A program made the translations under genes and the position numbers. The notes under the pieces are model-generated. The model was not told where the DNA came from, did not search any database, and saw nothing but the letters and a program-made list of their open reading frames with translations. A DNA stretch of 64,000 nucleotides from Candidatus Pullichristensenella stercorigallinarum. Its GTDB lineage: Bacteria; Bacillota; Clostridia; Christensenellales; Aristaeellaceae. Of the stretch, positions 1 through 64,000 are shown in pieces. The stretch is taken from NCBI GenBank assembly GCA_018712945.1, contig DVFZ01000122.1:25322-89321 (forward strand), written 5' to 3'. Positions within the stretch are counted from its first letter, which is position 1. Every line of letters begins with the position of its first letter.

Positions 1-63
1 CGCCGCACGTGTCGCCGGGCCCGATTTTCCAGATGCGTCGGTCGCCGCGGTACATTTTATCAA

Positions 64-329
64 GCCTGCCCCGGACGCGAAAGTCCGGGGCAGGCCCAGA
101 ACGCTGCCAAAGCCTGCAAACGCAAAAATTGCCCTGATAAAATAAAAATCAGAGGCAATTTTTGCTTCCTGCGTCAGCTGCGCATGCCCTCTTCGGTCGC
201 TCACGTCCATGTAAGCTCCCCTGTCCGCAAGTTTGCTCCTTTATCTTGCGGGCTTTTGAATCCCTCTGGCAGCCTGTCGGTTTTGCCAATATCCTGGGTC
301 TGCCCCGGACCTTCGCGTCCGGGGCAGAC
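64..329 (+). repeat. Family A structured repeat, copy A1
   Basis: Core GCAAAAATTGCC...GGCAATTTTTGC, CTTACATGGACGTGAG-type stem, GCCTGCAAG-type stem; terminal hairpins at 64-95 and 298-329 (13-bp stems). Confidence 0.85.
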
Positions 330-352
330 CGTTGTTGAAACAGGAAAGCGGG

Positions 353-1396
353 TCAGTTCGCCAGCTTCTTGTATTCCTCGATAAGGGCCGCGTCGTCCGT
401 CAGCTCCATTTCAAAGCCGGATTCGTACACCTGGCCGGGTTCGAGGGTGATGAGCGTGCCGTTTTCGCGCGCTTCCACGCGGGAAAGCACGCCCGAGGTG
501 GTCGGCTCCAGGCCCAGGGCGTAGTCGCCGGCGCGCATGCACTTCCACTCGCACAGAAGCGGCAGCACCTTGGCGTCGAAGCGCAGGGCGGCGGCCAGGC
601 CGAGCTTTTCATTGTGCAGCATGGCAAAGCCCTGGCCCGGGAAGCCGGTGTGGAAGTAGCACTGTTCCTCGCGGCCGATTTCCGGGGCCTCCATGCGGTC
701 GTGGATGGGCAGGCCCTGGCGGGCGAAATCGTCGCGCGGCTCCACATGGCCGGAATTTACGTAAATGCGCGCGCCATCATCCAGCATCGGGTAGCCGAAG
801 TTGATGTGGTAAATCAGCATCATCGGCGAGGGGGCGAAGCCCTGGTTTTCCACGCGGTCGATGACCTTAAAAGCGCTCTTTTCCGTATGGATGCGCACCT
901 CGCGGGTGAGCACCATGTTTTCCTCGAATACGCAAGCCTCGCGCACTTCACCGCGCAGGCGGATGACCGCCTCGTCGCCTTCGAACACGGTTTCGCAGGC
1001 CACGTTCGCGGCGGGGGTGTTGCTGTACGGCCCATGCAGGCCCAGCTCGCGGCCATTGTCCGTGCAGGCCGCGCCCGCATACGTCAGCCCACAGGTGGTG
1101 AGCATGCCGGCGTCAAACTGCTTGAGGAAGCCGCGGCCGCCGTTTTCCGTGTAGAACTGCGGGGCGCGCACGCCCACCTTGGCGCCGAAGCCCATGTTCG
1201 CGCCCTTGTAGCGCAAAAAGGGGATGTCCAGCCCGCGGTCGGCCAGCAGGGTCATTTCCAGCCCCCGGCCGTTGTTTACGTCGAAAGCGCGCATGCCCCT
1301 GGCCGGGCCGTCGTTGTAGGTATAATCCTTTACGCCAAAGAGGGTTTCCAGATTGCCCGCGTATTTGCGCAGGTTTGCCATTTCGCTTTTTTTCAT
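353..1396 (-). CDS. DUF4432 / aldose-1-epimerase-like protein
   Basis: ORF 353..1462 with internal start MKKSEMANLRKYAGN after a purine-rich RBS; galactose-mutarotase-like text (RGLDIPFLRYKGANMGFG, ELGLHGPYSNTPAANV). Confidence 0.72.
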   Translation of the reverse strand: MKKSEMANLRKYAGNLETLFGVKDYTYNDGPARGMRAFDVNNGRGLEMTLLADRGLDIPFLRYKGANMGFGAKVGVRAPQFYTENGGRGFLKQFDAGMLTTCGLTYAGAACTDNGRELGLHGPYSNTPAANVACETVFEGDEAVIRLRGEVREACVFEENMVLTREVRIHTEKSAFKVIDRVENQGFAPSPMMLIYHINFGYPMLDDGARIYVNSGHVEPRDDFARQGLPIHDRMEAPEIGREEQCYFHTGFPGQGFAMLHNEKLGLAAALRFDAKVLPLLCEWKCMRAGDYALGLEPTTSGVLSRVEARENGTLITLEPGQVYESGFEMELTDDAALIEEYKKLAN

Positions 1397-1536
1397 GGGA
1401 AAAAGACCTTCCTTTCGGATATGTTTTCCACATATAGTATACCGCTTTTTACTGCCGCGCACAAGAGGCGTGTTTTCGGTGGTTCATTGATTTTTTACTA
1501 CCCATTGCCCCGCGCCTGTGCTATAATGAAGGCAGA

Positions 1537-2649
1537 TTGCGGGAAGGAGGCGTTCGCTTGCGGCGTGGCAAACAACCGCATGGGGAACGGATGCTGCTGT
1601 TTTCCTGGCGGGATACGTTCGTTACGGTGATAGCGCTGTTGGGGGCGTTGGTTTTGAGCGCCGGGCTGCGCAAGCTGGATCCCGCCGGCGACAGCTATGC
1701 CCCGATGCTGTTTTTGTTTATGGTGGCGTTGGTCAGCCGCATCACGCGAGGGTACTTTTACGGCGTGGCGGCGGCGGTGTTGAGCGTATTCGCCATCAAC
1801 TTCGCCTTTACCGAGCCCATCATGGCGCTGAACTTCAGCCTGGCCGGTTATCCGCTGACGTTTATGACGCTCTTGGCCACGGCCATCCTCATCAGCGCCA
1901 TGACCACCCAGCTCAAGCGCCAGGAGGAGCGCAACTACCGCGCCCGCCTGGAGGAGATGCGCGCCAACCTTCTGCGCGCCGTATCGCACGATCTGCGCAC
2001 GCCGCTGACCTCCATATCCGCCGCGGCTTCGCTGCTTTCGGAGAATCTGGAGGAAATGGACACAGGGCGCCAACGCGCCATGCTTGCCCAGATCAGCGAC
2101 GACGCCCAATGGTTGATCCGCATGGTGGAAAACCTGCTGTCCATCACCCGCGTGGGCGAGACGTCGGGCGTGCGCAAAACGCCGGAAGCGGCCGAGGAGG
2201 TCATATCCGAAACGGTGCGCAAGTATCGCGGCCGCTTTTCCCGCCCGGCGGCGGAGATTTCCCTGCCGGACGAACTGGTTATGGTGCCCATGGACGCCAT
2301 ACTCATCGGCCAAGTGCTTTCCAACCTGCTGGAGAATGCCGCGCTGCATGCAGAGGGCGCGGAGCATGTGCGCGTATGCCTGCGGGTAGAGGGCGATGAG
2401 GCGGTGTTCGAGGTGTCCGACGACGGCGAAGGCATTCCGGAGGCGCGGCTCAAGACGCTGTTTGACCCCTCCGCCGCCCAGCCCAGCGACAGCGCGGCGC
2501 ATTCGCGCAACAACATGGGCATCGGCCTGAGCGTGTGCCGCACCATCGTCATGGCGCACGGGGGCGCGCTTTCGGCGCGCAATCTGCCCGGCGGCGGGGC
2601 CTGCTTTCGCTTCACGTTGCCGATGAAGGAGGAAGAAACGCATGCGTAA
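1537..2649 (+). CDS. Sensor histidine kinase, KdpD C-terminal-like (DUF4118-type TM region + HisKA + HATPase)
   Basis: H-box RAVSHDLRTPLTSISAAASLL, N-box LLENAALHAEG, G-box DDGEGIP / GIGLSVCRTIVMAHGG; true start may be a TTG near 1558 after GGAAGGAGG. Confidence 0.85.
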   Translation: MREGGVRLRRGKQPHGERMLLFSWRDTFVTVIALLGALVLSAGLRKLDPAGDSYAPMLFLFMVALVSRITRGYFYGVAAAVLSVFAINFAFTEPIMALNFSLAGYPLTFMTLLATAILISAMTTQLKRQEERNYRARLEEMRANLLRAVSHDLRTPLTSISAAASLLSENLEEMDTGRQRAMLAQISDDAQWLIRMVENLLSITRVGETSGVRKTPEAAEEVISETVRKYRGRFSRPAAEISLPDELVMVPMDAILIGQVLSNLLENAALHAEGAEHVRVCLRVEGDEAVFEVSDDGEGIPEARLKTLFDPSAAQPSDSAAHSRNNMGIGLSVCRTIVMAHGGALSARNLPGGGACFRFTLPMKEEETHA

Positions 2650-3364
2650 TGCGGCAACTATATTGATCGTTGAGGATGACGAGCGCATCCGCGGCCTGAT
2701 CCGCACCGTGCTTGCCGGCGCGGGCTACGTCACGTTGGAGACGGGCAACGCCACCTCAGCCCTTTCCATGCTGGCCTCGCACCGGCCCGACCTGATGGTT
2801 TTGGATCTGGGCCTTCCCGACCGGGATGGGCAGGAGCTTTTGCGGGAGATACGTTCGTGGTCGAACGTACCGGTGGTGGTAGTTTCCGCGCGTGGGCAGG
2901 AGCGCGACAAGGTGCGCGCCCTGGATGGCGGCGCGGACGACTATATTACCAAGCCCTTTGGCACCGAGGAACTGCTCGCACGCATCCGTGCCGCCCTGCG
3001 CCATGGCCAGCGCATGGCCGAGGGGGAAAAGAGCGTTTACAACATTGGCGGTTTGCAGGTGGATACCGAGCGCCGCATTGTGCGCGTGGATGGCCGCGAG
3101 GTGCATCTGACGCAAATCGAATACAAAATCGTCACCCTGCTGTGCCGCAACGCCGGCAAGGTGCTTACGCACGACAGCATGATTCGCGAGGTATGGGGCC
3201 CGTTTTCCAACTGCGATACCCAGCTTTTGCGCGTAAACATGGCCAATATCCGCCGCAAAATCGAAAAAGACCCCGCCATGCCCGAATACATCCTCACCGA
3301 AATCGGCGTAGGCTACCGCATGGCTGAGGTCGGCAGTGCCGACGGCCAGAGCTGCCGCGAGTGA
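2642..3364 (+). CDS. Response regulator, OmpR/KdpE-like
   Basis: REC domain (VEDDERIRGLI, MVLDLGLPDRDG, KPFGTEELLARIRAALR) plus winged-helix DNA-binding domain; overlaps kinase stop. Confidence 0.88.
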   Translation: MRNAATILIVEDDERIRGLIRTVLAGAGYVTLETGNATSALSMLASHRPDLMVLDLGLPDRDGQELLREIRSWSNVPVVVVSARGQERDKVRALDGGADDYITKPFGTEELLARIRAALRHGQRMAEGEKSVYNIGGLQVDTERRIVRVDGREVHLTQIEYKIVTLLCRNAGKVLTHDSMIREVWGPFSNCDTQLLRVNMANIRRKIEKDPAMPEYILTEIGVGYRMAEVGSADGQSCRE

Positions 3365-3786
3365 GCGGCGCGCGCCCGCCCCACGAGCAGGGGGACGGGC
3401 GCGCTTTGTTGCGTTTCGATTGATGCGGGAGTACGAATACGCGCCGGGCGGCTCACGCGCAGGAGCCGCCCGGCTTGCGTTGCAGGGTTGCGATTCTTGC
3501 GCGGCAGCCAATGGGATTCTTAAGGGATAAATCCCTTAAGCGGGTGCGGGCAGGGCCCGCCGTAGCCCCGCCGGAACCATGGCCCTGCGCGTGTGGCCAA
3601 GCGGCAAAACGCCCCGCCCGCCGTTCCCCGCGCGCCCGGCAACAGCCAGCTTGCACGAGGAAGAATTTTGCCCGCCGCCATCCCAAAACCGGGCGCGCGC
3701 CTTCCCGAAGCGCCCTTGCCGCAGGCAAGCAGCGTCGCCCCGCACCCACGCAGCGCCCCTTGCCCCAGCGGGGCAAGGCAGCGCCA
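3329..3786 (+). repeat. Family B multi-hairpin repeat, copy B1 (long)
   Basis: GTCGGCAGTGCCGAC ... GCGCGCCCG...CGGGCGCGCTTTGTTGCGTTT ... CTTAAGGGATAAATCCCTTAAG ... CTTGCCCCAGCGGGGCAAG. Confidence 0.85.
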
Positions 3787-3855
3787 ACCGAAGAAATCCG
3801 CACCCTAGCGGCCAACGATATCTTCCCAAGGCCGGAGTGGCCGTGATGGTGCGCC

Positions 3856-4108
3856 CCTGCCCTATCAAGAATGGAGCAGAGCGTTGACAAAGCCCGCAAA
3901 CGCGAAGATTACCCAGATCAATTCAATATAGATTCAAAGGCAATTTTCGCCTCTTGCGTCAGCTGTACTTACAGGCTGCGGTCACTTACGTCCATGTAAG
4001 CTCCCCTGCCTGCAAGTTTGCAGCCTTGTCTTGCAGGCTTTCCTGCCGCTCATGGGATGTAGACTTTGCCAATGTCCCGGCGTCCCTGCTCCATCAAGAA
4101 TGAAACAG
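3856..4108 (+). repeat. Family A structured repeat, copy A2 (diverged)
   Basis: Same core as A1/A4; bounded by CCTGCCCTATCAAGAATGGAGCAG and CCTGCTCCATCAAGAATGAAACAG. Confidence 0.8.
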
Positions 4109-4424
4109 GCCCCCCTTGAGCGCATTCCGATTGGGGCAAAAGGGCAGACCGCCGCCGGAACCATTCGCGCGCGGAAGCGCCCGGCTTGCGCTGCAGAGAA
4201 ACAGAATTTACGCAGCGGACAGGGGAGGCCCCAATGGACAAACCCTCTGAGCGGCGGCCGTAAATTTATGCAGATGAGCAAGCGGCATGGTGCTTAGGCC
4301 GTCCACCGGGCTTGCATGCTTTCGCCAGAAAGCGGCCGGGGTGCGTCCATCTCCCGAAACCACCAGACGCGTCCCAACGCTTGCGCCACGGGCTTTTCCA
4401 GCCCCGCCCGCACTTTCCGGCAAT

Positions 4425-4452
4425 CAAAAAGCCCGCCGCATAACGGCAGGCT
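4425..4452 (-). terminator. Rho-independent terminator for ORF 4466..4978
   Basis: Minus strand AGCCTGCCG-ttatg-CGGCGGGCT followed by TTTTGATT. Confidence 0.65.
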
Positions 4453-4465
4453 CTACAGATCGTTT

Positions 4466-4978
4466 TTACTGCGCGCTTCCCGGCGTATAGACGGGGGCTC
4501 CGCACTCCGCGCAAGGCTGGTAACCCTTGTAATAGGCCACCGCCAGCTCGTATTTGCGGCTGTAACTGGCCACGTATTTGCAATCGGAGGTGTGGTAATA
4601 CTGGCCGCTGTCGTTGGCGTAGACATAGGTTTTTGCTATTTCCTCAACGTCGGCCAGTACCGGGGCGCTGGCGCCGGAAACCACGCCGTAGTTGGCAGAC
4701 CCCGTGTCCAGCGAAGCGGGAAGCTCCGGCCCATAGACCGTTACGTCCTTTTCCACGCCAACCATGCGCACGCCGCTATTGCCACGGCCGGGCGGCGAAG
4801 TCAGCGGCGAAAGAACCACCACCGTCAAAAACACAAAACAGGCGGTCACCAGCCCCTTTACGGCCGGATGCCACCGCTGCGTCCGCCACATCAAAAAAAG
4901 GCCGTAGGGATAGCATACCACCAGGAAGAAAATGGTCTTCCAAATGGAACGCTTCCGCCGCCGGGGCGTATTTCGCAT
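4466..4978 (-). CDS. Small membrane-anchored protein with C-terminal HxxxC...CxxC putative metal-binding segment
   Basis: TM segments then YYHTSDCKYVASYSRKYELAVAYYKGYQPCAECGAPV; terminator-like hairpin follows at 4425-4452. Confidence 0.55.
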   Translation of the reverse strand: MRNTPRRRKRSIWKTIFFLVVCYPYGLFLMWRTQRWHPAVKGLVTACFVFLTVVVLSPLTSPPGRGNSGVRMVGVEKDVTVYGPELPASLDTGSANYGVVSGASAPVLADVEEIAKTYVYANDSGQYYHTSDCKYVASYSRKYELAVAYYKGYQPCAECGAPVYTPGSAQ

Positions 4979-5283
4979 GATTCAGATCCTCGTTTTCCCC
5001 AAAATTCGACAATTTCCTGATTTCTATTGTAAGCTCCATGGCGCAAACAGTAAAGGAAATGCCGCCGGAGTTCAAAAAATTGTACCATTGCGATAATATC
5101 TGCAATAGTTTCGTAATATACTAGGGGTAGCGGAGGCGAAATGTGCAGTCCACAACATATGGGCGTCATATTTGCCTTGGCATTCGCACGCACGCTGCTT
5201 GACAGGAAACGGCAAACGGTGTTATACTCAAAAATGGGGGTTTGGCGGGGGTAATTCTTCCTCTTGGAAGGGAGGCGCGCGCC

Positions 5284-5781
5284 ATGGCGAGCGATTATGA
5301 AATTCTTGGCGTTTCGCCCTGCGCCAGCAGGGAGGAGGTGCGCGCGGCGTATCGGGCCTTGGCCCGGCGCTGGCATCCCGACCGTTTTATGGAAGGCCCG
5401 GAGCGCGAATGGGCAGGTGCGCGCATGGCGGAGATCACCCGCGCTTATCGCGCCTGTATTAAGGGGTGCCGCGCGGCGCGTGCCACGCGCACTACGCGCG
5501 CGGAGGATGACGAGCGTCTGGAGCAGGCGCGCCGTTTGATCGACGATGGCCAGTTCAGCAATGCCCGCGCAGTGTTGATGGAGGTATCCACCCGGCGGGC
5601 GGAGTGGAACTATCTGTTTGGATTGATGCTTTTGCACCGGCAGGAATATGAAAAGGCGCTGGTGTACCTTTCCGTAGCCGCGCATCAGCAGCCGGAAAAC
5701 GAGAAATACACGCGCATGGAAAATGTGGCGCGGGGAATACAGGAAAGCAGACGGCCGCGCTTTGGCCGGTTTTCCTGGTAG
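5284..5781 (+). CDS. J-domain protein with C-terminal TPR-like region
   Basis: ASDYEILGVSPCASREEVRAAYRALARRWHPDRF with HPD motif; GGAGG upstream of ATG 5284; promoter TTGACA-17-TTATAC at 5199-5227. Confidence 0.82.
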   Translation: MASDYEILGVSPCASREEVRAAYRALARRWHPDRFMEGPEREWAGARMAEITRAYRACIKGCRAARATRTTRAEDDERLEQARRLIDDGQFSNARAVLMEVSTRRAEWNYLFGLMLLHRQEYEKALVYLSVAAHQQPENEKYTRMENVARGIQESRRPRFGRFSW

Positions 5782-5834
5782 GATTTAAGGCCTCGGTGGC
5801 GCCCGGTTCAGAGCGCTGGAAAGCCGCTTGATTG

Positions 5835-5883
5835 CAGAATTGCTTTTCCCAGGGAAGTGGGGGAAGCAATTTTGTTTTTATAT
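5835..5883 (+). terminator. Rho-independent terminator after J-domain gene
   Basis: AGAATTGCTTTTCCC...GGGGGAAGCAATTTTG followed by TTTTTAT. Confidence 0.75.
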
Positions 5884-6333
5884 TCGCTGTGCCTGCAATT
5901 TGCGGCTGTTTATGCAAGTTCAGTCTTTGTCGCGGGTCTGGCTTGGCTGGCACATTGATTTTGTCTGCGGGTGTGGGATGCCGCGAAATTTGACGAAGGA
6001 ACGCTCCCGCGGCGTTTTGCCGGGCTAGGGAGGTGGCGTTTCAATGCGGTTGCGCCGCTGGTGATGCGTAGGGGGAGGACGATGCTGCTTGTCCCGCTGG
6101 GACAAGGGCGCTTCGGGCGGACGCGCTTGGTTTGGGGCGGGGCAGGAGAACGCCTTATGCGTGCGGGTTGACCTATTATCGGATGCACGGGGAACGGTGA
6201 GGGCAGATGGGCTTTTCCACCATGCGCGCAAGATTGCAGTTGCGGCGGGAGTGGAATATATTTGTACGAGTGATTTGGCCTCTGAGGACTTGTTTTGCTG
6301 CCGCGTGGAAATCGCTATGTTGTGGCGAAGATT

Positions 6334-6794
6334 GGCGCTGCCTTGCCCTGGTGGGGCAAGGGACGCTGCGTGGGTGCGGGGCGACGCTGCTTGCCTGCGG
6401 CAAGGGCGCTTCGGGAAGGCGCGCGCCCGATTTTGGGATGGCGGCGGTGGGCGAAATTTTCTCACGTGCAAGCTGGCTGTTGCCGGGCGCGCGGGGAACG
6501 GCGGGCGGAGTGTTTTGCCGCTTAGCCACACGCGCAGGGTCATGGTTCCGGCGGGGCTACGGCGGGCCCTGCCCGCACCCGCTTAAGGGACTTGTCCCTT
6601 AAGAATCCCATTGGCTGCCGCGCAAGAATCGCAACCCTGCAACGCAAGCCGGGCGGCTCCTGCTCCTGAGCCGCCCGGCGGTTGTACGTACTCCCGCATC
6701 AATCGAAACGCAACAAAGCGCGCCCGCCCCCTACTCGTGGGGCGGGCGCGCGTCGCTCCAACGCGGCAGCGCTGGCAGCCGGCACCGCCGGCCG
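6334..6794 (-). repeat. Family B multi-hairpin repeat, copy B2 (long, inverted)
   Basis: Near-complete reverse complement of B1 ending 2 nt from the carB-dapF stop codon. Confidence 0.87.
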
Positions 6795-6796
6795 GC

Positions 6797-9700
6797 CTAG
6801 TAGTGGAGGAGGCCTTCGAAGGCAAGGTGGGTTTCGCCGGTCAGGGAAGCGCGGCCGTTTTCGATGCGTACGATCAGGTCGCCGCCGGGGAGTTTGACGG
6901 TGATATCCTCGTTTTCCGGGCAGTAGCCCAGTTTGACCGCCGCCGCTGCCGCCGCGCACGCGCCGGTGCCGCAGGCCAGCGTTTCGCCGTTGCCGCGCTC
7001 GTATACGCGCAGTTTCAGCATGCGCTCGTTCACCACGCGCGCAAAGCCCGCGTTCACCCGCTCCGGGAAGATGGCCGCGCTTTCAAAGAGCGGGCCGAGC
7101 GTTTCCAAATCCAGCGCGTCCACACGCTCCACAAAGGTCACGCAGTGCGGGTTGCCCATGGACAGGCAGGTGATGCGGAAATCCCTGCCGCCAAACTCGG
7201 CCAGGCGGTTCACGACTTCCTCGCCGGGCAGGTTGACGGGCACCTTTGCCGCCGCAAAGCACATTTCGCCCATGTCCACGCGCGCCGAGGTGGCCAATCC
7301 GTCGGTGAGCAGGAGCTTGACGCGCTTTACGCCGCCGCCCGCTTCGATGGACACCTCCCCGCCCGGGGCGATGCCGCGGTCGTGCAGGTACTTGCCCACC
7401 AGCATCAGGCAGCTTCCCGCCATGCCGCCGGGGCTGCCGTCGCGGTTGAACATGCGCATCTTCGCGTCGGCCACGTCGCTTTGCTCGATCAGGGCGATGC
7501 CGTCGCCGCCCACGCCGAAGTGCCGGTCGCACAGGGTTACGCACAGCGATTCCGCGCAGGATATGCGCCCGTCGCGGTTGTCGATGACGATATAGTCCGT
7601 GCCCGCGCACTGCATTTTCGCAAAGCGCAGTTCGCCGCGCTTTGTACGCATGTGGCACAAATCCACAAGCTCGGTATTGCGTTCGTTGTAACGGCTTTTG
7701 AGGATATCGGCCAGGGCGTTGGCCGTGTCCAGCGAGGTCAGGCAGGCGATGGATTTGGCCAGCGCCCGCCGGTGCAGGGCGATGTAATCGCGCATGGTGT
7801 CGTCGCGCAGCGCGCCGGTGTAGACCACATAGCTGACTTTGCCGCTCTCCATCAAATCGAAGGCCTCGCCGCTTTCGCCAATGCCGGGAATCTCGGTCAC
7901 GTCGATGCCGAGCTGGCGGATGGCGCGCGCGGTGGTGTGGGTGGCGTACATCTTCGCGTTCAGGTCGTAGAGTTTCTTGGCCAGCGTCACCAGGTCGTAA
8001 TGGTCGTGGTCGTCCACGGACAGAAGCACGCCCAGCGGCTGTCCCGGCTCCGGCACGCGGATGCCCGCGGCGGTCAGGCCCTTGAACAGGGCCTCGTCCA
8101 TGCGCCGGCCCAGCCCCAGCACTTCGCCGGTGGACTTCATTTCCGGGCTTAAGTAGGCGTTGGCGTCGGTGAGCTTTTCAAACGAGAACACCGGCACCTT
8201 CACCGCGTAATAGGGCGGCGTGCGCTGAAGCCCCGTGCCATAGCCCAGGTCGCGCAGCTTCGCGCCCAGCATCACCCGCGAGGCCAGGTCCACCATGGGC
8301 ACGCCCGTCACCTTGCTGATGTAGGGGATGGTGCGCGAGGCGCGGGGGTTGACCTCGATGACGTAGAGCTGGCCGTGGTAGATCAGGTATTGTATGTTCA
8401 CAAGCCCCTTCGTGCCCAGCGCCAGCGCCAGCTTTTCCGAGCAGGACACCAATTCGGCGCGCATGCCGTCGTTCAGGTTGTAGGGTGGGTACACGGCGAT
8501 GGAATCGCCCGAGTGTACGCCGGCGCGCTCGATGTGCTCCATGATGCCGGGGATGAGCACTTCCTCGCCGTCGGAAATTACGTCCACTTCCAGCTCCGTG
8601 CCGGGCATGTACTTGTCCACCAGCACGGGGTTTTCCGTGCCGCCGCGCAAGATGGTCTGCATATAGGCGCGCACTTCCGCCTCGTCGTAGGCGATGGTCA
8701 TGTTCTGCCCGCCGATGACGTAGCTGGGCCGCACCAGCACCGGATAGCCGATTTCCCCGGCCGCCCGCACGGCTTCTTCCTCGCTCGTCACGCCGCGCCC
8801 GGCGGGGCGGCGGATGCCGAGGCGTCCGAGCATTTCGTCAAAGCGCTCGCGGTCTTCGGCCAGGTCAATGCCCTCGGCGGAGGTGCCGAGGATGCGCACG
8901 CCGTGGCCGTCCAGGCACTTGGCCAGCTTCACCGCCGTCTGCCCGCCAAAGGCCACCACCACGCCCACCGGGTTTTCGCAGGCGACGACGCTCAAGACGT
9001 CCTCCTCGGTGAGCGGCTCGAAATAGAGGCGGTCGGCGGTGTCGTAGTCCGTGGAGACGGTTTCCGGGTTGTTGTTGACGATGACCACCTCATAGCCCAT
9101 GCGCCGCAGCGTGCGCACGCAGTGGACGGAGGAATAGTCAAACTCAATGCCCTGCCCGATGCGGATCGGCCCGCTGCCCAGAACGATGACCACCGGCTTG
9201 CCCGAGCGCTTGAAGCGCCGCGCGTCGCAGGCCTTGTCCGTGGTGGCGTAGAAATAGGGCGTTTCGGCGTCGAACTCGGCGGCGCAGGTGTCCACCAGCT
9301 TGTAGGAATAATGGCAGGGGCCGGGGATTTCCACACCCAGGCGCGCAAGGGCCTTGTCCGTGTAGCCGAGGCGCTTGCCCTCTTCGTAAGAGGGGGCCTT
9401 TTCAAAGTCGGCCAGATGCTTGAGCTTGGCAAGGAAGAAGCGGTCGATGCGGGTGAGGGCGAAGATGGTATCAAAGTTCACGCCCTTTTTGATGGCCTCG
9501 AACACCGTGAACAGCCGCCGGTCGTCCATGGCGCGCAGGCGCTCCATGACATCGCCTTCGGCGGGGAGGTTCAATGTGTCCATGCCGATTTCCGCGCCGC
9601 GCACGGCCTTCATCAGCGCCATTTCAAACGAGGGGGCGATGGCCATGACCTCGCCGGTGGCCTTCATCTGCGTGCCCAGGCGGCGGCTGGCCCCGGAGAA

Positions 9701-10816
9701 CTTGTCAAACGGCCAGCGCGGCAGCTTGACCACCACGTAGTCCACCGCCGGCTCGAAGCAGGCGCAGGTCTTGCCGGTGACGTCGTTTTTGATTTCGTCC
9801 AGCGTATAGCCCAGGGCCAGCTTAGCCGCCACCTTGGCGATGGGATAGCCGGTGGCCTTGGAAGCCAGCGCTGAAGAGCGCGACACGCGGGGGTTGACCT
9901 CGATGACGGCGTATTCAAAGCTGTCCGGATTGAGGGCGAACTGGCAGTTGCAGCCGCCCACCACGCCCAGCTCGGTGATGATGTTCAAAGCCGCTGTGCG
10001 CAGCATCTGGTATTCGCGGTTGGCCAGCGTCAGCGCCGGGGCGACGACGATGGAATCGCCGGTATGCACGCCCACGGGGTCGAAGTTTTCCATGGAGCAC
10101 ACGGCGATGACGTTGCCGGCGCGGTCGCGCATGACCTCAAACTCGATTTCCTTCCAGCCGTAGATGTACTTTTCAATCAGCGCCTGATGGATGGGGCTGG
10201 CCTCCAGGCCGCCCGCGGCCACGGCGGCAAGCTCCTCGGGGTTGTTGGCCACGCCGCCGCCCGCGCCGCCCAGTGTGAACGCGGGCCGCACAATCACCGG
10301 ATAGCCGATTCTTTCGGCGATGGCAAGCGCCTGCAAAACCTCCGTGGCCGTGGCCGAGGGGATCAGCGGCTGGCCGATCTTTTCCATGGCCTCTTTGAAA
10401 AGCTCGCGGTCCTCGGCGCGGTCGATGGCCTCCACCGGGGTGCCCAGCAGCTTTACGCCCATGCGGTCGAGGAAGCCCTCGTGGTAGAGCTGGGAGGAGA
10501 TGGTCAGCCCCGTCTGCCCGCCGAAACCGGCCAGCAGCCCGTCCGGGCGCTCCTTTTCGATGATGCGGCGGATGGTCTCGGCGGTCAATGGCTCCAGATA
10601 AACCTCGTCCGCGGCAAAGGAGGTATCGCCGTCCGCGGCGGGACGGTCGGTCATGATGGTGGCCGGGTTGGAGTTGACCAGCACCACTTCCAGCCCCGCC
10701 TGCTTGAGCACGCGGCAGGCCTGCGTGCCCGCGTAGTCAAATTCCGCCGCCTGGCCGATGACGATGGGGCCGGAGCCAATCAGCATCACTTTTTTGATTC
10801 CCTCAAGCATCGGCAT
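6797..10816 (-). CDS. carB: Carbamoyl-phosphate synthase large subunit fused to a C-terminal diaminopimelate-epimerase-like domain
   Basis: Single 1339-aa ORF: two ATP-grasp halves ([45 protein letters not shown]), MGS-like domain, then [15 protein letters not shown]...[12 protein letters not shown]...ERVNAGFA...[23 protein letters not shown] typical of DapF. Confidence 0.95.
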   Translation of the reverse strand: [1339 protein letters not shown]

Positions 10817-11870
10817 AGGCGTTTCCTCCCATCATGGCAATAAAGCGGTCGAACAGGCCCTCGGTGTCCTGCGGGCCGGCGCAGGCCTCGGGGTGGAACT
10901 GCACGGAAAAGGCGTTCAGGGCCGGGTAGTCCACGCCCTCGAAGGTGCCGTCGTTGGCGTTGACAAAGCGCAAAACGCCGGGCACGCCGTCGGTTTCCAC
11001 CGCGTAGCCGTGGTTTTGCGAGGTGATGAGCGTGCGCTCGCCCAGCAGGTCGCGCACGGGCTGGTTCGCGCCCCGGTGCCCGTACTTGAGCTTGACAGTC
11101 GTCCCGCCCTGGGCAAGGGCCATGAGCTGATGGCCCAGGCAGATGCCAAACACCGGCAGCCGCCCCATGATTTCGCGGATTTGCGCGATTTCAAAGGCGT
11201 TGTCGGCGGGGTCGCCGGGGCCGTTGGAGAGCATCGCGCCGTCGTAGCCGCCCAGCAGCACCTCGCCCGCGGGCGTATCGTGGGGCAGCACGGTTACATG
11301 GCAGCCGCGTTTGTTCAGCTCGCGGACGATATTGTGCTTGGCGCCGTAGTCGATGAGCGCTACGCGGAAGCGTTCGCGCTTGCAGGACGCCTCCTCGGGG
11401 GCCTTGACGCTCGCCGCCGCCACAGCGCCGCGCACGGCGTATGCGCGCACACGAGAAAGGTCTGTTGGCACTTCATTGCAAATCAGGGCGTTGGTCACGC
11501 CCTCCTCGCGCAGGATGCGGGTGATTTCCCGCGTGTCCACGCCCATGATGCCGGGCACGCCGCGTTCCTTCAAAAACGCGTCCAGCGTGCCCTGGCAGCG
11601 GAAGTTCGAGGGAAAATCGCAGGCCTCGCGCACCACATAGCCACGCGCCAGGCATTCGCCCTCGTAGTCCTCGGGAATCATGCCGTAATTGCCAATCAGG
11701 GGGAAGGTCTGCAAGATGATTTGCCCGGCATAGCTGGGGTCGGTGAGGGTTTCCGGATAGCCGCACATGTTTGTAGTGAACACCAGTTCCCCGAGTCCCT
11801 CGCCCTCTGCGCCGAAGGCGAGGCCCTCGAAGACCTCGCCGGAAGCGAGCACCAGATAGCGCTTTTTCAC
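10803..11870 (-). CDS. carA: Carbamoyl-phosphate synthase small subunit
   Basis: GTG start VKKRYLVLASGEVFEGLAFG; glutamine amidotransferase motif PVFGICLGHQLMALA; 4-bp overlap with argD stop. Confidence 0.95.
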   Translation of the reverse strand: MKKRYLVLASGEVFEGLAFGAEGEGLGELVFTTNMCGYPETLTDPSYAGQIILQTFPLIGNYGMIPEDYEGECLARGYVVREACDFPSNFRCQGTLDAFLKERGVPGIMGVDTREITRILREEGVTNALICNEVPTDLSRVRAYAVRGAVAAASVKAPEEASCKRERFRVALIDYGAKHNIVRELNKRGCHVTVLPHDTPAGEVLLGGYDGAMLSNGPGDPADNAFEIAQIREIMGRLPVFGICLGHQLMALAQGGTTVKLKYGHRGANQPVRDLLGERTLITSQNHGYAVETDGVPGVLRFVNANDGTFEGVDYPALNAFSVQFHPEACAGPQDTEGLFDRFIAMMGGNAYADA

Positions 11871-13021
11871 CCCGCGATCACCTCTTTCAGGATGGCAACG
11901 GCGGCTTTCAGATCGTCCCAGCCGATGGTAAGCGGCGGCAGCAGGCGCACGCGGGTCTTGGCCGTGAGCACCAGCACGCCGCGCGTCAGGCATTCCTGGA
12001 CGATTCCGGCGGCGGGCTTTTCCGTTTCAATGCCAAGCATCAGGCCCAGGCCGGTGACGGCGCGCACGCCCTTCGCGCCGGAAAGCTCGCCGCGAATGTA
12101 TTCACCGCGCGCGCGCACGCCCGCGAGCAGTTCTTCGTCGATGCGCTCAAGGATGCTTACCGCGCCGGCGCAGGCCACGGGGTTGCCGCCGAAGGTGGAG
12201 CCGTGGTCGCCGTAGGTGAGCACGTCCTTGACCGATTCGGCAAACAGCGTCGCGCCGATGGGCAGGCCGCCGCCCAGGCCCTTGGCCGTGGAAACCAGGT
12301 CGGGCGCGAGGCCGTAGGCCATGTAGGCGTACAATTCGCCGCAGCGGCCGTTGCCGGTCTGCACCTCGTCCACGCACAAAAGCATGCCCTTTTCGCGGCA
12401 GAGCGCCTCCACGCCGCGCAGGAAAGCGCCGTCCAGGGGTTGCACGCCGCCCTCGCCCTGCACAATTTCCAGCATCACGGCGCAGGCGCCGTTCTCCGCC
12501 GCCAGGGCGCGCACGCTTTCCAAGTCGTTGGGCTGGGCATAGGCAAAGCCGGCCGGGAAGGGGCCGAAATGCTGGTGGAACACGTCCTGGCCGGTGGCGG
12601 CGAGTGTAGCGATGGTGCGGCCATGGAAGCTGTCTTTGAGGGTGATGATCGCCCTGCGGCCGGTCTTTTCGCCATACTTGCGCGCCGCCTTGATCATGCA
12701 CTCGTTGGCCTCCGCGCCGGAGTTGGAGAAGAACACCTTCTGCATTCCCGTGCGCTGGCAGAGCATTTCCGCCAGGCGCGCGCAGGGTTCGGCGTAGTAG
12801 AGGTTGCAGGTGTGGGGCAGGGCGTGAATCTGCTTTGTGACCGCCTCAGCCCAGGCGGGGTCGGAAACGCCGAAGATGTTCACGGCGATGCCGCTGCCCA
12901 GGTCGATGTATTCCTTGCCCTCTTCATCCCACAGATGCGCGCCCTCGCCATGGGTAAAAGTGACGGGATAGCGCTTGTAGGTATTGGCGACATAGGTTTC
13001 ACAGGCTTTCCGGATATCCAT
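11867..13021 (-). CDS. argD: Acetylornithine aminotransferase
   Basis: Class III aminotransferase motifs ([44 protein letters not shown]-type); start [19 protein letters not shown]. Confidence 0.94.
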   Translation of the reverse strand: [384 protein letters not shown]

Positions 13022-13026
13022 ATTCT

Positions 13027-13878
13027 TCACTCCTCGAACATCGTTCCCAGGCCCTCGTCGGTCAGAAGCTCGATCAGCACCGCGTGAGGCACGCGGCCGT
13101 CGATGATAAATACTTTTTTCACCCCGCGGCGGATGGCCTCGGTGCAGCACTGCGCCTTGGGGATCATGCCCCCGGCGATCACGCCGGTTTCAATCAGACG
13201 GGGCACATCGCTCAAATTGATGTGGCGGATGAGCGTGGCGGGGTCCTCGCGGTCGCGCAGGATGCCGGGCACGTCGGTCATGGTCACCAGCGAGGAGGCG
13301 CCCAGTTCCCCGGCGATGCGGGCGGAGGCGGTATCGGCGTTGATGTTGTAGGTATTGCCCTCCAGATCGCAGCCCACGGTGGACACCACGGGGATGTAGC
13401 CCTTTTCCAGCACATCCAGGATGGGGCGCACGTCCACCTTGACGATTTCGCCCACATAGCCCAGCTCCGCGCGCAGGGGGCGGGCCTGAATCATGCCGCC
13501 GTCCATGCCGCACAGGCCCACGGCGCGCCCGCCGATGGATTGCAGTAAGTTGACCAGACCCTTGTTGATCTTGCCGGATAGCACCATCTGCACGATGTCG
13601 GCGGTTTCGCGGTCGGTGACGCGCAATCCGCCCACAAAGCGCGATTCCTTGCCCACGCGGCCGAGCATTTCCGTAATTTCCGGCCCGCCGCCGTGCAAAA
13701 GCACCACCTTGACGCCCACCAGCGACAAAAGCACGATATCGCGCATCACCGCGTGTTTGAGTTCTTCATTGACCATGGCGTTGCCGCCGTATTTGATGAC
13801 GACGATCTGCCCGTTATACTGCTGGATATAGGGAAGCGCCTGCACGAGGATCTCGGCGCGCTGCGCGTTATTGGTCAT
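13027..13878 (-). CDS. argB: Acetylglutamate kinase
   Basis: VVIKYGGNAMVNEELKHAVMRDIVLLSLVGVKVVLLHGGGPEI; operon context. Confidence 0.95.
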   Translation of the reverse strand: MTNNAQRAEILVQALPYIQQYNGQIVVIKYGGNAMVNEELKHAVMRDIVLLSLVGVKVVLLHGGGPEITEMLGRVGKESRFVGGLRVTDRETADIVQMVLSGKINKGLVNLLQSIGGRAVGLCGMDGGMIQARPLRAELGYVGEIVKVDVRPILDVLEKGYIPVVSTVGCDLEGNTYNINADTASARIAGELGASSLVTMTDVPGILRDREDPATLIRHINLSDVPRLIETGVIAGGMIPKAQCCTEAIRRGVKKVFIIDGRVPHAVLIELLTDEGLGTMFEE

Positions 13879-13910
13879 GGGTTGCCTCCTTGCATAAATA
13901 TACGCATCCG

Positions 13911-15125
13911 TCAGGTGCGGTAATCGCCGTTGATCTTCACATAGTCGTAGGTCAGATCGCAGCCCCAGGCCACGGACGAATATTCGCCACTGTTCAGGTT
14001 CACTTCGATGACCACTTCCTCCTCCAAAAGCACCTTCTTGGCCTTTTCTTCGGAAAAGGGTATGCCTGCGCCGTTTTTGCAGACCTCCACGCGCCCGGCG
14101 GCGGAGAAGAAGGAAACGTCCACTTTATGCACATCCACATCCACTCCGGCATAGCCGATGGCGCACAATACGCGCCCCCAGTTGGCGTCGGAGCCGAACA
14201 TGGCCGCCTTGACCAGCGAAGAACAAATGACCGATTTGGAAACCACGTCGGCAATTTCCTGCGTCCTTGCGCCGGTGAGCGCGCATTCCACCAGCTTGGT
14301 CGCGCCTTCGCCGTCGCGGGCGATCATGCGGCACAGGGCGGTGGTGACGGCGTTCAGCGCCGCGCAGAAGGCGTCGTAGTCCGCGCCTTCGCCGGTGATT
14401 TCGGCGTTCCCGGCCATACCGTTGGCCAGCACGCAGCACATGTCGTTGGTGGAAGTGTCGCCGTCCACGCTGATGCGGTTGAAGCTCTTTTTTACGTCCG
14501 CCGACAGCGCCTTTTGCAGCATGGCCGGGGAAATGGCCGCGTCGCTGGTCACAAACACCAGCATGGTGGCCATGTTGGGGTGGATCATGCCCGAGCCCTT
14601 GGCGATGCCGCCCAGGCGCGCGGCCTTGCCGCCCACGGCAAACTCCACGGCCACGGATTTGATGCGCGTGTCGGTGGTGAGGATGGCCTCGGCGGCGGGA
14701 AGATCATCCCCGCTCAGGCCATGCACCAGCGGCTGCATGCCCCCGGCGATGGGGGCGATGTCCAGCGGCTGGCCGATGACGCCCGTGGAGGCCACGACCA
14801 CGTCCGTGGCGGGCACGCCGGCGTGCTTTTCCACCAGCGCGCACATATCGCGGGCGATCTCCACGCCGTTTGCGTTGCAGGTGTTGGCGTTGCCGCTGTT
14901 GCAGATGATGGCGGAGGCATAGCCGTCGGCCAGGTTTTCCTTTGTCACCAGCAGCGGCGCGCCCTTGACCAGGTTTTGCGTATACACCGCCGCCGCCGAG
15001 GCGCGCTTTTCGGAAACGATCAGGGCCAGGTCGCGCTTTTCGCGGTTTTTGCGGATGCCACAGTGGATGCCCGAGGCCGTGAAGCCCTGCGCGGCGCAAA
15101 CGCCGCCTTCGATCAATTTCATCAT
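13911..15125 (-). CDS. argJ: Bifunctional glutamate N-acetyltransferase/ornithine acetyltransferase
   Basis: GVCAAQGFTASGIHCGIRK N-terminus; KGSGMIHPNMATML self-cleavage motif; operon context. Confidence 0.95.
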   Translation of the reverse strand: MMKLIEGGVCAAQGFTASGIHCGIRKNREKRDLALIVSEKRASAAAVYTQNLVKGAPLLVTKENLADGYASAIICNSGNANTCNANGVEIARDMCALVEKHAGVPATDVVVASTGVIGQPLDIAPIAGGMQPLVHGLSGDDLPAAEAILTTDTRIKSVAVEFAVGGKAARLGGIAKGSGMIHPNMATMLVFVTSDAAISPAMLQKALSADVKKSFNRISVDGDTSTNDMCCVLANGMAGNAEITGEGADYDAFCAALNAVTTALCRMIARDGEGATKLVECALTGARTQEIADVVSKSVICSSLVKAAMFGSDANWGRVLCAIGYAGVDVDVHKVDVSFFSAAGRVEVCKNGAGIPFSEEKAKKVLLEEEVVIEVNLNSGEYSSVAWGCDLTYDYVKINGDYRT

Positions 15126-15167
15126 TTTTATACCTCCTCCGAACCTTCCGCGCGCATGCCGCCGTTT

Positions 15168-16094
15168 CTATAACTCCAGCCCCGCGGCCAGATCCGCGCC
15201 CATTTTCATGTTCAAAAGTTGCACCGCCGCGCCGGACGCGCCTTTGCCGAGGTTGTCGTAAACGGCCAGCAGGGTGAAGCGCTCCCCGTTGCCCTCGCAG
15301 GCGACGATCATGCTGTCCTTGCCCGAGAGCAGCCCCGCCGAGGCAAAGCCGCCTTCGGAAATGGTTTCCCGAAAGGAAACCACCGGGCCGGTGTAGAGCG
15401 ATTTGTATACGGCGCGCACATCTTTCATGCCTGCGCCCTTTGCAAGCTGCGCGCGGTGCAAAGGCACGCTGACCAGCATGCCGCTGTAAAAATTGCCCAC
15501 CACCGGCAGAAACACCGGCGGCTGCGTAAGGCCCGCTATTTTCGTCATTTCCGGCAGATGTTTGTGCGCCTGCGCCAAGCCATAGGGCCGGGGCGGATCG
15601 TAGATCGCGCCCTTTTCGGCGTAATCGGCGATCATCTTCTTGCCGCCGCCGGAATAGCCGGTCAGCGACGTGCAGGAAAGCGGCGTTTCCGGGGAAAGCA
15701 GCCCCGCCGCCACCAGCGGCGCGACCAGGGCGATAAAGCCGCTGGCATGGCAGCCGGGCACGGCTACGCGCTTTGAGGATAAGACCGCCGCGCAAGCCGC
15801 CGCGCCCAGCTCCGGCAGGCCATAGGCCCAACCCGGCGCGGTGCGGTGGGCGGTGGAGGCGTCCAACACGATGGTATCCGGGTTTTCCACCATGGAAACG
15901 GCTTCGCGCGCCGCCGCGTCCGGCAGGCACAAAATGGCCGCGTTGCAGGCGTTGAGCGCCCATTTGCGCGCCGCCGCGTCCTTGCGCTTTTCTTCGGGCA
16001 ATACGATCAGCTCCACATCCTCCCGCGCCGACAGCCGTTCGGAAATGCGCAGCCCCGTGGTGCCTTCGCGCCCATCAATAAATACCTTAAACAA
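15168..16094 (-). CDS. argC: N-acetyl-gamma-glutamyl-phosphate reductase (short/type 2)
   Basis: FKVFIDGREGTTGLRISERL, VLDASTAHRTAPGWAYGLPEL, VPGCHASGFIALVAPLV; TTG start after GGGGG RBS. Confidence 0.92.
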   Translation of the reverse strand: MFKVFIDGREGTTGLRISERLSAREDVELIVLPEEKRKDAAARKWALNACNAAILCLPDAAAREAVSMVENPDTIVLDASTAHRTAPGWAYGLPELGAAACAAVLSSKRVAVPGCHASGFIALVAPLVAAGLLSPETPLSCTSLTGYSGGGKKMIADYAEKGAIYDPPRPYGLAQAHKHLPEMTKIAGLTQPPVFLPVVGNFYSGMLVSVPLHRAQLAKGAGMKDVRAVYKSLYTGPVVSFRETISEGGFASAGLLSGKDSMIVACEGNGERFTLLAVYDNLGKGASGAAVQLLNMKMGADLAAGLEL

Positions 16095-16121
16095 AGCAAT
16101 TCCCCCGCATAATTTCATACC

Positions 16122-16159
16122 GATATGAATAATTATAAGCAAACTCGTCTAAAAGTCAA
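16122..16159 (-). promoter_or_regulatory. argC promoter with candidate ArgR/AhrC (ARG) box overlapping the -10
   Basis: Minus strand TTGACT-16-TATAAT (16159..16132); -10 embedded in TTATAATTATTCATA resembling the ARG-box consensus. Confidence 0.5.
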
Positions 16160-16432
16160 CCGCGAGCGAAAAAATATACAAAAAATTCGCATATTAATGA
16201 TGCGTCAAAGGGCGGACGCTCCCTGCATCGCGCGTGGGCAAAGCCGGAACCGTTTTTCCACCGGAACAGAGGCGGAATGCGCACGGAGCGCATTGTTGGT
16301 TCCCCCTAGGGCCAACGCCTCTTCTGCCAAATCCGCCGGCCATTGCGAACGGTGGCAGCCACACAAAACCCTTTGCCATTGCCGGCACACCCGTGGTATA
16401 ATATCCTCAAACCCCGGATTGGAGGGCTGGCC

Positions 16433-16978
16433 ATGCCGGACTTTCACCGCGCTGACCCGCGTTTTTCCCTGTGTGGGCTGAACTGCGGGCTGTGCCTGAT
16501 GTATGTGGGCGGGCATTGCCCCGGCTGCGGCGGCGGCAACCGTGCCTGTGCGCTCGCCCGTTGCGCCCAGGCCCACGGCGCTGTGGAATACTGCTTCCTC
16601 TGCCATGAATATCCCTGCAAGCTCTACGAAGGCCGGGGCGAATGGGATACGGTATCCTTCATCACTTCCCAGCGCCGCGATCTGGATCTGGCGCGCGCCC
16701 GGGAAATGGGCGCGGCGGCTTACCTCGGCGAGCTGGGGGAAAAGATGGATATCTTTCAATACCTGCTGCATACATGCAACGACGGGCGGCGCAAGAGCCT
16801 GTTTGCGCTGGCGGCAAACCTTCTGCCGCTGGAGGATTTGCGCCGCGTTCGAAGCGATCTTACCGCGCTGGACGCGCCCCTTTCCCTACGCGCCCGCGAA
16901 GCGGCGCGCCTGTTGGACGAGGCGGCGCGGGCGCGGGGGATCGCGCTCAGGCTGCGCAAAAAACCGCCGCGGCGCTGA
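16433..16978 (+). CDS. DUF3795-type Cys-rich protein
   Basis: FSLCGLNCGLCLMYVGGHCPGCGGGN...CALARCAQ...CFLCHEYPC; GGAGG before ATG. Confidence 0.75.
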   Translation: MPDFHRADPRFSLCGLNCGLCLMYVGGHCPGCGGGNRACALARCAQAHGAVEYCFLCHEYPCKLYEGRGEWDTVSFITSQRRDLDLARAREMGAAAYLGELGEKMDIFQYLLHTCNDGRRKSLFALAANLLPLEDLRRVRSDLTALDAPLSLRAREAARLLDEAARARGIALRLRKKPPRR

Positions 16979-17080
16979 GCAAACAATGCGCGGCAGGGCG
17001 GCGCTTTGACGCATCCAGACAGCTGGAAAACGCCCGCTATGCGGCGCGGCCGCAATGACATGACGATGGAGGAAACCATT

Positions 17081-17614
17081 ATGATCCGCAAGGCAACCAG
17101 GCGGGACATTCCCGCCATCACCCGCATTTATGAGCGCATACACGCCCGCGAGGAGGCCGGTTTGGGCACGACCGGTTGGAAACGCGGCGTTTATCCCACC
17201 GAGGAAACGGCGCGCCGGGCGCTGGCGGTGGACGAGCTGTTTGTAGACGAACGCGAGGGGGCGGTTGTGGCCGCGGCCCGCATCAACCGCGTGCAGGAGC
17301 CGGAATACGCGCTGTGCCACTGGCAATACGCTGCCCCGGAAGACAAGGTCATGGTGCTGCACACGCTGACGGTCGATCCCGAGGCAGCCGGGCAGGGCGT
17401 GGGCAGCGGCTTTGTGGCCTTTTATGAGCAATATGCCCGGGAAAACGGCTGCAGCTGCCTGCGCATGGACACCAACCAGATCAACGCCCCGGCCCGCGCC
17501 CTTTACAAGCGCCTGGGCTACCGCGAAGCGGGCATCGTGCCCTGCGATTTCAATGGCCTGGGAATTTTGCAGCTGGTGTGCCTGGAAAAGCGCCTGGGCG
17601 AAGCCGAAGGCTGA
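17081..17614 (+). CDS. GNAT family N-acetyltransferase
   Basis: MIRKATRRDIPAITRIYERIH; VMVLHTLTVDPEAAGQGVGSGFVAFYEQYARENG. Confidence 0.85.
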   Translation: MIRKATRRDIPAITRIYERIHAREEAGLGTTGWKRGVYPTEETARRALAVDELFVDEREGAVVAAARINRVQEPEYALCHWQYAAPEDKVMVLHTLTVDPEAAGQGVGSGFVAFYEQYARENGCSCLRMDTNQINAPARALYKRLGYREAGIVPCDFNGLGILQLVCLEKRLGEAEG

Positions 17615-17693
17615 ACCGCCGCGCTCGGCATATGCCCGGTAGGGTTACGCGCCGCGCGCAATGGTATTCCCACCCGCCGGTTTTGCGGTATAC

Positions 17694-17724
17694 AAAAACC
17701 CGCCCTGGAATCAGAGCGGGTTTC
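17694..17724. terminator. Bidirectional Rho-independent terminator
   Basis: AAACCCGC-loop-GCGGGTTT flanked by A and T tracts between convergent genes. Confidence 0.7.
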
Positions 17725-17739
17725 ATTTGTCTCTGCGCG

Positions 17740-18009
17740 TTATTCAGCGGCAGTGGTATCGTCGGCCGCGGGCTCGGCATCGGTCTCAGCCGCGGGCTCT
17801 TCGGTGGCCTCGGCAGCGGGCTCCTCAGTAGCCTCGGCAGCGGGCTCCTCGGTAGCCTCGGCAGCAGGCTCCTCGGTGGCCTCAACCGGCGCCTCGGTAG
17901 CAGCCTCGGTGGGCGCTTCAGTAGCGGTGGTTTCGCCGCCATTGGAGCAGCCGGCCAACGACAGCGTCAGCGCGCACAGGATCATCGCAAAAACAAGAAT
18001 CTTTTTCAT
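17740..18009 (-). CDS. Small lipoprotein with TEEPAAEA tandem repeat
   Basis: Signal peptide with lipobox LSLAGC then low-complexity TEEPAAEA repeats encoded by a 24-bp unit. Confidence 0.65.
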   Translation of the reverse strand: MKKILVFAMILCALTLSLAGCSNGGETTATEAPTEAATEAPVEATEEPAAEATEEPAAEATEEPAAEATEEPAAETDAEPAADDTTAAE

Positions 18010-18136
18010 GGTTATCCCTCCATATGTCCTTTCATATTCTTTTATGGACGTAGACTAGTATATCCCCAAGGATTGTCTTTTATGACATAAAACTGTGAAA
18101 AAAACGTAAATAATAGCAATGAGAGCGAAATATAAC

Positions 18137-20044
18137 CTATTTACCCGAAAGTTGCCATAGTTGCCAGGCGGCATCCGAGGGCATGCGCCAGTCGCCGCGC
18201 GGCGAAAGCGATACGCTGCCCACCTTGGGGCCGTCGGGCATGCAGCTGCGCTTGAACTGCTGCGCAAAGAAGCGCCGCAGAAACACCGTCAGCCACTTGC
18301 GGATGGTTTCCTCGCTGTACTCCCCCGCAAAGGCAATTTTTGCCAGGCGCAGGATTTTTTCCGGCGCGGCGCGGCGGCGCAGCATGTGGTAGAGGAAGAA
18401 ATCGTGCAGGCGGTAGGGGCCGACCAGGTCTTCGGTCTTTTGGGCGATTTCGCCGTCTTTGGGCGGCAGAAGTTCCGGGCTGACGGGCGTGTCTAGCACG
18501 TCCAGCAATGCCTGCCTGAGCGCGCCGGTGGCGGCATGGCTGGCCTCGTAGGAAACAAGGTGGCGAATCAGCGTCTTGGGAATGGAGCAGTTTACGCCGT
18601 ACATGCTCATGTGGTCGCCGTTGTAGGTGGCCCAGCCCAGCGCGCTTTCGGAAAGGTCGCCCGTGCCCACCACCAGGCCGTTTTCGGCGTTGGCGATGTC
18701 CATGAGCACCTGCGTGCGCTCGCGCGCCTGCGCGTTTTCATAGGCCGTGGAGCGGTCCTCCGGGGAAAGGCCGATATCGGCCATGTGCTGAAGCGTCGCT
18801 TTCTGGATGTCGATTTCGCGGAAGTCCGCGCCCACCTCGCGGGCGAGGATTTCGGCGTTGGAGCGGGTGCGCTTCGTGGTGCCAAAGCAGGGCATGGTCA
18901 CGGCGGTGAGGGCGCTGGCGGGCAGGTTCGCCAGCTTCAGGGCGCGCACGCTCACCAGCAGCGCCAGCGTGGAATCCAGCCCGCCGGATACGCCCAGCAC
19001 CAGCCTTTGCGCGTGGGTGTGGCGCAGGCGGCGGGCAAGGCCGTGGGCCTGGATGGAGAGCAGCTCCTCGGCGCGCCCGGCAAGGTGTTCTTCGTCGTGG
19101 GGGATGAAAGGCGTGGGGTCGACAAAGCGGCGCAGCCTGAGCGCGCGCAGGGGCTGGGAAAATTCGATCGTTTCGTGGCTGGCAGGGCCGGGCGTCTCGC
19201 GGAAGTCGTTGTTGGCGCGGCGCTCCAGGGCGAGGAAGCCCACGTCCGCGTCGGCAAAGAGCAGCCCTTCGTAAAACGGCGCGGATTCGGCCAATTTGGT
19301 GCCGTATTCGTAGATGAGCGAGTGCCCGGCGAACACGATATCCTGCGTGGACTCATCCGGCCCGGCCCCTGCGTAGACGTAGGCCGCCGCCAGGCGCGAA
19401 GACTGCGAGGACACCAGCTCCCGCCGGTAGTCGCGCTTGCCGGCCAAAGCGTCGCTGGCCGAGGGGTTGACAAGCACCGTCGCCCCGGCCAGGGCGTGGC
19501 GGATGCCGGTGGGGTTGGGCGCCCACAAATCTTCACAGATTTCCAGCGCCATCACAAACTCGGGCAGTTCCCGGCAGGCAAAGAGAAGGTTGGCGGAGAA
19601 AGGCACGTCATCGCCAAACCAGCGCAGCGTGCGCGCGCCGTCAAAGGCGGGGGCGAACTGGCGCAGCTCGTAAAACTCGGCGTAGTTGGGCAAATGCGTC
19701 TTGGGAACCACGCCCAGCACGCGCCCGCTTTGCAGAATCGCCGCGCAGTTGTACAGGCAGTTGCCGTCGGCCACGGGCAGGCCCACAACGATGAGCATGT
19801 CCGTTTCCCGCGTGTTTTTAAGCACACTTTTCAGCCCTTCTAGCGCTCCGCGCACCAGATGGCCGTGCAAAAACAAATCGCCGCAGGTGTACCCGGTCAG
19901 GCACAGCTCCGGAAACACGCATACGTTCGCGCCCTCCTGCGCGGCCTCTTTCGCCAGACGGGAAATTTCCGCGGCGTTCTTTTCCACATTGGCCACTTCC
20001 AGCGCCGGGGTGGCGGCGCACAGGCGCACAAATCCGTCAAACAT
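18137..20044 (-). CDS. nadE: Glutamine-dependent NAD+ synthetase
   Basis: N-terminal nitrilase/amidase domain (VFPELCLTGYTCGDLF) and C-terminal SGGLDSTLALL PP-loop. Confidence 0.93.
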   Translation of the reverse strand: MFDGFVRLCAATPALEVANVEKNAAEISRLAKEAAQEGANVCVFPELCLTGYTCGDLFLHGHLVRGALEGLKSVLKNTRETDMLIVVGLPVADGNCLYNCAAILQSGRVLGVVPKTHLPNYAEFYELRQFAPAFDGARTLRWFGDDVPFSANLLFACRELPEFVMALEICEDLWAPNPTGIRHALAGATVLVNPSASDALAGKRDYRRELVSSQSSRLAAAYVYAGAGPDESTQDIVFAGHSLIYEYGTKLAESAPFYEGLLFADADVGFLALERRANNDFRETPGPASHETIEFSQPLRALRLRRFVDPTPFIPHDEEHLAGRAEELLSIQAHGLARRLRHTHAQRLVLGVSGGLDSTLALLVSVRALKLANLPASALTAVTMPCFGTTKRTRSNAEILAREVGADFREIDIQKATLQHMADIGLSPEDRSTAYENAQARERTQVLMDIANAENGLVVGTGDLSESALGWATYNGDHMSMYGVNCSIPKTLIRHLVSYEASHAATGALRQALLDVLDTPVSPELLPPKDGEIAQKTEDLVGPYRLHDFFLYHMLRRRAAPEKILRLAKIAFAGEYSEETIRKWLTVFLRRFFAQQFKRSCMPDGPKVGSVSLSPRGDWRMPSDAAWQLWQLSGK

Positions 20045-20071
20045 GTTCGTTCCTCCTTTGAAATCGCGGCC

Positions 20072-20773
20072 CTACAGCGGCCTTTTCTCGGGAATGCCCG
20101 CCCGCCGGGGGTATTTTTCCGGCGTGGGCGCGGTCTTTTCCAAAATGACCAGCGTATGCGCCCAATCGCGCCCCGGCACGCGCGCCGTGCCTATTTCCAG
20201 GCAGCGCCCGCCCAGCGCGGAAAGCGCCGCGTCCGCCGCTTCAATTTCTTCCGCCGCGCCCGGCCCCTTGAGCGCCACGGCCCTGCCGCCCACGCGCACA
20301 AGCGGCAGCATCAGCTCGCACAACACGTTCAGCGAAGCCACCGCCCGCGCCGTCGCCGCGTCGAAGGCTTCGCGGAAAGCGCCGCGCCCGGCGTCCTCGG
20401 CGCGCAGACACACGGCCTCGGCGTTCAAATCGAGCCGCGCGATCGCGTCCTGCAAGAACACTACCCGCTTGGAAAGCGAATCCATGAGCACAAAGCGCGT
20501 ATCCGGCAGGAAAATGGATAGCGGCACGCCGGGGAACCCCGCGCCGCTGCCCACGTCCACGCACGTTTCCGCCCCGCGCAGATGCGCAAGCGGGGCAAGG
20601 GAGTCGAGGTAGTTGCGGTCAATGGCCTCGGCGGGATCGTCCGGCACGCGGGTGAGGTTCATGCGCGCGTTGGCCTGCGTCAGCAGGGCGTGGAAGGCGC
20701 AGAGCTTGTCAAGCTGTTCCGCCGTCGCGGCAATGCCCGCCGCCTCCAACCGGGTTTGCAGAAGTTTGCGCAT
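20072..20773 (-). CDS. rsmG: 16S rRNA (guanine527-N7)-methyltransferase
   Basis: MNLTRVPDDPAEAIDRNYLDSLAPL, CVDVGSGAGFPGVPLSIFLPD; next to mnmG. Confidence 0.92.
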   Translation of the reverse strand: MRKLLQTRLEAAGIAATAEQLDKLCAFHALLTQANARMNLTRVPDDPAEAIDRNYLDSLAPLAHLRGAETCVDVGSGAGFPGVPLSIFLPDTRFVLMDSLSKRVVFLQDAIARLDLNAEAVCLRAEDAGRGAFREAFDAATARAVASLNVLCELMLPLVRVGGRAVALKGPGAAEEIEAADAALSALGGRCLEIGTARVPGRDWAHTLVILEKTAPTPEKYPRRAGIPEKRPL

Positions 20774-22604
20774 GTCCGTCCTCCTTTGTTCCGCCTTGCG
20801 CCCCGCCCTTTTCGCCTGCCTGCACGCGGCGGCGCTTTTCCAGCCAGATGGTGAGCACCGTCACGTCTCCCGGCGACACGCCGGGGATGCGCGAGGCCTG
20901 CCCCAGCGAGGCGGGGCGCTGGCGGTCGAGCTTTTCGCGCGCCTCCAGCCGCAGCCCGTCCATGTGCAGGTAGTCCGCGTCCGCGGGCAGGGGCATGCTT
21001 TCCAGGCGGCGGAAGCGGCGCACGTCGGCCATCTGGCGGTCGATGTAGCCCTCGTATTTGATTTCAATTTCCAGCTGCCGCCCGGTTTCAGGGCTGATTT
21101 CCGGAGCCTGCGCGGCGATTTGGGAAAACTTTGCGTCCGGCTTGCGCAAGGGGATATCCAGCCGCCGCTGCTTCAAAAGAGCGCGGGCGCTTTCCAAATC
21201 CTCGCGGCGGCGCAGCATGCGCTCGTAGCGCTCGCGGGTGGCAAGCCCCGCCTTGTAGCCGCGCTCGGTGAGGCGGAAATCGGCGTTGTCCTGCCGAAGC
21301 ACCAGCCGGTATTCGGCGCGGGAAGTCATCATGCGGTAGGGCTCGTCCACGCCCTTGGTGACCAAATCGTCCACCAGCACGCCCAGGTAGCCGTCGTCGC
21401 GGGAGAGCAGAAGCGGCTCGCGCCCGGCAAGCCACAGGGCGGCGTTGATGCCGGCATATACGCCCTGCGCCGCGGCCTCCTCATAGCCCGAGGTGCCGTT
21501 CACCTGCCCGGCAAACCACAGCCCGGCGATTTCGCGGGCAGCCAGCGCGCCGGTGAGGGCGGTGGGGTCGATGCAGTCGTACTCGATGGCGTAAGCCAGG
21601 CGCACCAGGCGCGCGTTTTCCAGCCCCGGCACGGTGCGGTAAAAGGCGCGCTGGATTTCCTCCGGCATGGAGGTGGACATGCCCTGCGCGTACCACTCGG
21701 TGGTGTAAAGCCCCTCCGGCTCCAGAAACACGGGATGGCGTTCCTTGTCCTTAAAGCGCACCACCTTGTCCTCAATCGAGGGGCAGTAGCGCGCCCCGGT
21801 GCCGTGGATGGAGCCGGTGTACATGGGCGCGCGGTGCAGGTTGGCAAGCAGGATTTCGTGCGTTTCTTTCGTGGTATAGGTCAGGTAGCACAGGGCGCGG
21901 TTTCTGAGCGTGGAAGCGTCGGTGAGGAAGGAAAACGGCGTGATTGGCTCGTCGCCCGGCTGCGGCTCCATTTTGGAAAAGTCGATGGTGCGGCCGTCCA
22001 GACGCGCCGGGGTGCCGGTCTTGAAACGGCGGATGGAAAAGCCCAGGCCGGAGAGACAGCCGGTGAGGGCGTTCGCGGCCAGCAGGCCCTGCGGCCCGCC
22101 GTTCCACGAGCATTCGCCGATGATGATGCGGCTTTTCAGATATACGCCCGCGCAGACGACCGCCGCGCGGCAATTTACACGCGCCCCCGTGGTGGTGGTC
22201 ACGCCCACGACGCGGCCGTTTTCCACCTCGATGCGGGAAACCTCGGCCTGCCGCACTTCCAGGTTTTCACACTCGTCCACGGCGCGGCGCATGCGCAGGC
22301 GGTAGTTGAGCTTGTCTGCCTGCGCGCGCAGGGAATGCACCGCCGGACCCTTGCCCGTGTTGAGCATGCGCGACTGGATGAACGTATCGTCGATCGCCCG
22401 GCCCATCTCGCCGCCCAGTGCGTCCACTTCCCGCACCAGATGCCCCTTGCCTGTGCCGCCGATGGCGGGGTTGCAGGGCATCAGCGCCAGCGCGTCCAGG
22501 TTGAGGGTCAGAAGCAGCGTTTTGTGGCCCATGCGGGCCAGCGCCAGCGCCGCCTCGCAGCCGGCGTGCCCCGCGCCGACGACCACCGCGTCAAATGTCT
22601 CCAA
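20709..22604 (-). CDS. mnmG: tRNA uridine-5-carboxymethylaminomethyl synthesis enzyme MnmG (GidA)
   Basis: FDAVVVGAGHAGCEAALALARMGHKTLLLTLNLDALALMPCNPAIGG. Confidence 0.95.
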   Translation of the reverse strand: METFDAVVVGAGHAGCEAALALARMGHKTLLLTLNLDALALMPCNPAIGGTGKGHLVREVDALGGEMGRAIDDTFIQSRMLNTGKGPAVHSLRAQADKLNYRLRMRRAVDECENLEVRQAEVSRIEVENGRVVGVTTTTGARVNCRAAVVCAGVYLKSRIIIGECSWNGGPQGLLAANALTGCLSGLGFSIRRFKTGTPARLDGRTIDFSKMEPQPGDEPITPFSFLTDASTLRNRALCYLTYTTKETHEILLANLHRAPMYTGSIHGTGARYCPSIEDKVVRFKDKERHPVFLEPEGLYTTEWYAQGMSTSMPEEIQRAFYRTVPGLENARLVRLAYAIEYDCIDPTALTGALAAREIAGLWFAGQVNGTSGYEEAAAQGVYAGINAALWLAGREPLLLSRDDGYLGVLVDDLVTKGVDEPYRMMTSRAEYRLVLRQDNADFRLTERGYKAGLATRERYERMLRRREDLESARALLKQRRLDIPLRKPDAKFSQIAAQAPEISPETGRQLEIEIKYEGYIDRQMADVRRFRRLESMPLPADADYLHMDGLRLEAREKLDRQRPASLGQASRIPGVSPGDVTVLTIWLEKRRRVQAGEKGGAQGGTKEDGHAQTSANPVGGGGHCRDGGTA

Positions 22605-22634
22605 TGCATGTCCTCCTTGAGTATCCGGAAATCT

Positions 22635-23573
22635 TTAAAAGCGCGCCCCGCCCCACAGGGGCAGGATTTCCGCCCAGCCCACGCGCGCGGCGGGGAACAT
22701 GGCGGCATTTGCGGCGCCGGCGGCGTTGGCAAATTGCAGCGCCTCCGCATCGGGAAGGCCGCGCAGGGCGGCGTACAGGTAGCCCGCCAGCAGGCTGTCG
22801 CCCGAGCCGACCGCGTTGACGGTTTGCACCTTCGGCGCGGGGGCGTAGATTTCCGCGCGCGCCCCCAACGTCAGCGGCAAAAGCGCCGCCGGGCCGCCCG
22901 CGTCCGCGCCCACCAGGCAACAGCCCTGCGCGCCCAGCGACATAAGCACCCGCCCCACGCCGCCGTCAATCAACTTCCAGGCTGCGGCGGGGTCGCTCGC
23001 ACCGGCGAGGGCGGCAAGCTCCTGCTCGTTGGGCTTCAAAAGGTCGGGGCAGCCCCGCACGCCCTCCAGAAGCGCCGCGCCGTTGCTGTCCAGCACGGTG
23101 GCAAGGCCCAGCGCCTTCGCCCGCCGCAGGATGCCCGCCACGCGCTTTGCCGCCGCCCCGTCCGGGGCCGAGCCGCACACGGCCAGCGCCCGCGCGCCCG
23201 GAAGCGCAGCAAACAGCGCTTCCTCCAGCGCGTCCATTTCCGTTTCCGAAAGCGGCGCGCCGGGGCGGTAGTCCACCTTCTGGGCAAAGTCGCCTTCGCG
23301 CGCCCAGGTGTCAATCACGCGCGTGGGGGCGGAAACGGGCACGGGCAACACATGTATGCCCTCCTGCCGCGCCAGCGCGCAAAAGCGTTCCCCCGTCTCC
23401 CCGCCCAGGGGGCACACGGCCAATGCCTCCGCCCCCAGCGCGGAAAGCACGCGCGCCACGTTTACGCCCTTGCCGCCGGTCTGCCATTCCTCGCGCGTGG
23501 GCGGCAGGCCAAAATCCCCGACCCAGGCGGTGCGGTCGAGGCAGGGGTTGAGCGTCAAAGTAACAATATCCAT
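22635..23573 (-). CDS. PfkB-family hexose kinase (1-phosphofructokinase/tagatose-6-P kinase type)
   Basis: MDIVTLTLNPCLDRTAWV, GGKGVNVARVLSALG, VNAVGSGDSLLAGYLYA. Confidence 0.85.
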   Translation of the reverse strand: MDIVTLTLNPCLDRTAWVGDFGLPPTREEWQTGGKGVNVARVLSALGAEALAVCPLGGETGERFCALARQEGIHVLPVPVSAPTRVIDTWAREGDFAQKVDYRPGAPLSETEMDALEEALFAALPGARALAVCGSAPDGAAAKRVAGILRRAKALGLATVLDSNGAALLEGVRGCPDLLKPNEQELAALAGASDPAAAWKLIDGGVGRVLMSLGAQGCCLVGADAGGPAALLPLTLGARAEIYAPAPKVQTVNAVGSGDSLLAGYLYAALRGLPDAEALQFANAAGAANAAMFPAARVGWAEILPLWGGARF

Positions 23574-23676
23574 GCTTTCATTATAGCGCACCCGGACCCC
23601 TCCCGGACGTGGTTACGAACATTTTACAGGGCGGGCGGCTTGTGCGCCCCAGCGCGCGGTGCTAGAATAAACACGT

Positions 23677-23696
23677 AAGTTTCTATACACTAACTT
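23677..23696. promoter_or_regulatory. Candidate metalloregulator operator upstream of feoA
   Basis: AAGTTTC-TATACA-CTAACTT 7-6-7 dyad downstream of a TAGAAT -10-like box. Confidence 0.35.
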
Positions 23697-23864
23697 GATG
23701 TGGCCGCATGGGCCGAATGCCTGGGGTTTGCGGCAATTTTCGCGTCCGGTAGGCCGGAGGCAGGGCGCAGCGGGCCTGCGTTACCCGGCGGCGCAGCCGG
23801 GCGCAAAAAGGCCGTAACGCCTGGCAAAAACGCCCGCGCGGACGCGCTTTCGGGAGGAAGGGCT

Positions 23865-24101
23865 ATGGAACTGACCCTGGAAAAGCTCAAAGATGGCGAG
23901 CGCGGCGTGGTCGAGCGCCTGACGCTCACCGGGCCGACCAAGCGGCGGCTCATTGAAATGGGAATCACCCCCGGCACCGAGGTGCGCGTGCTCAAGCGTG
24001 CCCCGTTGGGCGACCCCATTGAAATTTATCTGCGGCGCTATACGCTGACTTTGCGCGCCGAGGACGCGCACAATATCTACGTGAGGAGGGCGGAGGCATG
24101 A
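23865..24101 (+). CDS. feoA: FeoA-domain protein
   Basis: MELTLEKLKDGERGVVERLT...KRRLIEMGITPGTEVRVLKRAPLGDPIEIYLRRYTLTLRAEDA; directly upstream of feoB. Confidence 0.92.
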   Translation: MELTLEKLKDGERGVVERLTLTGPTKRRLIEMGITPGTEVRVLKRAPLGDPIEIYLRRYTLTLRAEDAHNIYVRRAEA

Positions 24102-26245
24102 GCATCACCATCGCCCTGGCGGGCAATCCAAACAGCGGCAAAACCACGCTGTTCAACGCCCTGACCGGCTCCAATCAGTACGTGGGCAACTGGCCGGGCG
24201 TAACCGTGGAGCGCAAGGAGGCGCGCTTCGATTTGAAGGGGCAGCAGGCCACCCTGGTGGACCTGCCCGGCGTGTATTCGCTTTCCCCATATTCCATCGA
24301 GGAAAACATCACCCGCCACTTCATCGCCCAGCATGCGCCGGACGTGGTTTTGAACATCGTGGACGCCACCAACATTGAGCGCAACCTCTATCTTACCTTG
24401 CAGCTGATGGAGCTAGAGCGCCCAGTGGTCATCGCCCTGAATTTGATGGACGAGCTGGAGCGGCGCGGCATAAAGCCCGACTGCAAGGCGCTTTCGCGGC
24501 TGCTGGGCGCGCCGGTGGTGCCCATCTCCGCCAAGAAGGGGCAGGGCTTTGAGGCGCTTTTCGACGCCGTTTACCAGCAGGCCACCAAGCCCGTCATTGC
24601 TTATCCCATCCGCCGTTACGACGAGAGCACCCGCCGGGCGCTGGAGGAAATCGTTTCCGCTCTGGGCGGCTGGGACAGCCACAGCGCCTTTGACCTGGAC
24701 GAGCACCGCGAACACCGTGACGAGGGCGAGCGCGACGACGACCACTCCGCCCAGGCGCAGCACCGCCACATCGGCGGCTATGAGGACGAGGGCGACGAGG
24801 ACTTCGCCCCGCCCACCACCTGGGTGGCCATCAAGCTGTTGGAGGGCGACGAGGAAATCAAGACCTCGGCGCAGCTCTCCGACGCCCAGCGCGCGCGCAT
24901 CCGCGCCGCCATCGACGCCTATGTGGAGCGCGGCCGGCAGAAGCACCCCGGCATTGATTCTTTGACCCTGATGGTGGACGCGCGCTATGCCGCCATCGAG
25001 CGGGCGCTGGATGCCTCCGGTTTCCCCCGCCAGCGGGATCATGAAACCACCATCTCCGATAAAATCGACCGCGTGCTCACCCATCGCATCTTCGCCTTCC
25101 CGATTTTCCTGGCGGTGTTGGCGCTGATGTTCGCGCTCACCTTCGGCTGGCCGGGCACGGCGCTTTCCGATTTGGTGGAGCAGGGCGTGGGCCTGCTTTC
25201 CGAGGGCGTGAACGCGGCGCTTGCCTCCGCCCCGGAATGGATTCGCGCCCTGTTGGTGGACGGCGTGATCGCTGGCGTGGGCGGCGTGCTGGTATTTTTG
25301 CCGCAAATCCTCATCATCTTCCTGTTCATGTCCATCCTTGAGGACAGCGGCTACATGAGCCGCGCCGCCTTTATCACCGACCGGCTCCTGCGCCGCTTCG
25401 GCCTCTCCGGCCGCTCCTTTATTCCCATGCTGATGGGCTTTGGCTGCACCACCACGGCGGTCATCGCCGCCCGCGGCGTGGAAAACGAGCGCGACCGGCG
25501 CATGACCATATTGCTCACGCCCTTTATGAGCTGCGGCGCGAAACTGCCGGTGTACGGCCTGATTACCGCCGCCATCTTCCCGGGCAACAGCGCCCTGGTG
25601 GTGCTGAGCCTGTACCTGCTGGGCATCATCCTGATGGTGGTTGCCGGGTTGGTTTTGCGCAAGACCACCTTCCGCGAGGGCGAAACGCCCTTTGTGATGG
25701 AATTGCCCGCCTACCGCGTGCCGGCGGTGAAAAACGTCGCCCGCCGCCTCTGGGACCGGGCCAAGGATTTCGTCGTCCGGGCCGGCACGATCATCTTCGC
25801 CATGAGCGTGGTGGTCTGGTTCCTCCAGTCGTTCTCGCCGTCGTTGCAGATGGTGTCCGATCCGGCGCAGTCCATGTTTGGCCGCCTGGGTGCGTTCATC
25901 GCCCCGATTTTTGCGCCGCTGGGCTTTGGCGAGTGGCAAAAGAGCGTGGCCCTGCTCTCGGGCCTGGTGGCGAAGGAAGCCGTGGTGTCCACCATGCAGG
26001 TGCTCTACGCCGCCGGTTCCACCGCGCAGCTGGGCACGCTGTTGGCTTCCAAATTCACCCCCCTCTCGGCCTATGCGTACCTGGTGTTTATCCTGCTTTA
26101 CACGCCCTGCGTGTCGGCGGTGGCGGCCATCCGCCGCGAAACTGGCTCGTGGAAATACACGCTGCTCTCAGTGCTGATGCAGCTGGGCATTGCCTACGTT
26201 GTGGCGCTGCTGGTGTTCCAGATTGGCAGCCTGCTGGGGGCGTAA
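24098..26245 (+). CDS. feoB: Ferrous iron transporter B
   Basis: G domain IALAGNPNSGKTTLFNALTGSNQYVGNWPGVTVERKEA; Gate motifs FIPMLMGFGCTTTAVIAARG; carries a His/Asp/Glu-rich insert. Confidence 0.95.
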   Translation: MSITIALAGNPNSGKTTLFNALTGSNQYVGNWPGVTVERKEARFDLKGQQATLVDLPGVYSLSPYSIEENITRHFIAQHAPDVVLNIVDATNIERNLYLTLQLMELERPVVIALNLMDELERRGIKPDCKALSRLLGAPVVPISAKKGQGFEALFDAVYQQATKPVIAYPIRRYDESTRRALEEIVSALGGWDSHSAFDLDEHREHRDEGERDDDHSAQAQHRHIGGYEDEGDEDFAPPTTWVAIKLLEGDEEIKTSAQLSDAQRARIRAAIDAYVERGRQKHPGIDSLTLMVDARYAAIERALDASGFPRQRDHETTISDKIDRVLTHRIFAFPIFLAVLALMFALTFGWPGTALSDLVEQGVGLLSEGVNAALASAPEWIRALLVDGVIAGVGGVLVFLPQILIIFLFMSILEDSGYMSRAAFITDRLLRRFGLSGRSFIPMLMGFGCTTTAVIAARGVENERDRRMTILLTPFMSCGAKLPVYGLITAAIFPGNSALVVLSLYLLGIILMVVAGLVLRKTTFREGETPFVMELPAYRVPAVKNVARRLWDRAKDFVVRAGTIIFAMSVVVWFLQSFSPSLQMVSDPAQSMFGRLGAFIAPIFAPLGFGEWQKSVALLSGLVAKEAVVSTMQVLYAAGSTAQLGTLLASKFTPLSAYAYLVFILLYTPCVSAVAAIRRETGSWKYTLLSVLMQLGIAYVVALLVFQIGSLLGA

Positions 26246-26248
26246 GCG

Positions 26249-26419
26249 GTGGTTGTCCTGGCCTATATTGCCGCCTTTGCCGTCATTTTTGCCGCGGGGT
26301 GGATCATCTTCCGCCGCGTGCGCGCCTTTATCTTGACAAAGGGGCAAAGCGCGTGCGATAATTGTCCATATTCCCGCGCCTGCCGCGGCAAATGCTCAAA
26401 AAAGGACAAACGCCCATGA
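26249..26419 (+). CDS. FeoB-associated Cys-rich small membrane protein
   Basis: Not in supplied track (GTG start): MVVLAYIAAFAVIFAAGWIIFRRVRAFILTKGQSACDNCPYSRACRGKCSKKDKRP*; one TM helix plus CxxC...CxxxC; ends ATGA-overlapping asnA. Confidence 0.8.
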   Translation: MVVLAYIAAFAVIFAAGWIIFRRVRAFILTKGQSACDNCPYSRACRGKCSKKDKRP

Positions 26420-27423
26420 AACACATCTGCCCCGAAAATTACCACAGCGAATTGGACCTGCTGGAAACGCAGCGGGCCATCAAAATCCTCAAGGACTGCT
26501 TCCAGCAGCAGCTTTCCGCCGCCCTGAACCTGACGCGCGTTTCCGCGCCGCTGTTCGTGCGCAAGGATACCGGCCTCAACGACGATTTGTGCGGCGTGGA
26601 GCGCAAGGTGGCGTTCGACGCCCTTGAAGCCCCTGGCGAGGAAATCCAGGTGGTGCAGTCGCTGGCCAAATGGAAGCGCTACGCCTTGGGCAAGTACGGC
26701 TATGCCCCCGGCAGCGGCCTCTATACGGACATGAACGCCATCCGCCGCGACGAGGAAACCGACAACCTCCACTCCATTTATGTCGATCAGTGGGACTGGG
26801 AAAAGGTCATTACCCGCGCCGAGCGCAACGAGGCCTATCTCGAGCGCACCGCCGCGCGCATCCACGCCGCCGTGCTCGAGGCCGAAACCGTGCTGCACAG
26901 CCGCTTCCCGGCCCTGCACCCGCGCCTGCCGGCAAACCTCACGTTTATAACCAGCGAGGAATTGTACGCCGCCTACCCCGGCCTTTCGCCCGAGGAGCGC
27001 GAGCAGGCCTTCGTGAAAAAGCACCGCGCCGTGTTCGTCAAGCACATCGGCTGGCCGCTTCCGGACGGACGCCCCCACGGCGTGCGCGCCCCGGACTACG
27101 ACGATTGGTCGCTCAACGGCGATTTGCTGTACTACCACCCCGAATTGGACTGCTGCCTGGAGGTTTCCTCCATGGGCATCCGCGTGGACGCCTCCAGCAT
27201 GTTCCGCCAGCTCAACGCCGCCGACGCGCGTTCTCGGCTGGATTTGCCCTTCCACCGCGCCGTGATGGAGGAAAAACTGCCCCTCACCATCGGCGGCGGC
27301 ATCGGCCAGAGCCGCCTGTGCATGCTGCTTCTGCGCAAGGCGCACGTGGGCGAGGTGCAGTGTTCCGTCTGGCCCGCGGGCGTGGAAGAGGCCCTGGCCG
27401 CGGGCGGTATACGGCTTTTGTAG
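26416..27423 (+). CDS. asnA: Aspartate-ammonia ligase
   Basis: YHSELDLLETQRAIKILKDCFQQQLSAALNLTRVSAPLF; IGGGIGQSRLCMLLL. Confidence 0.94.
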   Translation: MKHICPENYHSELDLLETQRAIKILKDCFQQQLSAALNLTRVSAPLFVRKDTGLNDDLCGVERKVAFDALEAPGEEIQVVQSLAKWKRYALGKYGYAPGSGLYTDMNAIRRDEETDNLHSIYVDQWDWEKVITRAERNEAYLERTAARIHAAVLEAETVLHSRFPALHPRLPANLTFITSEELYAAYPGLSPEEREQAFVKKHRAVFVKHIGWPLPDGRPHGVRAPDYDDWSLNGDLLYYHPELDCCLEVSSMGIRVDASSMFRQLNAADARSRLDLPFHRAVMEEKLPLTIGGGIGQSRLCMLLLRKAHVGEVQCSVWPAGVEEALAAGGIRLL

Positions 27424-27438
27424 GAGGCTTTTTAAGGC

Positions 27439-27476
27439 AGCGGGCGTCGCTTTCCGGCGGCGCCCGTGCTTTTTTG
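27439..27476 (+). terminator. Rho-independent terminator after asnA
   Basis: GC-rich stem GCGGGCG...GCCCGTGC followed by TTTTTT. Confidence 0.75.
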
Positions 27477-27680
27477 TGTCAGCCTCCTGCCGCCGGCCGC
27501 CCTGCTCATATCGGCGTGGCATGTGTTTCCCCTGCGCAAGTGGCGGCGGGCGTGTATCTTTCCCGGCAGGTGTTTTCAGCGGCGGGCGAACGCCCTCCAC
27601 AAATATTTTTGATTTTATGTCGTGTATACTTGACAAAACGACAGATAAAGCATATAATGAAGGCGGAAAAGGAGGGGAAC

Positions 27681-28208
27681 ATGATGAACGACATGAACGT
27701 ATCCTTCGCCGCTGGCGCACTGGTTGGCATTCTGCTGGTGATTTTGTTTGCGCTGTGGAAAAAGCGCCGGGGAACCGAGCCGCGCTATGACGAGCGGCAG
27801 GTGGTGGCCCGCGCCAAGGCGGCGCAGCTGGCGCTGGGCGTGCTTGCGGCGCTGATGCTGGTCAACGGCTTTGTGCGGGAAATCCTGCAAACGGCCTGGG
27901 CGGGGCCGTTTCTGGAGGCGGGCACGCTGCTGATGGCGGCGGCTACGGTCTATGTACTGCGCTGCGTATGGACAGACGCATATTTCTCCCTCCGGGAGCG
28001 GCCAAAGACCTGGGCGCACATTTTTGCCGTGGTGATGGTGCTCAACGCCGTGCTGGGCGTCGTGTCCATCCTGCGGGGCGAAATGGTTGAAAACGGCCTG
28101 CTCACCTTCCGCGCCGCAAATCCGATGCTCGCGGCCATGTTCGCAGTGCTGCTGATCGCCCTCGCCCTCAAGCGCCGCAAGGACAGGCGGGAGGAGGCGG
28201 AAACGTGA
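27681..28208 (+). CDS. Four-TM-type membrane protein (DUF2178-like YDERQ motif)
   Basis: MMNDMNVSFAAGALVGILLVILFALWKK...YDERQVVARAKAAQLALGVLAAL; GGAGG RBS; paralogue of the next gene. Confidence 0.65.
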   Translation: MMNDMNVSFAAGALVGILLVILFALWKKRRGTEPRYDERQVVARAKAAQLALGVLAALMLVNGFVREILQTAWAGPFLEAGTLLMAAATVYVLRCVWTDAYFSLRERPKTWAHIFAVVMVLNAVLGVVSILRGEMVENGLLTFRAANPMLAAMFAVLLIALALKRRKDRREEAET

Positions 28209-28648
28209 GCGGCGAAAAGCGGAAATACGACGAGAGGCAGGCCCTTTCCCGCGCCCGGGCCGGGCAAATGGCCTTCTGGATACTGGCGGCGATGGTGTCG
28301 GCGAATTGCCTGCTGCGGGAGATTCTGGGCAGACCCTGGGCCACGCCGTTTGCGGAGGAGGTAATTCTCATTTTACCGCCCCTCATCGCCTGGCGCGTGC
28401 GCTGCATCTGGACAGACGCCGACGCCCCTTTGCACGACAGGCAGCGGAGGAGCTTAGGGCTTGACATCGCCAAAATCGTAACGTCCCTGCTGCTGGGCAT
28501 TCAGGGCATCCGCCGCGGCCTGACGGCGGAAAACGGCATGTTGACCGAGGAGTGCGCGTGGCTGTTGTTTGCGTTGGGCTTTGGGGCCATCCTGATCGCC
28601 TCGGCACTCCGGCGGCGCAAGGACGCTCGGGAGGAGGCGGAGGAATGA
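28205..28648 (+). CDS. Membrane protein paralogue (YDERQ motif)
   Basis: GTG start overlapping previous stop; KYDERQALSRARAGQMAFWILAAMVSANCLLREILGRPW parallels the upstream gene. Confidence 0.65.
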   Translation: MSGEKRKYDERQALSRARAGQMAFWILAAMVSANCLLREILGRPWATPFAEEVILILPPLIAWRVRCIWTDADAPLHDRQRRSLGLDIAKIVTSLLLGIQGIRRGLTAENGMLTEECAWLLFALGFGAILIASALRRRKDAREEAEE

Positions 28649-28836
28649 AAAACCTGCGTCTGAAAGCGGCGCGCGCGGCGCTGGATTTGTCCCAGCAGGA
28701 GCTGGCCGAGCGCGTGGGCGTTTCCCGCCAGACCATCAACGCCATCGAAAAAGGCGATTACAACCCCACCATCAACCTCTGCCTGAAAATCTGCCATGTC
28801 CTGGGCAAGACGCTGGATGAACTTTTCTGGGAGTAG
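28645..28836 (+). CDS. XRE-family HTH regulator (YozG-like small Cro/CI)
   Basis: MKNLRLKAARAALDLSQQELAERVGVSRQTINAIEKGDYNPTINLCLKICHVLGKTLDELFWE. Confidence 0.9.
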   Translation: MKNLRLKAARAALDLSQQELAERVGVSRQTINAIEKGDYNPTINLCLKICHVLGKTLDELFWE

Positions 28837-28856
28837 CGTCAGTGCCCGCTGTCCAT

Positions 28857-28906
28857 GCCCCGCGCAAGGAAGCGTTCTTCGCCTCCTTGCGCGGGGTGTG
28901 TTTTTA
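28857..28906 (+). terminator. Rho-independent terminator
   Basis: CCCCGCGCAAGGA...TCCTTGCGCGGGG followed by TGTGTTTTTA. Confidence 0.8.
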
Positions 28907-28923
28907 GAAAACGATTTTTTATG

Positions 28924-28952
28924 TTGACAATTTCTAAAAGATGATATATCAT
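28924..28952 (+). promoter_or_regulatory. Sigma-A-type promoter of sugar operon
   Basis: TTGACA-17 bp-TATCAT upstream of ORF 29044. Confidence 0.6.
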
Positions 28953-29043
28953 TGATTGTACGCGGAGAATTCATTTTGCGTGCATTTTGTGTGCGTTTCG
29001 AACAAGTTATACATCAAATAAAAAGCATTAAGGAGGAAACATT

Positions 29044-30039
29044 ATGGGAACCAGACCGGTAACGCTGTGCACCGCCCAGTGGGCGGATGTGCCCTTCGAT
29101 GAGCTGTGTGTATTGGCCAAAAAAATGGGCTATGACGGCTTGGAGCTTGCCTGCTGGGGCAATGGCCTTGATATCGACAAGGCGCTTACAGATGATTCCT
29201 ACGTTGCCTGGATTAAGGAAAACCTGGAAAAGAACGGCCTGATTATGAAGGCGTTGGCTTGCCACATCATCGGCCAGTGTGTGGGCGATTTGCCCGACCC
29301 GCGGTTGGATAACTTCGCGCCCCCGGCGCTCGCCGGCCAGCCGGAAGCCATCCAGAAATGGGCTGTCGAGACGATGAAGAAGGCCCCCGCCGCCGCCGCC
29401 AAATTCGGCGTGAAGATCATCACCGGCTTTACCGGCTCGCCCATCTGGCGCTATCTCTATTCCTTCCCGCAGACCCCCGAGCAGATGGTGGAGGACGGCT
29501 TTGACGAGATCGTCCGCCTCTGGACGCCGATTCTGGACGAGTTTAAGAAGTACGGCGTGGTGTTCGCCCTGGAAGTGCATCCCGGCGAAATCGCCTTCGA
29601 CTACTATTCCACCAAGAAGCTGCTGGACAAGTTTGCCGACCGCCCCGAGTTCGGCCTCAACTTCGACCCCAGCCACCTGCTGTGGCAGGGCATCACCCCG
29701 CATCTGTTCCTGCAGGACTTCATCGACCGCGTGTATCATGTGCACATGAAGGACGCGCAGGTCACGCTCGACGGCCGCAGCGGCCTGCTCGGCTCGCATA
29801 TCGACTTTGGCGACCTGCGCCGCGGCTGGAACTTCCGCTCGCTGGGGCATGGCGGCGTCAACTTTGAGGAGATCATCCGCGTGCTCAATGCCGCCGGATA
29901 CGAAGGCCCCCTCTCCGTGGAGTGGGAAGACAGCGGCATGGACCGCATCGAGGGCGCGACCGAGGCGGCCGCCTTTGTCCGCAAGGTCGATTTCAAGCCC
30001 TCCACCTTCAAGTTTGACGATGCGATTTCCAACAAGTAG
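29044..30039 (+). CDS. Sugar phosphate isomerase/epimerase (AP-endonuclease 2-like TIM barrel)
   Basis: KKMGYDGLELACWGNGLDIDKAL; GLNFDPSHLLWQGITPHLFLQDFIDRVYHVHMKDA. Confidence 0.85.
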   Translation: MGTRPVTLCTAQWADVPFDELCVLAKKMGYDGLELACWGNGLDIDKALTDDSYVAWIKENLEKNGLIMKALACHIIGQCVGDLPDPRLDNFAPPALAGQPEAIQKWAVETMKKAPAAAAKFGVKIITGFTGSPIWRYLYSFPQTPEQMVEDGFDEIVRLWTPILDEFKKYGVVFALEVHPGEIAFDYYSTKKLLDKFADRPEFGLNFDPSHLLWQGITPHLFLQDFIDRVYHVHMKDAQVTLDGRSGLLGSHIDFGDLRRGWNFRSLGHGGVNFEEIIRVLNAAGYEGPLSVEWEDSGMDRIEGATEAAAFVRKVDFKPSTFKFDDAISNK

Positions 30040-30051
30040 GAGGAACGGGCA

Positions 30052-31194
30052 ATGGCAAAGCAGATTCGTTACGGCATGGTCGGCGGCGGACTGAACGCCT
30101 TCATCGGCGAGGTGCACCGCAAGGCCCTGAACTTTGACACCCGCGCGGAGCTGGTAGCCGGCTCCTTCAGCTCCCACGCCGACCGCAACGCCGCCACCGG
30201 CGAAGCCTACTGCCTCGACCCGGCGCGCGTATACGCCAGCTACGAGGAAATGGCCAAGGCCGAGGCCGCGCGTGAGGATGGCATTGACTTTGTCAGCGTC
30301 GTCACCCCCAACAACATGCACTATCCGGTCTGCAAGGCGTTTTTGGAGGCCGGCATCAACGTGGTGTGCGAAAAGCCGCTGTGCTTTACCGTGGCGCAGG
30401 CCGAAGAACTGTGCCGCCTCAGCCGCGAAAAGGGCCTGTTGTTCGGCGTTACATATACCTACACCGGCTATACCATGGCCAAGGTGATGAAGGAAATGAT
30501 CGCCGGTGGCAAGATCGGCAAGGTCGTCGCCGTCAACGCCGAATACGCGCAGGATTGGCTGCTGGGCGAACTGGCCACCGGCAACAATACGCAGACCAAT
30601 ATCGCCGTGTGGCGCACCGACCCCGCCATGTCCGGCGCGGCCAACTGCGTTGGCGATATCGGCACGCACGTTGAAAACTTCATTCACTACGTCACCGGCC
30701 TGAAGATCAAGCGCCTGTTGGCCACCACCAACACCTATGGCAAGGCCCTGGATTTGAACGCCAACGTCCTTGTCGAGTACGAAAACGGCGCCAACGGCGC
30801 CTACTGGTGCTCGCAGGTGGCGGCCGGACACTACAACGGCCTGGTGGCGCGCGTCTATGGCGACAAGGGCGCCCTGGAGTGGGTGCAGGAAGACCCCGAG
30901 CATTTGCGCTATACGCCCGTTGACGGGCCTACGCAGGTGCTTGCCCGCGGCACGGGCTGCGTCAAGGAAAAGGCCGCGGCCACGGGCCGTCTGCCCTCCG
31001 GCCATCCCGAGGGCATCTATGTGGCTTTCGCCAACATCTACAGGAACTATGTTTCCGCGCTCATCGCCCGCAAAAACGGCGAGGACGCGGCTGGTTACGA
31101 TTTCCCCACCGTGGAGGACGGCGTAAGCGGCGTGCGCTTTATCCAGGCTGTTGTAGACAGCGCCGCCAGCAACGCCGCGTGGGTGGAACTCTGA
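30052..31194 (+). CDS. Gfo/Idh/MocA family oxidoreductase
   Basis: GMVGGGLNAFIGEVHRKAL; VVCEKPLCFTVAQAEELCRLSREKGLLFGVTYTYTGY. Confidence 0.9.
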   Translation: MAKQIRYGMVGGGLNAFIGEVHRKALNFDTRAELVAGSFSSHADRNAATGEAYCLDPARVYASYEEMAKAEAAREDGIDFVSVVTPNNMHYPVCKAFLEAGINVVCEKPLCFTVAQAEELCRLSREKGLLFGVTYTYTGYTMAKVMKEMIAGGKIGKVVAVNAEYAQDWLLGELATGNNTQTNIAVWRTDPAMSGAANCVGDIGTHVENFIHYVTGLKIKRLLATTNTYGKALDLNANVLVEYENGANGAYWCSQVAAGHYNGLVARVYGDKGALEWVQEDPEHLRYTPVDGPTQVLARGTGCVKEKAAATGRLPSGHPEGIYVAFANIYRNYVSALIARKNGEDAAGYDFPTVEDGVSGVRFIQAVVDSAASNAAWVEL

Positions 31195-31237
31195 TCCTGA
31201 TTGGCAAGTTGCCAATAAATCATAGGAGGGTTTTACG

Positions 31238-32275
31238 ATGAAAAAGGTATTTGCCCTGGTTCTTGTCCTGACGATGCTCCTTTGCTCGGTTGCGTTTGCC
31301 GCCGATACGGACATCGCCATCCTCGTGCCCAACGCCGACCACGGCTGGACGGGCGCGGTCATGACCTATGCCGAGGAAAAGGCTGCCGCCATCAATGAGG
31401 AAGGCACCTACACGGCCCAGGTCATCACCTCTGCCGATCCTGCCAACCAGATCGCTCAGGTAGAGGACATCATCGAAAACGAGAGCGCCAATACCGTCGT
31501 CATCCTGCCGCAGGACAACACCCTGGAAGTGACGATGCGCCGCCTGGCCGACTCCGGCATCCCGTTTGTCATGTTCGACCGCGTGATTGATTCCGTGAGC
31601 GAGCAGGCCGTGGCCTCCGTCAAGGGCGATAACGAGGGCATCGGCGCCGAAACCGCCAAGCGCTTCATCGAAGACGGCATGGTTCCCGGCGACAAGATCC
31701 TCATCATCCCCGGCGACAACTCCTCTGTGCCGCAGATGCGCAACGATGGCTTCTTCTCCGTGCTGCTGGAGAACGGCTGGACGCAGGAGCAGGTGGACGC
31801 CATTGAGATGACCGCCTACACCGGCTGGAGCCGCAGCGAAGGCCGCCGCCTGTTCACCGAGTGGCTCGACAGCAAGACCGTCGAAGAAATCGCCGAGTAC
31901 AAGTGGATCTTCACCCACGACGATGAGATCGCCATGGGCATCCTCGAGGCGCTGCAGTCCTCCGAGATTGATGCTGAGAAGAAGGACGCCTTCCTCGCCG
32001 CTGGCGTGCACCTGGCCTCTTCTTCCGGCCTGAACGAGATCTATTCCGTGCTCAAGGGCATCCATCAGCGCGATTATTCCGCTGAGGTCGCGGGCCTTGC
32101 CGATCTGTTCTCCGTCACCTATGACCCGGCCATGATTGAGGACGCCATCGACGATATGATCGCGTACCTCAATGGCGAAGAAGTGACCAAGGATCACGTT
32201 ATCGCCGTACACGTCGTGGATGCCAACAACGTCAACGACTACGTGGGCTTCGGTGACGCCGTTGCCGCCGAATAA
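31238..32275 (+). CDS. Sugar ABC transporter periplasmic-binding protein (RbsB/peripla_BP_4)
   Basis: Signal peptide MKKVFALVLVLTMLLCSVAFA; DIAILVPNADHGWTGAVMTYAEEKA; operon context. Confidence 0.88.
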   Translation: MKKVFALVLVLTMLLCSVAFAADTDIAILVPNADHGWTGAVMTYAEEKAAAINEEGTYTAQVITSADPANQIAQVEDIIENESANTVVILPQDNTLEVTMRRLADSGIPFVMFDRVIDSVSEQAVASVKGDNEGIGAETAKRFIEDGMVPGDKILIIPGDNSSVPQMRNDGFFSVLLENGWTQEQVDAIEMTAYTGWSRSEGRRLFTEWLDSKTVEEIAEYKWIFTHDDEIAMGILEALQSSEIDAEKKDAFLAAGVHLASSSGLNEIYSVLKGIHQRDYSAEVAGLADLFSVTYDPAMIEDAIDDMIAYLNGEEVTKDHVIAVHVVDANNVNDYVGFGDAVAAE

Positions 32276-32292
32276 GCCAAGGGCCCCAAAAC

Positions 32293-32330
32293 CGCCCGCA
32301 GAGTCGCTACGCCCCTCTGCGGGCGTCTTT
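32293..32330 (+). terminator. Intercistronic stem-loop between binding-protein and ATPase genes
   Basis: CGCCCGCAGAG-loop-CTCTGCGGGCG followed by TCTTT. Confidence 0.6.
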
Positions 32331-32349
32331 GAAAGCAGAGGGAGATCAC

Positions 32350-33858
32350 ATGGAAATGCTCCGCATGACCGGTATATCCAAGGCGTTTTTTGGCGTGACC
32401 GTATTGGACAATGTGGATTTTTGCGTTGAGCAGGGCGAGGTACACGCGCTGCTGGGCGAAAACGGCGCCGGCAAATCCACGCTGATGAACATACTTGCGG
32501 GCGTATATACGCGCGATCAGGGCAGCATCGCCTTTGAGGGCAAAACGTTGGAACACGTCACCGTGCAGTCCTCTGAGCAGGCGGGCATCGCCTTTGTACA
32601 TCAGGAATTAAACCTGTTCAACGACTTGCGGGTGTATGAAAACATTTTTCTGCGCAAGGAGCGCTTGACGCGCCTGCACACGCTGGATAAAAAGCGCATG
32701 ATCGCCGAAACTGCCCAGCTCTTTGAAAGCCTTGGCGTGGATATCGACCCCACCGCCATGGTCAGCGAGCTGGAAACCAGCAAAAAGCAGCTTCTGGAAA
32801 TTGCCAAGGCGCTGCACGCCAACGCGAAGCTGCTGATCCTTGACGAGCCGACCACGGCCCTGAACAACAAGGAGATCGACCACCTTTTCTCCATCGTGCG
32901 CCGTCTGCGCGACGATGGCAAGTCCTTCATTTTCATTTCCCACAAAATGACGGAGATCTTCCAGATTGCCGACCGCTATACGGTCTTGCGGAACGGCAAA
33001 ATGATTCAGACCGGCAGAATCGCCGATATCACCCCCACCGAAGTGACCAAGCTGATGGTGGGCGAAAGCTATTCCGATGCGGATATTTATGCCGCGCGCG
33101 ACCTCGGCGAGCCAATCCTGGAAATGGAAAACCTTTCCGGGCAGGGCTTTGAAAACGTGAGCCTTTCCATCCGCCGGGGCGAAGTCGTCGGCTTTACGGG
33201 GTTAAAGGGCGCGGGCGTGAGCGAGCTTATGCAAACCATTTTCGGCGTGCTGCCCGTTTCCGGGGGCACGCTCAGAGTGGAAGGCCAGACGCTGGAAAAA
33301 AACAGCATCCATCGGGCCATGCGCAACAAAATCGCCATGATCGCCGCCAACCGGAAGGAAAATTCCATCCTGCCCGATTTTACGCTGCTGGAAAACAACT
33401 ATGTTTCCGAGCACACGCTTTCGAGCAAAAGGCCGCTGATCCATAAAAAGCAGGAAAAGCGGCGCTATGCGCGCCTGCACGATTTGCTCGGCATCAAATC
33501 CAACAGCGATTCCGACCTGATTACCAGCCTGAGCGGCGGCAACCAGCAAAAAGTCATCCTGGCGCGCTGGCTCAATACCGAAGCCGATATCCTGCTGATG
33601 GATAACCCCACGCAGGGCATCGACGTGGGCGCGAAGGCGGAAATTTACAAGCTGATCCTCGCCCTCGCCCGCGAGGGCAAGACCATACTGGTCAACACGC
33701 TGGAAATACCGGAGCTGCAAAAAGTGGCCGACCGCTGCGTGGTGTTTTATCACGGCCACGTGCAAAGCGTGTTTGAACATAGCCAGATCAGCGAGGAAAA
33801 CGTCATGCTTTCGGCGACGAACGCCATCAATGCAGTGGAAGGGGCGAGCATACAATGA
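32350..33858 (+). CDS. Sugar ABC transporter ATP-binding protein (RbsA/MglA type, two NBDs)
   Basis: GENGAGKSTLMNILAGVYTRDQG; LSGGNQQKVILARWLNTEADILLMDNPTQGIDVGAK. Confidence 0.92.
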   Translation: MEMLRMTGISKAFFGVTVLDNVDFCVEQGEVHALLGENGAGKSTLMNILAGVYTRDQGSIAFEGKTLEHVTVQSSEQAGIAFVHQELNLFNDLRVYENIFLRKERLTRLHTLDKKRMIAETAQLFESLGVDIDPTAMVSELETSKKQLLEIAKALHANAKLLILDEPTTALNNKEIDHLFSIVRRLRDDGKSFIFISHKMTEIFQIADRYTVLRNGKMIQTGRIADITPTEVTKLMVGESYSDADIYAARDLGEPILEMENLSGQGFENVSLSIRRGEVVGFTGLKGAGVSELMQTIFGVLPVSGGTLRVEGQTLEKNSIHRAMRNKIAMIAANRKENSILPDFTLLENNYVSEHTLSSKRPLIHKKQEKRRYARLHDLLGIKSNSDSDLITSLSGGNQQKVILARWLNTEADILLMDNPTQGIDVGAKAEIYKLILALAREGKTILVNTLEIPELQKVADRCVVFYHGHVQSVFEHSQISEENVMLSATNAINAVEGASIQ

Positions 33859-34883
33859 CCACACAGGCGCACAAGGGCAAGCGATCCCTGACAAAGACGC
33901 TGGGCAATTACAGCTTTATCCTCATCTTTGCCTTTATCCTCATTGCCTACCTCATCATCAACGCCGGCGCAACTACGCTCAACGGCGTGATGAACATCCT
34001 CCGCCACTCGGCCGTAGTGGGCATCATGGCCTTTGGCATGGGCCTTGTTATCATCACCGGCGGCATCGACCTGTCCGTGGGTTCAATGCTTTCGCTGATT
34101 GGCGGATTGGGCGTGGTGGCGTTCAACGCCTCCAACTCCGTGATACTTACGTTTTTGACGGTCGTGCTGGTCGGCTGTGTGCTGGGCTTTTTCAACGGCA
34201 TACTCATCGGCAAGGTGAAAATGCCGCCGTTCATCGTCACGCTGGCCACCATGCTGATTTACCGCTCCGTGGCGCAGTATTACCTGCGCACGCTGCGCCT
34301 GTCCATCTACAACATGGATGCCACGCTTTCGGCCTTTGATTCGTTCTACGACTTCGGCCAGTACAAAGTATTCGGCGTGATCCCGATGGCGGGCGTAATC
34401 ATGATCCTTGTCACGGTCATCATGGTGTTTGTCTCCACCTGCACAAAGTACGGCAAGAGCGTATACGCCGTGGGCAGCAACGAAAAGGCGGCGCGGCTGG
34501 CCGGTATCAACGTGGAATGGACGCATGTTTCCGTTTATACCATTACTGGCGCGCTGTGCGGCATCAGCGGCTTTATGTGGTTGGCCATGAACGGCTCGGT
34601 AGACCCGGCCACCATCGGCCAGAGCAACGAAATGTATGCCATTGCCGCGGTGGTTATCGGCGGCATCAGCATGAGCGGCGGCAAGGGCAAGCTGCTGGGC
34701 GTGCTGTTCGGCGCCATGAGCTACACCATCATTGATAAGATCATTTCCTCTCTGGGACTGGACGCTCTCATCAATGATACCATCAAGGGTTCCATTCTGC
34801 TGTTGGCGGTATTTGTGCAAATCGCCATTCCCGCCATTCGCAGCAAGTTCCAGCGCGTAAAGCCGGCCGGCAGTGCCGGCTGA
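33855..34883 (+). CDS. Sugar ABC transporter permease (RbsC type)
   Basis: GMGLVIITGGIDLSVGSMLSLIGGL; YAVGSNEKAARLAGINV; C-terminal AGSAG encoded by repeat B3. Confidence 0.92.
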   Translation: MTTQAHKGKRSLTKTLGNYSFILIFAFILIAYLIINAGATTLNGVMNILRHSAVVGIMAFGMGLVIITGGIDLSVGSMLSLIGGLGVVAFNASNSVILTFLTVVLVGCVLGFFNGILIGKVKMPPFIVTLATMLIYRSVAQYYLRTLRLSIYNMDATLSAFDSFYDFGQYKVFGVIPMAGVIMILVTVIMVFVSTCTKYGKSVYAVGSNEKAARLAGINVEWTHVSVYTITGALCGISGFMWLAMNGSVDPATIGQSNEMYAIAAVVIGGISMSGGKGKLLGVLFGAMSYTIIDKIISSLGLDALINDTIKGSILLLAVFVQIAIPAIRSKFQRVKPAGSAG

Positions 34884-35526
34884 CAGAGCTGCCGCTCGTG
34901 AGTGTCGAACCCCTGCCCCACGAGTAGAGGGCAGGGGTTCTTTGTTGCGTTTTGGATTGGGAGAGAGTGCGAAGCGCGCCGGACGGCCCATGAGCAGGGG
35001 CCATCCGGCTGTCGTTGTAACATCGGTGTGCCTTGCGGCAGCAAATGGGATTCTCAAGGAGGCCGGCAGTGCCGGCTGACAGAGCTGCCGCTCGTGAGCG
35101 GCGAACCCCTGCCCCACGAGTAGAGGGCAGGGGTTCTTTGTTGCGTTTTGGGTTGGGAGAGAGTGCGAAGCGCGCCGGACGGCCCACGAGCAGGGGCCGC
35201 CCGGCTGTCGTTGTAACATCAGTGTGCCTCGCGGCAGCAAATGGGATTCTCAAGGGACTTGTCCCTTGAGCGGGTGCGGGCAGAGTCCGCCGTAGCCCCG
35301 CCGGAGGCATGGCCTTGCTCGGATGGAAAGTAGAGTTCTACGCCCGCCGTTCTCTGGCGCGTCTGACAACAGGCTGGCCTGAGCGCACAAGTATTTCGCC
35401 CACTACCAACATACCGATCAAAATCCGACGCGCCATTTCCCACAGCGCCCTTGCCCCGATGGGGCAAGCAGCGCCACTCCGCACCTCCACAGCGTCCCTT
35501 GCCCCATCGGGGCAAGGCAGCGTCAT
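34866..35526 (+). repeat. Family B repeat, copy B3 (two tandem core units, then long tail)
   Basis: GCCGGCAGTGCCGGCTGACAGAGCTGCCGCTCGTGAG occurs at 34866 and again at 35062 (196-bp period). Confidence 0.87.
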
Positions 35527-35752
35527 CCAGAAGCGCCAGTTCTCGTCCAGAACCGCAACCGGACAAAGAAAATAGGGTCAATTCCAAACATTGTAAAGCC
35601 GCTTCATCGCAGTGCTGTGAAATAGCCAGCGCCGTTCCTTTCCCATCCCAGACGACCGCTTTGAATTCTTTGTGCCTGTATGAGACGGATGAAACGATTG
35701 GCCTTTCTGAAAGATAGCGTTTTGCCATGCTTTTCTATTGCCGGAAAAGGCT

Positions 35753-35802
35753 TGACAGATGTGTGGTGGGATGGTATAGTGATAGTTAGATATAGCTAAT
35801 TA
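35753..35802 (+). promoter_or_regulatory. Promoter of ZIP transporter with downstream palindromic operator
   Basis: TTGACA (35752-35757)-17-TATAGT (35775-35780); TAGTTAGATATAGCTAATTA dyad at 35783-35802. Confidence 0.5.
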
Positions 35803-35848
35803 CATCCGCCAATGGGCGGCCCAGCTGCGTTCCAGGGAGGATTTGTTT

Positions 35849-36649
35849 ATGAACGATTTGCTTCTCGCGTTTGCAATGACGCTCATTGCCGGACTGAGCA
35901 CCGGCATTGGCAGCTTGATTGCCTTTCTCGCCAAGCGCACCAGCCGCCGCTTTCTGTCGGTGAGTCTGGGCTTTTCGGCGGGCGTGATGGTTTATGTATC
36001 CATGGTGGAAATTCTCGCCACGGCGCGGGAATCGCTGGCGCGGCAATGGGGCGCGCGCGGCGGCGCGTGGGCCACGGTAGCGGCGTTTTTCGGAGGCATG
36101 CTGCTCATCGCCGTGATCGACAAGCTGATCCCCTCAGAGGAAAACCCCCATGAGGTGCGCCTGGTGGAAAACGAGCGGAAAAGCGCGCCGCGGCCGCAAA
36201 AGCTGATGCGCATGGGTGTGCTTACAGCGTTGGCCATTGCCGTACACAACTTCCCCGAGGGACTGGCGACGTTTGTTTCCGCCCTGCAAGAGCCAAACGT
36301 GGCCATTCCCATCGTGGCGGCCATCGCTATTCACAATATTCCCGAGGGCATTGCCGTTTCCGTACCCATTTATCAGGCTACTGGCTCGCGGCGCAAGGCG
36401 TTCTGCTATTCGTTCCTTTCCGGCCTGGCCGAGCCGCTGGGCGCGGTGGTGGGCTATCTGCTGCTTTTGCCGGTGATGAACGACGCCGTGTTTGGCATTA
36501 TTTTCGCCGGTGTAGCGGGCATCATGGTGTTTATCTCCTTTGACGAGCTGTTGCCCGCCGCCCGCGAATACGGCGAACACCATCTATCCATTTACGGCCT
36601 GATCTCCGGCATGGCGGTAATGGCCGTAAGCCTTTTATTGTTTTTATAG
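35849..36649 (+). CDS. ZIP-family metal transporter (ZupT-like)
   Basis: [22 protein letters not shown] and [18 protein letters not shown] HNxPEG motifs. Confidence 0.92.
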
Positions 36650-36651
36650 AG

Positions 36652-36910
36652 GGCGGCAGTGCCGCCAGCCAGAGCTGCCGCGTTTGTGTGATCGCCCCTC
36701 TGCCCCGTGGATTATGGGGCAGGGGGGCTTTGTTGCGTTTCTGGTTGGGGAAGAGTGCGAAGCGCACTGGGCGGCTCAGGAGCAGGAGCCGTCCGGCGTG
36801 TGTTCGTACTCTCATATCAATCGGAACGCAACAAAACACGCCTGCCCCCTACTCGTGGGGCAGGCGTGTGTCGCTCCAACGCAGCAGCGCTGTCAGCCGG
36901 CACTGCCGGC
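36652..36910. repeat. Family B repeat, copy B4 (two half-units facing each other between convergent genes)
   Basis: GGCGGCAGTGCCGCC...GGGGCAGGGGGGCTTTGTTGCGTTT from the left; reverse complement ...AAACGCAACAAAACACGCCTGCCCC...GCCGGCACTGCCGGC from the right. Confidence 0.85.
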
Positions 36911-37639
36911 CGCACCGACGTATTCCTCCAGGGTGATGTCCTGGTTGCGGATTTGTGTGGCCGCGCTTACGCCTACATAGCGGTAGTGCCACGGCTCGTA
37001 GCTGATGCCGGTGATATCCGCTTTGTTGGCGGGATAGCGCTGGATAAAGCCGTATTCGTGCGCATGCTCGCGCAGCCAGGCGTATTGCTCGGTGCTTTCA
37101 AAGCCCTCGTTGGTCTCGGCGGTCACATCGAAGCACAGGCCGGTCTGGTGCTCGCTGGCTCCGGGCGGCTGGGCGTAGCCCTCCTCGCTCTCGGCATATA
37201 CTTCGGCCTGACGGTCGTAGTCACGGTAGCCGCTGGTGACGATAAAGCCGTTCACGCCGTCGGCCTCGGCGGCGGCGAACATCGCCTCCATGGCCTCGTA
37301 GGTTTCGCGGGTGACGTAGATATCGCTTCTCGCCAGCCGGAAGGAGTGCCGCTGCTCGTAGAGGTTCACCAATCCCTCGGGCACATAATCAGAACTCAAA
37401 AGGTTATCTTCGTTGACCAGCAGGATGCCGCCCTTGTAGCGGGTGGAATCCACGCCGAAATGCCAGCCCAGCGCAAAACTGCCCGCCAACAGCGCGAGCA
37501 TCGCCGCCGCTGCCGCCAGTTTTTGCCATAGCGGACGCGCCCGCTTTCGCGAATGGCGCGATGTGGGAGCGGATGCCTCCGCGGCCAGACGCCGTGCGCG
37601 GCGGGAACCGGGGTTTGTCTGTGTAGGCGCCGTCGCCAT
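36893..37639 (-). CDS. D-alanyl-D-alanine carboxypeptidase, VanY/peptidase M15 type
   Basis: FIVTSGYRDYDRQAEVY, GASEHQTGLCFDVTAE, EPWHYRYVG; N-terminal TM anchor; C-terminal GAAGSAG encoded by repeat B4. Confidence 0.88.
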   Translation of the reverse strand: MATAPTQTNPGSRRARRLAAEASAPTSRHSRKRARPLWQKLAAAAAMLALLAGSFALGWHFGVDSTRYKGGILLVNEDNLLSSDYVPEGLVNLYEQRHSFRLARSDIYVTRETYEAMEAMFAAAEADGVNGFIVTSGYRDYDRQAEVYAESEEGYAQPPGASEHQTGLCFDVTAETNEGFESTEQYAWLREHAHEYGFIQRYPANKADITGISYEPWHYRYVGVSAATQIRNQDITLEEYVGAAGSAG

Positions 37640-37702
37640 GCGTATCCCCCTTTTGTAATGGTTTCCATTCTTGGACGCGCTTTTCCCCCTTGCGGTTCCC
37701 GC

Positions 37703-38161
37703 TTATTTGTGATATGGCTCTCCGGCCAGTATGCGCTCGCCCCGGTAGAGCTGTTCGAGCAGGATCACGCGCATCAGGCCGTGGGGGAAGGTGAGGCGCG
37801 AAAAGGAGACGGTTTCATCCGCGCGCGCGAGCACCGCGGCGGACAGGCCGTTCGAGCCGCCGATGACCAGCACCGTGCGCGCCCCCAGAGCCGCCCAGCG
37901 GCGCATGCTGTTTGCCAGCCCCGGCGAGTCCGGCGCGGGCGCTTCCACGCACAGGGCAACCACATGGTCGCCGGGGCGTATGCGCTTGAGCAGCGCTTCG
38001 CCCTCTCTTTCAATGGCCCGCGCCCCGAGGCTGTCCGGGGCGTCGTCCACCTGTTCAACGCTGTATTTGCCATAGCGCGAAAGGCGCTTGAGGTATTCCT
38101 CCACCCCGGCGCGCTGCCAGGACTCCTTGAGCCGCCCCACGCAGAGAACAACCGCGTTCAT
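37703..38161 (-). CDS. rlmH: 23S rRNA pseudouridine1915-N3 methyltransferase
   Basis: MNAVVLCVGRLKESWQRAGVEEYLKRLSRY; VLVIGGSNGLS...FPHGLMRVILLEQLYRGERILAGEPYHK. Confidence 0.92.
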   Translation of the reverse strand: MNAVVLCVGRLKESWQRAGVEEYLKRLSRYGKYSVEQVDDAPDSLGARAIEREGEALLKRIRPGDHVVALCVEAPAPDSPGLANSMRRWAALGARTVLVIGGSNGLSAAVLARADETVSFSRLTFPHGLMRVILLEQLYRGERILAGEPYHK

Positions 38162-39183
38162 GCCGCGCCTCCGGCGATGCAGGCAGCGTAGGTGTTGAGC
38201 GCATACACGCCCAGCAGGATCAGCACCGCCACGGCCAGCAGCGCCGCCGCCCCGAGCGGCATCTTTTCCCCGCCCGGGGGCACGGCCGCGATGCCATGCG
38301 CGCGCCGCCGCTGCTCCGCCAGCCGTATAAAGCTGCGCACCAGCGCCCCCAACACAAGGATATACACAATGATCCACAGCACGCCGCCCCAGCCGCCCAT
38401 ATAGGCGAACGTGCCCTGATTCAGCAGCGCCTGCTCCTCCGCCGTCACTTCCCCGCCCGCCATATAGGCGTTGATGAGCACGATGGCGGCATTGTATACG
38501 GTGTGGAAGGTAATGGAGGCGTACACGCTGTCAAAGGCAAAGGCCAAGTAGCCCATCAAAAGCCCCAGCATAAGCTGCCCCGGCAGCCCGGCGAGCGAGC
38601 CATGCAGCAGCGCGAACAGCACGGATGTCAGAATGACGGCGCGCTTCGTGCCCAGCCGTTCAAAGCCGCCCAGCAGCGTGCCGCGGAAGAACAGTTCTTC
38701 GCACACGCCCGGGATTGCGCCGATGGTAATGACCATCAGCATTACGCCCTGGGTGGTGGTGGGAATGGTCATTTCTGTATTCAGGTAAGGGATGTTCAGC
38801 CCTTCCATTACCATCATCCACAAAAGGCTGATACACTGCACCAAATACACGGCCGCCAGCGCCAGCACCACGATGCCCAGCATGGCGCGCAGGCCGAGGG
38901 AACCCAGCCGCACCGCCGCGCCGCCATCGCGCCGCAACAGCAGCGCCGTGGGCAGCAGCAGGAAGGGCAGGTAGTACAGCGCGTTGAAAATAAGATCCAA
39001 CGTTTGCAGGCTTGCCCCCGGGAAAAGGCGCGCCAGGAATGCGGCGATGGGTTCGGAAAACAGGCTGAGCGCCACCAGCGAGGCCACGCTCAACAGGTAC
39101 AGCGCCGCCACACACGTCAGCGAAGGGCGCGGACGGATGGGGGCGGCGTTTCCGGCTTCCTGCCGGGGCGCGTCGCTATACAT
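38158..39183 (-). CDS. CPBP-family intramembrane metalloprotease (CAAX/Abi)
   Basis: PGVCEELFFRGTLLGGFERLGTKRAVILTSVLFALLHG in polytopic protein. Confidence 0.87.
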   Translation of the reverse strand: MYSDAPRQEAGNAAPIRPRPSLTCVAALYLLSVASLVALSLFSEPIAAFLARLFPGASLQTLDLIFNALYYLPFLLLPTALLLRRDGGAAVRLGSLGLRAMLGIVVLALAAVYLVQCISLLWMMVMEGLNIPYLNTEMTIPTTTQGVMLMVITIGAIPGVCEELFFRGTLLGGFERLGTKRAVILTSVLFALLHGSLAGLPGQLMLGLLMGYLAFAFDSVYASITFHTVYNAAIVLINAYMAGGEVTAEEQALLNQGTFAYMGGWGGVLWIIVYILVLGALVRSFIRLAEQRRRAHGIAAVPPGGEKMPLGAAALLAVAVLILLGVYALNTYAACIAGGAA

Positions 39184-40273
39184 TGAAGCGGAACAGCGTC
39201 ACATCGCCGTCCTTCATTACATAGTCCTTGCCCTCGGAACGCACGAGGCCCTTTTCCTTGCAGGCGTTCATGCTGCCCTCGCGCACCAGGTCGTCATAGG
39301 CGACGATTTCGGCGCGGATGAATCCGCGCTCAAAGTCCGAATGGATTTTGCCTGCGGCCTGCGGGGCGCGCGTGCCCTCGGGAATCGTCCAGGCGCGCAC
39401 CTCCTTGGGGCCGGCGGTGAGGAAGCTGATCAGGCCCAGCAGGTGGTAGCCCAGCTTTACCAGCCGGTCGAGGCCGCTCTTTTCAAGGCCCATGTCCTCG
39501 AGGAACATCTGCTTGTCCTCAGGGTCGAGCTGGGCGATTTCCTCCTCGGCCTTGGCGCAGATGACCAGCACCTCCGAACCCTCGGCCTCGGCGATTGCAC
39601 GCACCTTCTGCACCAGCGGCAGCGCGCTTTCATCCTTGCCCACGTCGCCCTCGGCGATGTTGGCGGCGTAAACGACTTTTTTCATCGTCAGCAAAAACCA
39701 GCCCTCGGCCACTTCCAACAGCTCTTTGGAAAGGGCGGCGGTGCGGGCGGGCTTGCCCTCGTTCATGTGGGAAAGAAGGATATCGGCGCACTCCAGCTCG
39801 TCCTGGAACTTCTTTTCGCCGTTGCGCACCAGATGCGCGGCCTTTTCGCGGCGGCGGGTGACGGTTTCGATATCGGCGAGAATCAGCTCGGTCTGGATGG
39901 TGTCGATATCGCGGGCGGGATCGACGCTGCCATCCACATGGACGACGTTTTCATCCTCAAAGCAGCGCACCACATGGACGATGGCGTCCACCTCGCGGAT
40001 GTGGGAGAGGAACTTGTTGCCCAGGCCCTCGCCGTGGCTTGCGCCCTTGACCAGGCCGGCGATGTCCACGAATTCCAGCGTGGCCGGGGTGTATTTTTCG
40101 GGGTGGTACATCTCCGCGAGCACGTCCAGCCGTTCGTCCGGCACGGCGACCACGCCGGTGTTCGGCTCGATGGTGCAAAACGGGTAATTCGCCGCCTGCG
40201 CGCCCGCGCAGGTGATGGCGTTAAACAGCGTGCTCTTGCCGACGTTCGGCAGACCGACAACGCCCAGTTTCAT
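39176..40273 (-). CDS. ychF: Redox-regulated ATPase/GTP-binding protein YchF
   Basis: MKLGVVGLPNVGKSTLFNAITCAGAQAANYPFCTIEPNTGVV; VDIAGLVKGASHGEGLGNKFLSHIREVDAI. Confidence 0.95.
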   Translation of the reverse strand: MKLGVVGLPNVGKSTLFNAITCAGAQAANYPFCTIEPNTGVVAVPDERLDVLAEMYHPEKYTPATLEFVDIAGLVKGASHGEGLGNKFLSHIREVDAIVHVVRCFEDENVVHVDGSVDPARDIDTIQTELILADIETVTRRREKAAHLVRNGEKKFQDELECADILLSHMNEGKPARTAALSKELLEVAEGWFLLTMKKVVYAANIAEGDVGKDESALPLVQKVRAIAEAEGSEVLVICAKAEEEIAQLDPEDKQMFLEDMGLEKSGLDRLVKLGYHLLGLISFLTAGPKEVRAWTIPEGTRAPQAAGKIHSDFERGFIRAEIVAYDDLVREGSMNACKEKGLVRSEGKDYVMKDGDVTLFRFNV

Positions 40274-40457
40274 CTATATGCACATCTCCTTCAAACAGAT
40301 CGCGCGGACAAGGCTCCGCAAGATTTGCCGGGCGGATATACCGCTCCGGGATAGGAAAGCTTGTCATCGCAGTTAGATTATAGCAGATAACGCCTGTTCT
40401 CTCAAGCGGTTTTTCAGGCAACTGCCTGTAAAGACCGCCGTCAGCCTTCGCCGTTTT

Positions 40458-42113
40458 TCATACGCCCTTCAGCCTGTATTTGGCGTATCTCCCTTTATTA
40501 ACGGGTTCCAGAATGTTGAGCCGCACGAGATGCTTCAGAAGCGTGTATGCCTTGGAATCGCTGACATGCAATAGGTTCATAACATCCGCGCGCGCAATGA
40601 AATCTGTATTTTTTGCCATATTGACGATCATTTCATAGTACCGGGCTTCATCAATATCTCTTTGCCGTACATAGCCAATGACCTTTTCCCTGTTCTGATA
40701 GAGTTTATGAGAAAGCATATAGGTTCGCCCTCTCCCCGCGCCGTACGGCTCGACCAGACCGCTGTCAATGGCTCTGTTCAGAACCGTCGAGACGACTGTT
40801 TCAGAAAGTCTCGCGGCCTGAGCGATCTGCCCGATATCGCTGCGTGGAAGTTCCTTCAGAACGTTCAGGACAAGCAGCATGTTGATCGGCAAGGGCCTGC
40901 CCAACCGGTTTTGCTCATCAGAGATCATTCGCGCCAAGGAAACATCCGGCTTGCTTCGCGGGATAAACAGCGAAACGGTGGTGGACGTTGTTTTTGAATA
41001 ATCCGGAAGCGCGCGCCCATAGATCAGAGAGCCCTCAAAGATTCTGTCGATTCCTCTCCCTGTCTTTTCGGCCAGACCGACGCGCTTCAGCGCGTCCGCC
41101 AACAGTGGATTTCTGCCGTGCGGTTCCGCTGTCAAAAGGTTTTCAAGCGTTATCCCTTCGATGAAACCGCCAGGGTTGGCGACTGTGAGGCCATCATCTT
41201 CAATCGCAACGCGAACGCGCCCCATGATTGAATAATCGCGGTGGCAAAACGCATTCACAATCGCCTCGCGCAACGCGCGCTTATCAAATTCCGGCACAGC
41301 CATCCTGAACAGCCCGAATTCCAGCTCCTGTTGCGGGTTCCACACTTCCATATGCGCAATAATCTTTTCGATCGCCGCCAGGATGGGCAAGGCGTAGTCT
41401 TCATTTACGCGCACATTTGTGCCCTCCAATACCTGAAAGGAGGACTTTCCGGTCGGCACGAACCGCTGGATGGCGGAAGCTCTGCCAAGCATCAGGATTC
41501 CGGCGACCGTAGGGTAATTTACTCCGTTTTGCTCTCTGCTGAAGCCGAGCGCTCTGAGCAACTCTTCATCCTTCAGTTCCAGCAAAGCTTTATCGCCATC
41601 ATAGGCAAGAATGATCCTGCGCAGGCGCTCCAGTTCCAGAGGGTCTATATCCGCCAACGTGCCTTCAAGAAGGACCATGGCAGAATAATCCAGAACGCGC
41701 AGATCCGATAATCTGGTGACCATTTCCGTAGGATACATCGGTACGTTTTCCGGTGAACCGTCGATTTTAATTCGCCGGCGCAAAATCTTTCCGGATCTGG
41801 TCGCCGCAATGCTTCCATAGGATTTGGGCACCGATATCCTCAGTACAGGGCGTTCTTCCTCGATGATCTCACAGCGGGTAGAAACAGGGGGCACGGTATT
41901 GTTTGCGATATATGCCGCCAAAGTCACAGGATCGGAATGCTCCCGATGCACGCCGGTGATCGTGCCATCATCTTCAACGCCCAGAAACAGATCGCCGCCT
42001 TCCGTATTTGCAAACGCAACGACATCTTCAAATAATGCCGCATCGCCATATTTCTTCAAATCGCTCTTGAATTCTACGGTGAGCGTTTCTCGAATCGGGA
42101 TCGTTCGCGCCAT
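40458..42113 (-). CDS. AlbA_2 (Schlafen-like) / HATPase_c_4 ATP-binding putative transcriptional regulator
   Basis: TLTVEFKSDLKK...VAFANTEGGDLFLGVEDDGTITGV; EAIVNAFCHRDYSIMGRVRVAIEDDGLTVANPGGFIEGITLENL; C-terminal winged-helix-like repeats. Confidence 0.85.
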   Translation of the reverse strand: MARTIPIRETLTVEFKSDLKKYGDAALFEDVVAFANTEGGDLFLGVEDDGTITGVHREHSDPVTLAAYIANNTVPPVSTRCEIIEEERPVLRISVPKSYGSIAATRSGKILRRRIKIDGSPENVPMYPTEMVTRLSDLRVLDYSAMVLLEGTLADIDPLELERLRRIILAYDGDKALLELKDEELLRALGFSREQNGVNYPTVAGILMLGRASAIQRFVPTGKSSFQVLEGTNVRVNEDYALPILAAIEKIIAHMEVWNPQQELEFGLFRMAVPEFDKRALREAIVNAFCHRDYSIMGRVRVAIEDDGLTVANPGGFIEGITLENLLTAEPHGRNPLLADALKRVGLAEKTGRGIDRIFEGSLIYGRALPDYSKTTSTTVSLFIPRSKPDVSLARMISDEQNRLGRPLPINMLLVLNVLKELPRSDIGQIAQAARLSETVVSTVLNRAIDSGLVEPYGAGRGRTYMLSHKLYQNREKVIGYVRQRDIDEARYYEMIVNMAKNTDFIARADVMNLLHVSDSKAYTLLKHLVRLNILEPVNKGRYAKYRLKGV

Positions 42114-42142
42114 GCCAACACCTCCAACACAATTCTAACACA

Positions 42143-42189
42143 TTTCTGCGTTGGAGTAAACATTTAACGCAGAAAATCTCTGCGTTAAA
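42143..42189. promoter_or_regulatory. Inverted-repeat operator upstream of the AlbA_2 regulator
   Basis: TTTAACGCAGA-N5-TCTGCGTTAAA perfect 11-bp arms (42163-42173 / 42179-42189) plus a third half-site TTTCTGCGTT at 42143-42152. Confidence 0.55.
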
Positions 42190-42235
42190 TTTAAGACCTG
42201 GCAGGGAGCGACACACAGGAGGGCGAAAAGTCCAA

Positions 42236-42276
42236 AACGACCAGCGGACGCAGCGATATTGCTGCGCCCGCTGAAC
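42236..42276 (-). terminator. Rho-independent terminator after phosphohexomutase
   Basis: Minus strand CAGCGGGCGCAGC...GCTGCGTCCGCTG followed by T-rich GTCGTTTT. Confidence 0.6.
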
Positions 42277-42287
42277 AGGCGGAAAAT

Positions 42288-43976
42288 TTATGCGTCCACG
42301 CCCATGAGCTTGCGCATACTTTCCACATAAGCGTCAAGCAGCGCGTCGGTCTCCGCGTGGCTTTCGCTGACCGCGCCGGCGTAGATTTTGATCTTCGGTT
42401 CGGTGCCCGAGGGGCGCACGCAGGTCCAGCCCTGTTCGAGCACATAGTACAATACATCGCTCTTGGGCTCGCTTCGCAGATAGTCGCGCGTACTCATTAC
42501 CCGCGAGGGGCCGACCTTTTCCACGCCCACCTCGCGCAGCGTGCGCATGATGCTTTGCATCTTTTCCAGGCCGTCCTTGCCCGGCAGGGTGATGGACACG
42601 GTGCGCTCACCGAACACGCCGTATTCTTTGTACAGCGCCTCGATGGCGTCCACCAGGGTCATGTTCATCTTCTTATAGAAGCAGGCGGCCTCGGCAATAA
42701 GCATGACGGCGTTTACGCCGTCCTTGTCGCGCACGTCGGTGCCGGAAAGGAAGCCGTAGCTCTCCTCAAAGCCGAACTCGAAGGTGTTGGAGCCGGTTTC
42801 TTCGAACTGCTGAATCTTTTCGGCGATGAACTTGAAGCCCGTGAGCACGTCGAAAATCTCGGTGTCAAACTCTAGGCAGATGTTGTACGCCATATCCGTG
42901 GACACGATGGACTTGACCGCCGCCGCGTTTTTGGGAAGCGTCCCCAGCGCCTTTTTCTGCGAGAGTATGTAGTGCAGAAGGATACAGCCGATCTGGTTGC
43001 CGGTGAGCAAGCGCACGTCGCCCGATTCGGTCAGGCAGGCCACGCCCACGCGGTCGCAGTCCGGGTCTGTGCCCACGCACAGATCCGCGCCCAGCTTCTT
43101 TTGCAGGGCTACGGCCAGGTTGAAAGCGTCCTTTTCCTCGGGGTTGGGCACGCGCACAGTGGGGAAGTTGCCGTTGGGCAACTCCTGCTCGGGCACGACA
43201 TAGACGTTTTCCATGCCGATTTCCTTGAGCACGCGGCGCACGGGGATGTTGCCCGAGCCGTGCAGGGGCGTATAGACGATCTTGAGCGTCTTGCCCATTT
43301 CGCGGGTCAATTCGGGGTTGACGGCCAGCTTTTTCACGGTGGCGATGTAGGCGTCGTCCACCTCGGGCGGGATGGTGACAAGCAACCCCTTTTCCCGGGC
43401 CTCGTTTTCATCCATGGGCCGGGCGTCGCCGTAGCCGATGCCGGAAAGGCGGCCGGTGATGATGGCGGCGCGGTCCGGCGGCAGCTGGCCGCCGTCTTCC
43501 CAGTAGACCTTGTAGCCGTTGTACTTGCTGGGGTTGTGGCTGGCGGTGATGACCACGCCGGCCAGGCAGTGAAGGTGCCGCACCGTAAAGGAGAGCACCG
43601 GCACCGGGCGCAGCGAATCAAACAGATACGCCTTTATGCCCTGCGAGGCGAGAATCAGCGCCGTTTCCCGGGCGAATTCCTGCGAGAAGTTGCGGGAGTC
43701 GTAGCCGATGGCCACGCCGCGCTGGGCGCCGCCCTCGTGTTCGTTCACCAGCGCCGCCAGCGCCAGCGTCACCCGGCCGACGGTGTAGCGGTTCATGCGG
43801 TTGGAACCCAGGCCCAGCACGCCGCGCATGCCGGCCGTGCCAAAGGACAATTCGCGGTAGAAGCGGTCCTCCAACTCGGCGGGGTCGTTTTCCAGCGCGC
43901 GCAACTCGGCCTGTTCCTGCTCATTGCCCGCGGTCAGCGCGAGCCAATTCTGGTATTCCTGCATGGTTGTATTCAT
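42288..43976 (-). CDS. Phosphoglucomutase/phosphomannomutase (alpha-D-phosphohexomutase)
   Basis: FGTAGMRGVLGLGSNRMN; VVITASHNPSKYNGYKVYWEDGGQ; DPDCDRVGVA. Confidence 0.93.
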   Translation of the reverse strand: MNTTMQEYQNWLALTAGNEQEQAELRALENDPAELEDRFYRELSFGTAGMRGVLGLGSNRMNRYTVGRVTLALAALVNEHEGGAQRGVAIGYDSRNFSQEFARETALILASQGIKAYLFDSLRPVPVLSFTVRHLHCLAGVVITASHNPSKYNGYKVYWEDGGQLPPDRAAIITGRLSGIGYGDARPMDENEAREKGLLVTIPPEVDDAYIATVKKLAVNPELTREMGKTLKIVYTPLHGSGNIPVRRVLKEIGMENVYVVPEQELPNGNFPTVRVPNPEEKDAFNLAVALQKKLGADLCVGTDPDCDRVGVACLTESGDVRLLTGNQIGCILLHYILSQKKALGTLPKNAAAVKSIVSTDMAYNICLEFDTEIFDVLTGFKFIAEKIQQFEETGSNTFEFGFEESYGFLSGTDVRDKDGVNAVMLIAEAACFYKKMNMTLVDAIEALYKEYGVFGERTVSITLPGKDGLEKMQSIMRTLREVGVEKVGPSRVMSTRDYLRSEPKSDVLYYVLEQGWTCVRPSGTEPKIKIYAGAVSESHAETDALLDAYVESMRKLMGVDA

Positions 43977-44449
43977 AATTCAGCCCTCTGGCGGCACAGC
44001 CTGCGCATGTGCCCGCGCTCCTGTTCTGCGATTTCGAGAAACACGCGGCGCGCTTCCTGATCGGAACTCAAGCGCGCCAGCTCCATATAGAAGAGGATGG
44101 AATCCTTTTCCGAGGCGATGGCGTAATCCAATACGGCGCGCACGTTGTCAAAGCCTTCTTCGCGCAGAGCCATCAGGCCGTCCGGAAACACGATGTCCGC
44201 GGCCACGGCGCTCAAGTAGGCGCTGGCCTCCTCGCCATAGGAGGCATAGCCGGCGCGCCGCGCGAGCGCCTCGTTGTAAAGGCGGGTGAACTCGGCGGCG
44301 TGGGCAACCTCGTCGGCGGCGAGAGAGATAAGCATGTCGATGACCTCGCGTTTCTTGCTCACGCGCGCGGCCTTGCGGTACAGGGCCTCGCCGCGCCGTT
44401 CCATCTCGATGGCGATGCGCAGGCCCTCCAGGTCGTTAAAATCGTGCAT
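43973..44449 (-). CDS. Ferritin-like/rubrerythrin-family protein
   Basis: ALRIAIEMERRGEALYRKAARVSKKREVIDMLISLAADEVAHAAEFTRLY; EKDSILFYMELA...EIAEQERGHMRRL. Confidence 0.8.
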   Translation of the reverse strand: MHDFNDLEGLRIAIEMERRGEALYRKAARVSKKREVIDMLISLAADEVAHAAEFTRLYNEALARRAGYASYGEEASAYLSAVAADIVFPDGLMALREEGFDNVRAVLDYAIASEKDSILFYMELARLSSDQEARRVFLEIAEQERGHMRRLCRQRAEL

Positions 44450-44467
44450 GCGGCGCCTCCCGGGGGA

Positions 44468-44668
44468 TTACTTGTCCTTGAAATACTCGTTGAGGGCGGA
44501 GACCAGGGCGTCGGCGTCCACGCCGTGCACCATGCTGGCCATTTCGATGGATTCGCCCACAGACATGGGGCAGGAAAGGCAGTGCATGCCGTGCGCCATG
44601 AAAACGGGCGCGCAGCCGCGATCCTTGGAAAGCACCTCGCCGATGGTCATGGTCTTATCAATCGTCAT
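44468..44668 (-). CDS. DUF1858-domain protein
   Basis: TIDKTMTIGEVLSKDRGCAPVFMAHGMHCLSCPMSVGESIEMAS. Confidence 0.85.
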   Translation of the reverse strand: MTIDKTMTIGEVLSKDRGCAPVFMAHGMHCLSCPMSVGESIEMASMVHGVDADALVSALNEYFKDK

Positions 44669-44889
44669 GGAAGAAACCTCCTTATGGCTGATTCGAAGGC
44701 GTGCGGGACGCAGCCCGTCCGCCCATCACTTCATTTTACAGCAAAACGTCAAAGAAAGCAAGGGCTGCTTTGCGAAAAGTGGAGGTTTATTACGGCGATG
44801 CAAAAACTGCCAGCATTCCGGCAGGCATTGGGCTTTTCATACGCTTTCAGCATGCGTCAAGGACATAAAAGGCGTGCGCTGCCCAACCC

Positions 44890-45093
44890 GAGCAAGGGCA
44901 ACGCCCTTGCGAATCCCATTTTCCGCCGCGCAACCTTGCAACGAAAGCCGGGCGGCCCCTGCTCGTGGGCCGCCCGGCGGGCTTCGCACTTTCCCGCAGT
45001 CCAAAACGCAACAAAGAACCCCTGCCCCATTCCTGTCGGGGCAGGGGTTCGGCCGCCCAGTTCGCGGCAGCGCTGGCCGCCGGCATTGCCGGC
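44890..45093 (-). repeat. Family B repeat, copy B5 (core unit, inverted)
   Basis: GCAAGGGCAACGCCCTTGC ... AAACGCAACAAAGAACCCCTGCCCC...GGGGCAGGGG ... GCCGGCATTGCCGGC abutting permease stop. Confidence 0.85.
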
Positions 45094-46071
45094 CTAACGG
45101 CCGGAGGCGCGCTTGCGGCTGCGCAGGAAGTCCATGTATACGGCGCCGAGGATGACGACACCCTTGATGATGTATTGCCAGTCGGAGTTGACGCCCATCA
45201 GGTTCAGGCCGTTGTCGAGGATGCCGATGATCAGCGCGCCAATCAGCGTGCCGCCCAGACGGCCGGAACCGCCGGACATCGAAGTGCCGCCCACAACCAC
45301 GGCGGCGATGGCGTCCATCTCAGCAGATTCGCCGGAGGTGCAGGTGCCCGAGTAGAGGCGGGAAGCGATGGTGATGCCCGCCAGGCCCGCCATCAGGCCG
45401 CTGAAGCTGTAAACGACGAATTTAACCTTCGCCGTGCTGATACCGGAGAACTTGGCGGCAGTGTCGTTGCCGCCCACGGCGTAGATATGGCGGCCCATGC
45501 GCGTGCGGTTGAGGAACAGCACGGCGATGATGAACACCACAAACATCGTCACCACCTGGGTGGGCACGGGGCCGATGTAGCCCGCGCCGAGGAACTTCCA
45601 GGCGTCGGTCATGCAGCGGATGGGCTTGCCGCCCGAGTAGACGTAGGCGATGCCCTTGGCGATGTTCATGGAGGCCAATGTGACGATAAAGGGCGGGATT
45701 TGCGTCTTGGCGATGATGACGCCGTTGAACAGGCCGAACACCAGGCCCGAGAGGATGCCCACGAGGATGCCGACGATCTCCGGCATGCCCCACCAGACGA
45801 CGGCCGCCGCGCCCAGCACGCCGGACATGGCGATGATGGAGCCGACCGACAGGTCGATGCCGCCGAGGATAATGACCATGGTCATGCCGCAGGCCAGCAG
45901 CAGGTTCGGCGCGCTCTGGCGCAGAACGTTGAAGATGTTGCGCTGGGTGAGGAAAGTCTCGTGCGTCACCGGGTAGACGTACAGAAAGAGGATCATCACC
46001 GCCAGCGCGCAGAGGATGCCCAGATTGTCCTTAAAATACCGCTTGATGCCTTTTCCCAATCTCTCAACCAT
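45094..46071 (-). CDS. Sugar ABC transporter permease (RbsC type)
   Basis: GMTMVIILGGIDLSVGSIIAMSGVLG; YAVGGNDTAAKFSGIS. Confidence 0.92.
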   Translation of the reverse strand: MVERLGKGIKRYFKDNLGILCALAVMILFLYVYPVTHETFLTQRNIFNVLRQSAPNLLLACGMTMVIILGGIDLSVGSIIAMSGVLGAAAVVWWGMPEIVGILVGILSGLVFGLFNGVIIAKTQIPPFIVTLASMNIAKGIAYVYSGGKPIRCMTDAWKFLGAGYIGPVPTQVVTMFVVFIIAVLFLNRTRMGRHIYAVGGNDTAAKFSGISTAKVKFVVYSFSGLMAGLAGITIASRLYSGTCTSGESAEMDAIAAVVVGGTSMSGGSGRLGGTLIGALIIGILDNGLNLMGVNSDWQYIIKGVVILGAVYMDFLRSRKRASGR

Positions 46072-47584
46072 TGTCGTGCCCTCCTGATGCTTCTTGCGTG
46101 GCCAGTTTCATGATGGCCTCCTGGCTGATCTCCTGATAGGGGATGCAGCCCGTTACCCGGCCTTCGTACATCACGTATACGCGGTCGGCCATGTTGATGA
46201 TCTCCGGCAGTTCCGAGGAGATCATGATGATGGAAACGCCCTGCTTGGTCAGGTCGTTCATGATCTCGTAGATTTCCGCCTTCGCGCCCACGTCCACGCC
46301 GCGGGTCGGCTCGTCGAGGATGAGTATCTTCGGGTCGGTGGCCAGCCAGCGGCCGATCATCACCTTCTGCTGGTTGCCGCCGGAAAGGTTGGCAACGCGC
46401 TGTTCCTGCGAGGGCGTCTTGGTGCGCATCTTGTCGATGAACTCCTGCGTAATCTCTTCCTCGCGCCTGCCATTGACGCTCAGGTGGTTGATAAACTTCT
46501 CCAACACTTCGATGGTGGAGTTGAACCGGACGCTCTGCACATGGTAGAGGCCTTCCAGTTTGCGGTTTTCAGGAACCATGGCGATGCCCAGATTCATGGC
46601 GTCCACGGCCTTGCGGATGTTGACTTTTTGGCCGTTCAGATAAACCTCGCCCGTGGAACCGGGCGTAAGGCCAAATAGGCACTGCATGGTTTCGCTGCGG
46701 CCGGCGCCCACCAGCCCGGCAAAGCCGACGATTTCGCCCTTGCGTACTTCAAAGGACACGTTTTTGACGCGCGAGCGCTTCTTTTTGCCATCGCTGAGGT
46801 TTTCGCACCTCAGCACGACCTCGGTGTTCTCCACATGATCGCGCGTATAGTACTGATCCAGCTCGCGGCCGACCATCATGGCAATCAATTCGTCGCGCGG
46901 GGTGTCCGCCACCACGCGCGTGCCCACGTAACAGCCGTCGCGCAGTACCGTAACGCGGTCGCACACTTCGTTCAATTCGCTCATCTTGTGCGAGATGTAG
47001 ATGATGCCGACGCCCTGCCCCGCCAGGTTGCGCATGATTTCAAACAGCGCCGTTACCTCGCGGTCGGAAATGGAGGAGGTGGGCTCGTCCATGACCAGTA
47101 TGCGGCAGTTGAAGGAGATGGCCTTGACGATCTCCACCATCTGCTGTTGCGCTATGCTCAGGTCGGCAATCAGGGAATCAGCGTCGATGCCCAGATCGAA
47201 GCGGTCGAGCATCTTCTGCGCGTCAGCGCTCATTTTGGACTTGTTGACGCCAAAAGAGCCCATCGGCTCGCGGCCTAAAAAGATGTTTTCCGCCACCGTC
47301 ATGTACGGCACCAGCACCAGTTCCTGGTGAATGATGGAGATGCCGTTGGCGCGCGCGGAGTTGACGCCCGTGATGGCGGCTTGCTTACCGTCGATGAAGA
47401 TCTGGCCTTCTTCGGCGATGTAGATGCCGCCCAACACCTTGATCAGCGTCGATTTTCCCGCGCCGTTTTCACCCAGCAGGGCGTGGATCTCGCCGGCCTT
47501 GAGCTGGAAATCCACGTTTTGCAAAGCCTTGACGCCGGGGAACGACTTGCAGATATTTTTCATTTCGAGCAGGTATTCGCTCAC
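46064..47584 (-). CDS. Sugar ABC transporter ATP-binding protein (two NBDs)
   Basis: GENGAGKSTLIKVLGGIY; NLSGGNQQKVMIGRWLATDPKILILDEPTRGVDVGAK. Confidence 0.93.
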   Translation of the reverse strand: MSEYLLEMKNICKSFPGVKALQNVDFQLKAGEIHALLGENGAGKSTLIKVLGGIYIAEEGQIFIDGKQAAITGVNSARANGISIIHQELVLVPYMTVAENIFLGREPMGSFGVNKSKMSADAQKMLDRFDLGIDADSLIADLSIAQQQMVEIVKAISFNCRILVMDEPTSSISDREVTALFEIMRNLAGQGVGIIYISHKMSELNEVCDRVTVLRDGCYVGTRVVADTPRDELIAMMVGRELDQYYTRDHVENTEVVLRCENLSDGKKKRSRVKNVSFEVRKGEIVGFAGLVGAGRSETMQCLFGLTPGSTGEVYLNGQKVNIRKAVDAMNLGIAMVPENRKLEGLYHVQSVRFNSTIEVLEKFINHLSVNGRREEEITQEFIDKMRTKTPSQEQRVANLSGGNQQKVMIGRWLATDPKILILDEPTRGVDVGAKAEIYEIMNDLTKQGVSIIMISSELPEIINMADRVYVMYEGRVTGCIPYQEISQEAIMKLATQEASGGHDNG

Positions 47585-47710
47585 CGCGTTTCACCACCGT
47601 TTCTTCTTCAATGGGCGCGCCCCAAAGGCGGCCCGGAACAAATTTTACCGTCCGGCAAACGCGCGGGGCCGGATTTTGCCGGGCGGCAAAATCCCCCCAT
47701 GGCTGAATTT

Positions 47711-47749
47711 GAAAAAGGGCTTTGCCCTGAAAGAACAAAGCCCCTTTTC
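47711..47749 (-). terminator. Intercistronic stem-loop between binding-protein and ATPase genes
   Basis: Minus strand GGGGCTTTG-loop-CAAAGCCC followed by TTTTTC. Confidence 0.6.
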
Positions 47750-47791
47750 CGCTTTTTGGCCGCGCGGCCGGATCAGAAGCCGTCAGACAGC

Positions 47792-48712
47792 TTACTGCCA
47801 GCCATCCGTGCCGTACTCGGCGACGTTGTCGGCGTTGATCATGAAGGTTTCGATGGGATAGCGATCCTCAACCTCTTCGCCGTCCAACCACTGATAGTAG
47901 ACTTCGGCGATGGTCTTGCCGATGTTGATCGGGGACTGCGCGCCGGTGCCGGTGATGCCGCCCTCAGCGACCAGGGCTTTGACGTCGGGGGAGCCGTCCA
48001 CGCCGTAGATCAGGGCGTCGGAACCGGCTGCCTCAGCCGCCGCGTAGGCGCCCAGGGCCGTCGGGTCGTTGCCGCCGAAGATGCACACAGCGTCGGGGTT
48101 GGCGGTCAGGGCGTCGGTGCCGTTGAGGTTGCCCTGCTCCTGGTTGCCCTGGGAGTCGATCTGGGCGACCACGGTGAACTTACCGGGGGCAAGCTCTTCC
48201 AGCGCCGCCAGGAAGCCGTCGGTGCGGTCCACGACGGACTGCATCGTCGGGGAATCCAACACGATGATGTCGCCGCCGTCCGGGCACTTCTCCACCAGGT
48301 CCACGCCGCAGACGTAGCCGGCGTTGTAGTTATCAGAGCCGGCGTAGCTGACCAGATAGCTCATGTCGGCCACCTCGGTGTCGAAACCGAAGATCGGGAT
48401 GTCCGCTTCCTTGAGCAGATCCAGGCCGGCGATGACGCCGTCACGATCGACGGGGTTAAGGAAGATGGCGGAAATGCCGCGGGAGATCAGATCCTCAATT
48501 TGGGAGATCTGGTTCTCGTTGCTGTTCTGCGGGTCAAGGGAGATCAGCTCGTCGCCATGAGATTCGACGACTTCACGGATCGCGCCCTCAAGCGCCACGA
48601 AGAAGGGGTTGGTTCCGTCCATGCAGGTGTAGCCGATCAGGTTGCCTTCCGCCATCGCGGTGCAGCCCAGCAGCATCGCCAAAGCCAGTACGAGAACAAG
48701 TACTTTTTTCAT
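47792..48712 (-). CDS. Sugar ABC transporter periplasmic-binding protein
   Basis: Signal peptide MKKVLVLVLALAMLLGCTAMA; LIGYTCMDGTNPFFVALEGAIREVVESHG. Confidence 0.9.
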   Translation of the reverse strand: MKKVLVLVLALAMLLGCTAMAEGNLIGYTCMDGTNPFFVALEGAIREVVESHGDELISLDPQNSNENQISQIEDLISRGISAIFLNPVDRDGVIAGLDLLKEADIPIFGFDTEVADMSYLVSYAGSDNYNAGYVCGVDLVEKCPDGGDIIVLDSPTMQSVVDRTDGFLAALEELAPGKFTVVAQIDSQGNQEQGNLNGTDALTANPDAVCIFGGNDPTALGAYAAAEAAGSDALIYGVDGSPDVKALVAEGGITGTGAQSPINIGKTIAEVYYQWLDGEEVEDRYPIETFMINADNVAEYGTDGWQ

Positions 48713-48860
48713 AGGTTACCCTCCTTATTTTAACGGATGCTTCCACCCGTCATTAACAAAAACCGCGCTCGGAGCGGCGAAAATAACCTGAAAATTATAC
48801 AAAGCATCCATCCTCTGGAATGTTTTATTCAGAAATATGTATATTTTAAGTGCTTTATTA

Positions 48861-48889
48861 TTATACGTGAATTACCAAAAATTGTCAAT
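48861..48889 (-). promoter_or_regulatory. Consensus sigma-A promoter
   Basis: Minus strand TTGACA-17 bp-TATAAT upstream of 48712. Confidence 0.7.
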
Positions 48890-49187
48890 ACCAAATGCAA
48901 TGAATGAAAGATTTTTTGCGTTGACAAAATATATATTTGATAAAATGAAGAAAAAACGGTGAAGAAATTGCCTGCTAGTTATCGTTGGCGCTGTGGACAA
49001 CAACCGCGGGAGCGAGAAACGGACGGCTTTGAGAGGCGGCGCGCCGGGCATAATCGCCGTTCCAACAAATTCCCCGGGAGGATTCCTGAATCGCGTTTCT
49101 CCCCGCGGGCTTGCAATATCTTGCAATATAACATACATTCCGTGGCCGGGTGCGAAAAGGAGGGCTTTCAAGGGAAAGCATAAAATT

Positions 49188-49446
49188 GTCCCCGCGCGCA
49201 TAAGGCACGCGGGGACGCAGGATGTTGACAAAGTCAACAGACTGCCAGAGGGATGAGAAAGCCTGCAAGGCAAGGAAGCAAACTTGCAGGCAAGGGAGCT
49301 TACATGGACGTAAGTGACCGCGGGCTGCATGTGCAGCTGACGCAGGAAACAAAAATTGCCTCTGATTCTCTTTGTTCAGGGCAATTTTTGCGTTTGCAGG
49401 TTTTGTCAGCGCTCTGTGTCCCCGCGCGCATAAAGCACGCGGGGAC
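49188..49446 (-). repeat. Family A structured repeat, copy A3 (inverted relative to A1/A2/A4)
   Basis: Reverse-complement core; bounded by GTCCCCGCGCGCATAAGGCACGCGGGGAC and GTCCCCGCGCGCATAAAGCACGCGGGGAC. Confidence 0.87.
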
Positions 49447-49468
49447 GCGCAATGGTCCAAAGGCCCGC

Positions 49469-50470
49469 TCAACAGCTGTCTCTGACCGTCAGCGTAACCG
49501 GCAGCACGACGTGCTTGGGAGGCACCGGTTCTTCGCTGGAAAGATTGTCCAGCAAAAGCTTCATCGCCTCGTCGGCAAGCCGGATTGGGGACGAATGCAG
49601 CGATGTCAGCGACACGGGGATCGACAAAAAAGACTCCGTATCCCCGTTGCCAACCACGCGGATATCCTTTGGAACGCCCTTTCCCAGCTTCTTGAGGGAA
49701 CAAATCGCGTCATAAGCCACCGCGTCGTTGAAGGCGAAAATGCTGTCGATATCGGGATGCCTGGCGAGTTCTTCCGTGAGGATGTCGTATGTTTCCCCCT
49801 GGACGGATGTCAAGCGGTGAAAAACCATATTTTCCGCAACCGACAGGCCGCTGTCCACCAGCCCCTGCTCAAACGAATCCCTGCGCCATGGAAAGTGTTC
49901 CAGATTCAGGAACAAAATTTTCCGGCAGCCCCGGCTGGCCATATATGTCGCGGCCAAATAGGCTCCGCCCATATGGTCGCAGGTGGCGCTGTTCATGGAC
50001 GCCGCGACCGGCGGGTGCTCCAGAATGACAAAGGGCACGCGCGCCTGCTCCAACATTTTGACGTTTTCCAGGTAGCCATGGCTGGGGTCGATCAGCATGC
50101 CGTCCACGCCCTGCCGCAACGCGGTACGGATGGCGTTGCGCTCCGTCTGCGCGCACATGTCGATGTTCAGTATAATCATCGAATAGCCATGTTCGCGCGC
50201 AATTTCCTCGGCGTGCTTTGCAAACAGGCTCCAAAAGCTGTTTGTGATATCCACAACGCTCAGGGCGATACACATGCTCCTGCCGGAGCGCAGGGCGTTT
50301 GCCGCGCCGTTCATGACATAGCCCATCTCGTTTGCGGCGGCGCGGATGGCCGCCCTTGTTCGCAAGGCGATATCGTCGCAGTCCCGCAAAGCTTTGGAAA
50401 CTGTGATAACGCTAAAACCCGTCCTGTCGGCGATTTGCTTTAGAGTTACTCTGTTTGATGCCTTACCCAT
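49469..50470 (-). CDS. LacI-family transcriptional regulator
   Basis: RVTLKQIADRTGFSVITVSKALRDCDDIALRTRAAIRAAANEMGYVMN; periplasmic-binding-like effector domain. Confidence 0.92.
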   Translation of the reverse strand: MGKASNRVTLKQIADRTGFSVITVSKALRDCDDIALRTRAAIRAAANEMGYVMNGAANALRSGRSMCIALSVVDITNSFWSLFAKHAEEIAREHGYSMIILNIDMCAQTERNAIRTALRQGVDGMLIDPSHGYLENVKMLEQARVPFVILEHPPVAASMNSATCDHMGGAYLAATYMASRGCRKILFLNLEHFPWRRDSFEQGLVDSGLSVAENMVFHRLTSVQGETYDILTEELARHPDIDSIFAFNDAVAYDAICSLKKLGKGVPKDIRVVGNGDTESFLSIPVSLTSLHSSPIRLADEAMKLLLDNLSSEEPVPPKHVVLPVTLTVRDSC

Positions 50471-50529
50471 CCCTCATTCCATCCTTCGCGCAGCCGCTTG
50501 CTGTTTCTGAATATATTCCACATAAGCCT

Positions 50530-52182
50530 TTATTTTCCTTCCGGCGCTTTGCGAAACAGTATTTGGTGCGCTTCCGCTTTCAAGCGTTCATCCGATTTCA
50601 GATAGCGGTCGAAAAGCGGCTCCAATTCTTCCTGGCCGTAGAAATACGCGCCATCCTGCATGCGCAACCGCTCCGGATCCAGCGGCGCCATGGTTCCCTT
50701 GCGCGCGCCAAGGATCAAAACGCCGTGGCGCAGCGTGTACAGACCGGCCCCCGCGTGCAAATCCCCAACCGTAGGCTCCATGTGGAAACAGAAGTCCCAC
50801 AAAACCCGAATCCGGCTGCCCGCGCGCAGGGCGCATTGGAACGAGGCAAAGCCATCCTCATGCGAAAACGCCAACGCGCTCCCATCCATTTCCACACGGA
50901 GGTTTTTCGCGCACTCGGGAATGAACACGCGCAGGCGCGCCTCTTTCTGGCCCGACAAAACTTCAAATTCGACGGCGCCCTCGCGCGGCATGCGCGTGCG
51001 TTCGCGGATACGCAACCCGCCTTCGATTTCGAAAAGCGCGTCCATATGCAGCGGAATGAGCAGATCTTCCCCGTCCCACGACATGGCGTAGCGCTGCGGG
51101 ATGCCCAGGCCCTCGCCGCCGCGCATCGTGCAGCACCAGAAGGCTTCGTAGAAATCCGTCGTGCGCACCCAGCCGTCTTCCGCGCAGCTGTCGCAGCCAA
51201 AGCCGCCGTTGGGCCGCTGGCCCATGAGCACGCCGTTGTACCAGATCAGCGTGGCGATATCCAGATAGCGCCGCTCCCTCGTTATGTCCCATAACTCCAT
51301 CGCCAGCATATAGGAATCGATTACGCCGCAGGGCTCCGACCACGACGGCGTCCGGAACCAGTCGAAATTTGCGTAATACTCGCTCATGCCATAGCGCATA
51401 TAGTCCGCGAAAAACTGCCGGGCCGCTTCCAGATAGCGCTTGTCTCCGGTGAGGCGGTATACGCGCAAAATCCCGCGCATGCCGCTCAGGCAGGCGTGCG
51501 TTTGCAGGGGCGCGCCGTCCTTCCCGGTATGGTCAACGCGGATGAAGATATCCGCCATGCGCCTGAGCAGGGGAAGCAGGTCTTCCCGCCCAAGCCGTTC
51601 GCAGGCTTCGGAAATTCCATCAAGCGAAATAAAGAGGCAGCCGATGTCGCTTGAAAGCAGCCAACCCCGAAAGCGGTTGTCCAGCGCGCCCTGCGCCCCG
51701 CCCTGGCGCAGGGGCGGACGCTCTCCCTCTCGCTGCGGATAATTTTCCAGGTATTTCGCCATCGGGAGGTAGAGGTTATCCAGGATCTTCCCAACCCAGC
51801 CGCGGATTTCCGCATCGTCTGGCGCATATTCGAGCAATCCCCGCATCAACCAGCTGTGCGAGGGGAAGAACTGCTCGTTGATATTTTCCCAGTCGATGAT
51901 CTCTCCGCGATATCCCTGCGCGTTGCAAATGCTCTTGATCCAGGAAACGATTCCGTCCGCAAACGCGCTTTGCACGCCGAGCTGCTTTGAAAGCAGCGAA
52001 AGCGCCAAGAGCGCGCGGCCCTCCCAGTCTCCCGGCCATCCCTCGCTGCAATAAGGCCGAAGCCCTACCGCGCCAGGGCGGTAAGGCGCGTCGTGCAGGC
52101 GCGCAAAATTTTTGATGGCCCGGGCGCGCAGTTCGCCCTCGACCGTCGTTTTAATTCGTGCATCATTCATCGCCGTTTTCAT
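50530..52182 (-). CDS. GH127/DUF1680-like glycoside hydrolase candidate ((alpha/alpha)6-barrel type)
   Basis: GVIDSYMLAMELWDITRERRYLDIATLIWYNGVLMGQRPNGGFGCDSCAEDGW...EAFWCCTMRGGEGL; adjacent Cys pair and upstream CxxC reminiscent of the GH127 Cys/Zn site; operon with LplABC-type transporter. Confidence 0.6.
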   Translation of the reverse strand: MKTAMNDARIKTTVEGELRARAIKNFARLHDAPYRPGAVGLRPYCSEGWPGDWEGRALLALSLLSKQLGVQSAFADGIVSWIKSICNAQGYRGEIIDWENINEQFFPSHSWLMRGLLEYAPDDAEIRGWVGKILDNLYLPMAKYLENYPQREGERPPLRQGGAQGALDNRFRGWLLSSDIGCLFISLDGISEACERLGREDLLPLLRRMADIFIRVDHTGKDGAPLQTHACLSGMRGILRVYRLTGDKRYLEAARQFFADYMRYGMSEYYANFDWFRTPSWSEPCGVIDSYMLAMELWDITRERRYLDIATLIWYNGVLMGQRPNGGFGCDSCAEDGWVRTTDFYEAFWCCTMRGGEGLGIPQRYAMSWDGEDLLIPLHMDALFEIEGGLRIRERTRMPREGAVEFEVLSGQKEARLRVFIPECAKNLRVEMDGSALAFSHEDGFASFQCALRAGSRIRVLWDFCFHMEPTVGDLHAGAGLYTLRHGVLILGARKGTMAPLDPERLRMQDGAYFYGQEELEPLFDRYLKSDERLKAEAHQILFRKAPEGK

Positions 52183-53063
52183 CCTTTCACGCTTCCCACA
52201 GTAATCCCCTTGGTAAAATACTTTTGTAAAAAGGGATACAGGGCGATAATCGGGATGCTCGTAAGCACCACCTGCGCCGCTTTGATGTTGGAGTCGTTCA
52301 GCATTTCAATGTTTTCTATGCTGCCCGAATAAAGGAAATAGGTGTTTGTATCCACCACCAGGCTCTGCAAGTAGGTTTGCAGAGGATAATTGGCGCTGTC
52401 GTTCATATAGATCATGCCGTCGAACCAGGCGTTCCAGGCGCCCACAAAATTGAAGAGCGTGGTCGTTGCCAAAATCGTCACCGAGAGCGGCACATAGATG
52501 GAAAAAAGCGTGCGCCAATGTCCCGCGCCGTCGATCGCGGCGGCTTCGCCCAACTCTTTGGGCAGGCTCCGGAAGAAATTCAGAATCAAAAGCGCGTTGA
52601 AGGCGCTGGCGCATCCCGGCAGTACGAGCGCCCAGATCGTATTCATCAGCCCCGTTTCGTATATCACCATATAGGTGGGAACCAGGCCGCCGCTGACAAA
52701 CATGGTGATTACGTACATCCAGCTGTAAAACGTGCGCGCCGGGAATTCCTCCTTGCTGCGCGACAGCGGATACGCGGCCAACACATTGAGAAGCAACGTA
52801 AGCGTACAGGACAGAATCGTGCGCTCTACAGACACAAGCAATGCGTTGACAAATCCCCCGCCCGAAAGGCTGTATTTATAAGCGGCCAGCGTAAAATCCT
52901 TGGGCCAAAGCAGAATTGTATCGGTGGAAATCGCCGTGCTGGAACTCATGGACATGGCCACAATATGTATAAGCGGCAAAAGACAGATCAGCCCCACCAG
53001 CAAAAGAACCGCCCCAATGATTACGCGGGCAGGCTCTATTTTGCGGCGCTGCGTCGTTCTCAT
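52179..53063 (-). CDS. Carbohydrate ABC transporter permease (LplC/YtcP type)
   Basis: EAAAIDGAGHWRTLFSIYVPLSVTILATTTLFNFVGAWNAWFDGMIY; MetI-like EAA loop. Confidence 0.9.
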   Translation of the reverse strand: MRTTQRRKIEPARVIIGAVLLLVGLICLLPLIHIVAMSMSSSTAISTDTILLWPKDFTLAAYKYSLSGGGFVNALLVSVERTILSCTLTLLLNVLAAYPLSRSKEEFPARTFYSWMYVITMFVSGGLVPTYMVIYETGLMNTIWALVLPGCASAFNALLILNFFRSLPKELGEAAAIDGAGHWRTLFSIYVPLSVTILATTTLFNFVGAWNAWFDGMIYMNDSANYPLQTYLQSLVVDTNTYFLYSGSIENIEMLNDSNIKAAQVVLTSIPIIALYPFLQKYFTKGITVGSVKG

Positions 53064-53074
53064 CGCAATCCCTC

Positions 53075-54013
53075 CTAAAAAATCCGATAACCGGCAAACC
53101 GATGCGCCGCATAGTATGAAGAACTCACCAACAAAAGCGAAACCGCGGATTTGGCAATTCCCACCGCCGCCGCGATGGAGTATTGCGTTTGCTCGATGCC
53201 GATTCGGTAGATATAGGTATCAATAATATCTCCCGTGGAATACACCATTGGATTGTACATAATGAGGATCTGTTCAAAACCGCCGTCCAACACCGTGCCG
53301 ATATTGAGCACGGACACGAGGATGATAATCGGCAAAATGGCCGGCAGGGATATGTGCCATATGCGGCGGAAGCGGCTTGCCCCATCCATGGCCGCGCTTT
53401 CATAAAGCCCGGGATCTACGTTGGTCAGGGCCGCCAAATAGATGATCGTGGCAAACCCCACTTCTTTCCACAGGTGCGTGCCCACCACCACGGCGGGGAA
53501 AATGGAGGCGTTCCCCATAAAATAGATGGGTTCTTTCCCCAGAGCCTGGAGAATCTGGTTTACGACGCCGTCGTAGGATAAAACATCCAGAAAAATGCCG
53601 CCCACAATTACCCACGAGAGGAAATGCGGCAGGTAGATAACGGTTTGGATGCTCTTGGTAAAGGCGTTTTTGCGCATTTCATTGAGCATCAGCGCCAGGA
53701 GAATGGCCAGCACCTGGCCGAGAATGATCTTGCTTAACGAAATTACCAGCGTGTTGCCAATCGCGCTCCACAGCCCCGGCAGGTTGAACACATATTCAAA
53801 GTTGGCCCAGGCCACCCAGTCGGAGCCGAAAAAGCCCTTTGCGGGCACGAAGTTCTGAAACGCCATTACCAGGCCGAGCATTGGCGCATAGGAAAATATC
53901 AGCAACAGTAAAACGGAGGGCAAAAGCATCAAATGTAGCGCGCCCTGCCCTCTTGACCGGAGTTTTCCCCGTCCTTCTTTTTTTACTTGCAACGCGACAT
54001 TGCGCATAGGCAT
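53075..54013 (-). CDS. Carbohydrate ABC transporter permease (LplB/YteP type)
   Basis: LMLLPSVLLLLIFSYAPMLGLVMAFQNF; ESAAMDGASRFRRIWHISLPAILPIIILVSVLNIG. Confidence 0.9.
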   Translation of the reverse strand: MPMRNVALQVKKEGRGKLRSRGQGALHLMLLPSVLLLLIFSYAPMLGLVMAFQNFVPAKGFFGSDWVAWANFEYVFNLPGLWSAIGNTLVISLSKIILGQVLAILLALMLNEMRKNAFTKSIQTVIYLPHFLSWVIVGGIFLDVLSYDGVVNQILQALGKEPIYFMGNASIFPAVVVGTHLWKEVGFATIIYLAALTNVDPGLYESAAMDGASRFRRIWHISLPAILPIIILVSVLNIGTVLDGGFEQILIMYNPMVYSTGDIIDTYIYRIGIEQTQYSIAAAVGIAKSAVSLLLVSSSYYAAHRFAGYRIF

Positions 54014-54091
54014 TCCTTCCCTTGCTTTTCAAATCCGGATTTTGCGCGGGGAACCGCGCATTTTCAACGCCGTTCCCCGCGCCGCGGCCGC

Positions 54092-55678
54092 TTACGCGGA
54101 AAGCCCCGCGTTGACCTCCTGGGTGATGGTTTCGCCGCCAAGCGAATACCAGCTGTTCACAAAGGAATCAAAGGCCGTAAGATCGCCGCCAACGATGATC
54201 TGGATAAAGGTTTCCTCCTCCAAACTGTTGAGCGAAGCGGAGTAACTGATCATGCCGGGCGTCGGCGCTCCGCCCCACGCGCTTTGGACGTAATTGTCCG
54301 GATCAATGTAGTATTCGCCCAGCACCGTGCAGGAGCTTTCCGGCCCGAAGATCATATAATAGGCCCAGTCGTTTCTGTTGCCGCTGCCCGAAAGATACGC
54401 CTGGCAATAGTCGTAGGCCTGCACGGCCTGTACGGCCAGCGCGCTGGTATCGCCGGACTCAAGGGCCTCGACAATGCTCAGGTAGTTGATATAGTTGTTG
54501 TCGGGCGTATTCATGGAAACGGCGTTGTATTCATAAAGCGGCGTGCCGTCCGTATCGTGCAGATAGTCCGAACGGTTGGTCTGCAAATCGACGAACACAT
54601 TCATCAGCTTTATCATCGCTTCCGGGTGTTCGCAATCCTTGTTTACCACCCAATACGAGTCGTAGCCGTTGGGAAGCTGCGAGGCGGCGGGATAGCTTTC
54701 CTCCGTCAGCGCCGGCATGGGATACATTTCCCATTCGATGCCGCTCTGCTCGTAACCATCCATCAGCGAAAGGGGCGAGGTATAGGAGTTGATAAACATG
54801 CCGGCTTTTCCGCTGTTTACGTCGGCCCAGTTGCTGGTGCTGGTCAAAAAGTCCGTCTTGAGCAGGCCGTCTGCGTACATGGTGTGCAGCGTCTCCAACG
54901 CGCTGCGCATTTCGGGCTGGATGCTGCTGTATTCATACGTTCCATCGCCCATATCCAGCCAGCAGCCCTGATACGCGCCCATGCAGTTCATCAGATAGCG
55001 CAGCCCGACATATTGATCCACCATCAGGCCATAGGTATCATCCGCGCCGTTGCCGTCCGGGTCCTGCTCGGAGAAAGCGCGGGCAAGCTCGATCAGCTCA
55101 TCCACCGTCGTGGGGGCTTCCATGTCAACGGCCTCACGCCAATCCTTGCGGATAAAGAGGATGCCCGGGTAATTGGTATGGTTGTCGGTTTCCTGCACAA
55201 GCGCATAGAGCTTGCCATCCAAGGTGCCGGCGTTGATCGGGCCGTCGCCGGTAAGCGTCATGCGCTCCTTCAGCGCCGGGGAAGCGTATGTTTCATACAC
55301 TTCGGTCAAATCCGCCAGAAGGCCCGCGGCCAGCGCGTCTTCATACTGCGTCGCGGTGAGGCGCATGAAATCCGGCAGATCGCCCGTCGTCAAAGAAAGG
55401 TCAACCCGCTGTTCATACGCCTCCGAAGTCGGCTGCGTCCAACGGTATTCTACCTTTATGTTTTCTTCATCGAGATAGTAGCGCGTCCAAAGGTTGTTGT
55501 TGATATCGTCGCCATCTTTGAATACGAGGTTGGGCGAAAGAATTCGTACCGTTGAAACCGTGACGGTTTCCGCGTAGCGCTCACCCGGCGTGGCAAAGGT
55601 CTCGTCCGTGGCGGCAAGCGCCGCCGTCGTTCCCGCCAAAAGCGTCAGAACCAGTAAAATTGCCAAAATTTTCCGCAT
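54092..55678 (-). CDS. Extracellular solute-binding protein (LplA type)
   Basis: Signal peptide MRKILAILLVLTLLAGTTAALA; family-1 SBP body (DLPDFMRLTATQYEDALAAGLLADLTEVYE). Confidence 0.88.
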   Translation of the reverse strand: MRKILAILLVLTLLAGTTAALAATDETFATPGERYAETVTVSTVRILSPNLVFKDGDDINNNLWTRYYLDEENIKVEYRWTQPTSEAYEQRVDLSLTTGDLPDFMRLTATQYEDALAAGLLADLTEVYETYASPALKERMTLTGDGPINAGTLDGKLYALVQETDNHTNYPGILFIRKDWREAVDMEAPTTVDELIELARAFSEQDPDGNGADDTYGLMVDQYVGLRYLMNCMGAYQGCWLDMGDGTYEYSSIQPEMRSALETLHTMYADGLLKTDFLTSTSNWADVNSGKAGMFINSYTSPLSLMDGYEQSGIEWEMYPMPALTEESYPAASQLPNGYDSYWVVNKDCEHPEAMIKLMNVFVDLQTNRSDYLHDTDGTPLYEYNAVSMNTPDNNYINYLSIVEALESGDTSALAVQAVQAYDYCQAYLSGSGNRNDWAYYMIFGPESSCTVLGEYYIDPDNYVQSAWGGAPTPGMISYSASLNSLEEETFIQIIVGGDLTAFDSFVNSWYSLGGETITQEVNAGLSA

Positions 55679-55729
55679 CGTGTCCATCCATCCTTTCATT
55701 CTTTAATTTTATTTTTTTTGCGAAACATA

Positions 55730-55780
55730 TAATCTGTATCGTTACAGATTAATTATAACTACTGTTTTTCGAATTGTCAA
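55730..55780 (-). promoter_or_regulatory. Consensus promoter with LacI-type palindromic operator
   Basis: Minus strand TTGACA (55780-55775)-17-TATAAT (55757-55752); TAATCTGTA-ACGA-TACAGATTA at 55751-55730, perfect 9-bp arms with CG centre. Confidence 0.7.
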
Positions 55781-55915
55781 CCCCCAAAATGTACAAAATG
55801 GAAATTGAGCGCGCGGAGAGGATACATCTTCGCCACAGGGGCGCCGCCTTGGCAAAGCGCCCCACTTCTGCTATAATAGACGGCAGTTGAACAAAGTAAG
55901 CGGGGATTATTGGCC

Positions 55916-56725
55916 ATGAAATTTGTCAAGATGCACGGGCTGGGCAACGATTTTGTGTTCCTGGGCGGCGAGGATGCCAAACGGGTGGAAGACCCGGCGG
56001 CGCTGGCGCGGAAGCTGTGCCAAAAGCACTTCGGCATTTGCGCGGACGGGCTGGTGCTGATTCTGCCTTCGGACGTGGCGAACGCGCGCATGCGCATTTT
56101 CAACCCCGATGGCAGCGAGGCGGAGATGTGCGGCAACGCCCTGCGCTGCGTGGGCAAGTATTTATATGAAAGCGGCGCGGTGGCCAGGGACTGCATGAGC
56201 GTGGAAACGCTGGGCGGCGTAAAGCCCCTGCGCGTGAACGTGCAGGAGGGGCGCGTGCATTCCGTGGCGGCGGATATGGGCCTGGCTAGGATTGGCGAGG
56301 CGGTAAAGATCAACCTCGGCGGCCATGAAACGCCCTTTTTGCCCGTGGATATGGGCAACCCGCACGCCGTCACCTACGACCTTTACCCCGGCGAGGCCGA
56401 GTTTGAGCACTTCGGCCCCTTTGTGGAGCGGCACGCGCTGTTTCCCAACCGCACGAATGTGGAATTCTGCCGGGCGGTATCGCCCACGCGCGCGGAGGTG
56501 CGCGTATGGGAGCGCGGCGCGGGGCCGACGCTGGCCTGCGGCACCGGCGCTTCGGCGGCGTTCGCGGCAGGCGTACAGCTTGGCCACCTGCGCGAAAAGG
56601 CGGAGGTGTTCCTGCCCGGCGGCCGGTTGATTTTCAAGATTGGAAAAAACGGCCACGTCATCGTCAGCGGCCCGGCGGAGGTGAGCTTCTTCGGGGAATT
56701 GCCTGAGGAGGCGGCGAAACCCTGA
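55916..56725 (+). CDS. dapF: Diaminopimelate epimerase
   Basis: MKFVKMHGLGNDFVFLGG; MCGNALRC; MGNPHAVTYD; TLACGTGASAAFAAGV (both catalytic Cys present). Confidence 0.93.
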   Translation: MKFVKMHGLGNDFVFLGGEDAKRVEDPAALARKLCQKHFGICADGLVLILPSDVANARMRIFNPDGSEAEMCGNALRCVGKYLYESGAVARDCMSVETLGGVKPLRVNVQEGRVHSVAADMGLARIGEAVKINLGGHETPFLPVDMGNPHAVTYDLYPGEAEFEHFGPFVERHALFPNRTNVEFCRAVSPTRAEVRVWERGAGPTLACGTGASAAFAAGVQLGHLREKAEVFLPGGRLIFKIGKNGHVIVSGPAEVSFFGELPEEAAKP

Positions 56726-57097
56726 GGGGCGGGGATGCCGTATAAAAGGTAAGGCTTTTCCGCGTTGAAAGCCAGCGCCCTTGCCGGTTGGCTTTGAACG
56801 GTTGAAAACCGGCGAAATTGCCAGGGGAAGGGATGCCCCTGGCAAGGGGATTTTTCCCGACTGAATGTTGGGCCGCCGAACCGCTCGCGCGGGTGGCGGC
56901 CTGGTTTTGGATCGCCCCTGGATAGCGGCGGCGGGGAATGCCACCGGTCTATGCTGCGCGCCCGCCATGGGGACAGGAGGCGCAACCGGACGCGGGACGG
57001 ACATCTTCCTGCTTGATGGGCGCGGCATTTGTATTGGCAGCGCCGGACTGATTCCCATTGCTGAATTGGCCGGGAAGACCCGCCCGGCGCGCAAAGA

Positions 57098-57350
57098 GCG
57101 GCGGACGCATATACGTCCGCCGCCCAAAGCGCTGATAAACCCCGCAAACGCAAAAATTGCCCTGATCAAAGAGAAATCAGAGGCAATTTTTGCTTCCTGC
57201 GTCAGCTGCACATGCAGCCTGCGGTCACTTACGTCCATGTAAGCTCCCTTGTCTGCAAGTTTGCTTCCTTGTCTTGTAGGCTTTCTCATCCCTCTGGCAG
57301 TCTGTTGACTTTGTCAACATCCTGAACGGCGGACGCATATGCGTCCGCCG
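57098..57350 (+). repeat. Family A structured repeat, copy A4
   Basis: Same core; bounded by GCGGCGGACGCATATACGTCCGCCGC and CGGCGGACGCATATGCGTCCGCCG. Confidence 0.87.
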
Positions 57351-57377
57351 CCATTTTTATGGGGTATGGGGTTTTGC

Positions 57378-59336
<1,959 letters not shown>

Positions 59337-59349
59337 TCAAACTCTGTTG

Positions 59350-59376
59350 TTAGCACTCATCAAAATCGAGTGCTAA
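59350..59376. promoter_or_regulatory. CIRCE element (HrcA operator) upstream of groES
   Basis: TTAGCACTC-N9-GAGTGCTAA exact 9-9-9 inverted repeat. Confidence 0.96.
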
Positions 59377-59469
59377 CGACCACGGTTCATAGTGTACTCA
59401 TTTTCCCCAGTTTTGGCAATACCTAAACCGTTTAATTTTTTGTTAAATATTTTCTTTTGCCCGCCGGGA

Positions 59470-59812
59470 TGCTATAATGGAAGCAAAAACGCGCGGAATT
59501 GCAGGCCCTGGCCGCCTTGCAAAAAAATTCGCAGAACGGCCTGTAAAACCGGGCCCGGCAACATGTGCGGCGGCCAGCAGGGATTTGATCGCAGGCAGGT
59601 TTACTTGCCGGAGAGAAAATCCCTGCCTTGCAAAATTCGCTTGTGCCGCAAAGCGGCGCGAGAGAATTTTGGAGAGGGTAGCAAGGCGCAGAATCCGCAG
59701 GATTCTGCGGTTTCGCCAAAGGCGAAACTGCCACGCCTCAAATTGAAAATTTGAGGCGCGGCACCCGGCGGGGGAGATACGCCCCCGGCCGCCTCCGCGC
59801 AGCGGAGGCTGT
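59470..59812 (+). repeat. Hairpin-train element preceding dCMP deaminase
   Basis: Consecutive stems GCAGGGATTT/AAATCCCTGC, CAAAATTC/GAATTTTG, CGCAGAATCC-gca-GGATTCTGCG, GTTTCGCC-aaa-GGCGAAAC, CGCCTCAAATT-gaa-AATTTGAGGCG, GCCTCCGC-gca-GCGGAGGC. Confidence 0.65.
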
Positions 59813-60277
59813 ATGGATAAGTGGGATAAGCGGTTTATGGAAGTGGCGGCACTGATTGCCACGTGGGCCAGTTGCTATCAACCCGAGCGCAAAATCGGCG
59901 CGGTTATCGTCAAAAACAAGCGCATACTCACCACCGGCTACAACGGCGCGCCCGCGGGCATACGCACCTGCGTGGAGCGCGGCGAGTGCATGCGCAAAAA
60001 GCAGGGCATCGCCTCGGGCACGCGGCACGAATTGTGCTACGCCATCCACGCCGAGCAAAACGCCATCATCCAGGCGGCGAAGCTGGGCGTGTCCATACAG
60101 GACGCCACGCTGTACTGCACCCATCAGCCCTGCGTGATCTGCGCGAAGATGATCGTCAACGCCGGCATTTCCCGCGTGGTCTACCGCGAGGGCTACCCGG
60201 ACGAATTTGCCCGCCAGATGCTCTTGGAGGGCGGTGTGAAACTGGAACGGTACGAGGAGGAAGAACATGAACAGTGA
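59813..60277 (+). CDS. dCMP deaminase (ComEB-like)
   Basis: MDKWDKRFMEVAALIATWASCYQPERKIGAVIVKNKRILTTGYNG; HAEQNAIIQAA; CTHQPCVICAKMIVNAGI. Confidence 0.92.
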   Translation: MDKWDKRFMEVAALIATWASCYQPERKIGAVIVKNKRILTTGYNGAPAGIRTCVERGECMRKKQGIASGTRHELCYAIHAEQNAIIQAAKLGVSIQDATLYCTHQPCVICAKMIVNAGISRVVYREGYPDEFARQMLLEGGVKLERYEEEEHEQ

Positions 60278-61375
60278 ATCCATGCTCATCACGTCGGGGT
60301 ACAATTTCGAGGGCTGGCGCATCCGAAATATCTGGGGGTGTTCTCCGGATGTCATTACTACCATGGCAACGGGAACGACACTGCCGACACCGCACGGGCG
60401 AAAGCCATCTCGAGCGTAACGGCGCAGGCGCAGGAAGTTGGGGCAAACGCCATCATCGGCTTGGATGTAGACTACCGAATTTACTTTAATCCGAATCACG
60501 CCTATTCGTCAACCGCCGTCTTTGCCAACGGCACCGCCGTGCGGATCGAGCGCATTCAGGAAGAAAGCGAAGCGGATCTGGAGCTTCCCGTATATCCTGC
60601 GGACACCAGCGCCCCGCTCAGGCCCACGCACCTGCGTCTGTGCGGACAAAGGGCGGCGCTGGAAATGATGGTTTACAAGGGGGAAGCACCGCGCTCCGTT
60701 CTGGCGGAAATAAAGATAAAAACCGCCTATGGGCAGGAAATCGATTTGGGAAGCGCGGCTTTCGGAGGCTTTTCCCAGAGCAACAAAGCGGACGAACGGC
60801 TGCTGGCCAGCGATTTTTCCCTGCTCGCCAGCCCCGTCCCGCGCCCGGCGGTCAGCGCGGTGGTAAAAATCGCCGGCGTATACGACACAAGCGAGGCGGA
60901 CGCGCTGCAAGCCCTGCGTGTGAAGTACGGCCCGGACGCGATTTGCCCCTACTTCAAGGACGAAAGCGTTTGGCAATGCGTGTGTGGCACGCGCAACGCT
61001 CTGGAAAATGAGACGTGCGCGCTGTGCGCACGGCCCAGGGACATGGAAAAAGCGTCGCTGACGCCGCTGAACATCAGCGAGGCGGAGAAACTTTCCAGCG
61101 CCGCGGAAATCTGCCGGTATATTTCCGGCCTTGGTTTGGCAAAGACGGAGGCCATCCAGAAAATGCTGGAGGACTTGCAGGAGGCGGCGCAGCTGGAAAA
61201 GGCGTATGGAAACAACAAATCCTCCGCGCTGCGCGTTTTGCAGGACACCCTGGCCATCGTCAACCCGCCCGAGCGAATCACCTGCCCGGTCTGCGGCTTT
61301 GAATGCACGCGCGACTATGCCAAGGCGCGCAAAAAATGCCCGGAATGCGGCGCGCAGATTTGGCGGGAGGATTGA
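60267..61375 (+). pseudogene. YbjQ-domain + zinc-ribbon protein, interrupted by an apparent -1 frameshift at a G5 tract (60334-60338)
   Basis: MNSESMLITSGYNFEGWRIRNIWG in one frame continues as VFSGCHYYHGNGN...AQEVGANAIIGLDVDY in the ORF 60338..61375; C-terminal CxxC ribbons. Confidence 0.7.
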
Positions 61376-61574
61376 GCGCAAACCGCCGGCGGCTGTTTTA
61401 TGGCTTTCACAGCCCTAAAAAGCCCGACACACGCCGCAAAAATGTCATGGATTGTAATGTTAATTTTATACAATAGATGTGCATTTTTCGTTATGATATG
61501 TTACAATAATAGATGGTCGAAAATCAGGACTTCTGTCCCTTGCGGGGTTCTGTGTATTTCATCATAGGGAGGTC

Positions 61575-62057
61575 ATGGAGTTTATGGCTGAGAACCGGGA
61601 TAAGTATCTTCAGCTGGACGAGGTCATCCGCGAAAACAAGGGAAAGCAGGGCGCCGTTATGGTTACGCTGCAGGCGGCGCAGAACATCTTTGAGCATGTG
61701 CCGCGCGACGTGCAGATTCGCATCGCCGAAGGGCTGGACGTGCCGCTTTCCGAGGTCTACGGCGTGGCCACGTTCTATTCGCAGTTTGCCCTGGAGCCGC
61801 GCGGGAAATACGTCATCGGCGTGTGCTTGGGTACCGCCTGTTACGTCAAGGGCTCCAAGAACATACTCGAACGCCTGGCAAAGGAACTGGACGTCAAGGT
61901 CGGCTCCACCACCAAGGACGGCCGTTTCACCCTGCGCGACACGCGCTGCCTGGGCGCGTGCGGCCTGGCCCCGGTTATCATGATCAACGACGACGTCTAC
62001 GGCCGTCTGGTGCCGGACGACATCCCGGCGATCATCGAAAAATACCGGGCGATGTAA
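61575..62057 (+). CDS. NuoE/HydC-type [2Fe-2S] thioredoxin-like subunit of NADH-dependent hydrogenase/dehydrogenase
   Basis: VATFYSQFALEPRGKYVIGVCLGTACYVKGS...DTRCLGACGLAPVIMINDDVYGRL. Confidence 0.9.
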   Translation: MEFMAENRDKYLQLDEVIRENKGKQGAVMVTLQAAQNIFEHVPRDVQIRIAEGLDVPLSEVYGVATFYSQFALEPRGKYVIGVCLGTACYVKGSKNILERLAKELDVKVGSTTKDGRFTLRDTRCLGACGLAPVIMINDDVYGRLVPDDIPAIIEKYRAM

Positions 62058-62060
62058 TCC

Positions 62061-62621
62061 ATGCCGGAACTGGCGCTTCATATTCTCGATCTTGTACAAA
62101 ACAGCGTTTCGGCGGGCGCGGCGCGCGTAACGGTGACGATTGTCTACGATACGGCGCAGGACACGCTTACAATCACCATTGAGGACGACGGCAAGGGCAT
62201 GCCCCCGGAGCTGCTGACGCGGGTGACAAGCCCCTTTACCACTACGCGGACGACCCGCAAGGTGGGGCTGGGCATACCGCTGTTTAAGCAGCTGGCAGAG
62301 ATGTGCGATGGGGAACTTTCCATCCAATCCACCGTGGGCAAGGGCACAAAAACGCAGGCGCGCTTTCGCGCCTCCCACATGGATTTGCCGCCGATGGGGG
62401 ATTTGAAGGGAACGGTGGAAACGCTGGTTATCGCCTGCCCGGAAAGGCCGGATTTCTGCTTTATCTACCGCGTGGACGGGGATGAATTCGTCTTTGACAC
62501 CGCTTCGGTGCGCCAGGCGGTGGGAGGCCTGCCCCTGAACGAGCCGGAGATCGTGGGCTGGATCGGCCAGTTTGTCGCCGAGGGCATCGGCGAGGTGGAG
62601 AAGAGCCGGGCCGGAACATGA
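62061..62621 (+). CDS. HATPase_c ATP-binding protein associated with hydrogenase operon
   Basis: LHILDLVQNSVSAGAARVTVTI...DDGKGMPPELL...TTRKVGLGIPLFKQLAEMCDG. Confidence 0.85.
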   Translation: MPELALHILDLVQNSVSAGAARVTVTIVYDTAQDTLTITIEDDGKGMPPELLTRVTSPFTTTRTTRKVGLGIPLFKQLAEMCDGELSIQSTVGKGTKTQARFRASHMDLPPMGDLKGTVETLVIACPERPDFCFIYRVDGDEFVFDTASVRQAVGGLPLNEPEIVGWIGQFVAEGIGEVEKSRAGT

Positions 62622-62688
62622 ACGCTTCGCGCGCGTGGCCCCGTGCCCTGCGCGCATGGATGGAATCATTTTTGGAGGTGCTTTTAGC

Positions 62689-63057
62689 ATGAAATCGTTA
62701 GCGGATCTGGAAGCCATTCGCCAAAGGACGCTGGACAAGGTCAACCTGCGCCGCGAGCATGAGGGCACGCGCATCGTCGTGGGCATGGCTACCTGCGGCA
62801 TCGCCGCCGGCGCGCGGCCGGTGCTCCTCGCCTTTATGGACGAGGTCAACAAGCGCGGCTTGCTGGATGTGACCGTGGCGCAGACCGGCTGCATCGGCAT
62901 GTGCCGCCTGGAGCCGATCGTGGAAATTTCCGTTCCCGGCCAGGAAAAGGTCACCTACGTCAAGGTCAACCCGGATATGGTGCCGCGCATCGTGGCCGAG
63001 CATGTGGTCAACGGCAAGCCCGTTGCCGAATACACCATCGGCGCGCAGGACAAGTAA
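62689..63057 (+). CDS. Thioredoxin-like (2Fe-2S) ferredoxin-domain protein
   Basis: VVGMATCGIAAGARPVLLAFMDEVNKRGLLDVTVAQTGCIGMCRLEPIVEI. Confidence 0.85.
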   Translation: MKSLADLEAIRQRTLDKVNLRREHEGTRIVVGMATCGIAAGARPVLLAFMDEVNKRGLLDVTVAQTGCIGMCRLEPIVEISVPGQEKVTYVKVNPDMVPRIVAEHVVNGKPVAEYTIGAQDK

Positions 63058-63121
63058 GCCCACCTGGCGCGGCTGCCCCTGAAGCCGCGCAAAGGGCACA
63101 CAATGAAGGAGGCAAGGCAAT

Positions 63122-64000
63122 ATGGAGCTTTTCCGTTCGCACATACTGATCTGCGGCGGCACCGGCTGCACGTCGTCGGGTTCTGCGCAGCTTCTCAGTC
63201 GCTTTGAGGAGCTGCTGGAGCAAAACGGTCTTACCAAGGAGATCAAACTGGTGCATACCGGCTGCTTCGGCCTGTGCGAGGCCGGCCCGGTGGTCATCGT
63301 CTACCCCGAAGGCGCGTTTTACAGCCGCGTCAAGGTGGAGGATGTGGACGAAATCGTTTCCGAGCACCTGATTAAAGGCCGCATCGTGCAGCGGCTGCTC
63401 TACCACGGCTCCGTGGCCGAGGACAATACCGTCAAGGCCCTGGACGATGTGGACTTCTACCGCAAGCAAAAGCGCGTGGCGCTCAGGAACTGCGGCGTGA
63501 TCGACCCGGAGAACATCGACGAGTACATCGCCTTCGACGGCTACAAGGCCCTCTATAAAGCGCTGACCGAGATGACCCCGGACGAGGTTATCGACACCAT
63601 CAGCAAATCCGGCCTGCGCGGGCGCGGTGGCGGAGGATTCCCCACCGGCAAGAAATGGGCGTTCGCGGCGGCCCAGCCCCGCGGCCCGGAATATAAAAAG
63701 TACGTCTGCTGCAACGCCGACGAGGGCGACCCGGGCGCGTTCATGGACCGCTCGGTGCTCGAGGGCGACCCGCACGCCGTGCTGGAGGCCATGGCCATCG
63801 CCGGCTATGCCATCGGCTCGGACCAGGGCTATATCTACGTGCGCGCCGAGTACCCCATCGCCGTCAAGCGCCTGGAGATCGCCATCAAGCAGGCCCGCGA
63901 ATATGGCCTGCTGGGCCAGGATATCTTCGGCACCGGCTTTAATTTCGACGTCGGCATCCGCCTGGGCGCGGGCGCGTTCGTCTGCGGCGAGGAAACGGCT
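63122..64000 (+). CDS. NuoF/HydB-type NADH-binding flavoprotein subunit (3' truncated by window end)
   Basis: MELFRSHILICGGTGCTSSGS; TGCFGLCEAGPVVIVYPEG; SGLRGRGGGGFPTGKKWAFA; ADEGDPGAFMDRSVLEGDPH; open at window edge. Confidence 0.92.
   Translation, partial: MELFRSHILICGGTGCTSSGSAQLLSRFEELLEQNGLTKEIKLVHTGCFGLCEAGPVVIVYPEGAFYSRVKVEDVDEIVSEHLIKGRIVQRLLYHGSVAEDNTVKALDDVDFYRKQKRVALRNCGVIDPENIDEYIAFDGYKALYKALTEMTPDEVIDTISKSGLRGRGGGGFPTGKKWAFAAAQPRGPEYKKYVCCNADEGDPGAFMDRSVLEGDPHAVLEAMAIAGYAIGSDQGYIYVRAEYPIAVKRLEIAIKQAREYGLLGQDIFGTGFNFDVGIRLGAGAFVCGEETA

Follow-up and report, generated by a model that had tools for sequence, protein, structure and literature searches.

The train of hairpins directly upstream of the dCMP deaminase gene of Candidatus Pullichristensenella stercorigallinarum is, with high probability, an old copy, decayed at its ends, of a MITE-like, non-autonomous element (family A) that targets hairpins, duplicates them as a whole, and was inserted ancestrally into the deaminase leader. 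The train spans positions 59470–59812 of the 64 000-nt stretch of DNA analysed here (the window). MITEs, as well as the targeting of palindromes by IS1182-family insertion sequences (IS), are already known; new are the hairpin-module body of the element and the duplication of whole hairpins.

Hairpin modules of the train and the family A repeat

By direct reading and by inverted-repeat listing we recovered all of the stems named in the original prediction. Compared with 100 dinucleotide shuffles, the train folds with z-scores of −10.2 and −9.9 on the two strands, and 0 shuffles were as good. The repeat proper, a decayed copy of the modular hairpin MITE on the plus strand, occupies about 59512–59793 and not the whole span of the train; its left end is degenerate, its right terminal palindrome is lost, and the family A composite could be aligned to it at 59562–59793 and 59521–59548. 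On the plus strand it contains the nested stems of modules C (59577–59626, covarying helices 1–2) and D (59631–59671, covarying helices 3–4), followed by the hairpins E1 (CGCAGAATCC-gca-GGATTCTGCG, 59687–59709), E2 (GTTTCGCC-aaa-GGCGAAAC, 59710–59728) and E3 (TGCCACGCCTCAAATT-gaa-AATTTGAGGCGCGGCA, 59729–59763, covarying helix 9), all five being inverted repeats. The CGCCTCAAATT stem, which is part of E3, has longer arms than originally named (59729–59744/59748–59763), and hairpin F (GGGGG...CCCCC, 59768–59787, plus strand, covarying helix 10) comes in addition to the stems first described.

The suggestion that the train might belong to a dispersed repeat family was borne out, with about 35 loci in the host genome and further copies in relatives. 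Searching the host genome (2.96 Mb draft, 130 contigs) with 59440–59830 gave 34 matches; the closest other copy, on contig C32, is 93% identical over 273 nt, and the next best matches reach 80–87%. A composite of the fullest copies found 66 matches, which we read as the roughly 35 loci. Nine of the 100 genomes searched (host included) match family A, the strong ones besides the host being G002, of the same genus, and G022 and G052, of the same family. When 84 980 species genomes were scanned for exact patterns, with records of the host genome possibly omitted, family A turned up solely in Candidatus Faecivicinus avistercoris; its presence among relatives is patchy.

Intact copies, i.e. those with both ends present, measure 215–416 nt, start with CAGACTGTCAAAA, carry TTTTGACAAGCTG at the right and finish in a palindrome CAGCTTGTCAAAAATACTTTTTTGACAAGCTG (11 such palindromes were found); in abbreviated form the ends read CAG..TGTCAAAA. 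The end motif CAGNNTGTCAAAA occurs 27 times, as against 0 occurrences of a reversed control. Among the matches to the end pattern, those on C37 and C97 resemble chance matches, and that on C110 marks an additional element whose internal modules differ. Between the ends, hairpin modules are variably present, absent or swapped from copy to copy. The intact copies contain no gene and are too short for one of transposase size. Family A shows several features of MITEs: it is short, multicopy and devoid of a transposase gene, with terminal inverted repeats and, in intact copies, a target-site duplication. In an alignment of the main modules from 24 copies, 27 of the 73 base pairs change on both sides yet stay paired; none of 500 shuffles reached this number, and structures slid by 1–3 columns gave 11–14. 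As judged from this alignment, the covariation shows that the hairpins have been maintained as hairpins. An RNA function does not follow from it by itself: repair of one arm from the other, or a role at the DNA level, would leave the same pattern.

The family A copy in the deaminase leader

The dCMP/cytidine deaminase-family gene (59813–60277, plus strand; PF00383, 3.6e-27) has orthologues that are 97% identical in the genus. Its probable promoter contains the −10 box TATAAT, which had been placed at about 59471 and is indeed present, its exact position being 59473–59478 (plus strand); the box is found at the same place in G002 and in the congener G003, reads TTATAATG in the congener G006, and is not among the sites listed by a stricter promoter scan. 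The promoter sequence is the same in close congeners, and the family A copy lies between this genus-conserved promoter and the start codon. Counted from about 7 nt past the −10 box, the predicted leader measures 330 nt in the host and 272 nt in G002, which carries the repeat at the same site, as against 50 nt in G003 and 19 nt in G006; these two and G004 have short leaders without the repeat. Of the structured 5′ leader originally proposed, the position between promoter and start codon thus stands, but not its conservation: three congeners are without the element, and modules of the window copy have been lost or replaced in the orthologous copy of G002. Neither terminator-like sites (GC stem plus U-tract; 0 in 59380–59830) nor promoters within the train on the plus strand were found. 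The proposal of an independent ncRNA finds no support, and an Rfam scan of the train returned no family at E ≤ 1.

As had been noted, the last hairpin (GCCTCCGC/GCGGAGGC, 59791–59809, plus strand) lies close to the start codon; 3 nt separate it from the ATG at 59813, and the Shine-Dalgarno (SD) sequence (GGAGG at 59804–59808) is part of it. Because a similar hairpin is present in G002 and a shorter one in the element-less G003, it is probably native to the leader of the host gene and lies outside the repeat. Two right-truncated family A copies stop right before an SD-containing hairpin, namely the one in the window (hairpin region 59791–59812) and L026 (about 1500, corresponding to C106:6800), where the hairpin reads CCTCC-gaa-GGAGG-atATATG.

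The deaminase genes are 92.4% identical at the DNA level between the host and G002, 92.2% between the host and G003 and 89.7% between G002 and G003, and these values are compatible with more than one branching order. The G003 leader contains a GC-rich stretch like the last hairpin of the element; it could, given this resemblance, be a deletion derivative and not a never-occupied site. A target duplication of the window copy was sought and not found; a 12-nt repeat (CCCTGGCCGCCT/CCCCGGCCGCCT) tried as a candidate was rejected, since the conserved ...CCGTCCGCC end of the element itself accounts for it. Since the copy has no recognisable target duplication and a degenerate left end, its mode of insertion is inferred from its relatives.

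According to our predictions, the SD sequence is fully paired in the window leader (P(unpaired) = 0) and mostly free in G002. The insertion probably lengthened the leader incidentally; the element may lower translation of the deaminase, and the paired SD is a possible cost of the insertion. It seems unlikely that the element edge and the SD hairpin were co-opted after insertion as a translational control element, with the remainder as filler: the predicted pairing in the window copy and the second right-truncated copy next to an SD-containing hairpin would fit, but these are two cases only, the G002 leader leaves its SD accessible in the prediction, and the shorter SD hairpin of G003 exists without any element. 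Very unlikely, in our judgement, is a conserved cis-regulatory leader, riboswitch-like or protein-bound, that controls the deaminase gene. The location of the hairpins between conserved promoter and start codon, their strong fold, the covariation across copies and the predicted pairing of the SD speak for it; however, the same sequence stands at about 35 unrelated places, it is absent from the deaminase leaders of G003, G004 and G006, the orthologous copy of G002 has lost or replaced modules, and there is no match in Rfam. The train is the relic of a mobile element within the leader of a gene, and no dedicated regulatory RNA.

Duplicated target hairpins and the IS1182-family IS

In many copies the same complete hairpin is found on either side of the element. 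Pooling families A and B (a second repeat, see below) and the IS, the similarity score of an element's own two flanks is at least 12 for 10 of 18 elements, compared with 2 of 306 mismatched pairs. The duplicated stretch is 18–37 nt long and folds as a single hairpin with 0–2 unpaired bases per edge; at most 0.6% of shuffles are as stable. As an exception, the duplication of the family A copy at C104:30538 is 10 bp long and no hairpin, and in several copies no duplication is seen. The duplications in Ca. Faecivicinus are likewise hairpins (31 nt at L091, 23 nt at L096 and 18 nt at L097).

Between recF and typA, the congener G006 has one hairpin where the host has hairpin, element and hairpin; at gyrB, G001 has one terminator-like hairpin. 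The tkt site is occupied by a family A copy in G002 and by another element in G003, which also has one at gyrB, and this occupancy of tkt and gyrB marks terminator-like hairpins as recurrent targets. To judge by their sequences, the target hairpins mostly resemble intrinsic terminators. Upstream of gyrB in G003 (L198, G003:C43:60900–61800), one terminator-like hairpin is present three times alongside this different element; the single hairpin of G001 at the gyrB site is unrelated to that hairpin.

Family B shows whole-hairpin duplication in the window, the same target mode as that of the IS. One copy (about 57127–57324 within 57099–57352, no strand assigned) lies downstream of groEL, with its hairpin duplicated at 57099–57124/57327–57352; a second (49218–49416 within 49187–49448, minus strand) is flanked by a duplicated 32-nt hairpin at 49187–49218/49417–49448; and a third (about 94–293 within 66–327, plus strand) lies between hairpins at 66–93 and about 297–327, the second with an inverted loop. 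Such mutually inverted loops, as if one hairpin had been flipped, are seen both at this third copy and at C19/C57 (L021, L020). At two places, C19/C57 and C34, family B sits inside hairpin E2 of a family A copy. Family A copies in the C104:19101 region (L152) and on C34 (L150) are joined to family B ends or have been invaded by them, which suggests that the two families recombine or land in one another. A third dispersed repeat family occurs in the window in both orientations (3328–3787, 6332–6793, 34865–35059, 35061–35525, 36651–36912 and 44871–45095), with 70–96% identity between its copies there.

The host has an IS1182-family transposase (NF033551 at 442 bits, the cut-off being 270; also PF05598 and PF13751), in the form of one full-length gene and several fragments, mostly at contig edges. 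The IS combines an IS1182-type DDE transposase with a palindromic target, as reported for some members of the family. Our set of IS ends (CAGACCATTGACAAAC) comprises 11 left and 12 right ones, and 21 of these 23 adjoin a stem of at least 8 pairs (the 99th percentile of shuffles being 6). Five of the 11 left ends pair with exactly one right end each, on other contigs, and share with it an identical or nearly identical hairpin of 20–35 nt at the junction, with a gap of 0–1 nt. Given the abutting stems and these left-right matches, the IS most likely duplicates whole hairpins as well. The paired contig ends (C33-C6, C60-C21, C79-C27, C97-C30 and C108-C79) could be used to scaffold the draft genome.

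The ends of family A resemble the IS1182 ends without matching them exactly. No transposase with family A ends was found in the host, where the one complete IS1182 gene that was recovered has slightly different ends. A PF13751 profile search in G002, G003, G022, G052 and G021 gave no match, despite the many family A copies in G002 and G022; PF01609 has one match in G022. Because the ends differ and G002 and G022 are without a PF13751 match, we can only infer that an IS1182-type transposase moves family A. REP/BIME elements are intergenic palindromes in mosaic combinations; each is a single short palindrome and is not known to have terminal inverted repeats or to make target duplications. Family A is likewise palindrome-rich, intergenic and modular, but it is highly improbable that family A is a REP/BIME-like repeat dispersed by a TnpA-REP (HUH) transposase, or a passive hairpin array, since it has the terminal inverted repeats and long target duplications expected of DDE elements, whereas HUH elements are not known to make target duplications.

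Proposed mechanism and relation to known systems

For the hairpin-targeting MITE that we favour, we propose that an IS1182-type or related transposase recognises a stem-loop extruded as a cruciform; the element would be joined to each strand at the hairpin's 5′ foot, and gap repair would then copy the entire hairpin to both sides. The window insertion would probably have taken place in the common ancestor with G002, between the promoter and the SD sequence of the deaminase gene, resulting in a predicted leader of about 330 nt where G003 and G006 have roughly 20–50 nt. No selected role is evident for the element at this place, where it may reduce translation. More tentatively, hairpin trains as such might be the accumulated product of repeated hairpin-guided transposition, in which nested landing and loss leave tandem hairpins behind. 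The elements land on hairpins, duplicate them and consist of them, and so would feed on each other; the two family B insertions in E2, the modules that differ between copies and the three hairpin copies at gyrB of G003 all point in this direction, although we consider this extension possible and not probable.

Members of the IS1182 family can have long, variable direct repeats. IS1272, which belongs to this family, inserts at stem-loops, many of them terminators, without sequence preference; the stem-loop is lost in the process, and no duplication arises (PMC4923244, PMC5678879). Stem-loop targets are thus common to both systems, the host genome has a family member by NF033551, and the family A ends are similar to those of this member. 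Unlike in IS1272, where the stem-loop is deleted, the entire stem-loop is duplicated here: in the five joined IS copies and in many MITE copies the hairpin is present on both sides, and family A is without a transposase. The whole-hairpin duplication fits pathway b in Fig 13 of PMC5678879, drawn there as a possibility: if the strands were joined at the hairpin's 5′ feet, a second copy of the complete stem-loop would result. The IS1182-derived ISMac2 MITEs of Methanosarcina acetivorans (160–169 bp, with direct repeats of 4 or 0 bp according to the last column of the table in PMC3852290) are, like family A, short non-autonomous derivatives linked to IS1182 elements, whereas family A measures 215–416 nt, is built from hairpin modules and has hairpin duplications of 18–37 nt. 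Pneumococcal BOX elements are described, in the parts of PMC3049150 considered here, as modular, highly folded intergenic repeats of variable size that can sit in transcripts; their modules include tandem boxB arrays, those parts report no whole-hairpin target duplication, and the likeness drawn here is one of description. A literature search for terminator duplication by insertion sequences, with the main IS-family review outside its scope, found no report.

That the length of the duplication tracks the target hairpin (18–37 nt, with edges within 0–2 nt) argues strongly, at the level of sequence, for a transposase that senses DNA shape (an extruded hairpin) and cuts at the feet of the hairpin. 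For IS1272, whole-hairpin duplication had been sketched as one possible outcome without being observed. Its wider interest lies in hairpin-length target duplication being common to MITEs and to the IS1182-family IS of the same genome. Elements that duplicate hairpins offer a ready-made test system for cruciform-guided integration, and the copying of terminator-like hairpins to both sides could explain how they spread beside genes with little harm. Mobile hairpin elements also account for a class of strong signals of the 'structured leader' kind, which arise in unannotated gut Clostridia and could be taken, wrongly, for new RNAs.
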